DNA from: Ktedonobacteria bacterium
GTDB lineage: Bacteria; Chloroflexota; Ktedonobacteria; Ktedonobacterales; JACDGC01
DNA length: 41,704 nucleotides
NCBI GenBank assembly: GCA_027459705.1
Contig: DAIDHM010000006.1
Location: forward strand, 1-41,704
Direction: 5' to 3'
The translations under genes and the position numbers were made by a program. Positions 1 to 41,704 of the stretch are shown here, in pieces (the stretch's first letter is position 1; the number at the start of each line of letters is the position of its first letter). Below the pieces are notes generated by a model. That model was not told the DNA's origin. It did no database searches and was given only the letters and a program-made list of their open reading frames with translations.

Positions 1-1461
1 ACGATGGATGTCGTTCTGCACCTGCCAGACGGCACCGAGACGATCGTCAATGAAAGCGCGATGCCACTGCATGCGGCCGATGGAACGATTACTGGCGCCA
101 TGCTGGTCCTGCGCGAAGTCACCGAACGGCGTCTCAATGAACAGCGAACCCGGCAACTGATAGATGACCTGCTGGCGATGACGCAGATCGTTCATATTAT
201 GAATGATGCGAATGGGCATGATTCTGTCCAGCAATTTCAGTTGAAGTCCCGTATGGTGGAACTCGTTCGGCATGTGCTCAATTGTAAAGCCGCGGCCTAT
301 GTCGGTTATGATGCACCGAGCGACTTGTTGAATCCAGAGATCATCATCGGATTTACCCCTGAGCAGACGGCCGAGATTTGTGCCTATAGCGAAGGGCATA
401 CCCTTGCTAGTATTCTCGCATATGATCAACAAGGCGCGATACAGACCGAAGACATCATTTTTTTTCATTTGCAACAGATATCGCTCCCTATTCCCGAATA
501 TGTCCAAAATCTCAATGTCGTCGCGGCGCCGCTGCGTATTGGCGAGCAAATCCCGGGCTTTTTAGTCATCTTTGTGCCTGCGACCGAAATCAATGAACAC
601 GCGAAGTGGTACATACTTATGCAAGCTGTGGTTCGTCTGACCTCCTTGATTTTCGATCGAGCGCTGTTGTTAAAGGAGCGCGAAGTGCAGCGCGCCCGCG
701 AATGGGCTCTCACCGAGACAACTCGGCGCCTCGATCAGTTTGTCGGGTTGGCCAGCCATGAGATCCGTACGCCACTTACGACAATTATTGGCAGCTTGCA
801 GATCCTCGAGCGCTACATAGCCCAATTGCAAGCGGCGATCCCCCAATCTCCGTTACATACACGAGTGCAACTGATGTTGCACCATGGCATTGCACAAGCT
901 CAACGACTCAATCGCTTCGTGACCGATCTCTTAGACGCGACCGCCGTACAATTTGACGAACTACAATTGCATACGGCACGTCATGATCTGGGTATATTGC
1001 TCGGTCAAAGTCTCGCAGAGGCACGCATCTTAGCGCCGGAGCAGAAATTCATATTGCATGATGAAACTCTCCTGGCAGATAGTGGACCGACGGTTGTCGA
1101 AATCGATCGGGAACGGATTCTGCAAGTGATCGAGCACTTTATCTCCAACGCGATAAAATATTCCCCACCAGACACACCGATTCAGATATCTTTTCGCCAA
1201 CAGGCCGGCAGTGCCTTAATTGAGGTCACCGATCATGGACCGGGCATTCCATTGGCTGAGCAACCCCGCATCTGGGATCGATTCTATAGAATTGGCACAT
1301 CGGATCAAGAATCAGTGGATGTCGGTTCACAGGTAGGCATCGGCTTAGGCCTCTATCTGAGTCGCGTCCTCATCGAGAGGCAAGGCGGCCAGGTGGGTAT
1401 CCACAGTACCCCTGGCACTGGCTCGACGTTTTGGTTGAGTTTACCTCTCGTCAAAGAGTAA
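1..1461 (+). CDS. PAS-GAF sensor histidine kinase, 5' end missing
   Basis: The reading frame is already open at base 1, so the start lies upstream and only the last ~486 codons are seen. The first ~45 residues are the end of a PAS domain (PAC part, ending LREVTERR). A GAF-like region covers about residues 60-215, followed by a short helix. The HisKA domain has its H-box as SHEIRTP (His near residue 252). The HATPase domain shows an N box (NAIKYSP), G1 (DHGPGIP) and G2 (GIGLGLYLS). No transmembrane segment is visible in this part, so it may be a soluble redox, ligand or light sensor. It should autophosphorylate on the H-box His and pass phosphate to a response regulator, but none is encoded nearby. 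The sensor family is certain; the signal is unknown. Confidence 0.93.
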   Translation, partial: TMDVVLHLPDGTETIVNESAMPLHAADGTITGAMLVLREVTERRLNEQRTRQLIDDLLAMTQIVHIMNDANGHDSVQQFQLKSRMVELVRHVLNCKAAAYVGYDAPSDLLNPEIIIGFTPEQTAEICAYSEGHTLASILAYDQQGAIQTEDIIFFHLQQISLPIPEYVQNLNVVAAPLRIGEQIPGFLVIFVPATEINEHAKWYILMQAVVRLTSLIFDRALLLKEREVQRAREWALTETTRRLDQFVGLASHEIRTPLTTIIGSLQILERYIAQLQAAIPQSPLHTRVQLMLHHGIAQAQRLNRFVTDLLDATAVQFDELQLHTARHDLGILLGQSLAEARILAPEQKFILHDETLLADSGPTVVEIDRERILQVIEHFISNAIKYSPPDTPIQISFRQQAGSALIEVTDHGPGIPLAEQPRIWDRFYRIGTSDQESVDVGSQVGIGLGLYLSRVLIERQGGQVGIHSTPGTGSTFWLSLPLVKE

Positions 1462-1487
1462 CGCTCGCTTCACAAATCGCAACGTGA

Positions 1488-1516
1488 TTATCAGTCTTGC
1501 TCGTTCGTCATACAAT
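1488..1516 (+). promoter_or_regulatory. Putative sigma70 promoter for the 566-residue membrane protein
   Basis: TTATCA at 1488-1493 and TACAAT at 1511-1516 are separated by 17 bases. They lie in the short gap after the kinase stop and about 90 bases before the GTG start at 1605. Placement and spacing fit, but the -35 box is only a partial match. Confidence 0.4.
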
Positions 1517-1604
1517 GGGAGTGGTCCCTACCCTGCTTACAATTTGATCCTCGCGACACGGTCGCGCGGACCCTGGTTATGCGATATTTCGGAGGGTTTT
1601 CACC

Positions 1605-3305
1605 GTGTCCAATACTACCATGCGGACTGAGGCCGCAGTCCACGCCTATACGGATCTCTATGATGAGAAGCAGCGAACGTTTCTCATCCGCTACCCAACA
1701 TGGCTCTTAACCACCCTGATTATGACGGGTGTGGCCGCCTTTGCTCTGGCGGCTTTTTTGGGGGATGTCAACCATGAACGTGGTCTTCTTCCACCCAGTG
1801 CTCCATTGTTCCTCTGGATCTGTGCTTTGATCATCACGTTGCAATGGTCGATCTTTCGCAATAGGGTCCTCCTGGTTGAACGCTGGGCATCGATCATTAC
1901 GACACTGATAGGTATGGTCCTGGTCGCTATTTATTATTTCGCGGGCCAGCCTAATCTTGGTCAGAATGTCAATAGTATCGTGCAGGGTATTCGCTTCCTT
2001 ACCCAAGATCTCCCAACCCTCGCCATCATCAATTTCGGACTGTTGATCATCTTCTTGGTAGATTCGATTCGGCGTTGGGTATTGTGTGCGCAGGGGAAAT
2101 CTTTCATCCCCCACGTGAACATCGGTTTGGGGATATCCAACACACAAGAGGCGCCAAAGCAGGATTCCCTGCCACCGCTGAACGAGCTGGTCTCCGGCGA
2201 TATGATTGCGGGTGGTATCTTCATCTTCTTTATGGCCCTCTTTTTTACCCCGGCATCCGTCAATTTCTTCCTCAACGGGGTCGTACCGCACGTTACCGCT
2301 GATTGTTCGATCGTTCCGGGGGGATGGGGCCCCTGTGTGCGATTGGGGGGAGCGATATCAAAGCAAGCGGTGGCTTTCACTTCCACCTCCTTGATCAACG
2401 ATCCTCGCCTGCTCTCGTTCTTTGATCTGCTGACGACGCTCGTCTTGCTCATCCCAGGCTTGCTGATCCTGGCGCCCTCAGCGCTGAGTAGCGTCATCGG
2501 TACGAGCCCCGAATTGGGTACCAATACAACACCCGCTCCACGCCAGACGGACTCTGCCAGCACTGGTGAGATCTCGACCAAAGTCAGCGAAGAAGTCATC
2601 GATACGCTCGGCGCTGGCTTGACCCGCCGCCTGCAGTTTTCGTTTGCGATTGCTTTGCGCGATCTGGCTTTGCGGTTCCGTCATGTTGTCTGGCCGCTCT
2701 TGATTATCGCCGGCGTCTTCGGCGCCTCTGCCTACGCTCGCGAGCAAACGCATTACCTCCATCTGGTCCGCGCGGCTGACCAGTGCCATAACCTCGTCAC
2801 ATTTTACACGTGCGTAGGCAATGGCACAAATCTGGGTTTGGTGACGCAACTCTTCGCGCTGATCGGCGCGGCAATCGCCATCGCGGGTATCGTCTTCTCG
2901 GCGGCAGCACTCGCATTCTCCTGGCGTGTGTCCACAAATACCGGGATGTTCTTACTCCTGCTTGGCTTCATCCTGGCGTTGATCATGTGGATCATCTCGC
3001 TGGTGATGTCGCTCATCAATCTCTTCTACTACATTGTCGAGTTGAATGTCACTTCCTCGACGGCGCTGCACATTACGGCATTTCCACAACCGAGTATCAT
3101 CACCGCGCTCTCGCTACTTTTCTTCCTGCGTTATGCCATTCCATGGCTGGTCCGCCGCATTCGCAATAACGGTAAGCCGGTCGGCCCCATGGTGGATTTT
3201 GGGACGATTACTAACGGTCGGCGATTAGGCGCACCGGTAATCAGTCCTACACCGGTGGCACCAACGCTCAAAGATCCACAACTGCCAGATTCTGAAGGCG
3301 TATAA
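1605..3305 (+). CDS. Polytopic membrane protein of unknown function
   Basis: 566 residues starting at GTG, with GGAGG at 1591-1595 nine bases upstream. I count ten or eleven strongly hydrophobic segments spread over the whole length. A soluble hydrophilic stretch (about residues 310-345, rich in T, S and P) sits near the middle, and the last ~45 residues form a polar, proline-rich tail. Two cysteine pairs occur in loops near residues 230-245 and 395-405, possibly on the outer face. I recognise no transporter, kinase or enzyme motif. The gene follows a sensor kinase on the same strand but has its own promoter candidate, so a joint function is not implied. It is a genuine gene of unknown role. 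Confidence 0.85.
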   Translation: MSNTTMRTEAAVHAYTDLYDEKQRTFLIRYPTWLLTTLIMTGVAAFALAAFLGDVNHERGLLPPSAPLFLWICALIITLQWSIFRNRVLLVERWASIITTLIGMVLVAIYYFAGQPNLGQNVNSIVQGIRFLTQDLPTLAIINFGLLIIFLVDSIRRWVLCAQGKSFIPHVNIGLGISNTQEAPKQDSLPPLNELVSGDMIAGGIFIFFMALFFTPASVNFFLNGVVPHVTADCSIVPGGWGPCVRLGGAISKQAVAFTSTSLINDPRLLSFFDLLTTLVLLIPGLLILAPSALSSVIGTSPELGTNTTPAPRQTDSASTGEISTKVSEEVIDTLGAGLTRRLQFSFAIALRDLALRFRHVVWPLLIIAGVFGASAYAREQTHYLHLVRAADQCHNLVTFYTCVGNGTNLGLVTQLFALIGAAIAIAGIVFSAAALAFSWRVSTNTGMFLLLLGFILALIMWIISLVMSLINLFYYIVELNVTSSTALHITAFPQPSIITALSLLFFLRYAIPWLVRRIRNNGKPVGPMVDFGTITNGRRLGAPVISPTPVAPTLKDPQLPDSEGV

Positions 3306-3326
3306 TACGCCCACGGCGCATTCGTC

Positions 3327-3367
3327 ACATCCCAGATATTGCTGCTATGGTGCGGTATCTGGGATGT
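3327..3367. terminator. Perfect 12-bp hairpin between convergent genes
   Basis: ACATCCCAGATA at 3327-3338 is exactly complementary to 3356-3367, with a 17-base loop. It sits 22 bases after the stop of the membrane protein gene and 44 bases beyond the 3' end of the opposing Nudix gene. Neither side has a clear T-run, so it could be a weak bidirectional terminator or an RNA 3'-end protector. Confidence 0.55.
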
Positions 3368-3410
3368 TGCTCACCTAGCGGCTCATGCAGTAGCATACCA
3401 AAACACCGCT

Positions 3411-3854
3411 TCAACTCGTATATTCCGGAAGACGCACCTCATCGAGACAAGCGCCCATCTCTGCAATGAGATCCGGTGGCTTGGCGAGATAGTCGCACCA
3501 ATGAAATCTGAAGCGATGTGGACCCGTAAGATCAGAGGATGCCATCTCTACATGCTCCCAGGTAGTGGGAGGATGAGTTGTACAGGTGAGGTGGAAGAAA
3601 TGGCGCAGATGGCATTCGCTCTTCCCATAGGGGCGGCCATCGAACCAGCGCATGCCTAGTCGCCGAACCAGGCAGAGATCGCGCAAACCCGTTTCTTCGC
3701 GCGCCTCGCGGAAAGCCGCCGTCACCAGTGCTTCGCCCGTTTCTACGGTCCCGCCAGGCACCTGAAGCCCGGCTGCGGGATGCTCTGGGTGGGTGAAGAC
3801 CAGCAGTCGATCACCATGGGTGATGTAGATCAGGACTTTCAAGATGATGCGCAT
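3411..3854 (-). CDS. Nudix hydrolase
   Basis: 147 residues with an intact Nudix box at residues 35-57: Gly35, five residues, Glu41, seven residues, then REAREETGL. This gives the metal-binding REUxEExGU signature that hydrolyses nucleoside diphosphates linked to another moiety. The start ATG has AGAGGA just upstream. The protein is short and single-domain and has no extra motif that fixes the substrate (ADP-ribose, oxidised dNTP, NADH or other). It is transcribed toward the membrane protein gene and ends at the shared hairpin. Its neighbours do not point to a pathway; a house-cleaning role is the simplest guess. Confidence 0.92.
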   Translation of the reverse strand: MRIILKVLIYITHGDRLLVFTHPEHPAAGLQVPGGTVETGEALVTAAFREAREETGLRDLCLVRRLGMRWFDGRPYGKSECHLRHFFHLTCTTHPPTTWEHVEMASSDLTGPHRFRFHWCDYLAKPPDLIAEMGACLDEVRLPEYTS

Positions 3855-4000
3855 GGCATTCCTCTGATATGTAGTTCATCGACTACCTTGCGATGAGCGC
3901 GCCGAATGTGGTACGCTTTGGTTTAGTTCCGCGGCTACCGTGGATATCTGATTCGTAGCATTTGACCACACGCAACTCGCGTGAGAAAGGGGGGACGCAG

Positions 4001-4108
4001 ATGACCACCACTGGAATCAGGCGATTTGATGTGCGCAATCCTTTCGCGCGATCGTCGCGGCGTGCTCCCCACCAACTGAGCGTGGGATCTCATCACACCC
4101 GCCACTGA
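4001..4108 (+). CDS. Possible small basic protein (35 residues)
   Basis: An ATG at 4001 is preceded, about seven bases upstream, by the purine run GAAAGGGGGG. The frame runs 35 codons to TGA at 4106-4108. The product begins MTTTGIRRFDVRNPF and is rich in Arg and His with no hydrophobic segment. It lies just upstream of the RIO kinase promoter. No homologue is known to me. The ribosome-binding site is the only positive evidence, so this may be a chance ORF. Confidence 0.25.
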   Translation: MTTTGIRRFDVRNPFARSSRRAPHQLSVGSHHTRH

Positions 4109-4134
4109 GACGATCCGTCCTAAATCTTGCCACA

Positions 4135-4164
4135 TTGACACGCCTCACAGCCATTCCGTATCTG
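4135..4164 (+). promoter_or_regulatory. Putative sigma70 promoter for the RIO kinase
   Basis: A consensus TTGACA at 4135-4140 is followed after 18 bases by TATCTG at 4159-4164. The predicted start of transcription is near 4171, giving a leader of about 77 bases before the GTG at 4248. Confidence 0.5.
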
Positions 4165-4247
4165 CTCCATTCCGATGAGCAGGTGATCGGCCCTGGTCAG
4201 CGCTTGGGTTTCCGCGCGGGCCAGCACGCTTATGAGGAGAATTCCAC

Positions 4248-5243
4248 GTGTCGTTTATCCATCATCAAGATGCAAGCGATGTTCAAGATGATGATTTCGA
4301 TGATTCGCGCGAGGAGCGTCGAACGCGAGTTCAACACCGTCGCATGCCAACTCCCAAGCAGCGTAAGTCCAGCTATGAGAGCAATGCGGAAGTGCAAAGA
4401 TGGCTGGCGGAACACACGCTTTCTGAACTCAATAAACCGCCTTTTGCCGCCAAATATCTCGCGACACGTCGCGATGCACCCTGGCTACGTTCCTCACTTG
4501 AACAGTTTTACGTGGGGGACCTCATCACTGATATTGTGAGTGAGATGAAGAGCGGCAAAGAAGCGTCAGTCTATCGGTGTGAGGCCCACCCATCTACGGG
4601 TGCCACGTGGCTAGCGGCAAAAATCTATCGACCGAGAATTTTTCGCAAGCTTCGTAACGATGCCGTTTACCGTCTCCACCGTGACCAGCGCGGCGAGGGT
4701 GGTCGGATCCTCAGTGCCAAGCAACGCCAGCACGTCGCAGATTCAGCGTTCGCCCGTCAGGCCCAGGTTCCTGACTGGATCGCCTTCGAATTCGAGACAC
4801 TTAGCCGGTGTTATGCGGCTGGCGTCCATGTGCCGCGTCCCTGGGCGCAGCACGCGCATGCCATCCTCATGGATTTCCTTGGCGACGAGCAGTCCAGCGC
4901 GCCACGCCTCAACCAGGTAACTTTATCACCGGTGGCGGCGCAACATTGCCTCACGACGCTGCTGGGTGATATCGCGCGTATGCTCGCAGTCGGTCGCGTC
5001 CATGGGGATCTATCGGCGTACAATATTCTGTATTGGCAAGAAACGCCCTGGATCATTGATTTTGGTCAGTCCGTGGACACGCATTACCAGGATCTGGCGA
5101 GCCTGCCAGAGGACGCAATCTTCGCCCTGCTGCAGCGCGATATCGCACGGGTCAGCGCGGCGTTCGCGTCCTATCAACTCGCGATCGATCCCGTTGCTGT
5201 GGCAGTTGCGCTTTGGGATGAACATATCCACAACGGGCAATAG
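4248..5243 (+). CDS. RIO-type serine/threonine protein kinase (RIO1-like)
   Basis: 331 residues from GTG, with GAGGAG at 4234-4239 as ribosome-binding site. A charged, probably disordered N-terminal tail (residues 1-45) precedes a RIO kinase domain. The nucleotide-binding loop reads MKSGKEASVYR (100-110), the ATP-contacting Lys is Lys125 in AAKIYR, the catalytic loop is HGDLSAYNIL (Asp254, Asn259), and the metal-binding loop is IDFGQS (Asp271). All residues needed for ATPase or kinase activity are present. In archaea and eukaryotes RIO proteins mature the small ribosomal subunit; bacterial members are less understood. The neighbours give no substrate. Function in ribosome assembly here would be inference only. 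Confidence 0.93.
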   Translation: MSFIHHQDASDVQDDDFDDSREERRTRVQHRRMPTPKQRKSSYESNAEVQRWLAEHTLSELNKPPFAAKYLATRRDAPWLRSSLEQFYVGDLITDIVSEMKSGKEASVYRCEAHPSTGATWLAAKIYRPRIFRKLRNDAVYRLHRDQRGEGGRILSAKQRQHVADSAFARQAQVPDWIAFEFETLSRCYAAGVHVPRPWAQHAHAILMDFLGDEQSSAPRLNQVTLSPVAAQHCLTTLLGDIARMLAVGRVHGDLSAYNILYWQETPWIIDFGQSVDTHYQDLASLPEDAIFALLQRDIARVSAAFASYQLAIDPVAVAVALWDEHIHNGQ

Positions 5244-5262
5244 CGAGCAAGATACTCTCTCC

Positions 5263-5312
5263 GATCAGGAATGGGCTCAATCTAGGGGAGACGATGTAGC
5301 TCATTCCTGATC
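5263..5312. terminator. 15-bp hairpin after the RIO kinase gene
   Basis: GATCAGGAATGGGCT at 5263-5277 pairs with 5298-5312 with one mismatch and a 20-base loop. It begins 20 bases after the RIO kinase stop and ends directly against the -35 box of the next promoter. There is no U-rich tail; termination or transcript stabilisation are both possible. Confidence 0.55.
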
Positions 5313-5342
5313 TTGTCATAGGTCATTCTATGATGTTATAAT
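5313..5342 (+). promoter_or_regulatory. Sigma70-like promoter of the GntR gene, with possible operator
   Basis: TTGTCA at 5313-5318 and a consensus TATAAT at 5337-5342 are 18 bases apart. Within the spacer and -35 box, CATAG (5317-5321) and CTATG (5328-5332) form an inverted repeat. A dyad in this position upstream of a GntR-family regulator is where an autoregulatory operator would be expected, but the sequence is not a known HutC-type site. Confidence 0.6.
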
Positions 5343-5359
5343 ACTTAACGAGGAGTGCA

Positions 5360-5407
5360 GTGCCACCTGGAGACCCGCCAATCAACTTCAACAGTAACAC
5401 TGGGTGA
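5360..5407 (+). CDS. Putative 15-residue leader peptide coupled to the GntR gene
   Basis: GTG at 5360 has GAGGAG at 5350-5355 just upstream. The frame encodes PPGDPPINFNSNTG after the initiator and stops with TGA at 5405-5407. That stop overlaps the GTG start of the regulator (5404) in the arrangement GTGA. The regulator itself has no convincing ribosome-binding site, which translational coupling to this leader would explain. The predicted transcription start near 5349 leaves a very short leader. The peptide has no codon bias suggestive of classic attenuation. Confidence 0.4.
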   Translation: MPPGDPPINFNSNTG

Positions 5408-6279
5408 GCACCATGATAACCGATATGCAGAAATCGCAAACGTACACCCATCCCCTTGAGGATGGCCCTACACCACTCTACGCGCAGATCAAACATCGAC
5501 TCCATATCGAGATCACCCAGGGTTTATATAAACCGGGTGATCGATTACCGTCCGAAGCCGAATTGATGCAGATCTATGGTGTCAGTCGGATCACTGTTCG
5601 CCAGGCCCTTGCCGCCCTGGAGGTCGATGGGCTGGTAATTCGTCAACATGGCAAAGGGAGCTTTGTTACCGAGCCAAAGATTCCGCATGCACTGGAACGC
5701 CTGAGTGATTTTATTGAAGACATGGAGCGCGCCGGGCAGGTTCCCTCTTCAAAGGTCATCGACCTGCGCCATAACCTGCTCGACTCAGCGATAGCACATA
5801 CCCTGGGTTTGCGTGCTGACGAACCATTGACACAAATCGAGCAACTGCGTATGGCTAATGGAAAACAGGTCGCGATCGATAAAAGCTGGATTCCGAGCCA
5901 CTATGGCATCACTATCAGTGATCTCGATCTCGAACATGAAACGATCTTTCGCTTGCTCAGCACTCGCTATCAACTGCACGCGGAGTCTGGTCGATATACA
6001 CTGACAGCGGCCAATGCAACGAATGATCAGGCACAATGGCTGGATGTTGCCCCAGGATCAGCGTTGCTCCGTGTTGAGCGGCTGCTTTTTGTGGAAGGCG
6101 ATCAACCATTTTACTTGCAGCATCGCTTCTACCGTCCGGACCGTATCCAATATCAGATCGTTCTTCAGCGTTCGCCCCGCAACGCCTTAAGCACGACGAT
6201 CTTACGCGAGATGCACCCTGTTGTACCTGAATCTGGATTGCTGGTTGCCCCATCGGTTGTGAAACCAGCCGGGGAGTGA
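5404..6279 (+). CDS. GntR/HutC-family transcriptional regulator
   Basis: 291 residues. Residues 24-90 form the GntR winged helix-turn-helix (PLYAQIKHRL, GDRLPSEAELM, VSRITVRQAL, QHGKGSFV). Residues about 110-262 match the UTRA ligand-binding domain of the HutC subfamily, which usually senses a small metabolite such as a sugar phosphate or urocanate. The GTG start at 5404 is chosen because it overlaps the stop of a leader ORF; ATG at 5413 is the alternative. The next gene downstream on the same strand is a TauE/SafE-type transporter 198 bases away, a possible target. The ligand cannot be read from the sequence. Confidence 0.93.
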   Translation: MSTMITDMQKSQTYTHPLEDGPTPLYAQIKHRLHIEITQGLYKPGDRLPSEAELMQIYGVSRITVRQALAALEVDGLVIRQHGKGSFVTEPKIPHALERLSDFIEDMERAGQVPSSKVIDLRHNLLDSAIAHTLGLRADEPLTQIEQLRMANGKQVAIDKSWIPSHYGITISDLDLEHETIFRLLSTRYQLHAESGRYTLTAANATNDQAQWLDVAPGSALLRVERLLFVEGDQPFYLQHRFYRPDRIQYQIVLQRSPRNALSTTILREMHPVVPESGLLVAPSVVKPAGE

Positions 6280-6477
6280 CTTCGCGGCTTGCCAAACAAC
6301 AATAAACAATTCCCTTGAAGCAAGTTCCCATATGGTGATCTTGCGTGCACTACAGTATTTTTCGCTAAACCTGGAGCGACTGAGATAACCTTTCACCTCC
6401 GGGTACCGCTCACTCCACCCGCTACCTGGTTGTAGCCTGGGCGGTTATCGCAACCATCTGTAAGGAGCGTGGTACAT

Positions 6478-7737
6478 ATGTCTACGTCTGTGAGTCAGCC
6501 GGCTACACAACCACCGGTGACAGAGCGCGATGCGCTCGTACAGCAAGCAGAGATCGTCATCAGTAATGTGCTACGCGGTGGCGTCCTTCTGAGCGCCGCG
6601 GTTATAGTCATCGGGTTGCTCATGCTGGTCGTGCGTGGCACGACGAGCACTACCTTTCCCCATTCACTGGGAAGTGTCTGGCAAAGTATTGCCCAGGGAA
6701 ATCCATTCGGCGTCATCGTGCTGGGGCTCTTGCTCCTGCTCTTTACGCCAGTCTTACGCGTCGCAGTCTCGATTATCGCCTTTGCCCTGGAACATGATCG
6801 GCTCTATGTCGGCATCACCTCGTTGGTGCTGGTCATCTTGCTCGTGAGCATCATCCTCCTGGGCGCGCAGGCAGGCACCAGCGCCACGGTGGCCTCTACC
6901 AATGCGAATTTTGGCTTTTTTAGCCTCGTCTTCGTTGCTTCGGTCATCGCAGGCTTGATTGGCGCCCTGGTCGGCCTCGGAGGCGGTATTTTTGTCGTAC
7001 CCCTTTTGACGATCGCCTTCCGATTGCCGATTGAGACCGCCATTGGGGCTTCGATCGTTTCGGTCATCGCGACCTCCAGCGGAGCCGCGGCGGCATATGT
7101 CCGCGACCACATCACCAATCTGCGTGTCGGCATGTTCCTGGAAATTGCGACGACGATCGGAGCCGTATCAGGCGCATTCCTGGCCGCAGTCCTCAATCCC
7201 AAAGCGCTATTCATTATTTTTGGCCTGGTTCTGATCATCAGCGCCGCGCCGCTCATCACCAAGCTGGGTGAGGAATTGCCAAAGGGGGTCAAAAATGATC
7301 GCTGGTCGAAGCTGCTCTCGCTCTCTGGCACCTACCATGATGCCGCGATGGGCGAAATGGTGCCCTACAATGTGACGCACGTGCCAGCGGGATTCGGCAT
7401 GATGTATATTGCCGGGCTCGTCTCCGGTCTGCTGGGTATTGGGAGCGGCACCTTTAAAGTTCTGGCGATGGATACGGCGATGCGGCTCCCCATGAAAGTC
7501 TCATCCACCACCAGCAACTTCATGATCGGTGTGACGGCGGCAGCCAGCGCGGGGATTTATTTTCAGCGCGGCGATATTCATCCACTCGTTGCAGCGCCTG
7601 TTGCGCTGGGTGTCTTGATTGGCGCGCTGGTGGGTGCGAAGACATTGGCCAAACTCTCTAATGCAACCGTGCGCAAAATCTTCATACCCATTTTGATAGC
7701 GATATCGATTGAGATGCTGGTACGGGGCATTTTCTAG
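6478..7737 (+). CDS. DUF1634-TauE/SafE fusion membrane transporter
   Basis: 419 residues. ATG at 6478 is preferred over an in-frame GTG at 6469 because AAGGAG at 6462-6467 is spaced ten bases from the ATG but only one from the GTG. Residues about 25-125 resemble DUF1634 (three hydrophobic segments, with RGGVLLSAAVIVIG and RVAVSIIAFALEHDRLYV). Residues about 140-419 are a TauE/SafE permease with the glycine-rich ALVGLGGGIFVVPLL repeat and its second-half counterpart GLLGIGSGTFKVLAM. The family exports sulfite, sulfoacetate or related organic anions. DUF1634 and TauE are commonly separate neighbouring genes; here they are one polypeptide. The upstream GntR gene may regulate it. Confidence 0.9.
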   Translation: MSTSVSQPATQPPVTERDALVQQAEIVISNVLRGGVLLSAAVIVIGLLMLVVRGTTSTTFPHSLGSVWQSIAQGNPFGVIVLGLLLLLFTPVLRVAVSIIAFALEHDRLYVGITSLVLVILLVSIILLGAQAGTSATVASTNANFGFFSLVFVASVIAGLIGALVGLGGGIFVVPLLTIAFRLPIETAIGASIVSVIATSSGAAAAYVRDHITNLRVGMFLEIATTIGAVSGAFLAAVLNPKALFIIFGLVLIISAAPLITKLGEELPKGVKNDRWSKLLSLSGTYHDAAMGEMVPYNVTHVPAGFGMMYIAGLVSGLLGIGSGTFKVLAMDTAMRLPMKVSSTTSNFMIGVTAAASAGIYFQRGDIHPLVAAPVALGVLIGALVGAKTLAKLSNATVRKIFIPILIAISIEMLVRGIF

Positions 7738-7771
7738 CTGGCTGTTTCCGCGCCATTCCGAACCGGACAAC

Positions 7772-7807
7772 CAGGACGATGGAACCAGCAATGCTTCCTT
7801 CGTCCTG
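7772..7807. terminator. Imperfect 13-bp hairpin between convergent genes
   Basis: Bases 7772-7784 pair with 7795-7807 across a 10-base loop with a single mismatch (left arm CAGGACGATGGAA). It lies 34 bases after the transporter stop and 112 bases beyond the end of the opposing glycosyltransferase gene. No T-run follows on either strand. A bidirectional terminator is likely from position. The rest of the 7738-7918 gap shows nothing else. Confidence 0.45.
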
Positions 7808-7918
7808 CGTCGTACTATGCTGAATGGTCTGCAGGCGAAGGCAGCATGAAACGGCTTCCTGAGACGCGTCCATGATCGCATCGATAGCATGGGTTGGAGT
7901 CTGGTGGTGCGGAACGCG

Positions 7919-9223
7919 TTACTCGATCCAGAGCCCGGTCATATACGCGATAATGAAGAGTCCCTGGAGTAACCATCCCCCATTGACCATCAGGCTATCC
8001 AGCCAGGACCTGGTCCTTGCCCAGCGAGCGGCTAACCAGAAGACGGGTAAGGCTTCGAGGAGATAGCGTGCGGCCGAAGGTAAGACATACGGCAAACCGG
8101 GATCGTTAGCCGAAATCACCAGGTAAAGTAACCCCAGCATATACAGGGTAAATGCCACGGGGATGCGCCGCAGATTCGCTAGCGTCACTCCACCAAATAT
8201 GACGAGCACCGCGAGCGTAATAACCTGGAGGGCCCGATCACTTGAGAGCAACGGTGTACCGGGAAACAGCCGCCTGATGAGTTCGAACCCCGTATACCAT
8301 GGCGTCCAGTTCGCATGGTGCCAGTAGGTGTGTTCGACTTGTAAAAAAACCACAGGATTATTGAAGCGTCGCCAGAGAAAGAGCATATAGAGACCGATTG
8401 CCAGCGGCACCGCGCTCACTACCATGAGCGCGCCAGGGATATCCGCGATTCTGATTCGTTGGCGCCATGTACCCGCACGCCAGGCATCGCGGTCCCACCA
8501 GCCATGTTGGCGACCATATTCCCACGCCAGCGGGAGGATCAGAATGACGGCGGTGATACGGGTCAGGCCAGCGAGGAAAGCCATGAGTGCCGCCGCGCGC
8601 CACGCGCCTCGGCGCATAAAAAAGAGCGAGAAAGCCAGTAGCGCGATCAAGAGGCCTTCGCTATACGGCGCGGTAATGAAAAACGCCCACGGATAAGCAA
8701 ACACGATGCGTAAAAGGCGCAGGCCGCCTGCCGTTTCCTGTTCTTCTTGAGCCGCGAAGACCGCGATGCCCACGCAGGTGCCCAGGGCGATGAGATTAGA
8801 CGCAATCAGCGCTGCCGCGATTGCCTGTGACCCACCCAAAAGCAGATTCACAGCGGCGATGCAGAGCGGGTAGAGTGGAAAAAAAGCCGTTGAAGTCGCG
8901 GTTGTATAGCCCTGCGATGCCTGAAGATACCAGGGGCCGTCCCAAATAAACCAGATGTTCCAGAATGCCGGACTGTTCAATGGTTCGTGTTTGAGTACGG
9001 TTATCAGAAAAAAGGTAAAAAACGCATAGCCTAGCCGGGTGACCACCCAAAAAATCAAGGCTTGCAGCATGACGGATCGCCAATCGATCGGGGTCTGCCG
9101 CGCTGGTTGATCCTGATGTGAGGCCGCGGACGAAAATGCTGGCAGACGATGTAGGGTCACTGGCAACGTATCGTGATAGGCATGAGCAGCGAATGGCGGC
9201 TGATCGCTTTCCAATCGATGCAT
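7919..9223 (-). CDS. PIG-V/Gpi18-like membrane mannosyltransferase family protein
   Basis: 434 residues, about ten hydrophobic segments. After the first membrane segment comes a loop with WDGPWYLQASQGY and then FFPLYP, the acidic and aromatic pattern of GT-C type glycosyltransferases related to PIG-V/Gpi18. Such enzymes use a polyprenyl-phosphate sugar donor and act on the outer face of the membrane. The first ~50 residues are polar. The ATG at 9223 is directly preceded by GAGAAAGG, an unusually tight spacing, so an internal start before the first membrane segment is possible. A strong promoter lies at 9320-9348. Substrate and acceptor are unknown. Confidence 0.85.
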   Translation of the reverse strand: MHRLESDQPPFAAHAYHDTLPVTLHRLPAFSSAASHQDQPARQTPIDWRSVMLQALIFWVVTRLGYAFFTFFLITVLKHEPLNSPAFWNIWFIWDGPWYLQASQGYTTATSTAFFPLYPLCIAAVNLLLGGSQAIAAALIASNLIALGTCVGIAVFAAQEEQETAGGLRLLRIVFAYPWAFFITAPYSEGLLIALLAFSLFFMRRGAWRAAALMAFLAGLTRITAVILILPLAWEYGRQHGWWDRDAWRAGTWRQRIRIADIPGALMVVSAVPLAIGLYMLFLWRRFNNPVVFLQVEHTYWHHANWTPWYTGFELIRRLFPGTPLLSSDRALQVITLAVLVIFGGVTLANLRRIPVAFTLYMLGLLYLVISANDPGLPYVLPSAARYLLEALPVFWLAARWARTRSWLDSLMVNGGWLLQGLFIIAYMTGLWIE

Positions 9224-9319
9224 CCTTTCTCAGTGTGGGCGACATTGTACTCGACGAATGCTCCTGCGCGGTATTTCATCCATTGCATGTCCGGGCGAAA
9301 GTAGCATTCGGGTAACGCT

Positions 9320-9348
9320 ATCTTATTGCGAACCCGCCATCCTGTCAA
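9320..9348 (-). promoter_or_regulatory. Strong sigma70-like promoter for the PIG-V-like gene
   Basis: On the minus strand a consensus TTGACA (9343-9348) is followed after 17 bases by TAAGAT (9320-9325). Transcription would start near 9313, giving a leader of about 90 bases. It lies after the mazG-like gene, so the glycosyltransferase need not depend on read-through. Confidence 0.65.
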
Positions 9349-9393
9349 TCGTTCTCAACATACCTATCACCATAAGTCCAAACATCAGACCAA

Positions 9394-10959
9394 TTATACC
9401 GCGTTGTCGGCGGCCTTGGCGGCCTGCCATAAGGCAACCTGCGCATCGCGATCCAGTTCCTCGAAGTTTGCGCCTTGAGTCAAAGCCAGTTGTTCCATCA
9501 ACACAAAGCGGCGTCGAAATTTCTCATTGGCGCCGCGCAAAGCCACTTCAGCATCAATCTCCAGCCGACGCGCGAGGGCCACGACCGTGAAGAGGAGATC
9601 GCCGAGTTCGTCCACGCGTTCTGCCTGTGTCTGAGCCGCCTGCACTTCGGCGATCTCCTCCGCGGCTTTCGCCAACCAATCGTCAATTGTTGGCCAATCG
9701 AATCCAGCTTTTACCGCGCGCCGCTGCATCTGATGGGCGGCGGCGAGCGCGGCCATGTGCCGCGGCGTGGATTTCAGGCGGCTTTCAAAGGTCGGAGACG
9801 CGGGCGATGCTGAGGTCCGTTCGGTTCGTTTGATCTCTTCCCAGTTGCGCACTACCTGCTCGGCGCCATCGACCGTCACGTCGCCAAAGACATGCGGGTG
9901 GCGCCTGATGAGTTTGCGAGTGATCGACTCGATGACATCGCCCAGGCTGAAAGCTTCTTCCATCTGGGCAATTTCGGCATGCAAATAGACCTGCAGGAGA
10001 AGATCTCCCAGTTCTTCCGCCAGATGTTCAGGGTCGTCGGCGAATTCTTCAATGGCGTCGGCCACTTCCGCCGCCTCTTCCAACACATAGGGGAGGAGTG
10101 AGCGATGGGTCTGTTCGCGATCCCAGGGGCAGCCATCGGGAGCGCGCAAACGCGCGATGACAACGCGCAGGGCTTCAGGGGTGCGCGCAATTCGTAAAGA
10201 ACGTTCTGGAATCGCTGGCACATAGAGGCTCGTCAGGTGGTCAGGAAACTCGCCATGATCGATCGTACTGAGCAATTGCGTCTGTGTAGCTTCTTCAGGC
10301 AGCCCTGCGGCACGAATCAGGATCACTTCCGTATCGGCGGGATAGACCTCGAGAAGGGCTAATTTGGCGGCGCTCGCCATCCGGCGGTTGAAGACCTGGG
10401 TCACGATGATGGGATGTCGCGTGGTCAAGATCCCTGCGACTTGCTGTGGCGCCAATCCAGCCAGTTCGGTCGCATCGATGATCTGTAGACCTTGCTCGAT
10501 GGGATCTAAAGCGAGCGCCTCGCAGATAGGTTCAATAAACGAAAGACCGGCGACAATTTGGGTTGTGACACCACGATCTAAAGCGAGCTTCTGCAGAATC
10601 CGCACGGAAGTCTCACCGACCAGCGGATGACCAGGCACCGCATAGATCAGATCTGTGGACTGAGCTGATTGATCCAACGTGTCCGGGCGTTGTGCCATAT
10701 CTAGCAAGCGATGAGCCATTTGCACATACAGACTCTCCCAATCTTCCGCTTGCTCGTAGAGCTCATCAAAGGAAACGAGCGAAAGGTCAGGGCGCAACGT
10801 GCGCAACGCATCAACTGTAGGATGACGTAGCGTGCGGAAGATCATGTTGTTGCTGGCGAGGATCAGTTGCTGCGCGGCGATGGTCACATCTTCCCACGCG
10901 CCCGGGCCCAGTCCCACGATGATGATGCGCTTGACCGCGGGAGCTTGCTGGTGTGTCAT
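9394..10959 (-). CDS. mazG: YabN-type tetrapyrrole methylase/MazG nucleotide pyrophosphohydrolase
   Basis: 521 residues with two parts. Residues ~1-235 are a SAM-dependent tetrapyrrole (corrin/porphyrin) methylase-like domain starting with IIIVGLGPG and containing YAVPGHPLVGE. Residues ~262-515 hold MazG: PDGCPWDREQTH near 273-284, the metal-binding helix LEEAAEVADAIEE, then ELGDLLLQV, and a second MazG half with EEIAEVQAA and ELGDLLFTVVALARR. MazG hydrolyses NTPs to NMP and PPi and clears aberrant nucleotides. The two-domain form is that of Bacillus YabN. It is 33 bases downstream of the PpiC lipoprotein gene and very probably cotranscribed with it. Confidence 0.95.
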   Translation of the reverse strand: MTHQQAPAVKRIIIVGLGPGAWEDVTIAAQQLILASNNMIFRTLRHPTVDALRTLRPDLSLVSFDELYEQAEDWESLYVQMAHRLLDMAQRPDTLDQSAQSTDLIYAVPGHPLVGETSVRILQKLALDRGVTTQIVAGLSFIEPICEALALDPIEQGLQIIDATELAGLAPQQVAGILTTRHPIIVTQVFNRRMASAAKLALLEVYPADTEVILIRAAGLPEEATQTQLLSTIDHGEFPDHLTSLYVPAIPERSLRIARTPEALRVVIARLRAPDGCPWDREQTHRSLLPYVLEEAAEVADAIEEFADDPEHLAEELGDLLLQVYLHAEIAQMEEAFSLGDVIESITRKLIRRHPHVFGDVTVDGAEQVVRNWEEIKRTERTSASPASPTFESRLKSTPRHMAALAAAHQMQRRAVKAGFDWPTIDDWLAKAAEEIAEVQAAQTQAERVDELGDLLFTVVALARRLEIDAEVALRGANEKFRRRFVLMEQLALTQGANFEELDRDAQVALWQAAKAADNAV

Positions 10960-10992
10960 GGTACTCTTTCTTTACTTGCTTGTTGACCGTAC

Positions 10993-11967
10993 CTAGCCTG
11001 AAATGTTGATGTGGGGAACTCCACACGCCTGCCCGCTCGTATTGCCGCACCAATCGACATGAATCGAGATATGCGCGGCGTCGAGCAGCGAGTAAGTGAC
11101 ATAATTAATAGCTGCGCTGAGCACTGTTAAGGACCCTTGAATGACAGGTACGGTATTATCCAGAGTCGAAAGAGTCTGTGAGCTGATGCTCTCGACTCTC
11201 ACCAGGGTCCACCCAAACTCCGGGGTCTGGACAACTGCAATCGCGTCGGGTTTGGGGGTCTGTGGCGCGAAGATGACTTTATCGATTGCGCTCGGGAGGA
11301 TGCCGGGGGGAAGCGCGCCGATATCGCCGCCCTGGGCATGTGCCGGGTCAGTCGACTGTTTGGTAGCTAGTGTGGTCCAATCAGCGCCTGCCTGCACCTG
11401 TTTCTCCAGATCAAGTGCCATTGCTTTCGTTGGCACAGAGATGATCTGGACCCGCGCGATCGGCACACTTTGCGTGGTCAGAAATGTATTGCCATAGATG
11501 CGCTGGATGACCAGGTAGCGATAGGATTCGGGCGTGAGAATATTTTGCTGCACGAGCGGCGCATATTGCACTTTCAGTTGCACAAAGTCAGACTGGGTCT
11601 GTGATGTAATCTGACTATCGAGGGTCGCGAGTGGTACGGTCAGTTTTTTCTGGGCAATAAGCGATAGTAATTGTTGTTTCCAGAGAATGTTGGTCATCAA
11701 GATCGTCAGGGCCTGCGCCTGCGCATTGACAAGATCCGCGCGGCCGGTCGGCGTTTGCCAGGTGGGGAGACTATTTTGTAAGCCGTCGACGGCATAGAGC
11801 AAACGCGTCGCCTTCAAATACTGGTCCATCGTGATAGTCTGCCCATTGACCGTTGCCGCGACATTCACTTGCGCAGGGCTAGAGCATCCCGCCAGCATAG
11901 TACCCAGCAGGAGGATCACTACGCCTACCCAGGCACCCTTACGTCCCACATGTTCCACTCGCCCCAT
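10993..11967 (-). CDS. SurA/PpiC-like peptidyl-prolyl isomerase lipoprotein
   Basis: 324 residues from ATG 11967, which has GAGGGG nine bases upstream; ATG at 11976 abuts the same site and is less likely. The N-terminus is a lipoprotein signal: basic start, hydrophobic GVVILLLGTM, lipobox LAGC with Cys28. A SurA-like N-terminal helical region (TVNGQTITMDQYLKA) covers about 35-160. A parvulin/PpiC domain lies at about 170-270 (DWTTLATKQSTDPAHAQGG, IGALPPG, GWTLVRVESI). Such proteins fold exported polypeptides outside the membrane, like PrsA of Gram-positives. The C-terminus carries a Cys pair (DWCGNTSGQACG). It heads a probable operon with the mazG-like gene. Confidence 0.9.
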   Translation of the reverse strand: MGRVEHVGRKGAWVGVVILLLGTMLAGCSSPAQVNVAATVNGQTITMDQYLKATRLLYAVDGLQNSLPTWQTPTGRADLVNAQAQALTILMTNILWKQQLLSLIAQKKLTVPLATLDSQITSQTQSDFVQLKVQYAPLVQQNILTPESYRYLVIQRIYGNTFLTTQSVPIARVQIISVPTKAMALDLEKQVQAGADWTTLATKQSTDPAHAQGGDIGALPPGILPSAIDKVIFAPQTPKPDAIAVVQTPEFGWTLVRVESISSQTLSTLDNTVPVIQGSLTVLSAAINYVTYSLLDAAHISIHVDWCGNTSGQACGVPHINISG

Positions 11968-12011
11968 GACACCCATCCCCTCACGACATCAGCTTTCATG
12001 GTTCCTTCTGG

Positions 12012-12040
12012 ATGATAGCATCCCCCTCTCGCCGCGTCAA
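12012..12040 (-). promoter_or_regulatory. Strong sigma70-like promoter for the PpiC lipoprotein-mazG operon
   Basis: Minus strand: TTGACG at 12035-12040, 17-base spacer, TATCAT at 12012-12017. Transcription would start near 12005, about 38 bases before the ATG at 11967. Confidence 0.65.
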
Positions 12041-12072
12041 ATCGCGCTCCAATTTGGGGGAAAATCGCAAAC

Positions 12073-13479
12073 TCACCCAGCCGCCCAGACCTCACAGATC
12101 CCATCCACACGCGCAATGGCGAGGGTGGGTTGATGACCTGGTTGCGCGAAACTCAATGTCGCAACGGGCGATGGGAGCTCCCAACTCTGAATGCGTTGCC
12201 CGGTTGCCGTGGCCCACAGGACGATATGGGTGCCATCCGGTGGGGCGAGCGCCAGGAGCGCGCCATCTGGTGAGAGGGCCGCGATGGTTTCCTGTGGCAA
12301 AGGGCCAGTCAAAAGATCGACATGTTTCCCATAACGCACATCGTACAACCGCATGGCGCGGTCTTCCAGGTGTAATGCAACGATGAATCCCAGTGCAGAG
12401 ACGGCGACCGGGTAGCCTAAAGCGCGGGCGGGAAAGACGATTTGGCCGGCTGGTTGTGGTTGTGTGGCCGCGACGCGCCCATGAGATTTTAAGCTCCAGA
12501 GCCTTAAGATACTGGCCTGTTGTACCGCGCCGCCGCCTGGTCCGGTCGCGAAGGTGAAGAGCAGTTCGCCATCCCAGGAGAGCGAGCGAAGATGAATGCG
12601 GGGGCCACGAGTGCCGGGAACATGCGGCTCCTCACAGCGGAGGGGTATCGACCAGAGCGGCGAAATCATCGCTGAAGTTTCCAGAGGACGTGTTAAGACA
12701 TCGGTACCAAAATGGCCGGTATCGGTCCATTTGAAGGGGTCGCTCTCCGCCAGAGAGAGCGGGGCCGCGGGGAGCGCCATGCGCGCGAAAGCGGGTGTGT
12801 CGTAGAGCACCCCATCGATAGCGCCGCTTGGCCCATTGATCGTGCTCTTCCAGATGGTTTGGCGAGTGCCAACGTTCCAAATTTGGACACCATGGTAGAG
12901 GCCCCAGGCCATCGCAAAGCGACCATTGGGTGAGAGGCGCAGATCGCGAACGACCCCAGGCTGAGCCATCTCGGATTGCAGTCGAAAACTCGCGACGCGT
13001 TGATGTGCTTGCAAGCTCCACAGTTCGATATGTCCATCACTGGTGGCAACGCCGAGCATGTCGCCTTGTTGCGCGAAAGCCAGCGCGCTCATCGGGCCAT
13101 CTAATCCCTCGATGGTCCGGTAGAGTCGGAGGGGACCCGCCTCAGACCGTGACTGACGCACCACTTGCCCGGTACTTCCCGGTCGGGGTCGGGAGGGTGT
13201 GGGTCGGTAGACCAGATCAGGTGCCGACGAAACTTGCGGCGCGAAACCATAGTGCAGATCATACTCGCGTCGCCGCGAGGGATCGCTCAATGTGGCATAG
13301 GCCGCATTCAAGCGTTTCATCATATCAACCCCGCGCTCACCAGCGATATCTGGATGATACTTCCGCGCAAGCTGGCGATATGCCTGGCGAATTTGATCTT
13401 CAGTCGCATTCACACCGAGCCCTAACGTTCCATAGTAATCGGCGTCATCGCCTGAGGAATTGCGGTTTGGAATGGCCAC
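12073..13479 (-). CDS. DnaJ-domain protein with WD40-like repeats
   Basis: 468 residues from GTG, with GGAGAG about eight bases upstream. Residues ~14-77 are a J domain (DYYGTLGLGVNATEDQIRQA) with the HPD motif at 42-44 that stimulates DnaK ATPase. No Gly/Phe region or zinc domain follows. A Pro/Arg-rich linker leads to residues ~115-468, which show WD40-type blades (DGHIELWSLQ, VQIWNVGTR, LRLWSLKSHG, MRLYDVRYGK, HIVLWATATG, ICEVWAAG), probably a single beta propeller. It should recruit a DnaK-type chaperone to targets held by the propeller. It lies 245 bases downstream of a pseudokinase gene on the same strand. J-WD40 fusions are uncommon, and no target can be named. Confidence 0.9.
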   Translation of the reverse strand: MAIPNRNSSGDDADYYGTLGLGVNATEDQIRQAYRQLARKYHPDIAGERGVDMMKRLNAAYATLSDPSRRREYDLHYGFAPQVSSAPDLVYRPTPSRPRPGSTGQVVRQSRSEAGPLRLYRTIEGLDGPMSALAFAQQGDMLGVATSDGHIELWSLQAHQRVASFRLQSEMAQPGVVRDLRLSPNGRFAMAWGLYHGVQIWNVGTRQTIWKSTINGPSGAIDGVLYDTPAFARMALPAAPLSLAESDPFKWTDTGHFGTDVLTRPLETSAMISPLWSIPLRCEEPHVPGTRGPRIHLRSLSWDGELLFTFATGPGGGAVQQASILRLWSLKSHGRVAATQPQPAGQIVFPARALGYPVAVSALGFIVALHLEDRAMRLYDVRYGKHVDLLTGPLPQETIAALSPDGALLALAPPDGTHIVLWATATGQRIQSWELPSPVATLSFAQPGHQPTLAIARVDGICEVWAAG

Positions 13480-13651
13480 CCTTCGCTCTCCATTGCTGAC
13501 CTTTGATCACGCTGGGCTACCGCCTGGCGCTCACCTACGACTACGCTGATCCGCACTCGACTTTGCCTGACTGTATGAGCACTTGTCCGGAACGAAGCTC
13601 TCCTTGACTTCACCTCTGGCTGGTAGATTGGAATCCCTCCGGCTGATCATC

Positions 13652-13680
13652 ATTGTACAAGGGTTTGCAAGCAGCAAGAG
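13652..13680 (-). promoter_or_regulatory. Weak promoter candidate for the DnaJ-WD40 gene
   Basis: Minus strand: TACAAT at 13652-13657 with CTCTTG 17 bases upstream (13675-13680). The -10 is good but the -35 is poor. It lies in the 245-base gap after the pseudokinase gene. Confidence 0.25.
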
Positions 13681-13724
13681 CTTCGCATCAAGATTGAGCC
13701 GCAAAATCTCTCCACTATGCCATA

Positions 13725-16412
13725 TCAAGATGGTATATCGAGCGCGTGAATAAGTGTTAACATTGGTTGCCCGCTTACTGGATGGTTGATCGGCAAGATC
13801 ATGATATCCGCTACGAAGGGATCTTCGTGCAGCGACATGCCATATGCCGTGCGGAACTGAAATGTCAGACGATCCGCCATGCCCTGAGGTGTGGGTCGGA
13901 GTGCGGTTACGGTCAAAGTCGCTTCGCTCAATCCACCTTCCGCGGGTAACTGTAAGGCGAGACGTTTGATGGGCAGATAAAAAGCCTCGGAATGATACTC
14001 CACTTCGATGATGGCCGTGCTATCTCCAGTATTTTTTCCAGTTGTGTGGCTGGTCGGCCACCGCTGGACGCGTACCAGAATCGAATAGACATGCTTGGGA
14101 AACATCTGGCGCGGCAACACGACCGTACCTGTCGCTGTGACGGTGTGAGCCTGGGGTTGTTGCAAGGCACCCCGCAGTCTGCCTAAAATTTGCTGCAATG
14201 GACGGGAAGGGGTGCGCGTCGTGGGGATGTTCGTTGCCGATACATTGGCAATGATAGTCTGGTCAGCTGGTTCAGCTGACTCACTCGACCCGGTGGCTTC
14301 CGGGGCGATGTTGGCAGATTCGGACGATGCTCTGTCCTCATCCCGTGGGGTCGGGTTTTCCGTGCTGGCGTCAGGTTTCCCGGTATTCGCAAGCGATCCA
14401 AACTGCAACACCCGCGATGGCGGAAGACTGGATTCAGGGACGGGAGTAGCAGTGGTGGGATCAACAGGTCGCTCATCCGACAACCACATTGCCAGTGTTG
14501 ATCCAGCAGAGGTCTGCTCGGTATCCGTGACTGGCTTTGCCGCGCGATCATCAGTGAAACCCTCGTGTGCCGTCGCTAGAGGGTCCCATGTATCGGCAGT
14601 GGCCGAATCAGCGTGCCCAGCTTCGGGGGCAATTTCGGGTTCGCTCGCAGGATCATGCGACGACGCCTCGGCTTGCTCCGCATCCTCCTTGTTATGGGGG
14701 TGGCCCACAAGTATGAATCCTGTCCCCGCCATGGCCGCGCCCAGCGCCCCCGCGAGCAGCGCCGCATCGCGGGGTGGAGCTGGTGGCGCGGTGTAGGCTA
14801 CTCCAGGATCATCGAAGGGAGCGATAGACTCAGGTGTGGCCGCCGAGCCTGGATCATCGAATGGTGTGACCTGAATGGCACTGTGTGCATCCGTTGCGCT
14901 GGATGCCAGGGTCTCCGCGCTAGTCTGACCGATAACGCTGGGAGGGGAAGATTCACCTGCGTCCTCGGCAGTGAGGTCATGGGTGGGCAGCCCGCTTATA
15001 TCGTCGCTGTTTTGCGACTCATCCAGCGATTCGTAATCGAAAAATTCTCCTTGCGTCAATGCTGATTGACGATCGGCATCGAAATCTGTCGCTGAGAGGA
15101 GTCGGAGCGTGAAGAATGTAATGGGGAGACGCTCCTCACCTTCTGGATCAGTCGGCGTTGCGGCGAGGTTATTGGTGGGTTCGGCCTTCTGCCAGTCAAG
15201 CAAACTCAAGGGCGCATCTTCAGAAGCAGGTGAATCAGCTGGTGTGGCTACCGTGGCGGAGTCTGGATCTCCCGCGGCAGTGGTGTTCGTAGCGAGTAGG
15301 GCATTATCAGACACCAGGGCAGGCGCTGCATCCGCGCTCGAGGCGGCGGCCTCTGTGTGAGCGCCGGGGGCAGGCACGGCGTCGTCCACCCCATCGTAAG
15401 CTTTGTCTGTCAGGCGTACGACCGGTCGTGGAGCGGTGGAACTTAATCCTGCCTCCAAGGCATCCACATCGAGCGGCGCAACGGGATCATGATGCAGGAG
15501 ATCTTCGCGCGTCATGACCAGGGTCGGCGGTTCTTCGAGTCGCTCATCATTCGTCAAGATAGGACCGGGAGATCCCGTATTCCCGCGTTCGACTGGTAAA
15601 GCGGCAACCAGCGCCTCGCGGAGCATGGCAATGGTCGGCCAGCGATCGGCGGGATTTTCCGCCAGTCCGCGCATGATGGCATGCACGAGCTCGCGCGACA
15701 GGTCGGGCCGCAGATCCGCCAGCATCTCTTCGCGTGCGGGGTCATCCGGATGCCAGAGCCGACGCGTGAGAAGATAATGTAAGGAAGCGCAGAGCCCATA
15801 GACATCGGAGAGCGTATCGCATTGGTTTTTGCGTAATTCCGGAGCGACGGCTCCTCGCGGCAAGGCGGAAGCCAGTGCCGCGGGCGAGACCAGACCAAGC
15901 GGGATTGCAAATCCCAGGAGTTGCAAGCGATCTTCAGCCGTGACGAAGAGCGATCCGGGGCTGAGATCGCCGATCATCCATTCCGGAAGCCTGGAAGCCA
16001 GGAAAATGATGCCGTCCGCCGCCTGGACCATCCAGCGAATCGCAGAGGTGGGCAGGATCGGTGCGTGTTTATTGCGCATAATTTGTTCGATGGTCTGACC
16101 ACCGCCGATAGCCATCACAAAGAACAGGGTTTCATTCTCGACAAAGATGACCTGTATTGGCGTGGTCATCGTATGTGAATACTCGAGCAATGGCGCCGCA
16201 CGGTTCAGCGAGATAGTTGCCTGTATTTGACCCGGTGTCGAAAACTCGATCAGCGTCATAACCTGTTGGGAAGCCACCTCACGTACACGATACAAAGCCA
16301 GGGCTGGTCCAACCGCGAGCAAAAAATCAATGCGAAATCGCCCCGTGTAGAGGAGAGTGCCAGGGGCAAGTTTTCCAATGGGTCGCAATTCAGCGCCGGG
16401 TGGTGTGAGCAT
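13725..16412 (-). CDS. Large protein with degenerate protein-kinase domain (pseudokinase)
   Basis: 895 residues from ATG 16412, with GAAAGG seven bases upstream; ATG 16427 lacks a site. Residues ~15-275 follow the eukaryote-like kinase fold, but the VAIK Lys position reads VMTLIEF and the DFG motif reads LGFA (~166-169). The catalytic-loop Asp survives (IGDLSPGSLFV, Asp149), as do APE-like VAPEL (189-193), SDVYGL (Asp203) and the C-lobe LAENPADRWPT. This predicts weak or absent phosphotransfer. A ~480-residue acidic, Ala/Ser/Thr/Pro-rich region follows, with a weak hydrophobic stretch at ~548-569. The last ~130 residues look beta-rich (PRQMFPKHVYSILVRVQRWP) and match no family I know. It may scaffold with the DnaJ-WD40 neighbour. 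Confidence 0.85.
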   Translation of the reverse strand: MLTPPGAELRPIGKLAPGTLLYTGRFRIDFLLAVGPALALYRVREVASQQVMTLIEFSTPGQIQATISLNRAAPLLEYSHTMTTPIQVIFVENETLFFVMAIGGGQTIEQIMRNKHAPILPTSAIRWMVQAADGIIFLASRLPEWMIGDLSPGSLFVTAEDRLQLLGFAIPLGLVSPAALASALPRGAVAPELRKNQCDTLSDVYGLCASLHYLLTRRLWHPDDPAREEMLADLRPDLSRELVHAIMRGLAENPADRWPTIAMLREALVAALPVERGNTGSPGPILTNDERLEEPPTLVMTREDLLHHDPVAPLDVDALEAGLSSTAPRPVVRLTDKAYDGVDDAVPAPGAHTEAAASSADAAPALVSDNALLATNTTAAGDPDSATVATPADSPASEDAPLSLLDWQKAEPTNNLAATPTDPEGEERLPITFFTLRLLSATDFDADRQSALTQGEFFDYESLDESQNSDDISGLPTHDLTAEDAGESSPPSVIGQTSAETLASSATDAHSAIQVTPFDDPGSAATPESIAPFDDPGVAYTAPPAPPRDAALLAGALGAAMAGTGFILVGHPHNKEDAEQAEASSHDPASEPEIAPEAGHADSATADTWDPLATAHEGFTDDRAAKPVTDTEQTSAGSTLAMWLSDERPVDPTTATPVPESSLPPSRVLQFGSLANTGKPDASTENPTPRDEDRASSESANIAPEATGSSESAEPADQTIIANVSATNIPTTRTPSRPLQQILGRLRGALQQPQAHTVTATGTVVLPRQMFPKHVYSILVRVQRWPTSHTTGKNTGDSTAIIEVEYHSEAFYLPIKRLALQLPAEGGLSEATLTVTALRPTPQGMADRLTFQFRTAYGMSLHEDPFVADIMILPINHPVSGQPMLTLIHALDIPS

Positions 16413-16427
16413 ATATGAACCTTTCAT

Positions 16428-16890
16428 TGGCTCTGGTACGTCATATTGGCTCCCTGACGATGCACCAGCTATTTGTCTCTCTGTGAATTGGCATTCTCAA
16501 CCGTCATTGTATCCTTTATCGCAAAAAATGGGCAACAACAGGCCGGTTCGGCTACTCTCAGCGATCAACAAAAGAAATTTATACTATCTAACGTCAGTAT
16601 CGTTTAAGCCGCGAGGTCAATCATGATCGCGCGTCTCTCAGCATGGCGCCCGCCACCATAGATGGTGTTGGCGAGGCGTCGGGGAGCCACGGGCGGCCGC
16701 CTCTACCGCGGAGCGGGTTCCCGCGCGGATGTTTCCGTGCGACTCCCACGAAATACCAGGCATTCGGCAGGCACTGCTGCTGAAGCCTCTCATCACTGCT
16801 GGCCAAACCGGTCCCCCGCGCTCACCGTATTCCGTGATATAGTAGTTTTGATCTGTTGTTTGTCTGCTCTCTGTTTCCGTGGAGGTAGGA
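16428..16890. other. Divergent intergenic region, pseudokinase / STAND ATPase
   Basis: This gap holds the promoter candidate of the pseudokinase (16506-16535) in its left half. The right half (about 16630-16840) is much more GC-rich, like the ATPase gene that follows. No convincing promoter for the ATPase, no gene and no strong repeat was seen. Confidence 0.5.
16506..16535 (-). promoter_or_regulatory. Putative sigma70 promoter for the pseudokinase gene
   Basis: Minus strand: TTGCCC at 16530-16535, 18-base spacer, TACAAT at 16506-16511. Transcription would start near 16499, about 87 bases before the ATG at 16412. Confidence 0.45.
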
Positions 16891-19203
16891 ATGCCTGTAG
16901 AGGTCGTTGAAGCACCCCCGCGCGTCGCGTCGCCTTCCCCCAGCCGCGAGCGGCGCATCCAGTTGTTCATTCGCCGCAGTTATACCTTTCTGTTTCTGTT
17001 TCTGGGGGGCAATATTGTCGCCTCCGTCCTGCAGGCCGCCATCGCGACCGGCACGTGGCCCAGTCTCGCCGATCTCACCAGCACATATCCCGTGCAACTC
17101 GCCCTGCGTCATCCGCTCATCTTCTGGCCGCTCGCCGCGCTCCTCCTCGTCCTGGCCATTGTCGGCCCGGTTGCCGATCGTCGGTTGAGTAACCTCGAAC
17201 AACAGGAAGCCCGGGAACAGATGCAAGCGACCGCACGGTCGGTGGTACGGGAAGAGGGCATGCGGATCCTCAGTGCCGATGTCATCGCGCACGCCCAGGC
17301 CGCGGCGGCGGCGCTCATCCAGGAGCAGGTGACCGCGCAACAAGCGGGCATCGCCACCACCGCCCCCTTCGACCTCGCGCTCCTCCCGCGCTCCGCCACC
17401 TTCACTGGCCGCGCCGCGGAACAGCAGCAGGTGCTGGAGGCACTGCGCACGCTGCGGATCGCCGTGATTCGTGGCATCGGCGGCATCGGCAAGACCACAC
17501 TGGCCGCCGAAGTCGCCGCCATACTCGCCAGTGAGCGCAGTTATCCGGATGGGATCGCCGTCATCAATTGCCAGAATCCGCCCAATGGCACTGCTCAGGC
17601 AGCCGACCTGCTGCGCGCCACGCTGAGCCGCTTCGGCACCGTCCCCCCGGATGCCACCGCCGGGGATCTGCCGACCCTCGCCTATCGGCTGCTCGGTGGC
17701 AAACACACACTCATCATCCTGGATAATGTCGAACCGACACTGATGGTCGGCGACCTGGTCCGGCCATTGCGCGAAGCGGGAGCCACGCTGCTGTTGACCG
17801 CGCGGCAGGATCCCCCCGCCAGCAGTGTCCCACCCTCCGCGATCATTGCGCTTGAAGCCCTCCCGCTGCCGGAGGCGCGCGACCTCTTCCGCGCCCTGTT
17901 TCCCCTCCCCGCGACCGACCCCCAGATCGACGCGGTCGTTGAAGCGCTGGGGCGGCACACGCTGGCGATCACCCTCATGGCGCCGTATGCCCGCGACGCC
18001 CATCCCGACCTCGCGGCGCTTGCCAGCGAGTTGGGTCGGAACCCCCGTCTGGCTTTCGGGGTTCATGGCGATGAGCCAGGACGCGACCTGGCCCCGGTCT
18101 TCGCGCTGAGCGTGGATGCGCTGCCACCCACCACGCAGCGGCTCTTTGCCCTGCTGGGGATGGGCGCCACGAACACCATGGGACGGCGCGCTGTATTGGC
18201 CTGGGCGGAAGGTCTGGGAATCCCGGCGGCGGAACGTGAAGAAGGCATCCGCCTGCTGGGACGACGCGGGCTTGTCACCCTCAATGTCGATCTCACCGGA
18301 GAGGAAACGAGCGATCGCGAACGCGTGACCCTGCATCCATTGCTGCGCGCCTATGCCGCCGGGCGGTTCGCCGCGCTGTCAGAGACCGACAGGACGACGG
18401 CTCACCATAGCCTGATCACCTGGTACGCGGACTATTGCAACACGGCCGCCGACGCGGCGCGTTCGCTCGATGAAGCCAACATCCAGGGCGCGCTGGATCT
18501 GGCCATCACGGCGGGCGATGATGATGCCACTGCCCGCATCTGCAACGGGATGCGGGGCTACTGGCGGGACCGCTCGCGAGTCGTAGCTGGTCTGCACTAT
18601 CTCCCTCTGGGAGCCGCGGCGGCGCAGCGTATCGCGGCAGCGAGCCATTCGCGCGCCGATCGGCTCCGCGCGGCGGATATCAACATCTACTATGGCCACA
18701 TGCTCCAGGCCACCGGCAAGCTACAGGAAGCCGAAGCAATCTATCGCCAGGATCTCGACGTGCGGAGGGAGCTGGGCGATCGGCAGGGCGAGGGGGCCGA
18801 CTTGAGCACGCTGGGCCAGATCGCCCGGGACCGGGGCCAGCTGGACGCCGCCGAGGGGTACCTGCAGCAGGCGTTAGAGATTGACCGGGAGGTGCAGGAC
18901 CGGCAGGGCGAGGGGGTGGAATTGAGCACGCTGGGTCAGATCGCCCAGGCCCGGGGCCAGCTGGACGCCGCCGAGGCATATTATCGACAAGGATTAAGCG
19001 CTCTCCTTGCTGCACAGGATGCTCGTAACAGTGCTGGCGTACGTGTTGCTCTCGCTGAGTTACTACTCGCCCACCAGCGCGGCGCGCCGGGCGAGGGCTG
19101 CCAGCTGCTCGCGCAAGCTGCCGCCGCGTACGACGCGATGGGCATTCCGGGCGGTGATCGCGCGCGGGAACTGATGAGGGAATTTGGGTGCGCGGCGGGC
19201 TAG
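16891..19203 (+). CDS. Membrane-anchored NB-ARC/STAND ATPase with C-terminal TPRs
   Basis: 770 residues from ATG 16891, with GGAGG at 16881-16885. Two hydrophobic segments (about 31-53 and 75-95) predict membrane anchoring, followed by a helical, Ala/Gln-rich linker (100-155). The STAND module begins at FTGRAAEQ (171), with Walker A GIGGIGKTT (195-203), Walker B LIILDNVE (274-281), sensor LLLTARQ (300-306) and a winged-helix region. TPR-like repeats fill about 590-740. STAND proteins are ATP-driven switches that oligomerise on ligand sensing by the repeats; many bacterial members are regulators or antiphage sensors. No separate effector domain is visible, so the membrane segments could be the effector. 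GC is clearly above the neighbours, suggesting transfer. Confidence 0.92.
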   Translation: MPVEVVEAPPRVASPSPSRERRIQLFIRRSYTFLFLFLGGNIVASVLQAAIATGTWPSLADLTSTYPVQLALRHPLIFWPLAALLLVLAIVGPVADRRLSNLEQQEAREQMQATARSVVREEGMRILSADVIAHAQAAAAALIQEQVTAQQAGIATTAPFDLALLPRSATFTGRAAEQQQVLEALRTLRIAVIRGIGGIGKTTLAAEVAAILASERSYPDGIAVINCQNPPNGTAQAADLLRATLSRFGTVPPDATAGDLPTLAYRLLGGKHTLIILDNVEPTLMVGDLVRPLREAGATLLLTARQDPPASSVPPSAIIALEALPLPEARDLFRALFPLPATDPQIDAVVEALGRHTLAITLMAPYARDAHPDLAALASELGRNPRLAFGVHGDEPGRDLAPVFALSVDALPPTTQRLFALLGMGATNTMGRRAVLAWAEGLGIPAAEREEGIRLLGRRGLVTLNVDLTGEETSDRERVTLHPLLRAYAAGRFAALSETDRTTAHHSLITWYADYCNTAADAARSLDEANIQGALDLAITAGDDDATARICNGMRGYWRDRSRVVAGLHYLPLGAAAAQRIAAASHSRADRLRAADINIYYGHMLQATGKLQEAEAIYRQDLDVRRELGDRQGEGADLSTLGQIARDRGQLDAAEGYLQQALEIDREVQDRQGEGVELSTLGQIAQARGQLDAAEAYYRQGLSALLAAQDARNSAGVRVALAELLLAHQRGAPGEGCQLLAQAAAAYDAMGIPGGDRARELMREFGCAAG
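18778..19017 (+). repeat. Tandem 120-bp duplication encoding two TPRs
   Basis: Two head-to-tail 120-base units, 18778-18897 and 18898-19017, each encode one 40-residue TPR (unit core LSTLGQIA..RGQLDAAE). I count seven differences in the first 78 aligned bases; the last 42 diverge more. The near identity at DNA level indicates recent duplication or gene conversion inside the sensor part of the STAND protein. Confidence 0.85.
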
Positions 19204-19769
19204 GTCGCGGCCCGCGCATGTGCCATCGACACCGGGATATGCGGTGCGGAAGCATGCCTTTTTCTCTGAGCGGTGCACGAGAACGGCGCTTTCCCCGGGC
19301 CGGGGAAGGGGCCGCGTTCCTGGAGCGCTCAGCGTAGGCCGGTTCCGCTCACGGCCGCATCCGCATGGCGGTATGGTACGGTTGCGACAAAGACCCGCTG
19401 GCGCCGAATGCGCGGATAGCACAGATGTCGCGGAAATTCCTGTTGTCATGGTTGGCTGACGTACTGCGTAGCGTACTGCTTGAACGTGCGATACCACGAT
19501 TGGTGGCAATCGATGTGAATCGTCATGATTGCACTCCGAGGCATCTCACGCGCGGTGCCGTTGCCGACTGCCGTTCTGAAGCAGCGTTTGCTCCCAACCT
19601 TCTCTTTCGAACTTTCTGACGCGAAAAGGCCGATCCTCTGTGTGGATATCGCCCATCCAGAGGGTCGGCCTTCGCAGTAAACTCTCAGCCATTCTGGAGA
19701 ATGGTCGATCTACTGCCCACTCACGACTAACACTGCGCGATACGGTCCGTGCCCATTCGCGCAACATCG
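19204..19769. other. 566-base gap without a supported gene
   Basis: Between the STAND ATPase stop and the 3' end of the universal stress gene. The first ~170 bases are GC-rich like the ATPase gene. The only structured element is the hairpin at 19626-19672. Open frames of up to 148 codons occur but lack ribosome-binding sites and recognisable sequence. It may be decayed sequence at the edge of an acquired segment. Confidence 0.5.
19626..19672 (-). terminator. 15-bp hairpin downstream of the universal stress protein gene
   Basis: AAGGCCGATCCTCTG at 19626-19640 pairs with 19658-19672 around a 17-base loop, with one non-Watson-Crick position. Read on the minus strand it ends in CGGCCTTTTCGCG, so a short T-run follows the stem. 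It lies about 100 bases after the stop of the minus-strand stress gene. In the plus direction the odd pair is a G-U wobble, so it may act both ways. Confidence 0.55.
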
Positions 19770-20651
19770 CTAGCGTGTGTTGACGGGATGATATATCAGA
19801 AGAGGCTGGTGCAACGCGCTGATAACCGCCGTGGCAATGCTCCCATGCATGAGATGGTCGATACCCTGCCGACCATGGGTGACCATTGCCACCATATCGC
19901 TGCCTTGATCAGTCGACTGCGCGACGCGAATGATTTCGGCGGCTGGTTCGCCGATGGCATAGCTCAGGTCGGTCTCCACACCCTGACGCCGCAAATGCGC
20001 AGCAATCTCGGTGAGATAGGTCTGTGCCCCGGTCAACATGGCTTGATCATAGTCGCCAGTCGGGTTGGGTAAGATGCGCAAGAGCCGGACGCGGGCCTCA
20101 AAAGCGCGCGCGATTGCCGCAACGGAAGGCAGAATCTCTTCTGAAAGTGGCGTCCCGTCGAGCGGCACCAGGATCCGAAAAGGTGTTTCATGGACCTGCC
20201 AGCTGAATTCATTATCTTCTACGCGCAACAATAAGACGGGGATATCGGCATGCTGGATGATCGACTCGGCGACACTGCCGAGCAGTATCTTGGCCAAACC
20301 AGTACGACCATGGCTCGCCAGCATGATCATATCCACATTGAGCGAACGCGCTTCCATGGAGATAACCTTCCCTGTCTCGTTCGTGGCGACCACCACATGT
20401 TTGTTGACGGAGATATCTTCCAGGGAAGGGCGCATCGCGATCTCACGCAGATAATCATGGCACGCTTCCACGACCAGATTGACGATGTTCGTATACTCTG
20501 GCACGTGCGAGGCGAGCGCATCGGGTGTTAAGGAGACCACTCGTAACAACTCGACGTCTGCTGGTGGCGTCAACGCTCGCGCTAACCTCGCGGCCTGGTT
20601 AATACTATATTCAGCCAACGATGATCCATCGAGTGGAACAAGTATGCGCAT
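19770..20651 (-). CDS. Tandem universal stress protein (two Usp domains)
   Basis: 293 residues from ATG 20651, with GGAGG at 20660-20664; an upstream TTG in frame is rejected because it overlaps that site. Each half is a Usp fold beginning with RILVPLDGS/T. The nucleotide-binding region is SHGRTGLAKILLGS in the first half and THGRQGIDHLMHGS in the second. Both keep the G-x9-G-S part of the ATP-binding motif but have Ala or Val at the first Gly position, so ATP binding is likely but not certain. It is a cytoplasmic stress or energy sensor. It is divergent from a sensor kinase gene, and no dormancy genes are linked. Confidence 0.93.
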   Translation of the reverse strand: MRILVPLDGSSLAEYSINQAARLARALTPPADVELLRVVSLTPDALASHVPEYTNIVNLVVEACHDYLREIAMRPSLEDISVNKHVVVATNETGKVISMEARSLNVDMIMLASHGRTGLAKILLGSVAESIIQHADIPVLLLRVEDNEFSWQVHETPFRILVPLDGTPLSEEILPSVAAIARAFEARVRLLRILPNPTGDYDQAMLTGAQTYLTEIAAHLRRQGVETDLSYAIGEPAAEIIRVAQSTDQGSDMVAMVTHGRQGIDHLMHGSIATAVISALHQPLLIYHPVNTR

Positions 20652-20982
20652 GGTAGACACCTCCAAAATATCGAGCGTGAACTGGGCGGAGACCCATCAC
20701 CACGATCTCCTCTTGATCCTGCGCGCTGGCCATCACGCATCGAGAACGGCACACCGGGTTATCATCACAACTTGCTCACGAGCCTTGCTTGCGCGACTTG
20801 GATCTACATCATATACTCACAAAGTACGAACCATTTGATCCTCCACACACGTGGACTCAACAATATGCGTGCACTGATGGCACGTCCCGGTGCTGGTGGA
20901 GTAGGACGGTAGTGAAGCAGACAATTCGTGCACCCATTCAAGATCGTTGTCTCATGCTTATCCATCCATCGAAAGGTTGTAT
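20652..20982. other. Divergent intergenic region, Usp / histidine kinase
   Basis: 331 bases containing control regions of both genes. A short dyad, TCCAC-ACAC-GTGGA, lies at 20842-20855. TATGAT-like -10 elements occur on the minus strand but without a good -35. No gene or RNA was recognised. Confidence 0.4.
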
Positions 20983-22674
20983 ATGACTCGCCCAACCAGA
21001 TCGCTGCGTCGACGACAGGGCAAGTCTGACGGACTCGCTCCCGAGTCGCCAGTTCCGAGCACAACTGAGAACGACCTGGCACCGGGCAACCCGGCGGCCC
21101 ATGCGCCTGAGTCGCTGCAAACAGAAGCGTCCGTGACCCCATCAACGTCTGACATGATGGCCGTCTCTCTCTCCGTGCTCCTCAATGCCGTGCCCGATGC
21201 GGTGGTCGTGGCGGATCAACTGGGCAAGATCAGTTTCATCAATCAACAAACGACCCAGATGTTTGGATATCTTCAAGAAGAGATGATCGGCCAGCCACTC
21301 GAAAAGCTCATGCCAGAACAATATCGTGAAACGCATCAGCATCACCAGCAAGCATTCATGCGCGCACCGATCACGCGGCCGATGGGGATCGGGCTCGATC
21401 TGTGGGGAATACGCAAAGATGGTACGGAATTCCCCGTCGAGATTAGCCTCGCTCCATTGCAGCTGGATGGGGTTGATTACGTCTTCGCGTCGATTCGCGA
21501 TGTGACGGAACGCAAAGACCTGGAACTGGCCACACAGCGCGCGCTCGAAGAGGCGGAAGCACGCCGGGTGCTCTTGCAGACAGTGATCGACCAGATGCCC
21601 GGCGGTGTCTATCTCGTCCATGGGGCCGACGCGCGGCTGGTGCTTGCAAATCGCGCAGCGTTCGAGGTCTGGGGTGCGTCCTGGGCACGCGAGCAACCTA
21701 TGCTGGAATTTCTGCAATCAAGTGGTGTGCGTATCATGCGAGTTGACGGCACGGTGTTGCCTCCCGCGGAATTGGCGACGCTGCGCGCTGCTGGCGCGAA
21801 TGAAACGGTCTTGCAGCAACAGGAAGTCATTCGCCATCCCGATGGCACCTCGCTGCCAATCCTCGTCAACGCCGTCTCGCTTTCTAGCGCGGTCATTTGG
21901 CCACATCGCCAGCCCCATGTGAGCGATAGCGAGCAACTTGCTCTGGTGGTCTTGCAGGATGTGACATCCCTCAAAGAATCTGAGCGCTTGAAAGACGAAT
22001 TTATCGCCATTGCCGCGCATGAGTTGCGGAATCCTATCGCGGTACTGCGTGGATTCACCGATATGTTGATTGTTCAAACCGCGCGCGGCCGCGGGACACC
22101 ACTCGTGGACTGGCAGAACGAAGCGATCGAAAGCATTGATTTGGCGAGTCATCGCCTCGTTGAGTTGACCGATGATCTGTTGGATGTGACACGTTTGCAA
22201 GCTGGTCGCTTGGAAATTAACCCCAAGATTGTGGATCTCATGGATGTCATTCAACCCGTTGTTGATCGCATGGGCACCCTCTCACGCGCCCATGTCCTCA
22301 CACTGGATGGTCCAAGCGATCCAGTCCTGGTCTCCATCGACGTCATACGTATTGAACAAGTGATCAACAATCTTCTGATGAACGCCATGAAATATAGTCC
22401 CGATGGCGGGCCGGTCGAGGTGCGTGTCGTGGTCAACCCGCCTGATGTGGTGGTCTCCATCCACGATCATGGGATCGGCATCCCTGCCCAGCAACAGATG
22501 CATATGTTCAATCGCTTCGCTCGCGCCGACAACGCCAAAGAACATGGCATCGCCGGCACCGGCCTGGGGCTATATCTCTGCCGAGAGTTGATCGAACGTC
22601 ACGATGGGCGCATCTGGTTCGAATCCATTGAAGGGGAAGGTTCGACCTTCTCTTTTGCCCTCCCCTTGCATTGA
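20983..22674 (+). CDS. Soluble PAS-PAS sensor histidine kinase
   Basis: 563 residues from ATG 20983, with GAAAGG six bases upstream; an upstream TTG (20947) has no site. A polar N-terminal tail (1-60) is followed by PAS 1 (about 63-173, ending FASIRDVTERK), a second, more divergent PAS (about 199-329), and HisKA with AAHELRNP (His346). The HATPase domain shows NLLMNAMKYSP, DHGIGIP and GTGLGLYLCREL. No membrane segment is present. All kinase motifs are intact. No response regulator lies beside it. It ends only seven bases from the opposing stop of the ferritin-like/VIT gene. Confidence 0.95.
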   Translation: MTRPTRSLRRRQGKSDGLAPESPVPSTTENDLAPGNPAAHAPESLQTEASVTPSTSDMMAVSLSVLLNAVPDAVVVADQLGKISFINQQTTQMFGYLQEEMIGQPLEKLMPEQYRETHQHHQQAFMRAPITRPMGIGLDLWGIRKDGTEFPVEISLAPLQLDGVDYVFASIRDVTERKDLELATQRALEEAEARRVLLQTVIDQMPGGVYLVHGADARLVLANRAAFEVWGASWAREQPMLEFLQSSGVRIMRVDGTVLPPAELATLRAAGANETVLQQQEVIRHPDGTSLPILVNAVSLSSAVIWPHRQPHVSDSEQLALVVLQDVTSLKESERLKDEFIAIAAHELRNPIAVLRGFTDMLIVQTARGRGTPLVDWQNEAIESIDLASHRLVELTDDLLDVTRLQAGRLEINPKIVDLMDVIQPVVDRMGTLSRAHVLTLDGPSDPVLVSIDVIRIEQVINNLLMNAMKYSPDGGPVEVRVVVNPPDVVVSIHDHGIGIPAQQQMHMFNRFARADNAKEHGIAGTGLGLYLCRELIERHDGRIWFESIEGEGSTFSFALPLH

Positions 22675-22681
22675 CCGTCTG

Positions 22682-23812
22682 CTACCCAATGCGTCCACCG
22701 ATGAGCTTACCCAGGCCAAACGTGGTCGCCGCGGCCAGCAGCCCCAATATCACCTGTCGCCCTCCCGCCTGGATCAATGAGACACCGGTGGTGAGACTGA
22801 TGCCGATGCCGATGACGAAGAGACCGATGATGCTGAGCAAGATACTCACCAGGATAGTGCCTGTTCCGTTCCCGACAATGAACGGCAACACCGGAATGAT
22901 GGCGCCAACCGAGAAGAGCAAAAATGAGGTCACCGCCGCGACCATCGCGCCCCCGCCCAGTTCCTTGGGATCGATACCCAGCTCTTCGCGTGCCAGCGTA
23001 TCCAGAGCGACGTCGCCCTGACTGACAATTCGCGTGGCCAGGGCTTGCGCGGTGGCGCTGTCGAGACCTTTTGCCTCATAGATCAATGCCAGCTCTTCGC
23101 GTTCCTCCGCGGGCGCCGACTGCAATTCGCCGCGCTCGATGGCGATCTGTCGTTCGAAGAGCTCCCGTGCGCTTCTCACCGAAAGCCATTCGCCGATCGC
23201 CATCGAGAGTCCGCCAGCAAGCAGTCCCGCGAAACCCGTCAAAAGCACGGCATGCCCGCTCAGATTCGCCCCGGCGACGCCCATCACCAGGCTCATATTC
23301 GACGTCAGCCCATCGCTCGCGCCCAGCACCGCGGCGCGTAAAGCATTGCCTCCGCCCGTCGCGCGATGGCGCCCTTCGAATTGCGCCAGCCAGGCGCCAC
23401 CTATCCCTGTACCAGTACCTTGCAATGTGCTGAAGATGCGAGCATGGGAACTTTCATCCACATCCATACCCGCCGCCCGCGCAGTGGGATCAGTCGCATA
23501 TGCATGCACGGCATCGCGCTCTTGCCCCGTGACGAGTGGGAGGGCGGCCGCGGTGCCAAACCGCTTGATCATCCAGAGCAGCGCGTGGGTGCGCCAGCTC
23601 AGCGGGGGCGGCTCCACATCGCTCTTGGCAGCCAGTAGTTGCTGTTTCCAGACATCGGCATGGCGGGTCTCGGTCGCGGCCATCTTACGATAGATCTCGG
23701 CCAGGCGTGGGTCGGGTTCATGCTCGGCCAATGCTGTATAGAGCATGGCGCTTTGGGTTTCTTCGCGCAAAAAGCCACGATAGCGCTGTATGTCTTCAAC
23801 GGGTTTCGACAT
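22682..23812 (-). CDS. Ferritin-like/VIT1 fusion membrane protein (MbfA-like iron exporter)
   Basis: 376 residues from ATG 23812, with GGAGG at 23818-23822; further upstream starts are rejected because they would place that site inside the gene. Residues ~1-150 form a ferritin-like (erythrin) helical domain with FLREETQSAMLY and AATETRHADVW, giving Glu and ExxH metal ligands. Residues ~165-376 are a VIT1/CCC1 domain: GASDGLTSNMSLVMGVAGA, AGGLSMAIGEWLSVRS, then a cytosolic loop with ELALIYEAKGLD and three further membrane segments. In the known MbfA proteins this fusion exports Fe2+ and protects from iron and peroxide stress. It is convergent with the sensor kinase. Confidence 0.93.
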   Translation of the reverse strand: MSKPVEDIQRYRGFLREETQSAMLYTALAEHEPDPRLAEIYRKMAATETRHADVWKQQLLAAKSDVEPPPLSWRTHALLWMIKRFGTAAALPLVTGQERDAVHAYATDPTARAAGMDVDESSHARIFSTLQGTGTGIGGAWLAQFEGRHRATGGGNALRAAVLGASDGLTSNMSLVMGVAGANLSGHAVLLTGFAGLLAGGLSMAIGEWLSVRSARELFERQIAIERGELQSAPAEEREELALIYEAKGLDSATAQALATRIVSQGDVALDTLAREELGIDPKELGGGAMVAAVTSFLLFSVGAIIPVLPFIVGNGTGTILVSILLSIIGLFVIGIGISLTTGVSLIQAGGRQVILGLLAAATTFGLGKLIGGRIG

Positions 23813-24062
23813 GCTAACCTCCTCATACGCCATACCGGGACCACAATGGCCACGGCAAGCCACTACTTATAGCATACCTGCTCCATCTCTCCAGGTCATC
23901 ACAATATGCTGTTCGCGCCACTTACTCACAGTTTGCTCATATGTCCGCTTACCATCGCCGAGTGGAGCTCGCGAGGGGCAAGTAGAAGAGTGGAAAGATA
24001 GCAGCATGATTGATAATATCCAACTCGTCTGCATGCGCGGCATCTGCGGATCCAATTCTTGC

Positions 24063-24090
24063 TTTACATCGACCTATGAATTGGTATAAT
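24063..24090 (+). promoter_or_regulatory. Sigma70-like promoter of the dTDP-rhamnose operon
   Basis: TTTACA at 24063-24068 and consensus TATAAT at 24085-24090 with a 16-base spacer. Transcription would begin near 24097, leaving an untranslated leader of about 198 bases before rfbC. Confidence 0.6.
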
Positions 24091-24239
24091 GCCTGGGGAG
24101 TTTGCATCCCACAAACGCCCATCCTCGCAATACCTTGACAGAGTCTTCCCCATAGCTCGCAATCGACTGTACAGACATCAACTTTGGCGTGAAGCACGCG
24201 GGGTGATAATGTCGAAACTTGGAGAAATGCAACAACACG

Positions 24240-24253
24240 CAGAGATATCTCTG
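24240..24253. repeat. 14-bp perfect palindrome in the rhamnose operon leader
   Basis: CAGAGATATCTCTG reads the same on both strands and lies 41 bases before the rfbC start. It could be an operator for a dimeric regulator or a chance palindrome. Confidence 0.3.
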
Positions 24254-24294
24254 CTAAGGGCTAGTAATTTTCATAAAAAGAGAGAGGGGCTGAG

Positions 24295-24771
24295 ATGGTA
24301 CGATTGGGCAAGATTGAAGGTGTTGTCGTACAGAACTTAGTACGCTATCCCGACGATCGTGGCTACTTTGAGGAAATGATCCGCGTTACCGATGGATTTT
24401 TTAGCGAGGGATTCGGCCAATTGAGCCATTCCAAGATGTATCCAGGGGTCGTCAAGGCCTGGCATATCCACAAAACACAGGTAGACTGGTGGTATGTCGC
24501 TTTTGGGCGGCTGCGGGTTGGCCTGTATGATACCCGTAAGGACTCAGCGACTTATGGGGTGACGCAGGAAGTTGGCATGGGCGATGATCTGCCGCCAGCG
24601 GTGCTGCGCATTCCTCCGGGAGTTGCCCATGGTTGTCGTGTCCTGGGAGAGACGCCAGCGCATCTCTTCTATGTCACTTCCATTACCTACAATCCCGAAG
24701 AAGAGGGGCGCATCCCCTACGACGATCCTGAGATCGGCTATGACTGGCTGAGTGCCCCGCCGATAAAATGA
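24295..24771 (+). CDS. rfbC: dTDP-4-dehydrorhamnose 3,5-epimerase family protein
   Basis: 158 residues, one cupin (jelly-roll) domain. The enzyme converts dTDP-4-keto-6-deoxyglucose to dTDP-4-keto-L-rhamnose, step three of dTDP-L-rhamnose synthesis. Visible marks are DDRGYFEEMIR (about 20-30), the HxH of KAWHIHKTQ (His57, His59), RIPPGVAHGCRVLG (105-118), YVTSITYNPEEEGRIPYDD and the C-terminal IGYDW. It is shorter than the usual ~180 residues and its motifs are variant, so a related sugar ketoisomerase is possible. Position as first gene of a complete rhamnose set favours RfbC. The ATG has the purine run AGAGAGGGG a few bases upstream. Confidence 0.85.
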   Translation: MVRLGKIEGVVVQNLVRYPDDRGYFEEMIRVTDGFFSEGFGQLSHSKMYPGVVKAWHIHKTQVDWWYVAFGRLRVGLYDTRKDSATYGVTQEVGMGDDLPPAVLRIPPGVAHGCRVLGETPAHLFYVTSITYNPEEEGRIPYDDPEIGYDWLSAPPIK

Positions 24772-24805
24772 AACAACAATCTCTGCGTCGGAAAAAGGAA
24801 CGGTT

Positions 24806-25942
24806 ATGAAAGGCTTGATTCTCAGCGGAGGCAAGGGCACGCGCCTGCGCCCGTTGACCTATACTCGTGCCAAACAATTGTTGCCGCTGGCCAATAAGCC
24901 TGTTCTGTTTTACGCGATCGAAGCGTTGCTGGACGCTGGCATCAGCCAGATTGGGATTATCGTCGGTGATACCCACGCGGAGATCGAGGCCGCCGTGGGT
25001 ACGCCGGAGGAGGTCGCGGCACGGTGGGGTGAGTCTGTCGCCATCACCTTCATACCGCAGCTGGCCCCGCTGGGCCTGGCGCAAGCTGTCCAGACCGCGC
25101 GCGATTTCATCGGGCGGGACCGCTTTGTGATGTATCTCGGCGATAATCTCATCAGCGAACCATTGCGGCCGTTGGTCACTGAGTTCGCCGCTGAGGATTG
25201 CCCATATCATTGCCGCATCTTGCTGGCCGAGGTGCCAGACCCGACGCAATTCGGCGTCGCGGAAGTCGAAGCGGTCGCGATTCGCGCGGATTTTTCTGAT
25301 GCGCTGACCCCGTTGCGGGTGAAGCGCCTCGTCGAGAAACCCAAGATCCCGCCGAGCAATCTGGCGTTAGTTGGCGTCTATTTCTTCGATCAATCGATAT
25401 TCCTGGCCGCCGACAGTATCGTCCCCTCGCCACGCGGCGAACTGGAGATCACCGACGCGATCCAGTGGTTGCTAGATCACCACTATGAGGTGCATGCGCA
25501 ACAACTGCACGGCTATTGGATTGACACGGGGAAACAAGCCGATATTCTAGACGCGAATCGCCAGATTTTGCAGCAATTGACGCCATCAACCGATCCGACC
25601 GCGACCATCTCCGCCGACTCCACCTTGCATGGTGTGGTCGTCTTGCAAGCAGGTGCGCGCGTCGAAAATAGTGTCATTCGCGGCCCAGCGATCATCGGCG
25701 AGGGTGCGATCATCCGCAATGCCTATGTGGGTCCCTTTACCTCGATCTACCACGACGCCCGGATCGAAGGCAGCGAAGTCGAATACAGTATCGTCCTGGA
25801 ACATTCCTCAATCGTCGATGTGCATGGTCGCGTCGAAGAGAGCCTGATCGGGCGGTACGCCGAGGTCACGAATTCGCCGATTAAGCCACGGGGGCATAAA
25901 TTGATGCTTGGGGATCACAGTCGGGTGGGGTTAATTCCCTGA
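24806..25942 (+). CDS. rfbA: Glucose-1-phosphate thymidylyltransferase, long form
   Basis: 378 residues; ATG 24806 with AAAAGGAA about eight bases upstream. It starts with the nucleotidyltransferase signature GGKGTRLRP (8-16) and continues with KQLLPLANKPV and YLGDNLI. It joins dTTP and glucose-1-phosphate to give dTDP-glucose, the first step of the pathway. Residues ~245-378 form hexapeptide repeats of a left-handed beta helix (GVVVLQAGARVENSVIRGPA and following), as in the long RmlA class of archaea and actinomycetes rather than the ~290-residue enterobacterial form. It is 34 bases after rfbC and cotranscribed. Confidence 0.93.
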   Translation: MKGLILSGGKGTRLRPLTYTRAKQLLPLANKPVLFYAIEALLDAGISQIGIIVGDTHAEIEAAVGTPEEVAARWGESVAITFIPQLAPLGLAQAVQTARDFIGRDRFVMYLGDNLISEPLRPLVTEFAAEDCPYHCRILLAEVPDPTQFGVAEVEAVAIRADFSDALTPLRVKRLVEKPKIPPSNLALVGVYFFDQSIFLAADSIVPSPRGELEITDAIQWLLDHHYEVHAQQLHGYWIDTGKQADILDANRQILQQLTPSTDPTATISADSTLHGVVVLQAGARVENSVIRGPAIIGEGAIIRNAYVGPFTSIYHDARIEGSEVEYSIVLEHSSIVDVHGRVEESLIGRYAEVTNSPIKPRGHKLMLGDHSRVGLIP

Positions 25943-26076
25943 GTCACGAGATCTTGGGCGCGAGCCGGGCAACGCACTGGCACCACACGAGCTGGACACC
26001 GGTCAGAAAGATCTGAGTAGATCGAGACAACCGGCGGAGTAGCCGTGAATCGCTAAGCAATGAGAGGAAAATACCA

Positions 26077-27156
26077 GTGGGACAATATTCCGTTGGCAGC
26101 GGCCCTACCGTCTTTGTGACCGGAGGAGCAGGCTTCATTGGCAGCAACTTCGTACATGTGCTGCTGCATACAATGCCAGATGCGCGTGTAGTCGTCTTCG
26201 ATGCGCTCACCTACGCTGGCAATCTGGAAAACCTTGCTGAATTCAACGCGATGTCAGATCACCCAGCTGATCCTCGCTTCACCTTCGTGCGCGGAGATAT
26301 CTGCGATGCAACCGCTGTTCGTGCGGCAATGCGTGGGTGCGACTGGGTCGTCAATTTTGCTGCCGAAACCCATGTGGACCGTTCGATTGTCGATCCGGGC
26401 GCCTTCGTCCGTACCGATGTCGAAGGGACCTATACGTTGCTGGAGGCCGCTCGCGAATTTGCTATCAGTCGCTTCGTGCAGATTAGCACCGACGAGGTCT
26501 ATGGGAATGCCGAGGCGCCCGATGGCACCAGCCGGCCATCCATTGAGACCGATGCGCTGAAGCCGCTCTCCCCTTATGCGGCCAGCAAAGCCGGAGCGGA
26601 TCGTCTGGCATTCTCGTACTGGGCAACGTATCAATTGCCCGTGGTCGTCACGCGCTGTTCAAATAACTACGGCCCTTATCAGTATCCGGAGAAACAGTTA
26701 CCGCTCTTCATCACCAATGCGCTGGCCGATCGCGCGATTCCGATCTATGGTGATGGTCGCAATACGCGCGACTGGATCCATGTCGAGGACCACTGCTCCG
26801 CGCTGTTGCAGATTCTGACAGCGCCCGCTGCCGAGGTGGTAGGGGAAGTCTTCAACATTGGCGCGGCAGAGGAGCGGAGCATCCTGGAGAATGCCCAAAC
26901 GATTCTGCGCATCCTCGGCAAGCCCGAGTCATTGCTGACCTTTGTGCCAGACCGTCTGGGACATGTTCGCCGCCATGCCGTCGACTCAACGAAGCTGCAA
27001 CAACAGTTGGGGTGGCGCCCGCAGCACGCCTATGACACCGGACTCGCGGAGACCATTGCCTGGTATCGTGACCATGCCGTGTGGCTGGAGCATGTGTTGG
27101 CGCGACGCGACAATTTTCTGGATGGGGCCCTCCAATTGGGAGCGAAGCAACAGTGA
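26077..27156 (+). CDS. rfbB: dTDP-glucose 4,6-dehydratase
   Basis: 359 residues from GTG 26077, with GAGAGGAA at 26062-26069. An extended SDR enzyme with NAD-binding GGAGFIGSN (16-24), AAETHVDRS, the catalytic STDEVYG segment and the YxxxK pair Tyr167/Lys171 (YAASK), followed by SNNYGPYQYPEKQLPLFI and RDWIHVEDHC. It converts dTDP-glucose to dTDP-4-keto-6-deoxyglucose, step two. A 134-base gap without structure separates it from rfbA. Its stop overlaps the next gene's start. Confidence 0.96.
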   Translation: MGQYSVGSGPTVFVTGGAGFIGSNFVHVLLHTMPDARVVVFDALTYAGNLENLAEFNAMSDHPADPRFTFVRGDICDATAVRAAMRGCDWVVNFAAETHVDRSIVDPGAFVRTDVEGTYTLLEAAREFAISRFVQISTDEVYGNAEAPDGTSRPSIETDALKPLSPYAASKAGADRLAFSYWATYQLPVVVTRCSNNYGPYQYPEKQLPLFITNALADRAIPIYGDGRNTRDWIHVEDHCSALLQILTAPAAEVVGEVFNIGAAEERSILENAQTILRILGKPESLLTFVPDRLGHVRRHAVDSTKLQQQLGWRPQHAYDTGLAETIAWYRDHAVWLEHVLARRDNFLDGALQLGAKQQ

Positions 27157-28076
27157 AACGGGTTTGGATTACTGGCGCGGGTGGAGTGGTGGGGACCAAA
27201 TTAGTGGAGCAAGCCCTCGCCAGCGGAGACTTTGACCATATCTACGCGCTTACTCATGGCTTGCCCGCACAGCCCAACACGGACCAGGTGACCTGGATGC
27301 ACCTGGCCATTGAAGATGAGGCGGCCCTCACGGACCTGGCCGCACACTCGCCTCCCCAGGTCATTATTAATCCCGCCGCGATGACCAACGTCGATCGTTG
27401 CGAATCCCACCATGAGGAAGCATCCCGCGCCAATGCCATTGGGCCGCGCATGTTGGCGCGCGTGGCGCGCGCGCATGGGGCGCATCTGATACATGTTTCG
27501 ACGGATTACGTGTTCCCGGGTGATGTTGCGCATCCCGGGCCTTACAGCGAAGACGCGACGCCGCGGCCGATCAACTATTATGGGCAATCCAAGCTGGATG
27601 GCGAAGGAGCAGTGCGGACCGAAATGTCTGATGACGCGCCGTATGCCATCGTCAGGACCGCGCTCGTCTATGGCCTCATCCCTGGCGGCCGCATGAATTT
27701 CGTCACATGGTTGGTTCGTGAACTTCAGGCCGGGCGGCGTGTCCGAATCGTCCGCGACCAATTCAATACGCCTACCCTCGCTGATGATTTGGCTGCTTTG
27801 CTCCTCTGGCAGGCAGCGCATGGGACGACCGGCATCTATCATGCGGCCGGACCTGACCTCATTGGCAGGCACGATTGGGCTTTGCGGATCAGCGCGCACT
27901 TCCAATTAGACAGCAGTTTGATCGATTGGGTGTCTACTGCTGAGCTCGGTCAGCCCGCCCCCCGACCACTGCGCAGTGGTCTGACATGTGCCCGCTGGGA
28001 AGCCGATCAACTGCTAGGAGCGCCAAAACCTCACCCCATCGAAGCTGGACTCGCGACAATTGCCTGGGATGCGTGA
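27153..28076 (+). CDS. rfbD: dTDP-4-dehydrorhamnose reductase
   Basis: 307 residues. The start GTG at 27153 overlaps the rfbB stop as GTGA (27153-27156), and GGGAGCG at 27138-27144 is a suitable ribosome-binding site, so translation is coupled; a longer frame from 27081 is rejected. Rossmann motif GAGGVVG (8-14), HVSTDYVFPG (114-123) and YxxxK at Tyr143/Lys147 (YGQSK) mark the SDR reductase that uses NAD(P)H to make dTDP-L-rhamnose, step four. The C-terminal half has the usual PRPLRSGL substrate-end motif. This completes the pathway in one operon. Confidence 0.95.
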   Translation: MKRVWITGAGGVVGTKLVEQALASGDFDHIYALTHGLPAQPNTDQVTWMHLAIEDEAALTDLAAHSPPQVIINPAAMTNVDRCESHHEEASRANAIGPRMLARVARAHGAHLIHVSTDYVFPGDVAHPGPYSEDATPRPINYYGQSKLDGEGAVRTEMSDDAPYAIVRTALVYGLIPGGRMNFVTWLVRELQAGRRVRIVRDQFNTPTLADDLAALLLWQAAHGTTGIYHAAGPDLIGRHDWALRISAHFQLDSSLIDWVSTAELGQPAPRPLRSGLTCARWEADQLLGAPKPHPIEAGLATIAWDA

Positions 28077-28233
28077 CATGCGGCAACCCTGTCTTTGTTT
28101 CCTTGTGTAGACTACCTCTGTATCATAGAGAAGAGCAGTGTGGTAGTGGTCGCTGAATTCGGGATGTACAGTCAGTGTCGCCGAAGCTTCAGATGAAACG
28201 GCTATAGAAATTTCTGGAAGGAACCAGAGTTCG

Positions 28234-31200
28234 ATGAAAACACAGGATCAAATGGCTGGGGCGCCGCCGGACCACCTGGTTGGTCGTCAGGTGGCGCCGC
28301 GTTTCGACTTCCTCTACAATGACACTTATTCTCCGATGGATCCGCCTACCCTACCAACGCCAGGGCAACCTGGTGCCGCTGAGTGGCGAGGCACTGATGG
28401 GGCAGCTGAGGTGGCCGACCGGTCAGACTGGCGTGTCTTCGGCGCGTATGCCCTCATCGTCGTAGCGATCCTCTTCGCATCCTTTGCCCGTGGGATCGCC
28501 GGACTCAAACCCAGTGAAATTGCCCTGGTCTGCTTTGTGATCGCCCTCATCGCACGGCGTATCTACTTGCGCGATGGCTCTTTTGGGCTGACCACCATCG
28601 ATGCCGGGTTCGCGCTCTTTATGCTGACTGGCACGATCTTACCGTTGACGACACTCGATGTCCGTGGCATCGCGCTGACCAGTGATAATGCGCGCGCGCT
28701 ATTAGGTCCGATTGAATATTACCTGTGGTATCGCTGCATTCTGGAAGCACTGCCCGTTCCGCGACACCTGCCCGGTTTAACGCGTCTACTCTTAATTGTG
28801 CTCACGTGTCTCAGCGCTATAGGGGTTCTGCAGATCCTCCATGTCCCAGGTGTGTTACCGGTTTTGACCAGGTATTTTCCAACCTATGAGACACTGCAAA
28901 GCGTCAGTGTGCACCGTGCTACCTCGCTTGTGGGTGGTTGGGAAGTGCTCGCGGCGCTGGCCGCTTATGCCATCATGTTGATCCATCAATTGCAGACAGA
29001 TGCGGTGGCACATCATCTCTTTGGACGCCGTGGGAACCTCTGGCTCATCGGGATGCTCGCAATCAATGCTTTCGCCTTGGTAGCAACTTTCAGCGCGGCG
29101 GGCTATATCGCAGTGGCATCTGGTTATGTATGTGCCTGGTTTCTGAATAGGAAGCATGGTGGCGCGACGCCGATCCACGCATCAAATCCGCGGAGACTGA
29201 CGCTCCCACGGCTGCGCACGATGGTCCTGACACTGGGGATAGGGGTGCTCGCGACCCTTATAACCCTTCCTGCGTTGTTACAGCGCTTGCAATTGCAATA
29301 TGGCGCAGGACATACCCATACGCTCATTCCCCAGACCTGGTTAGAACGATTCTCTCACTGGCAAATTGTCACTTCGGTGGCCTTCATCAATCCTCAGACA
29401 GCGCTCTTTGGCGTAAGTCCAGCGTTTACCTATCCTGTCAGCGTCTTTGGGAGCACCGAGAGCCTCTATCTGCTCGTGATCTACCGTGGAGGGATACTCT
29501 ACCTCTGCGCATTGCTGATCTTCATCGTTCTGGTTATGCGCGCGACCTGGTTGGCGCGCCAGCGCGCCACTGGTTTCCAGCGAACGTTTCTCACAGCCGC
29601 CTGGATAATTGTACTCATCAATTTTGTCCTCGGACTCTTCGACGCCCATTTTTTTGATGCGGGAGAATCGCAGTTTTTGCTGACCATCATCGCGGCAAGC
29701 GCTGCGGCCGTACCAGGCTGGCACAGCGCTGTGGTGGGCCACGCGGCGGCACCGGGCCACCCGACGTCAATGCGCTCACACCACCAACCAGGTATATTTG
29801 AGGAATTGCCCATACGGTCGCGATGGGTTGCGCGTGGCGCGTTGAGCATAGGCATGCTTGCCACGTCGGTGCTGGTTGTCGCCTCGTATCGATTGAATAA
29901 GCAAATGACGCCCAGTCCTGTACCATTGGCAATCGGCCTGCCCTATGACCCCACCGGCACAATTTGGCAAGAAAATCAACAAATCGGCACAGCGCAATGG
30001 CAATTGTCTACTGGGGCGAATACTACTCAGCTCGAAGGCTATGCCGGGGCTGTCTCCGCGCTGCCAGGCGAGATCGTCCCTCTGTACCTCAGCGCCCAAC
30101 ACTCCATGTTTGTCGATATCCAGGTTTATCGCATGGGTTGGTATAATGGGCAGGGTGGTCATCTTTTCGCCAACATATCCCATGTCGCGGTCAGTGCGCA
30201 GGGAACTTACCAGGCGGCAACGAATACCCTCAAAGGTTGTACGAGTTGTCAGATTGATCCTCTCACGCACAGTATTGACGCCCATTGGCAACCAACGTAT
30301 AGCTTGCGAATCGGCCAGAACTGGCCTACGGGGGTCTATCTCATCAAACTCTCCGGGGGAGCCACCGGGCTCAGCGCGCTGCTGGGCCAGCCTGACCAAT
30401 CGTTCATCCCGCTGGTTGTTCGCCAACCAACTGACGCCATCGCGCATCCCCAACAACATGTCCTGGTCGTGGTACCCGTCATGACCTATGCGGCGGAAAA
30501 CATCTGGGGCGGCGCGAATCTCTCAACCAATGTGCCAGCTGATCGCTTCGCGCAGGTCACACAACCGGGCCGCGCGACCGAGGCCTCGTTCAACCGCCCC
30601 TTTGTCGACTCGGCCGGGGCAGGCGAATTGCTGAATTTTGATCTCCACGCGGTGCGCTGGCTGGAACGCGGTGGCTATGATCTGAGCTACACCACTGATC
30701 TCGATCTGGCGGAGCATCCTGAATATCTCGCCGGTAACGCAGCGGTCGTATTCACGGGAAGCAGTAGTTATTGGACCGCTGGTCTGTATGATGGACTCAC
30801 CAACGCGGCGAACAACGGAATTTCCTTACTATTTCTCAGCGCGGCCAACGGCATCTGGCAGGCCCGACTTGGCCCGGACGCCTCAGGGAACCCAGATCGC
30901 CTGGTCATCTGCTATAAAGTGCGTTCGGCACCGACAACCGGCGGATCCATTGTTGATCCCACGCAGGCGCTAGCGCGCGATCCCCTCTATGCGACTCAGC
31001 CACAATTCGTGACGGCCCAATGGCGCGACCCCGTGTTGCATCGACCAGAAAATAGTCTGCTGGGGGCCATGGCGGGCGGGAGCCTGGCGCCTGTCATGCT
31101 CGCCAACGGGGAATTCACCCGCCTACCACAACGCGAATGGGTGGTAAAACCTCAGGGACCGCTCGGGATCATCGAGACGACCAATACCTTCCTGATGCCC

Positions 31201-31545
31201 GGCGAGCAAGTTCAGGGGGCGTTCATCGGGTTGGGATATGATAGTGTCTATGCCAATTCGGCTATGCCAGCGGGGCTGACCGTGATGGGGTCGGTCGCCA
31301 TTCCACAGCATATCGTGCCAGACGCTGCCATCAGCGACCAGATGGCGGATGCGGCCACGGTCTTTTATCGCACGCGCGCTGGTGGTTACGTCTTTGACGC
31401 GGGATCAATGACCTGGAGCTGGGCGTTAGATGAAATGACCTTCCAGGGAGCTGACTTGCCGAATGCCCAATTGGGGCAACAGAGCATCTCCGTCATGACG
31501 GGTAATTTTCTCGTCACTATCCTGCCGCCGAGTGCCGCCAGATAG
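28234..31545 (+). CDS. O-antigen ligase/polymerase-like membrane protein fused to a dimethylformamidase-beta-like domain
   Basis: 1103 residues, ATG with GGAAGGA at 28216-28222. After a polar ~65-residue tail, about 12 hydrophobic segments fill residues 65-552, with a larger loop near 370-400 (QTWLERFSHWQIV), like Wzy/WaaL O-antigen polymerases and ligases. The last hydrophobic segment is near 535-553. Residues ~560-1103 form a large domain, probably outside, similar to the beta subunit C-terminal domain of N,N-dimethylformamidase: YRMGWYNGQGGHL, MTYAAENIWGG, YDLSYTTDLDLAEHPEYLAG and VVFTGSSSYWT. Compared with the pattern I remember (QAYNxWGG), a tyrosine is replaced by Glu, so amidase activity is doubtful. 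It follows the rhamnose operon by 157 bases and probably acts in surface glycopolymer assembly. Confidence 0.85.
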   Translation: MKTQDQMAGAPPDHLVGRQVAPRFDFLYNDTYSPMDPPTLPTPGQPGAAEWRGTDGAAEVADRSDWRVFGAYALIVVAILFASFARGIAGLKPSEIALVCFVIALIARRIYLRDGSFGLTTIDAGFALFMLTGTILPLTTLDVRGIALTSDNARALLGPIEYYLWYRCILEALPVPRHLPGLTRLLLIVLTCLSAIGVLQILHVPGVLPVLTRYFPTYETLQSVSVHRATSLVGGWEVLAALAAYAIMLIHQLQTDAVAHHLFGRRGNLWLIGMLAINAFALVATFSAAGYIAVASGYVCAWFLNRKHGGATPIHASNPRRLTLPRLRTMVLTLGIGVLATLITLPALLQRLQLQYGAGHTHTLIPQTWLERFSHWQIVTSVAFINPQTALFGVSPAFTYPVSVFGSTESLYLLVIYRGGILYLCALLIFIVLVMRATWLARQRATGFQRTFLTAAWIIVLINFVLGLFDAHFFDAGESQFLLTIIAASAAAVPGWHSAVVGHAAAPGHPTSMRSHHQPGIFEELPIRSRWVARGALSIGMLATSVLVVASYRLNKQMTPSPVPLAIGLPYDPTGTIWQENQQIGTAQWQLSTGANTTQLEGYAGAVSALPGEIVPLYLSAQHSMFVDIQVYRMGWYNGQGGHLFANISHVAVSAQGTYQAATNTLKGCTSCQIDPLTHSIDAHWQPTYSLRIGQNWPTGVYLIKLSGGATGLSALLGQPDQSFIPLVVRQPTDAIAHPQQHVLVVVPVMTYAAENIWGGANLSTNVPADRFAQVTQPGRATEASFNRPFVDSAGAGELLNFDLHAVRWLERGGYDLSYTTDLDLAEHPEYLAGNAAVVFTGSSSYWTAGLYDGLTNAANNGISLLFLSAANGIWQARLGPDASGNPDRLVICYKVRSAPTTGGSIVDPTQALARDPLYATQPQFVTAQWRDPVLHRPENSLLGAMAGGSLAPVMLANGEFTRLPQREWVVKPQGPLGIIETTNTFLMPGEQVQGAFIGLGYDSVYANSAMPAGLTVMGSVAIPQHIVPDAAISDQMADAATVFYRTRAGGYVFDAGSMTWSWALDEMTFQGADLPNAQLGQQSISVMTGNFLVTILPPSAAR

Positions 31546-31579
31546 CTGGATTCCACACCACGATACGGGGCGACGACAT

Positions 31580-31906
31580 TCATGAGCAATGCGCACCAAC
31601 TTCGCGCGGATCATCCGCATCGGCCCATTGCCACCACTGCGCCCGCTCAGGATCAGGCGGCGAACCGGTTTCCATAGTACTGGCCAGATAGACCGCGCAA
31701 CGCAGAACGTAGAGCACACAGCGGTCACATGGACCGTATTGGGTAAGGTAGCGCACAAAGAGTTCTTCGGGATCACGCTGCGCGAGATCCGTCGTACCTG
31801 TCACGCCCAGCAAGACGAGGTTCGCCGCCATTTGTGGCCCGATTTCAGGGTAAAGTTGCAACTCGCGCACAGCGAGACGAGTGCGCAAGTCTTTGATGTG
31901 TTGCAA
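31580..31906 (-). CDS. Cdd1-like helix-hairpin-helix protein
   Basis: 108 residues from TTG 31906, which has GGGAG (31914-31918) seven bases upstream; the frame stays open to 32041 but without a site or recognisable sequence. The core LYPEIGPQMAANLVLLGV is a helix-hairpin-helix motif, followed by DLAQRDPEELFVRY and CDRCVLYVLRCAVYLA. This matches the small Cdd1 / pathogenicity-locus family, which is presumed to bind DNA but has no firm function. It is convergent with the large membrane fusion gene, with 34 bases between the stops. Confidence 0.7.
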   Translation of the reverse strand: MQHIKDLRTRLAVRELQLYPEIGPQMAANLVLLGVTGTTDLAQRDPEELFVRYLTQYGPCDRCVLYVLRCAVYLASTMETGSPPDPERAQWWQWADADDPREVGAHCS

Positions 31907-32071
31907 GCAACCGCTCCCTTTCTCATTCACGAATGTAGCACGTAGCCGACATATGACCGGTACGACGCCTATGTGCGCTGCATAGCGCAGAGAACAACCG
32001 CGTTGATGCTGCCAGGATCGCGAGACTGGATTCGTCAACATTCGTCGACGGAAATCAGTATAGCGAGGGGA

Positions 32072-32284
32072 TTATTGGGTAGTTGTACCCGAAGACGTTT
32101 GACCATCCAGGATAGCGTCTCCCCAATGATGCATCTCCAACATGATCGCGCGCTCGTGATTGGCGAAACGTTGATGTCGCCGCCACAACTCGTGTTGTTC
32201 ATATTGCGAGACGCGCCACCCAACGACAACGACGAAAGCGATTGCCAGGGTTCCGTAGTATGCGGCAAGGAGCGTCAAAGGCAT
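32072..32284 (-). CDS. Small single-pass membrane protein (70 residues)
   Basis: ATG 32284 is preceded by GGAGGAA (minus strand, 32291-32297). A longer frame from 32380 would contain that site and is rejected. Residues ~3-22 (LTLLAAYYGTLAIAFVVVVG) form one membrane segment. The rest is charged with many His, Arg and Glu (HELWRRHQRFANHERAIM) and probably cytosolic. No family is recognised. It is 165 bases upstream of the Cdd1-like gene on the same strand. Confidence 0.55.
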   Translation of the reverse strand: MPLTLLAAYYGTLAIAFVVVVGWRVSQYEQHELWRRHQRFANHERAIMLEMHHWGDAILDGQTSSGTTTQ

Positions 32285-32590
32285 GTGGTGTTCCTCCATG
32301 GGTGAGATTTTCATTCTGAGATCAACCGTACAGAAAGCGTCAGACGCAAGGTCTGTTGCCGATATGATTCCCAACGGCATTTCCTTGAATGCACAGCAAC
32401 CAGCATGCCGAGTGGCTCTATCACTGCTCTATGATACGCTATCAATGTCGACTATGTCGTCGGCTGGGCCAGAAGTCAGCAGCCAGAAATCAGTAGAAGT
32501 TGGTCTGTTACCAGCCCATTCAGACCCCATGAAGCGTGTTCGTGGGGGGGCAATTTCGGCGCCGATGGAAGGCGATGAAGGGGTAGACAC
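32285..32590. other. Divergent intergenic region, small membrane protein / amidohydrolase
   Basis: 306 bases. Overlapping frames exist here but none has coding character. No clear promoter hexamer pair, terminator or RNA was recognised. The ribosome-binding site of the amidohydrolase (GAAGGGG, 32577-32583) lies at its right end. Confidence 0.4.
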
Positions 32591-33544
32591 ATGCGAACGA
32601 TTGCCGTCGAAGAACATTTTCTCTCGGAAGCTTTTGGCGAGCTCATGCGAAAAGCAAATCTCCCAGCAACACCGATCAACGCAAAACTCGCCGATCTTGA
32701 GGGTACCAGGCTCGCTGATATGGATGCGAACGGCATAGATATGCAATTGCTTTCACACACGCAGTCTGGTTTGGCGCTCGTATCGGGTGCAGACGAGATC
32801 CCGTTCGTGCAACGCGCGAATGATGAGTTGGCGGCGGCCATCTCGCGGCATCCCCAGCGCTACGCCGGTCTGGCGATCTTGCCGATGCACAATCCGCCCG
32901 CGGCGATCGCCGAACTGGAGCGAGCGGTACGGACCCTGGGTATGGCTGGGGGAGTGGTGCATGGGACAACGCAGGGCCGCTTCCTGGATGATCCAGCGTT
33001 TCAACCGCTGCTGGCGCGCGCCGTCGATTTAGCTGTGCCAATCTACTTACATCCCGCGCCACCGCCCCCCGCCGTCAAGCAGGCCTATTATACTGGCTTC
33101 AGCCCCGAAGTGGAGTTTTCGCTCGCCACCGCGGCCTGGGGTTGGCATTCTGAAGTCGGCATCCACGCTTTACGTATGATCCTGGGTGGCGTCTTCGATC
33201 GCTTGCCTCATCTTCAAATGGTCATCGGCCATATGGGTGAAATGCTCCCATTCATGTTGGCGCGCATCCAGAATACCGTTGGGTCGCAGTCGCACTACCT
33301 GAAGCAGCCTGTCGCCGATTATATTCAGCAAAACTTTGCCATTACGACCAGCGGCTTCTTCACTGATCCGCCTTTGCAGCTTGCCTTACAAACGATGGGA
33401 GCAGATCGCATACTTTTCGCCGTCGATTATCCGTATAGCACCAACCAGCAGGGACGAACGTTTCTGGACACGTTGCAGGTCAGTCCAGAGGATAAGGCCA
33501 AGATCTGCCATCTCAATGCCGAGCGGATCTTTCATCTCTCGTGA
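32591..33544 (+). CDS. Amidohydrolase-2 family decarboxylase (ACMSD / gamma-resorcylate decarboxylase-like)
   Basis: 317 residues, ATG with GAAGGGG seven bases upstream. A TIM-barrel of the metal-dependent amidohydrolase superfamily: VEEHF at 6-10 supplies Glu7 and His9, LHP gives His154, GHMGE gives His214 and Glu217, and AVDYPYS gives Asp279. The E-x-H start rather than H-x-H is as in gamma-resorcylate and 5-carboxyvanillate decarboxylases, which remove CO2 from aromatic acids without oxidation. The metal site appears complete. It stands alone, with no aromatic catabolic genes around, so the substrate is open. A strong hairpin follows the gene. Confidence 0.9.
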   Translation: MRTIAVEEHFLSEAFGELMRKANLPATPINAKLADLEGTRLADMDANGIDMQLLSHTQSGLALVSGADEIPFVQRANDELAAAISRHPQRYAGLAILPMHNPPAAIAELERAVRTLGMAGGVVHGTTQGRFLDDPAFQPLLARAVDLAVPIYLHPAPPPPAVKQAYYTGFSPEVEFSLATAAWGWHSEVGIHALRMILGGVFDRLPHLQMVIGHMGEMLPFMLARIQNTVGSQSHYLKQPVADYIQQNFAITTSGFFTDPPLQLALQTMGADRILFAVDYPYSTNQQGRTFLDTLQVSPEDKAKICHLNAERIFHLS

Positions 33545-33576
33545 ACCATGCATCAGCGAGCGCATGACTGGCAACC

Positions 33577-33602
33577 AGACCACGATGATACCATCGTGGT
33601 CT
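33577..33602. terminator. Perfect 11-bp hairpin after the amidohydrolase gene
   Basis: AGACCACGATG at 33577-33587 pairs exactly with 33592-33602 across a four-base loop (ATAC). It begins 33 bases after the stop codon. There is no T-run, but position and stability make it the likely transcript end. Confidence 0.65.
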
Positions 33603-33737
33603 CCATTGCTCTGTGATGGGTGATGACCACCAGCATCACGCCCAGCGGCTGTACATGCGTTATCGTAGGCAAATTCGCACCTACTCTCGTGTTGATTGCG
33701 GGTGCTACGCGCTCATTCTGCATCCCCAGGTGGTGTA

Positions 33738-33767
33738 TTGCTTATCGTGGTGTGTCTTCGCTATCCT
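33738..33767 (+). promoter_or_regulatory. Promoter candidate for the CrtI-like gene
   Basis: TTGCTT at 33738-33743 and TATCCT at 33762-33767, 18 bases apart. A transcription start near 33774 would give a 60-base leader to ATG 33834 and would argue against initiation at the GTG at 33774. Confidence 0.35.
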
Positions 33768-33833
33768 TAATGAGTGAGGCCAGTGACCTCAAGACTCAGG
33801 AGTCCAAAGAGAGTGCGGAGTGTGGTGGTTGGG

Positions 33834-35513
33834 ATGGTGGAGCAACGTAAGCGGCGCGCAATCGTAATCGGCGCGGGCATTGGCGGTCTCTCGTTGGGGA
33901 TTCGGTTACAAAGTCTGGGGTTCGCGACCACGATCGTTGAGGCGCTGGATGGGCCGGGGGGACGGGCGTACGTGCGGCGTGCCGCAGGGTTTACCTTCGA
34001 TATGGGACCGACAGTAATTACGGTGCCGCACTTCATCGAGGAGCTTTTCGCGTTGCAAGTGGGTGATCCGCGTCTTGGTCGCCCTGACTTTCCCCCCGAA
34101 GTGTTGGGAGGGGAGCGGATCAAGAGTGGCATCAGCGGCGGTCCCGCGACGTCGGAGTATGTCACGATTCAGCCTATCCTGCCTTTCTATCGGATCTACT
34201 TCGACGATGGCACCGCGTTCGATTATGATGGTGACCCTGAGCATACCCGCGAGCAGATACTGAAACTTGCCCCAGAGGATCTTGCGGGTTATGAGCGCTT
34301 CCATGCCGATGCCAAGGCCATCTTCGATCGGGGTTTTCTGGAACTCGGTTACACCTATTTTGGCGATATGGGGAAGATGTTGCAGGTCTTGCCCGATCTG
34401 CTACGTCTGGATGCCGTCCGCACCCTCTTCAGCTTTGCCAGCAAGTATTTTTCCAATGACAAAATGCGCCAGGTCTTCAGCTTCGAGACCCTACTGGTCG
34501 GCGGCAATCCGCTCGCCGTCCCAGCGATCTATGCCATGATCCATTTTGTCGAGAAGACCTGGGGCATCCACTATGCCCGCGGTGGGACGGGCGCGCTCGT
34601 GCGGGGTTTTGTGCGCAAGTTCGAGGATCTCGGCGGTACGATGCGCTATAGCAGTGAGGTGATCCGTATCGATGTCGACCAGGTCAAGGGTCGCGGGCAT
34701 CGGCGCAACATTGCGCGTGGCGTGACGTTGGCTGATGACACGCGTTTACCCGCTGACCTCGTCATTTCCAATGCTGATTATGTCAATACGTACCTCAACT
34801 TGATCGATCGCAAATATCGCACCTTCCAACCAGACACGCGGCTGCGCCTCGCGCGCGAGTCGATGTCGTTGGTGGTCGTCTATTTCGGTTTTCGCGATGA
34901 TGCTGCGCATCCATTGGATTTGCGACACCATAACATCATCCTGGGACCGCGCTACGAAGGGTTGCTACGCGATATCTTCCAACGCAAAGTGCTAGCGGAA
35001 GATTTCTCGCAATATCTCCACATTCCGACACTGACCGATCCCAGTATGGCGCCACCTGGCCACCATGCGGCATATACGCTCATTCCCGTGCCACACAATA
35101 CGCGTGGCATTGATTGGTCCGTCGAAGGCGAGAAATTGGTAGAGAAGGTTCTGAGCTTCCTTGACGAGCGCGGATATATTCCCAATCTGCGCCAGCGCAT
35201 CGTCTATAAGAGCTTCATCACTCCTGATTATTTCGAGCACACATTGCACAGTTATCTGGGCAACGCTTTTGGTGTCGAACCCATCCTGGCGCAATCCGCT
35301 TACTTCCGGCCGCATAATCGGAGTGAAGATATCGAGCGACTCTATCTTGTCGGTGCCAGCACACAGCCGGGCGCTGGCACTCCATCGGTGATGATGTCCG
35401 CCAAGATGACAGCGCGACTCATCGCCAAGGATTTCCACATCCCGCTGGAAGGATCGTCGTTGACCTCCCAGCTTGATGGAACGCCAGAATTTGTCGCCGA
35501 CATCGAGCGCTAA
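33834..35513 (+). CDS. Phytoene desaturase/CrtI-like carotenoid oxidoreductase
   Basis: 559 residues from ATG 33834; the frame is open back to a GTG at 33774, but the FAD-binding motif [14 protein letters not shown] (8-21) sits at the usual distance from the ATG. It continues with [20 protein letters not shown], typical of CrtI/CrtN, and ends with [24 protein letters not shown], the C-terminal FAD signature. Such enzymes desaturate or isomerise C40 or C30 carotenoids at the membrane. It is about 50 residues longer than typical CrtI. No phytoene synthase or other carotenoid gene is near, so phytoene is a family guess, and a retinol- or carotenoid-related isomerase is possible. Confidence 0.88.
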
Positions 35514-35565
35514 GTCGCCCGGGGGATGGCTGGCCCACGACTGATTCCGCTCAGAGTGCGATGTG

Positions 35566-36558
35566 TCAGTAATCCGATCCTTCCGGCACGAGGTTCACTA
35601 AAGGTTCGCCCGCATGGTAGCGGCGCAGATTCTCCAGGAAGAGGTCGCCCATAGCGTCTTCGACGCGGGGAGATCGCCAGGAGATATGCGGTGTGATGAC
35701 CGCATGAGGTTGATCCCAGAGGGGGCTGTCGGTGGGTAAGGGCTCGATTTCAGTGACATCCAGCACCGCGCCCCCGATGCGTTGATCTTGTAATGCGAGC
35801 GCGAGAGCGGCTTCATCGATTAACGCGCCGCGCGCGATGTTGATCACCCAGCTATCCGGGCGGAGTGCCGCCAATTCCTTCGTGCCAATGCAATGGCGCG
35901 TCTCCGCGGTCAGGGGCATAGCGATGACCAGAATATCGATATCAGGAAGGAGCGCACGCCAATCTTCCGGCTGCCCCGGCGCCGTCTGACCACCCAATAC
36001 CCGCTCGACGCCATCCACAGGTGTTGCAGGGCCACGTTTTACGCCCCAGACGCGCATCCCCACCCCGGACGCCAGCCGCGCGATCTCCGTCCCAATCGCC
36101 CCTAACCCCAGGATCAGGACCACGGCGCCGCGCAGGTCACGCGCGGTGACGCCCCGGCGTTGCCAGGTGTGTTCTCGCTGCGCGGCAGCATAGGCAGGGA
36201 AACCTTTGAGCGCCGCTATCATCTGGCCTAAAACATATTCTGCAATTGGCTGTGCCATTGTGCCGCGGCCTTTGGTCAGCAGCAACCCGGGTGTCGCGTA
36301 TTGTCGAATGATGGGCAGGATGTGGTCGACACCCGCGCTGACCGTATGCATCCAGCGCAGCGAAGGGTGATCCTGTAGGATGCGGATGAGCACCTCGCGG
36401 CTAATCTCATGGCGTAGAAAGACCTCAGCTGGGTCACCATCGGTCAAAGTTTGGCCTTCACGGTCGATCCAGCGGATCGTGTCCGAGGGAAATTCCGCCG
36501 TGATGCGTTGGCGCAAACGCTCGGCCTGCGGTGATTGTTGGTTGAGCAATATGATCAT
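35566..36558 (-). CDS. D-isomer-specific 2-hydroxyacid dehydrogenase
   Basis: 330 residues from ATG 36558; the frame extends to 36624 but the extra 22 residues are not family-like. NAD-binding motif GLGAIG at 151-156. The catalytic set is complete: Arg243 in NIARGALID, Glu272 in EIEPLP, His291 in TPHISW. The family reduces 2-keto acids to D-2-hydroxy acids (glyoxylate/hydroxypyruvate, phosphoglycerate and others); the N-terminal substrate-binding part does not identify the substrate. No ACT domain is present, so a SerA role is unlikely. It is convergent with the CrtI-like gene and lies 93 bases after gluQ on the same strand. Confidence 0.92.
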   Translation of the reverse strand: MIILLNQQSPQAERLRQRITAEFPSDTIRWIDREGQTLTDGDPAEVFLRHEISREVLIRILQDHPSLRWMHTVSAGVDHILPIIRQYATPGLLLTKGRGTMAQPIAEYVLGQMIAALKGFPAYAAAQREHTWQRRGVTARDLRGAVVLILGLGAIGTEIARLASGVGMRVWGVKRGPATPVDGVERVLGGQTAPGQPEDWRALLPDIDILVIAMPLTAETRHCIGTKELAALRPDSWVINIARGALIDEAALALALQDQRIGGAVLDVTEIEPLPTDSPLWDQPHAVITPHISWRSPRVEDAMGDLFLENLRRYHAGEPLVNLVPEGSDY

Positions 36559-36651
36559 GAATCCAGTACCTACCCCGCGCATGGAAATATGACAGCATGG
36601 ACGATCCAGGCCGCTCACCAGCATTGTAGCAGAAGATCTGGGTCATGCACC

Positions 36652-37566
36652 TCAACGCCATGGCCATGCCGCCGTCTGGATCAACGCGGCAGGCGTCGTA
36701 GGAGCGCCCGATGGCCAGATTCCCGCGACCCGGGCCAGGTTGCCGACCACTGCCATCGCTGTCGCACCATTTTGTCGATACCGATCCAGGCCTTCCGCAC
36801 TGGTTCGCTTGGAGAGCTTGGCACCACTGGCATCGGTCATCAAAGGGACGTGCAAGTAGCGAGGCACCGGCCAATTGAGCAATTCGAACAGCAAGATCTG
36901 GCGTGCGGTCGAGTCGAGGAGGTCGGCGCCCCGTACGACCTGCGTGATGCCCATCAGAGCATCATCGACGACTACCGCGAGTTGATAGGCGATGACACCG
37001 TCGCTGCGCCGTACGATGAAATCACCGACCTTGCGCACAATATCTTGTTCTTGCACTCCCATTGCCACATCAGTGAACTGGATCGTGCCGGAGGGAACCC
37101 GCACGCGCCAGGCTGGTACATGGCCGACAGCGATGCGCGCCCGAACTTCGGCATCTGTGAGATTGCGGCATGTGCCAGGATAGACTGGCGTTGCGTCCTC
37201 AATGGCTGGCGCACTCGCGACCCGGGCAAGGGTGGCGCGCGAGCAAAAACAGGGATAAATCAAGCCTCGCGCTCGTAATCTGGCGAGCGCAGATGCATAA
37301 AGATCACCGCGGCGCGATTGCAGGTACGGACCCAGCGGACCGCCGACATCTGGCCCTTCATCCCAATCCAGTCCCAACCAGCGCAGATCAGCTAACATGC
37401 GAGCAGTGGCGCCTGGACGGACGCGGGGTGTATCCAGATCTTCGACGCGTAGAATAAATGCATCATGCATGCGCCGCGCGGCCAACCAGGCCAGGAGCGC
37501 GGTTTGCAAGTTCCCCATGTGCAAGTCACCCGTCGGACTGGGAGCATAGCGTTGACGACCACGCAT
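36652..37566 (-). CDS. gluQ: Glutamyl-Q tRNA(Asp) synthetase
   Basis: 304 residues, ATG with AAGGAG about ten bases upstream. A short GluRS-like enzyme lacking the anticodon-binding domain. The HIGH motif is HMGN (residues 16-19) after YAPSPTGDL, and the KMSKS loop reads KLSKR. A zinc site is suggested by CFC (about 110-112) together with Tyr and Cys in VYPGTC (about 128-133), the pattern of GluQ/YadB. It charges glutamate onto queuosine in tRNA(Asp). Full GluRS would be ~470 residues, so this is not gltX. It is divergent from lon with a shared 235-base control region. Confidence 0.93.
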   Translation of the reverse strand: MRGRQRYAPSPTGDLHMGNLQTALLAWLAARRMHDAFILRVEDLDTPRVRPGATARMLADLRWLGLDWDEGPDVGGPLGPYLQSRRGDLYASALARLRARGLIYPCFCSRATLARVASAPAIEDATPVYPGTCRNLTDAEVRARIAVGHVPAWRVRVPSGTIQFTDVAMGVQEQDIVRKVGDFIVRRSDGVIAYQLAVVVDDALMGITQVVRGADLLDSTARQILLFELLNWPVPRYLHVPLMTDASGAKLSKRTSAEGLDRYRQNGATAMAVVGNLARVAGIWPSGAPTTPAALIQTAAWPWR

Positions 37567-37631
37567 CTGCTACAATCTCCTTATCTATAGAAAGCTAGAG
37601 GCGCAATACCCATGACTATCGGCCAAAATGA

Positions 37632-37660
37632 TTGATTGACCTTTGAAAGCGCGATATACT
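37632..37660 (+). promoter_or_regulatory. Sigma70-like promoter of lon
   Basis: TTGATT at 37632-37637, 17-base spacer, TATACT at 37655-37660. An inverted repeat TACTA-AG-TAGTA (37657-37668) overlaps the -10 box and the expected start of transcription, a typical repressor position. No CIRCE or HspR element was seen. Confidence 0.55.
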
Positions 37661-37668
37661 AAGTAGTA
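37657..37668. promoter_or_regulatory. Possible operator over the lon -10 box
   Basis: TACTA (37657-37661) and TAGTA (37664-37668) form a short dyad around AG. It overlaps TATACT, so a bound protein would block RNA polymerase. A 5-bp dyad can occur by chance. Confidence 0.3.
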
Positions 37669-37801
37669 CTCCATACGTTCGTTAGCAAGCACAGCGCGAA
37701 GTCATCACATCCTCAAAGTCATTTGCTCATCCCTGCGGCGCTATGGGGATACGCCGCCTGCTCTCACCACAACACCGACACGGGAAAGGTATCACATTTC
37801 A

Positions 37802-40366
37802 ATGGATAGCCAACAGCGCCCTCCACGTCGGGCCTCGCGTCCCGGCGGTAGCCGATCGCGCGCTTCACTACAGTCCGCGATGATCAGTGAGGCCACTCGC
37901 GGCATCCCCGTCATTACTTTGCGTAGCACTGTCATCATGCCATTGGCTATCGCGCCGCTGTATATCGATGATGAGCAGACCCGCCGTGCCATCGATACCG
38001 CGCAGCATCACGATGGTCTCGTGTTCGTGGTTGCCCAACGATCGGATGCGATCGAGCACCCAGGCCCGCTCGATCTATATACCGTTGGGGTTGAAGCGAT
38101 CATCGAGAAGCGGGTGACTATGCCCAATGGCATGTTGAGTGTCGTCTTACGTGCCATCCGTCGCTTGAAAGTCCGCCAATATATCGATACATCAACATTC
38201 CTGTTGGCTGAAGTGGAATCGATCGAAGAGCATTTCGACGAAAGCCCCGCGACTTTGGCAATGATGCGGGTTGCTCGCCAACATTTCGAAACAGCCGCGC
38301 GCAATGGGCAACGTATCACAGAGGATGCGGTGACCAACGTCGCGATGCTGCTGGATCCCGGGACGATGGCCGATGCGATTACGTCATCGCTGGATTTGCA
38401 AGTCGCGCAACGGCAAGCCATCTTAGAACTGGCCGATCCGCTCGAGCGATTGAAGCAGGTTGACCAATTGTTGGTGCATGAATTAGCGATCATTGAGATT
38501 GAAGCGCGCATCCAGCAATCGGTGCAGCATGAGATCGACCGTAGCCAGAAAGAATATTACTTGCGCGAGCAGATCAAGGTGATTCAACGCGAGCTTTCAG
38601 AGAGCGAGCCGGGATTACGCGATTCTCTGGATCTACGCGAGCGAGTCATGTCGGCTGCTCTTACGGCCGAAGCCAGGGAACGTGCCTTGCGCGAACTGGA
38701 GCGGCTGGAAGGCATGCCTACCATGGCTCCAGAATATACGGTCGTGCGCAACTATCTGGACTGGTTATTGGCATTGCCCTGGCAGCAAATTTCGCCAGAC
38801 CAATTTGATCTTGAAGCTGCCGCGCGGATCCTGGATAGTCATCACTTTGGTTTGAACAAAATCAAAGATCGGCTGATTGAATTCATAGCTGTCCGCAAAA
38901 TCGCTCCGCAATCGCGCGCGCCGATTCTGTGTTTTGTTGGTCCGCCGGGGGTGGGGAAGACCTCGCTGGGCCGATCGATCGCCGAAGCCCTGGGGCGAAA
39001 ATTCGTACGTGTCTCCCTCGGTGGGGTACGCGATGAGGCCGAGATCCGCGGTCATCGCCGCACATATGTTGGCGCGCTCCCGGGCCGCATCCTGCAGACC
39101 ATGCGCCAGGCCGGAACAATCAATCCCGTATTTGTCCTGGATGAGGTCGATAAATTGGCCGCGGATTATCGGGGTGATCCTTCCTCGGCCTTGTTGGAAG
39201 TGCTGGATCCTGAGCAGAATAACACCTTCTCCGATCATTATCTGGAGATCCCCTATGATCTCTCCAAAGTGATCTTTGTTTGCACCGCGAACGCGCTCCA
39301 TCCAATTCCCTCGGCGTTGCAAGACCGTATGGAGATCATCGAACTCTCAGGGTACACCGAAGAAGAGAAATTGCATATCGCGCGACAATTCCTGATCCCG
39401 AAACAACTGACCGACCATGGGCTGAGCCTTACCAGGATCGATCTGCGCGATGATGCCGTGCGTAGTGTCATTCGCGAGTATACGCATGAAGCGGGGGTCC
39501 GCAATCTGGAGCGCGAGATCAGCGCGCTGATGCGGAAGGTCGCGCGCCGTGTGGCGGAAGGCAAGCGCGGCAAAGCTATCATCTCGGCGGCGAAAGTGCC
39601 AGAGTATCTTGGGCCAGCGCGTACATACGCGCATGAGGCGGAGAAGTCCGATCAAATTGGCATGGCCATGGGGGTAGCCTGGACCTCGGCTGGCGGAGAA
39701 TTGACCCCTGTGGAAGTCGCTGTGCTCGAAGGTCGGGGACAGATCTTGCTGACTGGCCAACTGGGCGAAGTGCTGCGTGAATCGGCGCAGGCCGCGATCT
39801 CATTCGCGCGATCTCGCGCGGCTGTGCTGCATCTATTGAGCGGTTTCCATGAGAAATTCGATCTGCATATCCATATGCCGATGGGAGCAGTGCCAAAAGA
39901 TGGTCCATCAGCGGGCATTCCGATCAGTGTCGCGATTATTTCAGCACTGACAGGACGTCCCGTGCGCCATGACCTCGCCATGACTGGCGAAATTACGTTG
40001 CGGGGCCGCGTGTTGCCAGTTGGTGGAGTAAAAGAGAAGGCGCTGGCGGCGTATCGCAGTGGCATCCGCCATCTCATCTTGCCGGCGAAAAATATGCGGG
40101 ATCTCGCTGAACTGACCACTGAAGTGCATACCGCCCTGACCTTCCATCCAGTAGAGCTCCTGGACGAGGCTCTGGCGATCGCGTTGCTGCCCAGAGTGGC
40201 AAGTGAGGCAAATACACCAGCCATTCGGGAACACGAGGCGATCTATGCGGTGTCTAATTGCGAAGAACTCGCCCCTGACGGGGTGCGGAATCCAGAAAAA
40301 CCCAATCCTCTGCCCGCGCCAGCTTCGCACGATCGGGCATCGCAATTGATCGTGGGAGTGCGCTAA
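37802..40366 (+). CDS. lon: ATP-dependent Lon protease
   Basis: 854 residues; ATG with GGGAAAGG about 12 bases upstream. A basic ~40-residue tail precedes the LON substrate-binding domain (~45-240). A coiled region contains SQKEYYLREQIKVIQREL. The AAA+ module has Walker A GPPGVGKT (380-387), Walker B FVLDEVDKL and the GHRRTYVGALPGRI segment. The protease domain has the catalytic dyad Ser703 (KDGPSAGI) and Lys746 (GGVKEKA), spaced 43 residues as in E. coli Lon. It degrades misfolded and regulatory proteins in the cytoplasm. The C-terminal ~50 residues are a Pro/Asn-rich extension beyond the protease domain, with no obvious role. Confidence 0.97.
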   Translation: MDSQQRPPRRASRPGGSRSRASLQSAMISEATRGIPVITLRSTVIMPLAIAPLYIDDEQTRRAIDTAQHHDGLVFVVAQRSDAIEHPGPLDLYTVGVEAIIEKRVTMPNGMLSVVLRAIRRLKVRQYIDTSTFLLAEVESIEEHFDESPATLAMMRVARQHFETAARNGQRITEDAVTNVAMLLDPGTMADAITSSLDLQVAQRQAILELADPLERLKQVDQLLVHELAIIEIEARIQQSVQHEIDRSQKEYYLREQIKVIQRELSESEPGLRDSLDLRERVMSAALTAEARERALRELERLEGMPTMAPEYTVVRNYLDWLLALPWQQISPDQFDLEAAARILDSHHFGLNKIKDRLIEFIAVRKIAPQSRAPILCFVGPPGVGKTSLGRSIAEALGRKFVRVSLGGVRDEAEIRGHRRTYVGALPGRILQTMRQAGTINPVFVLDEVDKLAADYRGDPSSALLEVLDPEQNNTFSDHYLEIPYDLSKVIFVCTANALHPIPSALQDRMEIIELSGYTEEEKLHIARQFLIPKQLTDHGLSLTRIDLRDDAVRSVIREYTHEAGVRNLEREISALMRKVARRVAEGKRGKAIISAAKVPEYLGPARTYAHEAEKSDQIGMAMGVAWTSAGGELTPVEVAVLEGRGQILLTGQLGEVLRESAQAAISFARSRAAVLHLLSGFHEKFDLHIHMPMGAVPKDGPSAGIPISVAIISALTGRPVRHDLAMTGEITLRGRVLPVGGVKEKALAAYRSGIRHLILPAKNMRDLAELTTEVHTALTFHPVELLDEALAIALLPRVASEANTPAIREHEAIYAVSNCEELAPDGVRNPEKPNPLPAPASHDRASQLIVGVR

Positions 40367-40392
40367 TTACCGACACGCTACCAGCTAGTGAT

Positions 40393-41184
40393 TCAGAGCG
40401 TGGACCGGATGAACCCCTGCACTTGATAGCCGGGCCACGCTCCAACCGTCCCATCCGGGGCGATCGGCAAAGTGCCACGCGGACTGCCAGAGTTGGACTG
40501 CGCGAAGGTGACAGACCCTGGCTGCCCATTCAACGGCGGTTGAACGCCGGTAACAATGCCAACGTGGCCATAGCCACTCGTTCCACCCGCGAGCGCGATG
40601 ATATCCCCAAGTTGTGGTAGGCCAGCGCCATTGGCAATGGTCTGCCAACCTGGTTGGTTCTGGTAGCTCGGCCAGAAATCGCTCGCGTTGCCAGCGAACG
40701 GCAGTGTCACACCCGCCTGGCGCATCGCACCATCCACAAACGCGACACACTGCACGTTACCATTGCCCCAGCCCGCCGATGACCAGACCTGGCTGGCAGC
40801 CTGCGGCGTGGTCGCCGGGTTAAAGGAGCGGTACATGGCGCCTTGCAGATCGTTGGCCAGGCTGCTGGCGGTCTGGGCAATCTGCGTGCCGATTGCCGAT
40901 GGCGTCACGGAGGTGATGCCAGTGCCAGCGCTTGAGCTCTGCAGAGAGAGCACGGAAGACAGCAATGAGCTGAAGTCGGTGGAGGTGCTGCTGGATGATG
41001 AGGTGTCGGTACTGGTGCCATCGCTGCCCAATGCCGCGAGGGCATTCTCCTGTGTCTGTGTCGCCATGAGACTCTGCAGTAGCGATGCTTGCGCCGCTGA
41101 GAGTCCACCATCGCTGGAAATATCCTGTACCATAGTGTCTGGCCCATCCTTGAGCTTTGATGTGGCATTCCATCGCTTGTCCAC
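40393..41184 (-). CDS. CHAP-domain (amidase/peptidase) protein without signal peptide
   Basis: 263 residues from GTG 41184, with GGAGG at 41192-41196. The first ~120 residues are low complexity (Ser/Thr/Ala/Gln-rich) and contain no hydrophobic signal. Residues ~130-263 are a CHAP domain: Cys146 in NVQCVAFVDGAMR, His207 in GYGHVGIVTG, and Asn231 in FAQSNSG, a plausible catalytic set for cleaving peptidoglycan peptides or amides. GDIIAL preceding the His is also typical. The N-terminus recalls phage or secretion-associated hydrolases, but no phage genes are near. It is convergent with lon with 26 bases between the stops. Non-classical export or a cytosolic substrate are open options. Confidence 0.85.
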   Translation of the reverse strand: MDKRWNATSKLKDGPDTMVQDISSDGGLSAAQASLLQSLMATQTQENALAALGSDGTSTDTSSSSSTSTDFSSLLSSVLSLQSSSAGTGITSVTPSAIGTQIAQTASSLANDLQGAMYRSFNPATTPQAASQVWSSAGWGNGNVQCVAFVDGAMRQAGVTLPFAGNASDFWPSYQNQPGWQTIANGAGLPQLGDIIALAGGTSGYGHVGIVTGVQPPLNGQPGSVTFAQSNSGSPRGTLPIAPDGTVGAWPGYQVQGFIRSTL

Positions 41185-41523
41185 GGCGAATCCTCCGAGA
41201 TTCGTTCACCGTGATCCTCTGGCCTGCATAGCGAAAGCGGACTCACTACCAGTGTACGCCCCTCCGCAACAATGTGGGCCAAATTCGCCATGGACAGTTA
41301 AATTGACATCACGTTATCACCTCCGTTCAGATTTCATGCATCGCGATATCGTCGAGATGGGGGTTGGAACGAAGAGTTCCTGTATTTGACGCCTGGTGTG
41401 CCTTGCTACCTCCGCAAGTATCTGATATGCTATGGATACGTTTGACGACCTCGTATCCTGCCGCCCATCATCAGGCATCGCGCTTAAGGGGATCTGTGCG
41501 GCACATCAAAGGAGGCCATGTCT
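41185..41523. other. Divergent intergenic region, CHAP gene / pyrE-like gene
   Basis: 339 bases. Contains the promoter candidate for the pyrE-like gene (41403-41431). On the minus strand a near-perfect anti-SD match, GGAGGTGA, occurs around 41310-41317 but opens only a five-codon frame. No PyrR attenuator-like structure was recognised. Confidence 0.45.
41403..41431 (+). promoter_or_regulatory. Sigma70-like promoter for the pyrE-like gene
   Basis: TTGCTA at 41403-41408, 17-base spacer, TATGCT at 41426-41431. Transcription would start near 41438, about 85 bases before the start codon. Confidence 0.5.
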
Positions 41524-41704
41524 GTGGCAAAAGAACCGTCACTTGACAACCTGTGGTTAGCGCAAATCCTCTTTGAGATCGGTGCGGTACAGTTTGGTGA
41601 CTTTACGGTCAGCGAGTCCGCGGCGAAATCGCCGATCTTCATTAACCCAAAGAAATTGGTCAGTAAACCGGGCGCCTTGCGAGTCGCCGCGAAGTTGATG
41701 CAGC
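41524..41704 (+). CDS. pyrE: Orotate phosphoribosyltransferase-like, 3' end missing
   Basis: About 60 codons are visible and the frame is open at the window end. GGAGG at 41511-41515 is eight bases from GTG 41524 but only two from ATG 41518, so GTG is preferred; the ATG adds two residues. The segment FEIGAVQFGDFTVSESAAKS followed by PIFINPKKLVSKPGALRVAA matches the N-terminus of PyrE (pattern FGxFTLxSGxxSPxYxNxRxL), with Ser-Glu-Ser replacing the usual Lys-Ser-Gly. The enzyme would join orotate and PRPP in UMP synthesis. The PRPP-binding motif lies beyond the window, so a related phosphoribosyltransferase cannot be excluded. Confidence 0.7.
   Translation, partial: MAKEPSLDNLWLAQILFEIGAVQFGDFTVSESAAKSPIFINPKKLVSKPGALRVAAKLMQ

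Follow-up and report, generated by a model that had tools for sequence, protein, structure and literature searches.

Two neighbouring ORFs on the minus strand of a 41,704-nucleotide stretch of DNA (the window) from a soil-type bacterium raise the question whether a kinase-like protein and a J-domain protein work as a pair. The first-pass annotation had placed both on one strand within 12073-16412. This is confirmed, with one change: the start of the upstream gene, here called KIN, now lies at 16427, while the former end coordinate of 16412 is its second ATG (residue 6). KIN lies 245 bp upstream of the second gene, DnaJ-WD40, on the same strand. The locus comprises:

13725..16427, minus strand: KIN, pseudokinase, acidic linker and C-terminal domain, 900 aa (ORF and relatives)
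15588..16385, minus strand: pseudokinase domain, about residues 15-280 (BLAST, alignments)
14217..15587, minus strand: acidic Ala/Ser/Thr/Pro-rich linker, about residues 281-737, ~457 aa (alignment, composition)
14706..14762, minus strand: Ala/Gly-rich hydrophobic segment, residues 556-574 (hydropathy)
13728..14216, minus strand: C-terminal domain, residues 738-900, 163 residues (profile searches)
13480..13724, no strand: intergenic gap between KIN and DnaJ-WD40, 245 bp (promoter/terminator scan)
12073..13479, minus strand: DnaJ-WD40, J domain and WD40-type region, 468 aa, GTG start (ORF, Pfam, alignment)
13258..13440, minus strand: J domain, residues 14-74, HPD at 42-44 (Pfam, alignments)
12076..13146, minus strand: WD40-type region, about residues 112-468 (Pfam, alignment)

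The promoter/terminator scan of 13480-13724 found no terminator-like site and no clear conserved promoter, and gave nothing decisive; DnaJ-WD40 could have its own promoter inside the gap.

KIN scores 13.8 bits with Pfam Pkinase, far under the cut-off of 31.7, and its BLAST matches to kinases of the same genome (best E 3.6e-20, 28%) indicate that its domain is homologous to protein kinases. One relative reaches 7.7e-12 with Pfam Pkinase, and a relative from a second family matches NCBIfam PknB_PASTA_kin at 1e-18, in line with a fold and a probable ancestry shared with the PknB-like Ser/Thr kinases of the Hanks type. In contrast to these, KIN has lost catalytic residues and has no PASTA match and an unrecognised C-terminal domain. 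When KIN is aligned with two canonical kinases encoded in its own genome, Ile60 occupies the position of the beta3 Lys, I-G-D154 (Gly153-Asp154) that of HRD, of which the Asp is kept, Ser156 and Ser159 replace the catalytic-loop Lys and Asn, and DFG reads G-F-A (Gly172-Phe173-Ala174). The initial description of a kinase-fold protein without the VAIK Lys and the DFG Asp thus holds. A genuine kinase with intact but shifted motifs was rejected, as the same alignment restores neither Lys nor Asp at any shifted position, and the pseudokinase reading stands. The catalytic loss is not local to the window, since it runs through 34 aligned relatives: among readable rows the beta3 Lys is present in 0/30 and the catalytic Lys, the Asn and the DFG Asp each in 0/34, two loci having been left out before counting (L122, which carries an FHA domain instead of the kinase, and L123, a C-terminal fragment only). 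All 34 rows retain the APE Glu, the subdomain IX Asp and the subdomain XI Arg, so that the fold and not catalysis appears to be conserved. The window's family has the Asp at the HRD position in each of its six rows, and over all rows the count is 19/34. Of 26 readable second-family rows, 15 have Arg in place of the beta3 Lys, and Asn stands at the HRD Asp position in 2/28. Homology together with the loss of the Lys and the DFG Asp supports the assignment of KIN as a conserved bacterial Hanks-type pseudokinase.

The linker is acidic, as first described (76 D/E vs 17 K/R in residues 301-735), and at ~457 aa shorter than the ~480 residues then given. Far down this linker in the window's family sits a hydrophobic segment that had not been named before (residues 556-574 in KIN, mean hydropathy 1.95). 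It occurs in 5/5 members of that family with linker sequence and in 0/27 measured second-family members, and is possibly a membrane segment. No Pfam family matches the 163 C-terminal residues, and a profile search of solved structures (PDB sequences) gave one match at E 1, taken as chance; to this extent the C-terminus is rightly called unrecognised. The description of it as beta-rich finds a counterpart only in a low-confidence model (pLDDT 45.5). Both AlphaFold2 models, built on three alignment rows each, are of low confidence (pLDDT 45.5 and 33.1) and so support neither a fold nor domain contacts nor the beta-rich claim.

Of 47 Ktedonobacteria genomes, 35 carry the C-terminal domain, each of them once; it occurs in 0 of 353 genomes from the rest of the Chloroflexota. 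The KIN relatives are long open frames, mostly of 620-1148 aa. In one genome (G019) the domain is broken and shows up as two pieces that overlap; in another (G040) it lies in a separate 247-aa frame. A third (G007) fuses it to an FHA domain and a zinc ribbon, with no kinase, which points to a signalling or assembly module. KIN therefore apparently represents an undescribed family of bacterial pseudokinases that is defined by its C-terminal domain and belongs to the class Ktedonobacteria; it is set apart from ActPs2, ActPs3/MviN, GLW and CP1 by their descriptions.

In PMC12599244, ActPs2 is defined by Arg at beta3, Asn at the HRD Asp and a DFG deletion. This does not describe KIN, which has Ile, Asp and GFA in the window and, in the second family, often the Arg but rarely the Asn. 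GLW, named for the residues that replace HRD, and CP1, a COG3899 fusion, are described in the same paper (PMC12599244); KIN has IGD at HRD and no ATPase match. The paper also presents, under ActPs3, the pseudokinase part of MviN from Mycobacterium tuberculosis, whose FHA partner is FhaA, as a motif-less recruiting scaffold (PMC12599244). The likeness lies in a bacterial pseudokinase without catalytic motifs and in the FHA theme, since G007 fuses FHA to the C-terminal domain of KIN. However, in MviN the pseudokinase lies within a transmembrane peptidoglycan-synthesis protein of actinobacteria, a part that KIN lacks (no Pfam match to the MviN membrane domain was found in it); KIN has a C-terminal domain of its own, and in G007 FHA takes the place of the kinase instead of being its binding partner. 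EssB/YukC, from type VII secretion, resembles KIN in its kinase fold with degraded motifs, in the scaffold role proposed for KIN and in the one hydrophobic segment that follows the domain, but differs in the downstream domain, and second-family KIN has no such segment. No secretion-system genes were recognised among the scanned neighbours.

DnaJ-WD40 matches Pfam DnaJ at 1.4e-18, and its HPD is intact and invariant in 16/16 and 19/19 rows of two alignments drawn from the 43 genomes with copies. The WD40/propeller matches are weak to moderate: they cover residues 119-217 and 418-452 with degenerate sequence between, and the PF00400 score of 19.8 bits does not reach the cut-off of 27. The proposed fusion of a J domain to a WD40-type region, putatively a propeller, is upheld. 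Apart from the J domain, Pfam listed only WD40/propeller families and a few chance-level matches; neither the zinc finger nor the C-terminal family of DnaJ was among them. We take the protein to be a class C-type J-domain protein (a J domain with an unrelated client-binding module): it shares with these the N-terminal J domain with HPD and the lack of zinc-finger and C-terminal DnaJ parts, and differs in that its partner module is of WD40 type. Among 400 Chloroflexota genomes the full-length combination occurs only in Ktedonobacteria, where 43/47 genomes hold it in full length or recognisable pieces. Scanning named genomes with the WD40 part returned four loci, two of them the window family's own contigs; the third, L108, is a planctomycete kinase-WD40 protein in which no J domain is seen by eye, and the fourth, L109, is a short match. 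The window genome has two DnaK loci, and the contig of each also encodes another J-protein.

KIN and DnaJ-WD40 are adjacent and co-oriented in 5/5 testable genomes of the window's family, spanning three genera between which DnaJ-WD40 identity is 26-52%. No gene flanking the pair is common to different genera; the only other cross-genus matches are a 23% match between non-flanking ORFs and an antisense ORF inside KIN. Both genes are held by 5/6 genomes of this first family and by 28/29 of the second, where they are unlinked in 28/28 genomes with both. In a third family (f4) KIN is absent from 11/11 genomes and DnaJ-WD40 present in 10/11; in G007 the C-terminal domain occurs without DnaJ-WD40, all candidates having been scored. 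The neighbourhood is thus conserved within the window's family, across three genera and with changing flanks, and not in the second (0/28). Of the two-gene system that had been suggested, the pairing is supported in this family, where the two genes are probably coupled. An obligate two-gene system is not supported, as the genes are unlinked in the second family and DnaJ-WD40 occurs without KIN in the third.

The reading we put forward, at about even chances, is that KIN is a non-catalytic scaffold and DnaJ-WD40 a lineage-specific J-protein, and that the two are used together in the window's family. We infer a scaffold role, co-expression, physical contact, DnaK recruitment and membrane anchoring. 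The dead kinase domain would serve for docking proteins, the linker, long and acidic, as a flexible tether and the C-terminal domain as a second docking or assembly module; the hydrophobic segment may hold KIN of the window's family at the membrane. The J domain would call DnaK and the propeller would choose the client. The neighbouring genes are probably co-expressed and used together, such that either DnaJ-WD40 remodels a KIN-built complex or KIN places DnaJ-WD40. A DnaK-recruiting scaffold is plausible; the intact HPD and the DnaK genes of the genome are in keeping with it. A bolder version, which we think unlikely, makes the class-wide, one-per-genome KIN, with a new C-terminal domain of its own, an assembly hub that in the window's family aims a dedicated J-WD40 co-chaperone, and so DnaK, at its complex; if true, a dead kinase would be used for aiming a chaperone. 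In G007, the fusion to FHA suggests that phosphothreonine could drive the hub instead.

The two genes might be functionally unrelated, their adjacency having arisen once in the family's ancestor and being still unbroken. The missing linkage in the 28 second-family genomes agrees with this, as do the third family and G007, where one gene is present without the other, and a gap in the window that is not operon-tight. Yet the pair survives between genera whose DnaJ-WD40 has diverged this far and whose flanks are unshared, and we regard mere neighbourhood as somewhat improbable, though a serious contender. The opposite view, an obligate complex throughout the class that lost only its linkage in the second family, would account for the joint presence in 28/29 and 5/6 genomes; it conflicts with DnaJ-WD40 without KIN in 10/11 third-family genomes and with the C-terminal domain beside FHA without DnaJ-WD40 in G007, and we give it little credence.

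The scaffold role of KIN has to be weighed against other fates of its kinase fold. SelO (AMPylation) and SidJ (glutamylation) carry out non-kinase catalysis on this fold (PMC12599244). Such an activity in KIN could find residues to work with in the HRD-position Asp of 19 rows, among them the whole window family, and in the second-family beta3 Arg, but none of the nucleotide- or metal-binding residues persists in every row, and all 34 lack the DFG Asp and the catalytic Asn, which leaves such an activity very improbable. That KIN is a decaying gene is hardly credible: the Pfam Pkinase score far under the cut-off and the separate or broken frames in G040 and G019 would fit, whereas the relatives' long frames, the single copy per genome and the structural residues kept in 34/34 rows speak against it. 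PADLOC matched KIN in the kinase part only (best PD-T4-6, 7.5e-13, residues 75-278) and did not match DnaJ-WD40; anti-phage defence was set aside because both genes occur once per genome and across the class.

Few studies deal with bacterial pseudokinases, and Chloroflexota are not mentioned in the 2025 review consulted. KIN offers a defined and testable family that most of the class carries once per genome. Its C-terminal domain is absent from the libraries searched and changes partner, being joined to a dead kinase or to FHA. The class also provides a natural experiment, as one family links KIN to the J-protein, another keeps both apart and a third has no KIN.

In a tree of 66 kinase domains the KIN branches of the window's family and of the second family each form a clade. 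The tree neither groups nor separates these two branches clearly; a single common KIN clade is not rejected (p-AU 0.368), in a test that is weak because of long branches. Two lone pseudokinase-like ORFs of the window genome sit beside the family's KIN in this tree (97/87).

The window's pseudokinase (KIN) joins a kinase-like region through an acidic linker to a C-terminal domain, taken here as its last 163 residues (738-900), and precedes a gene for a J domain protein with a WD40-type region (DnaJ-WD40). The locus comprises the following genes:

13725-16427, minus strand: KIN, 900 aa, preceding DnaJ-WD40
12073-13479, minus strand: DnaJ-WD40, 468 aa, 245 bp from KIN
10993-11976, minus strand: PPIC-type isomerase gene, downstream of DnaJ-WD40
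9394-10959, minus strand: YabN/MazG gene, downstream, after the isomerase gene
7919-9223, minus strand: gene without a Pfam family, downstream, after the YabN/MazG gene
16879-19203, divergent from KIN: NB-ARC/TPR (STAND-type) protein, upstream of KIN

G+C reaches 0.67-0.68 around the NB-ARC/TPR gene, above that of its surroundings.

The kinase region of KIN scores only 13.8 bits with Pfam; compared with other kinases of the same genome it gives matches down to E 3.6e-20. We aligned 34 KIN relatives, six from the window's family f1 (window counted) and 28 from a second Ktedonobacteria family, f2, with canonical kinases of the window's genome. The β3 lysine is missing in all 30 readable rows, and the catalytic-loop lysine, the catalytic-loop asparagine and the DFG aspartate are each missing in 34/34. 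The aspartate at the HRD position is retained in 19/34 rows, including all six of f1. Every row keeps the APE glutamate, the subdomain IX aspartate and the subdomain XI arginine. Loss of catalytic residues together with retention of structural ones is the signature of a fold conserved minus its chemistry, and judged by these residues the kinase has long been dead.

The C-terminal domain gave nothing convincing in Pfam, where 13 members were also checked, or among PDB sequences; its weaker relatives were reached with a profile of five family members. A thirteen-row profile (A9) detects the domain in 35/47 class genomes: 5/6 in f1, 29/29 in f2, 1/1 in f3 and 0/11 in f4. Every candidate was scored in 46 of these genomes, and 83 of 97 in the remaining one, G046. 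The f1 miss is G001, where a contig end cuts inside KIN. Among 353 other Chloroflexota genomes (from a sample of 400, scoring no more than nine candidates in each) the domain was found in none. By its sequence, the domain defines a protein family. In f3 (G007) it instead comes after FHA and zinc-ribbon domains, to which it is fused along with a proline-rich linker (L122, 5502-6938); a ClpB/ClpC-type AAA gene lies nearby. Two KIN relatives appear split or frameshifted near the domain (L123, 4775-7053, in G040; L128, 3693-5957, in G019), which looks like assembly error or decay.

A zinc-ribbon motif lies ahead of the dead kinase in 26/28 f2 rows, the remaining two appearing truncated, and in none of the four f1 proteins having an N-terminus. 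All five f1 proteins with a linker carry an Ala/Gly-rich hydrophobic segment there (1.76-2.17); none of the 27 f2 proteins measured has a strongly hydrophobic one (maximum 1.19). The window's segment lies at 14706-14762 within the acidic linker; similar ones occur in the linkers of L073-L076, with as many as three per protein in L075. In a 66-row tree each KIN branch forms its own clade, and the data do not reject a common clade of both (p-AU 0.368). Common descent is argued more strongly by the C-terminal domain that both branches share and that is otherwise unknown. Beside the window's KIN in the tree stand two adjoining kinase-like ORFs of the same genome (L003, G000:C107, 11677-12192 and 12702-13424), in which a simple motif check found no VAIK, HRD or DFG.

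The first-pass annotation read KIN and DnaJ-WD40 as a possible two-gene system. Within f1 they are a pair in all testable genomes: the genes are adjacent and co-oriented in the window, G002, G003, G004 and G005 (three genera), and flanking genes are not common to different genera. The annotation's own refuting condition, that the two not be neighbours in relatives, gets a split answer, since they adjoin each other in f1 but not outside it. Both genes occur in 28 f2 genomes, on different contigs in 16 and on the same contig in 12, where they lie 0.17 to 4.2 Mb apart (derived by hand from coordinates); f4 has DnaJ-WD40 without KIN, and G007 the C-terminal domain without DnaJ-WD40. A record titled 'Proteobacteria bacterium' (L106, JAJPKG010000471.1) matches f1 contig G002:C116, and its title is probably wrong.

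DnaJ-WD40 is present, full-length or recognisably partial, in 43/47 class genomes (f1 5/6, f2 28/29, f4 10/11, f3 0/1), a count that takes in four split or partial f2 copies (G017, G019, G029, G035). Outside the class, where scoring took in no more than four candidates from each genome, the matches listed span little beyond the J domain. On these sequence comparisons it is a second class-restricted gene. The J-domain HPD motif is invariant (16/16 and 19/19 aligned rows). Since each of the two DnaK loci of the window's genome shares its contig with another J-protein, DnaJ-WD40 is an additional one.

The section headings of the 2025 review PMC12599244 name the bacterial pseudokinase families ActPs1-3, GLW, CP1, DYD and DLHK, and its main text lacks the words Chloroflexi, Chloroflexota and Ktedonobacter. 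Titles and abstract openings yielded no published description of a Chloroflexi or FHA-linked pseudokinase, a Ktedonobacter kinase or a bacterial J-WD40 protein, though subscription journals were mostly uncovered and absence is no proof. The same article describes MviN and EssB as dead bacterial kinases able to recruit or scaffold. By analogy with these, KIN may be a scaffold; it has the two conserved ends and connecting tether that such a protein would be expected to show. Past the sequence facts, we infer each step of the mechanism: the J domain should call DnaK, the WD40-type region may select the client, and in f1 KIN and DnaJ-WD40 would probably work together.

Beside KIN, complex I genes occur in 24/30 loci and a Na/Ca exchanger gene in 21/30 (all f2 except one, G007; families named by Pfam at one locus, L124). 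Near DnaJ-WD40 in f2 lie an HhH-GPD glycosylase gene (15/18 loci) and a GroEL-like gene (12/18, recognised by eye and not by model). In f4 (L082, L083, L085 and others) a small receiver-like protein (five loci) and a transketolase-like gene (five loci) come after DnaJ-WD40.

Follow-up and report, generated by a model that had tools for sequence, protein, structure and literature searches.

A single gene in the window, meaning the whole 41,704-nucleotide stretch analysed here, is predicted by sequence comparison to fuse a membrane half, a highly divergent member of the Wzy_C/O-antigen-ligase group, with a dimethylformamidase (DMFase)-like outer domain that has lost its iron site. We put at about even the chance that its product is a lipid-linked-glycan polymerase or ligase (Wzy/WaaL/RodA-like) with a pseudo-amidase module that binds or positions the glycan or its acceptor. 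The gene occupies positions 28234-31545 on the forward strand as one uninterrupted frame of 1103 codons; going by its relatives, the true start may be Met7 at 28252. The membrane half (residues 66-552, 28429-29889, +) has 12 helices and a linking thirteenth, while the outer domain (residues 553-1103, 29890-31542, +) comprises an Ig-like region and a DMFase domain-III-like region. A preliminary description of this DNA had likewise read the frame as a Wzy/WaaL-type membrane half joined to such a domain, and the architecture, for which it knew of no precedent, does appear to be undescribed.

The fusion gene lies directly behind a complete set of dTDP-L-rhamnose genes on the same strand, as previously proposed. 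These encode an RmlC-type dTDP-4-dehydrorhamnose 3,5-epimerase (24295-24771, +), a long-type glucose-1-phosphate thymidylyltransferase (rmlA, 24806-25942, +), dTDP-glucose 4,6-dehydratase (rmlB, 26077-27156, +; the sole rmlB found in the window genome, an incomplete draft of 4.6 Mb in 245 contigs) and dTDP-4-dehydrorhamnose reductase (rmlD, 27081-28076, +). A pattern scan, which is weak evidence, found no terminator-like site on the coding strand of the 157 bp gap between rmlD and the fusion gene. This operon suggests a rhamnose-containing product. We also considered a conserved link to rhamnose synthesis and rejected it: RmlD of the window has no match in two fusion-bearing genomes (G002 and G004), a third fusion-bearing relative carries rmlD on a different contig from its fusion, and other fusions adjoin genes for GDP-mannose dehydratase or UDP-sugar dehydrogenase. 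The adjacency to rml genes, which the preliminary description had proposed to survey across genomes, is therefore local to the window genome. Elsewhere in the window, long frames of 900, 434 and 566 aa at 13725-16427 (-), 7919-9223 (-) and 1605-3305 (+) have no Pfam match at 1e-8.

The fusion is recurrent. Six full-length homologous fusions were found in four genomes, all from the family-level group to which the window belongs: the window gene, a paralogue encoded elsewhere in the same genome (contig C53; 47% identity across residues 57-1099), one each in G002 and G004, and two in G003. A further copy in G005, cut by a contig end, shares 87% identity with the domain of a G003 fusion. An assembly chimera is ruled out by these six homologues, which include a paralogue from the same genome, and the join is thus real rather than a sequencing-derived merger of separate genes, the outcome that was earlier named as a possible refutation. 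Searches of 400 Chloroflexota genomes with the membrane half and of 400 with the DMFA2_C family revealed, in the loci read, no fusion from outside the window's family, and the same was true of 47 genomes of the class; a search of plasmids with the membrane half returned nothing. In a tree of 77 DMFA2_C domains, the six complete fusions form one clade with support of 99/98, and it is therefore likely, on this phylogeny, that the fusion arose once. One G003 copy (L040, contig C5) has an in-frame stop near its C-terminal end and may be slightly shortened. Weak Wzy_C matches in multi-helix frames of 999 and 1245 aa on contigs C234 and C229 of the window's genome (L056 and L057) could represent further fusions.

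The outer half was identified by profile and fold comparisons. Pfam DMFA2_C (PF20254) matches residues 629-1066 (30118-31431) with an E-value of 1.6e-68 and 232 bits against a cut-off of 27, covering profile positions 2-369 of 374; residues ~562-1100 make up a full DMFA2_C (dimethylformamidase-beta) ectodomain. A profile built from 36 relatives retrieved N-acetyl-(R)-beta-phenylalanine acylase (3e-24) and dimethylformamidase (9e-21) from the PDB, with Tyr399 and Glu521 of DMFase in register. Tyr440 aligns on the Tyr of WGG.SLY, and is also in register with DMFase-like Chloroflexota proteins that have a long N-terminal part (L142, L145). A structural model of the window ectodomain (17 sequences, pLDDT 73, pTM 0.84) recovered the acylase (8huy) and DMFase (6lvb) at 1e-19 to 3e-16 in a fold search, the next, unrelated hit being at 3e-5. 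In DMFase the Ig-like region is split by the pentraxin domain, whereas here it is continuous with domain III; the pentraxin-fold insert (domain II) is absent, DMFase residues 74-337 having no counterpart. The earlier assignment of a ~540-residue dimethylformamidase-beta-like half, to be abandoned if no significant family match appeared, is borne out by these results. Several other arrangements of this domain were observed. It lies at the C-terminus of ~1000 aa proteins whose ~500 aa N-terminal part has no Pfam family (L150:4112-7096, L151:3616-6648), and single-helix proteins of 940-1660 aa (L022, L041, L148 and others) carry ASH/Cep192-like Ig repeats, DUF4082 or carbohydrate-binding-like domains after it. 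Relatives also occur on contigs of the IMG/VR viral collection (L086, L178-L188), where they may be prophage cargo or misclassified host DNA.

In DMFase, iron is bound by Tyr399, Tyr440 and Glu521, His519 is also needed, and the mutants Y440A, E521A and H519A are each inactive (PMC7686228). Alignment with DMFase and its relatives places Glu755 (30496-30498, +) at Tyr399, Ser764 (30523-30525, +) at Tyr440, and Ser843-Ser844-Ser845 (30760-30768, +) at the His-Asp-Glu that contains His519 and Glu521. The window protein has therefore lost all four known site residues (Y399E, Y440S, H519S, E521S), as well as a fifth conserved Glu, that of the GYE motif, which is replaced by Gly1001 (31234-31236, +). 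The preliminary description was right about the change of one Tyr to Glu, but its estimate of the loss was too small. Among the 71 unfused relatives, 70 retain all five residues; the exception (L011 from G041) lost three of them (Tyr399, Glu521 and the GYE Glu) independently. We compared the window protein with 47 columns whose conservation reaches 95% or more across 66 unfused proteins, a set that excludes L011 and four distant sequences. The five columns it has lost are exactly the five site columns (hypergeometric P = 6.5e-7; the GYE Glu joined the site set after inspection, and restricting that set to the four residues established in DMFase gives a P of about 3e-5), and the other 42 are intact. 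The iron site was thus lost specifically and not through general decay.

Site loss is graded across the fusions, each complete copy having lost at least two of the five residues. The G002 and G004 fusions lack Tyr399 and the GYE Glu and keep Tyr440, His519 and Glu521; those of G003 retain Tyr440 as their sole site residue; and the C53 paralogue has Asp, Asp, Pro and Pro at the four DMFase positions. Retention of enzymatic activity by the ectodomain at an altered site, based on a different metal or on serine at SSSYW, would fit the three residues kept in G002 and G004 and the retained fold of the model. We nevertheless regard this as quite improbable, as the window protein has no remaining ligand set, loss of Tyr440, Glu521 or His519 singly abolishes DMFase activity (PMC7686228), and the replacements vary from fusion to fusion (E, D, F, A, G for Tyr399) without any new conserved set. 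With the whole active site erased, trimming of an amide is unlikely for the window copy. Of the earlier suggestions that the outer domain recognises, trims or attaches a polymer, amide trimming is thus disfavoured, while a binding or altered role, also suggested then, is supported.

Both halves of the fusion evolve under constraint. By a counting method, dN/dS is 0.26 for the C half and 0.27 for the N half between the two G003 fusions, both of which lack the Tyr399/His519/Glu521 set, and 0.25 in each half between the G002 and G004 fusions; these two pairs are the least diverged, and synonymous sites are near saturation in all others. These values bear on whether the fused domain is a neutral leftover, decaying without function or needed just for folding or topology. 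The increase in site loss along the tree, from two residues to all five, and the in-frame stop near the end of one G003 copy would agree with such decay, which we consider very improbable given a dN/dS of about 0.26 in a pair already without the site and the retention by the window copy of 42 of the 47 conserved columns. The outer domain appears to have lost its chemistry stepwise and yet stayed under selection; its most likely role is thus that of a module for binding, positioning or recruitment within a glycan polymerase or ligase.

Kinship of the membrane half emerges through its relatives. A Pfam search with the window's N half gave no match, and the best direct Wzy_C (PF04932) score among the homologous fusions, 18.7 bits for a G003 copy, lies in the right place and below the cut-off of 31.7. 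A profile of the six membrane halves retrieved unfused relatives across the phylum, two of which exceed the Wzy_C cut-off, both being parts of Wzy_C-flippase fusions. In profile-profile comparisons with Wzy_C proteins collected separately from these genomes, six membrane-half sequences gave a probability of 89.9 (E 1.7e-6) and fourteen gave 94.8 (E 4.9e-8), while the matched control, MurJ flippases of the same genomes, gave 0.2 and 0.08 respectively; the membrane-half profile found nothing in the PDB. Overall, these comparisons identify the membrane half as a very divergent member of the Wzy_C/O-antigen-ligase group. That it is instead another polytopic glycosyltransferase or a transporter, and not a polymerase or ligase of undecaprenyl-diphosphate (Und-PP)-linked glycans, is improbable in our estimate. 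Direct similarity to Wzy_C stays below the cut-off and the catalytic His is missing, but homology reaches proteins above that cut-off transitively, Wzy_C-flippase fusions are among the relatives, and the MurJ control was negative.

The predicted topology comprises 12 membrane helices, as previously counted, and a thirteenth (529-552) that runs into the outer domain. A full-length AlphaFold2 model (five sequences) had a pLDDT of 39.5 and served as a topology guide through its helix boundaries only. Five columns are invariant in all fourteen members of the subfamily, including Arg228 (28915-28917, +) in an outward loop and Arg372 (29347-29349, +) in a predicted short helix of the large outward loop (351-419). 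Glu409 (29458-29460, +) occupies the position of the catalytic His of WaaL in the motif HN.YL; every one of the 14 subfamily members has Glu or Asp there, and the His is kept in two canonical Wzy_C proteins examined here. The preliminary assignment to a Wzy/WaaL type is thus upheld through the relatives and the profile-profile comparison, with the qualification that this subfamily has an acid in place of the catalytic His. Given an N-terminus inside the cell, hydropathy, charge and the helix boundaries of the low-confidence model would place Arg228, Arg372, Glu409 and the entire C half outside. An Arg on a short outer helix is a common element of GT-C enzymes that use Und-PP substrates, and Asp262 of RodA has been described as analogous to His338 of WaaL (PMC10449877). 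Because of that analogy, we infer that the membrane half could be catalytic with an acid as its base.

These features can be assembled into a putative mechanism for a glycan polymerase or ligase with a binding module. The membrane half would act as an extracytoplasmic GT-C polymerase or ligase that uses undecaprenyl-diphosphate-linked substrates, Arg228 and Arg372 would hold the lipid-linked glycan, and Glu409 would serve as general base, like Asp262 of RodA where WaaL has His. Helix 13 would carry the former iron amidohydrolase domain, now a pseudoenzyme, outside the cell, where it would bind or position a glycan, probably N-acylated, or an acceptor without cleaving amides. With its active site erased, the enzyme has seemingly become an integral component of a sugar-polymer machine, serving in handling or as a scaffold.

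Genomic context points to surface glycans for fusions and unfused relatives alike. Four of the six fusions adjoin nucleotide-sugar or glycosyltransferase genes. The neighbours of the C53 fusion encode GDP-mannose dehydratase, an epimerase, two GT4 enzymes, a canonical Wzy_C protein, a hexapeptide transferase and a flippase, and the presence of this Wzy_C protein means that the fusion need not be the polymerase. The G002 and G004 fusions adjoin GT4 and UDP-sugar dehydrogenase genes, and the two G003 fusions have no recognisable sugar genes among the few neighbours tested. Two unfused single-helix DMFA2_C copies are also encoded in the window genome; C218 adjoins GT4 and UDP-sugar dehydrogenase genes, and C160 has no sugar genes among the neighbours tested. 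Among the 115 nearest neighbours of 20 unfused genes, polysaccharide deacetylase occurs 9 times, Wzy_C and MurJ 6 times each and glycosyltransferase families 4-5 times each, counts that are not independent because the clusters share ancestry; among 120 control genes from the same genomes, those families fall outside the top list, with at most one occurrence each. A cluster recurring in Ktedonobacterales contains an intact single-helix DMFA2_C protein, a Wzz-kinase, UDP-sugar dehydrogenase, a MurJ-Wzy_C protein, two polysaccharide deacetylases and two ATP-grasp proteins. DMFA2_C relatives are also found amid aminotransferase, acyltransferase, export and pyruvyl-transferase genes on Rhizobium plasmids, and near a polysaccharide tyrosine autokinase and GT4 in the cyanobacterium Gloeothece. 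Six other Chloroflexota genomes encode DMFA2_C together with an unfused membrane-half relative, and in three of them the two lie within about 35 kb on one contig. A search of open-licence papers, the last of its queries ranked by other terms, returned no paper linking this family to polysaccharides. Taken with the two solved amidases, the genomic context suggests that the family's most likely activity is that of an amidohydrolase on exported glycans.

The intact copies also bear on an alternative in which the dead domain pairs with them and docks an amidase on the polymerase or ligase, such that the nascent glycan is N-deacylated as it emerges. Large subunits of DMFase dimerise, with Phe693 of one in the pocket of the other (PMC7686228), intact single-helix copies are present in 4 of 4 genomes with complete fusions, and some occupy similar clusters, such as C218, whose neighbours resemble those of the G002 and G004 fusions. 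We regard such docking as unlikely, though less so than the alternatives above. A broader evolutionary account, which we offer tentatively and rate somewhat below even, is that the native role of DMFA2_C is amide chemistry on exported N-acylated polysaccharides, and that in this Chloroflexota family a fusion joined one copy to a RodA-like Wzy relative that uses an acid, after which the copy lost its chemistry and became a glycan-reading or amidase-recruiting subunit of the polymerase or ligase.

Comparison with known systems helps to define what is new in the proposed glycan polymerase or ligase. The window protein resembles the DMFase large subunit (6lvb) and the acylase (8huy) in its full-length DMFA2_C match, its predicted fold and an Ig-like region before the alpha/beta domain; it differs in having neither the iron-site residues nor the pentraxin insert, and in being membrane-tethered and fused to a putative glycan enzyme. 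With Wzy, WaaL and the O-linking oligosaccharyltransferase PglS of the Wzy_C superfamily it shares a 13-helix layout, a large outward loop and two conserved Arg, with the R...W and (H/E)..YL motifs in register. However, it scores under the Pfam cut-off, has Glu for the catalytic His and carries an added outer domain of 550 residues. It shares with the RodA/SEDS peptidoglycan polymerases an acid where WaaL has its catalytic His (Asp262 in RodA; PMC10449877) and, by analogy, a GT-C fold, with no sequence match seen here. The MurJ-Wzy_C proteins of Ktedonobacterales likewise combine a Wzy_C module with another envelope function and adjoin an unfused DMFA2_C gene, but their partner is a flippase rather than an ectodomain, and their DMFA2_C is separate and intact. 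These are single proteins of 960-985 aa with 18-22 helices, found in the recurring cluster (L120-L123, L126 and L127, e.g. L123:13764-16706); other Chloroflexota have the reverse order, a Wzy_C-like half followed by a flippase, in proteins of ~920 aa (L071:1237-4023, L073:1333-4077).

If correct, this interpretation would provide a plausible natural role, surface polysaccharide processing as opposed to solvent degradation, for the dimethylformamidase-beta family, which is large and for the most part uncharacterised. The fusion lineage supplies successive stages in the conversion of an intact enzyme into a complete pseudoenzyme after one gene fusion. Finally, the membrane halves suggest that a subfamily of Wzy/WaaL-like proteins carries an acid where the catalytic His would be, a feature that would connect the mechanisms of O-antigen and SEDS enzymes.
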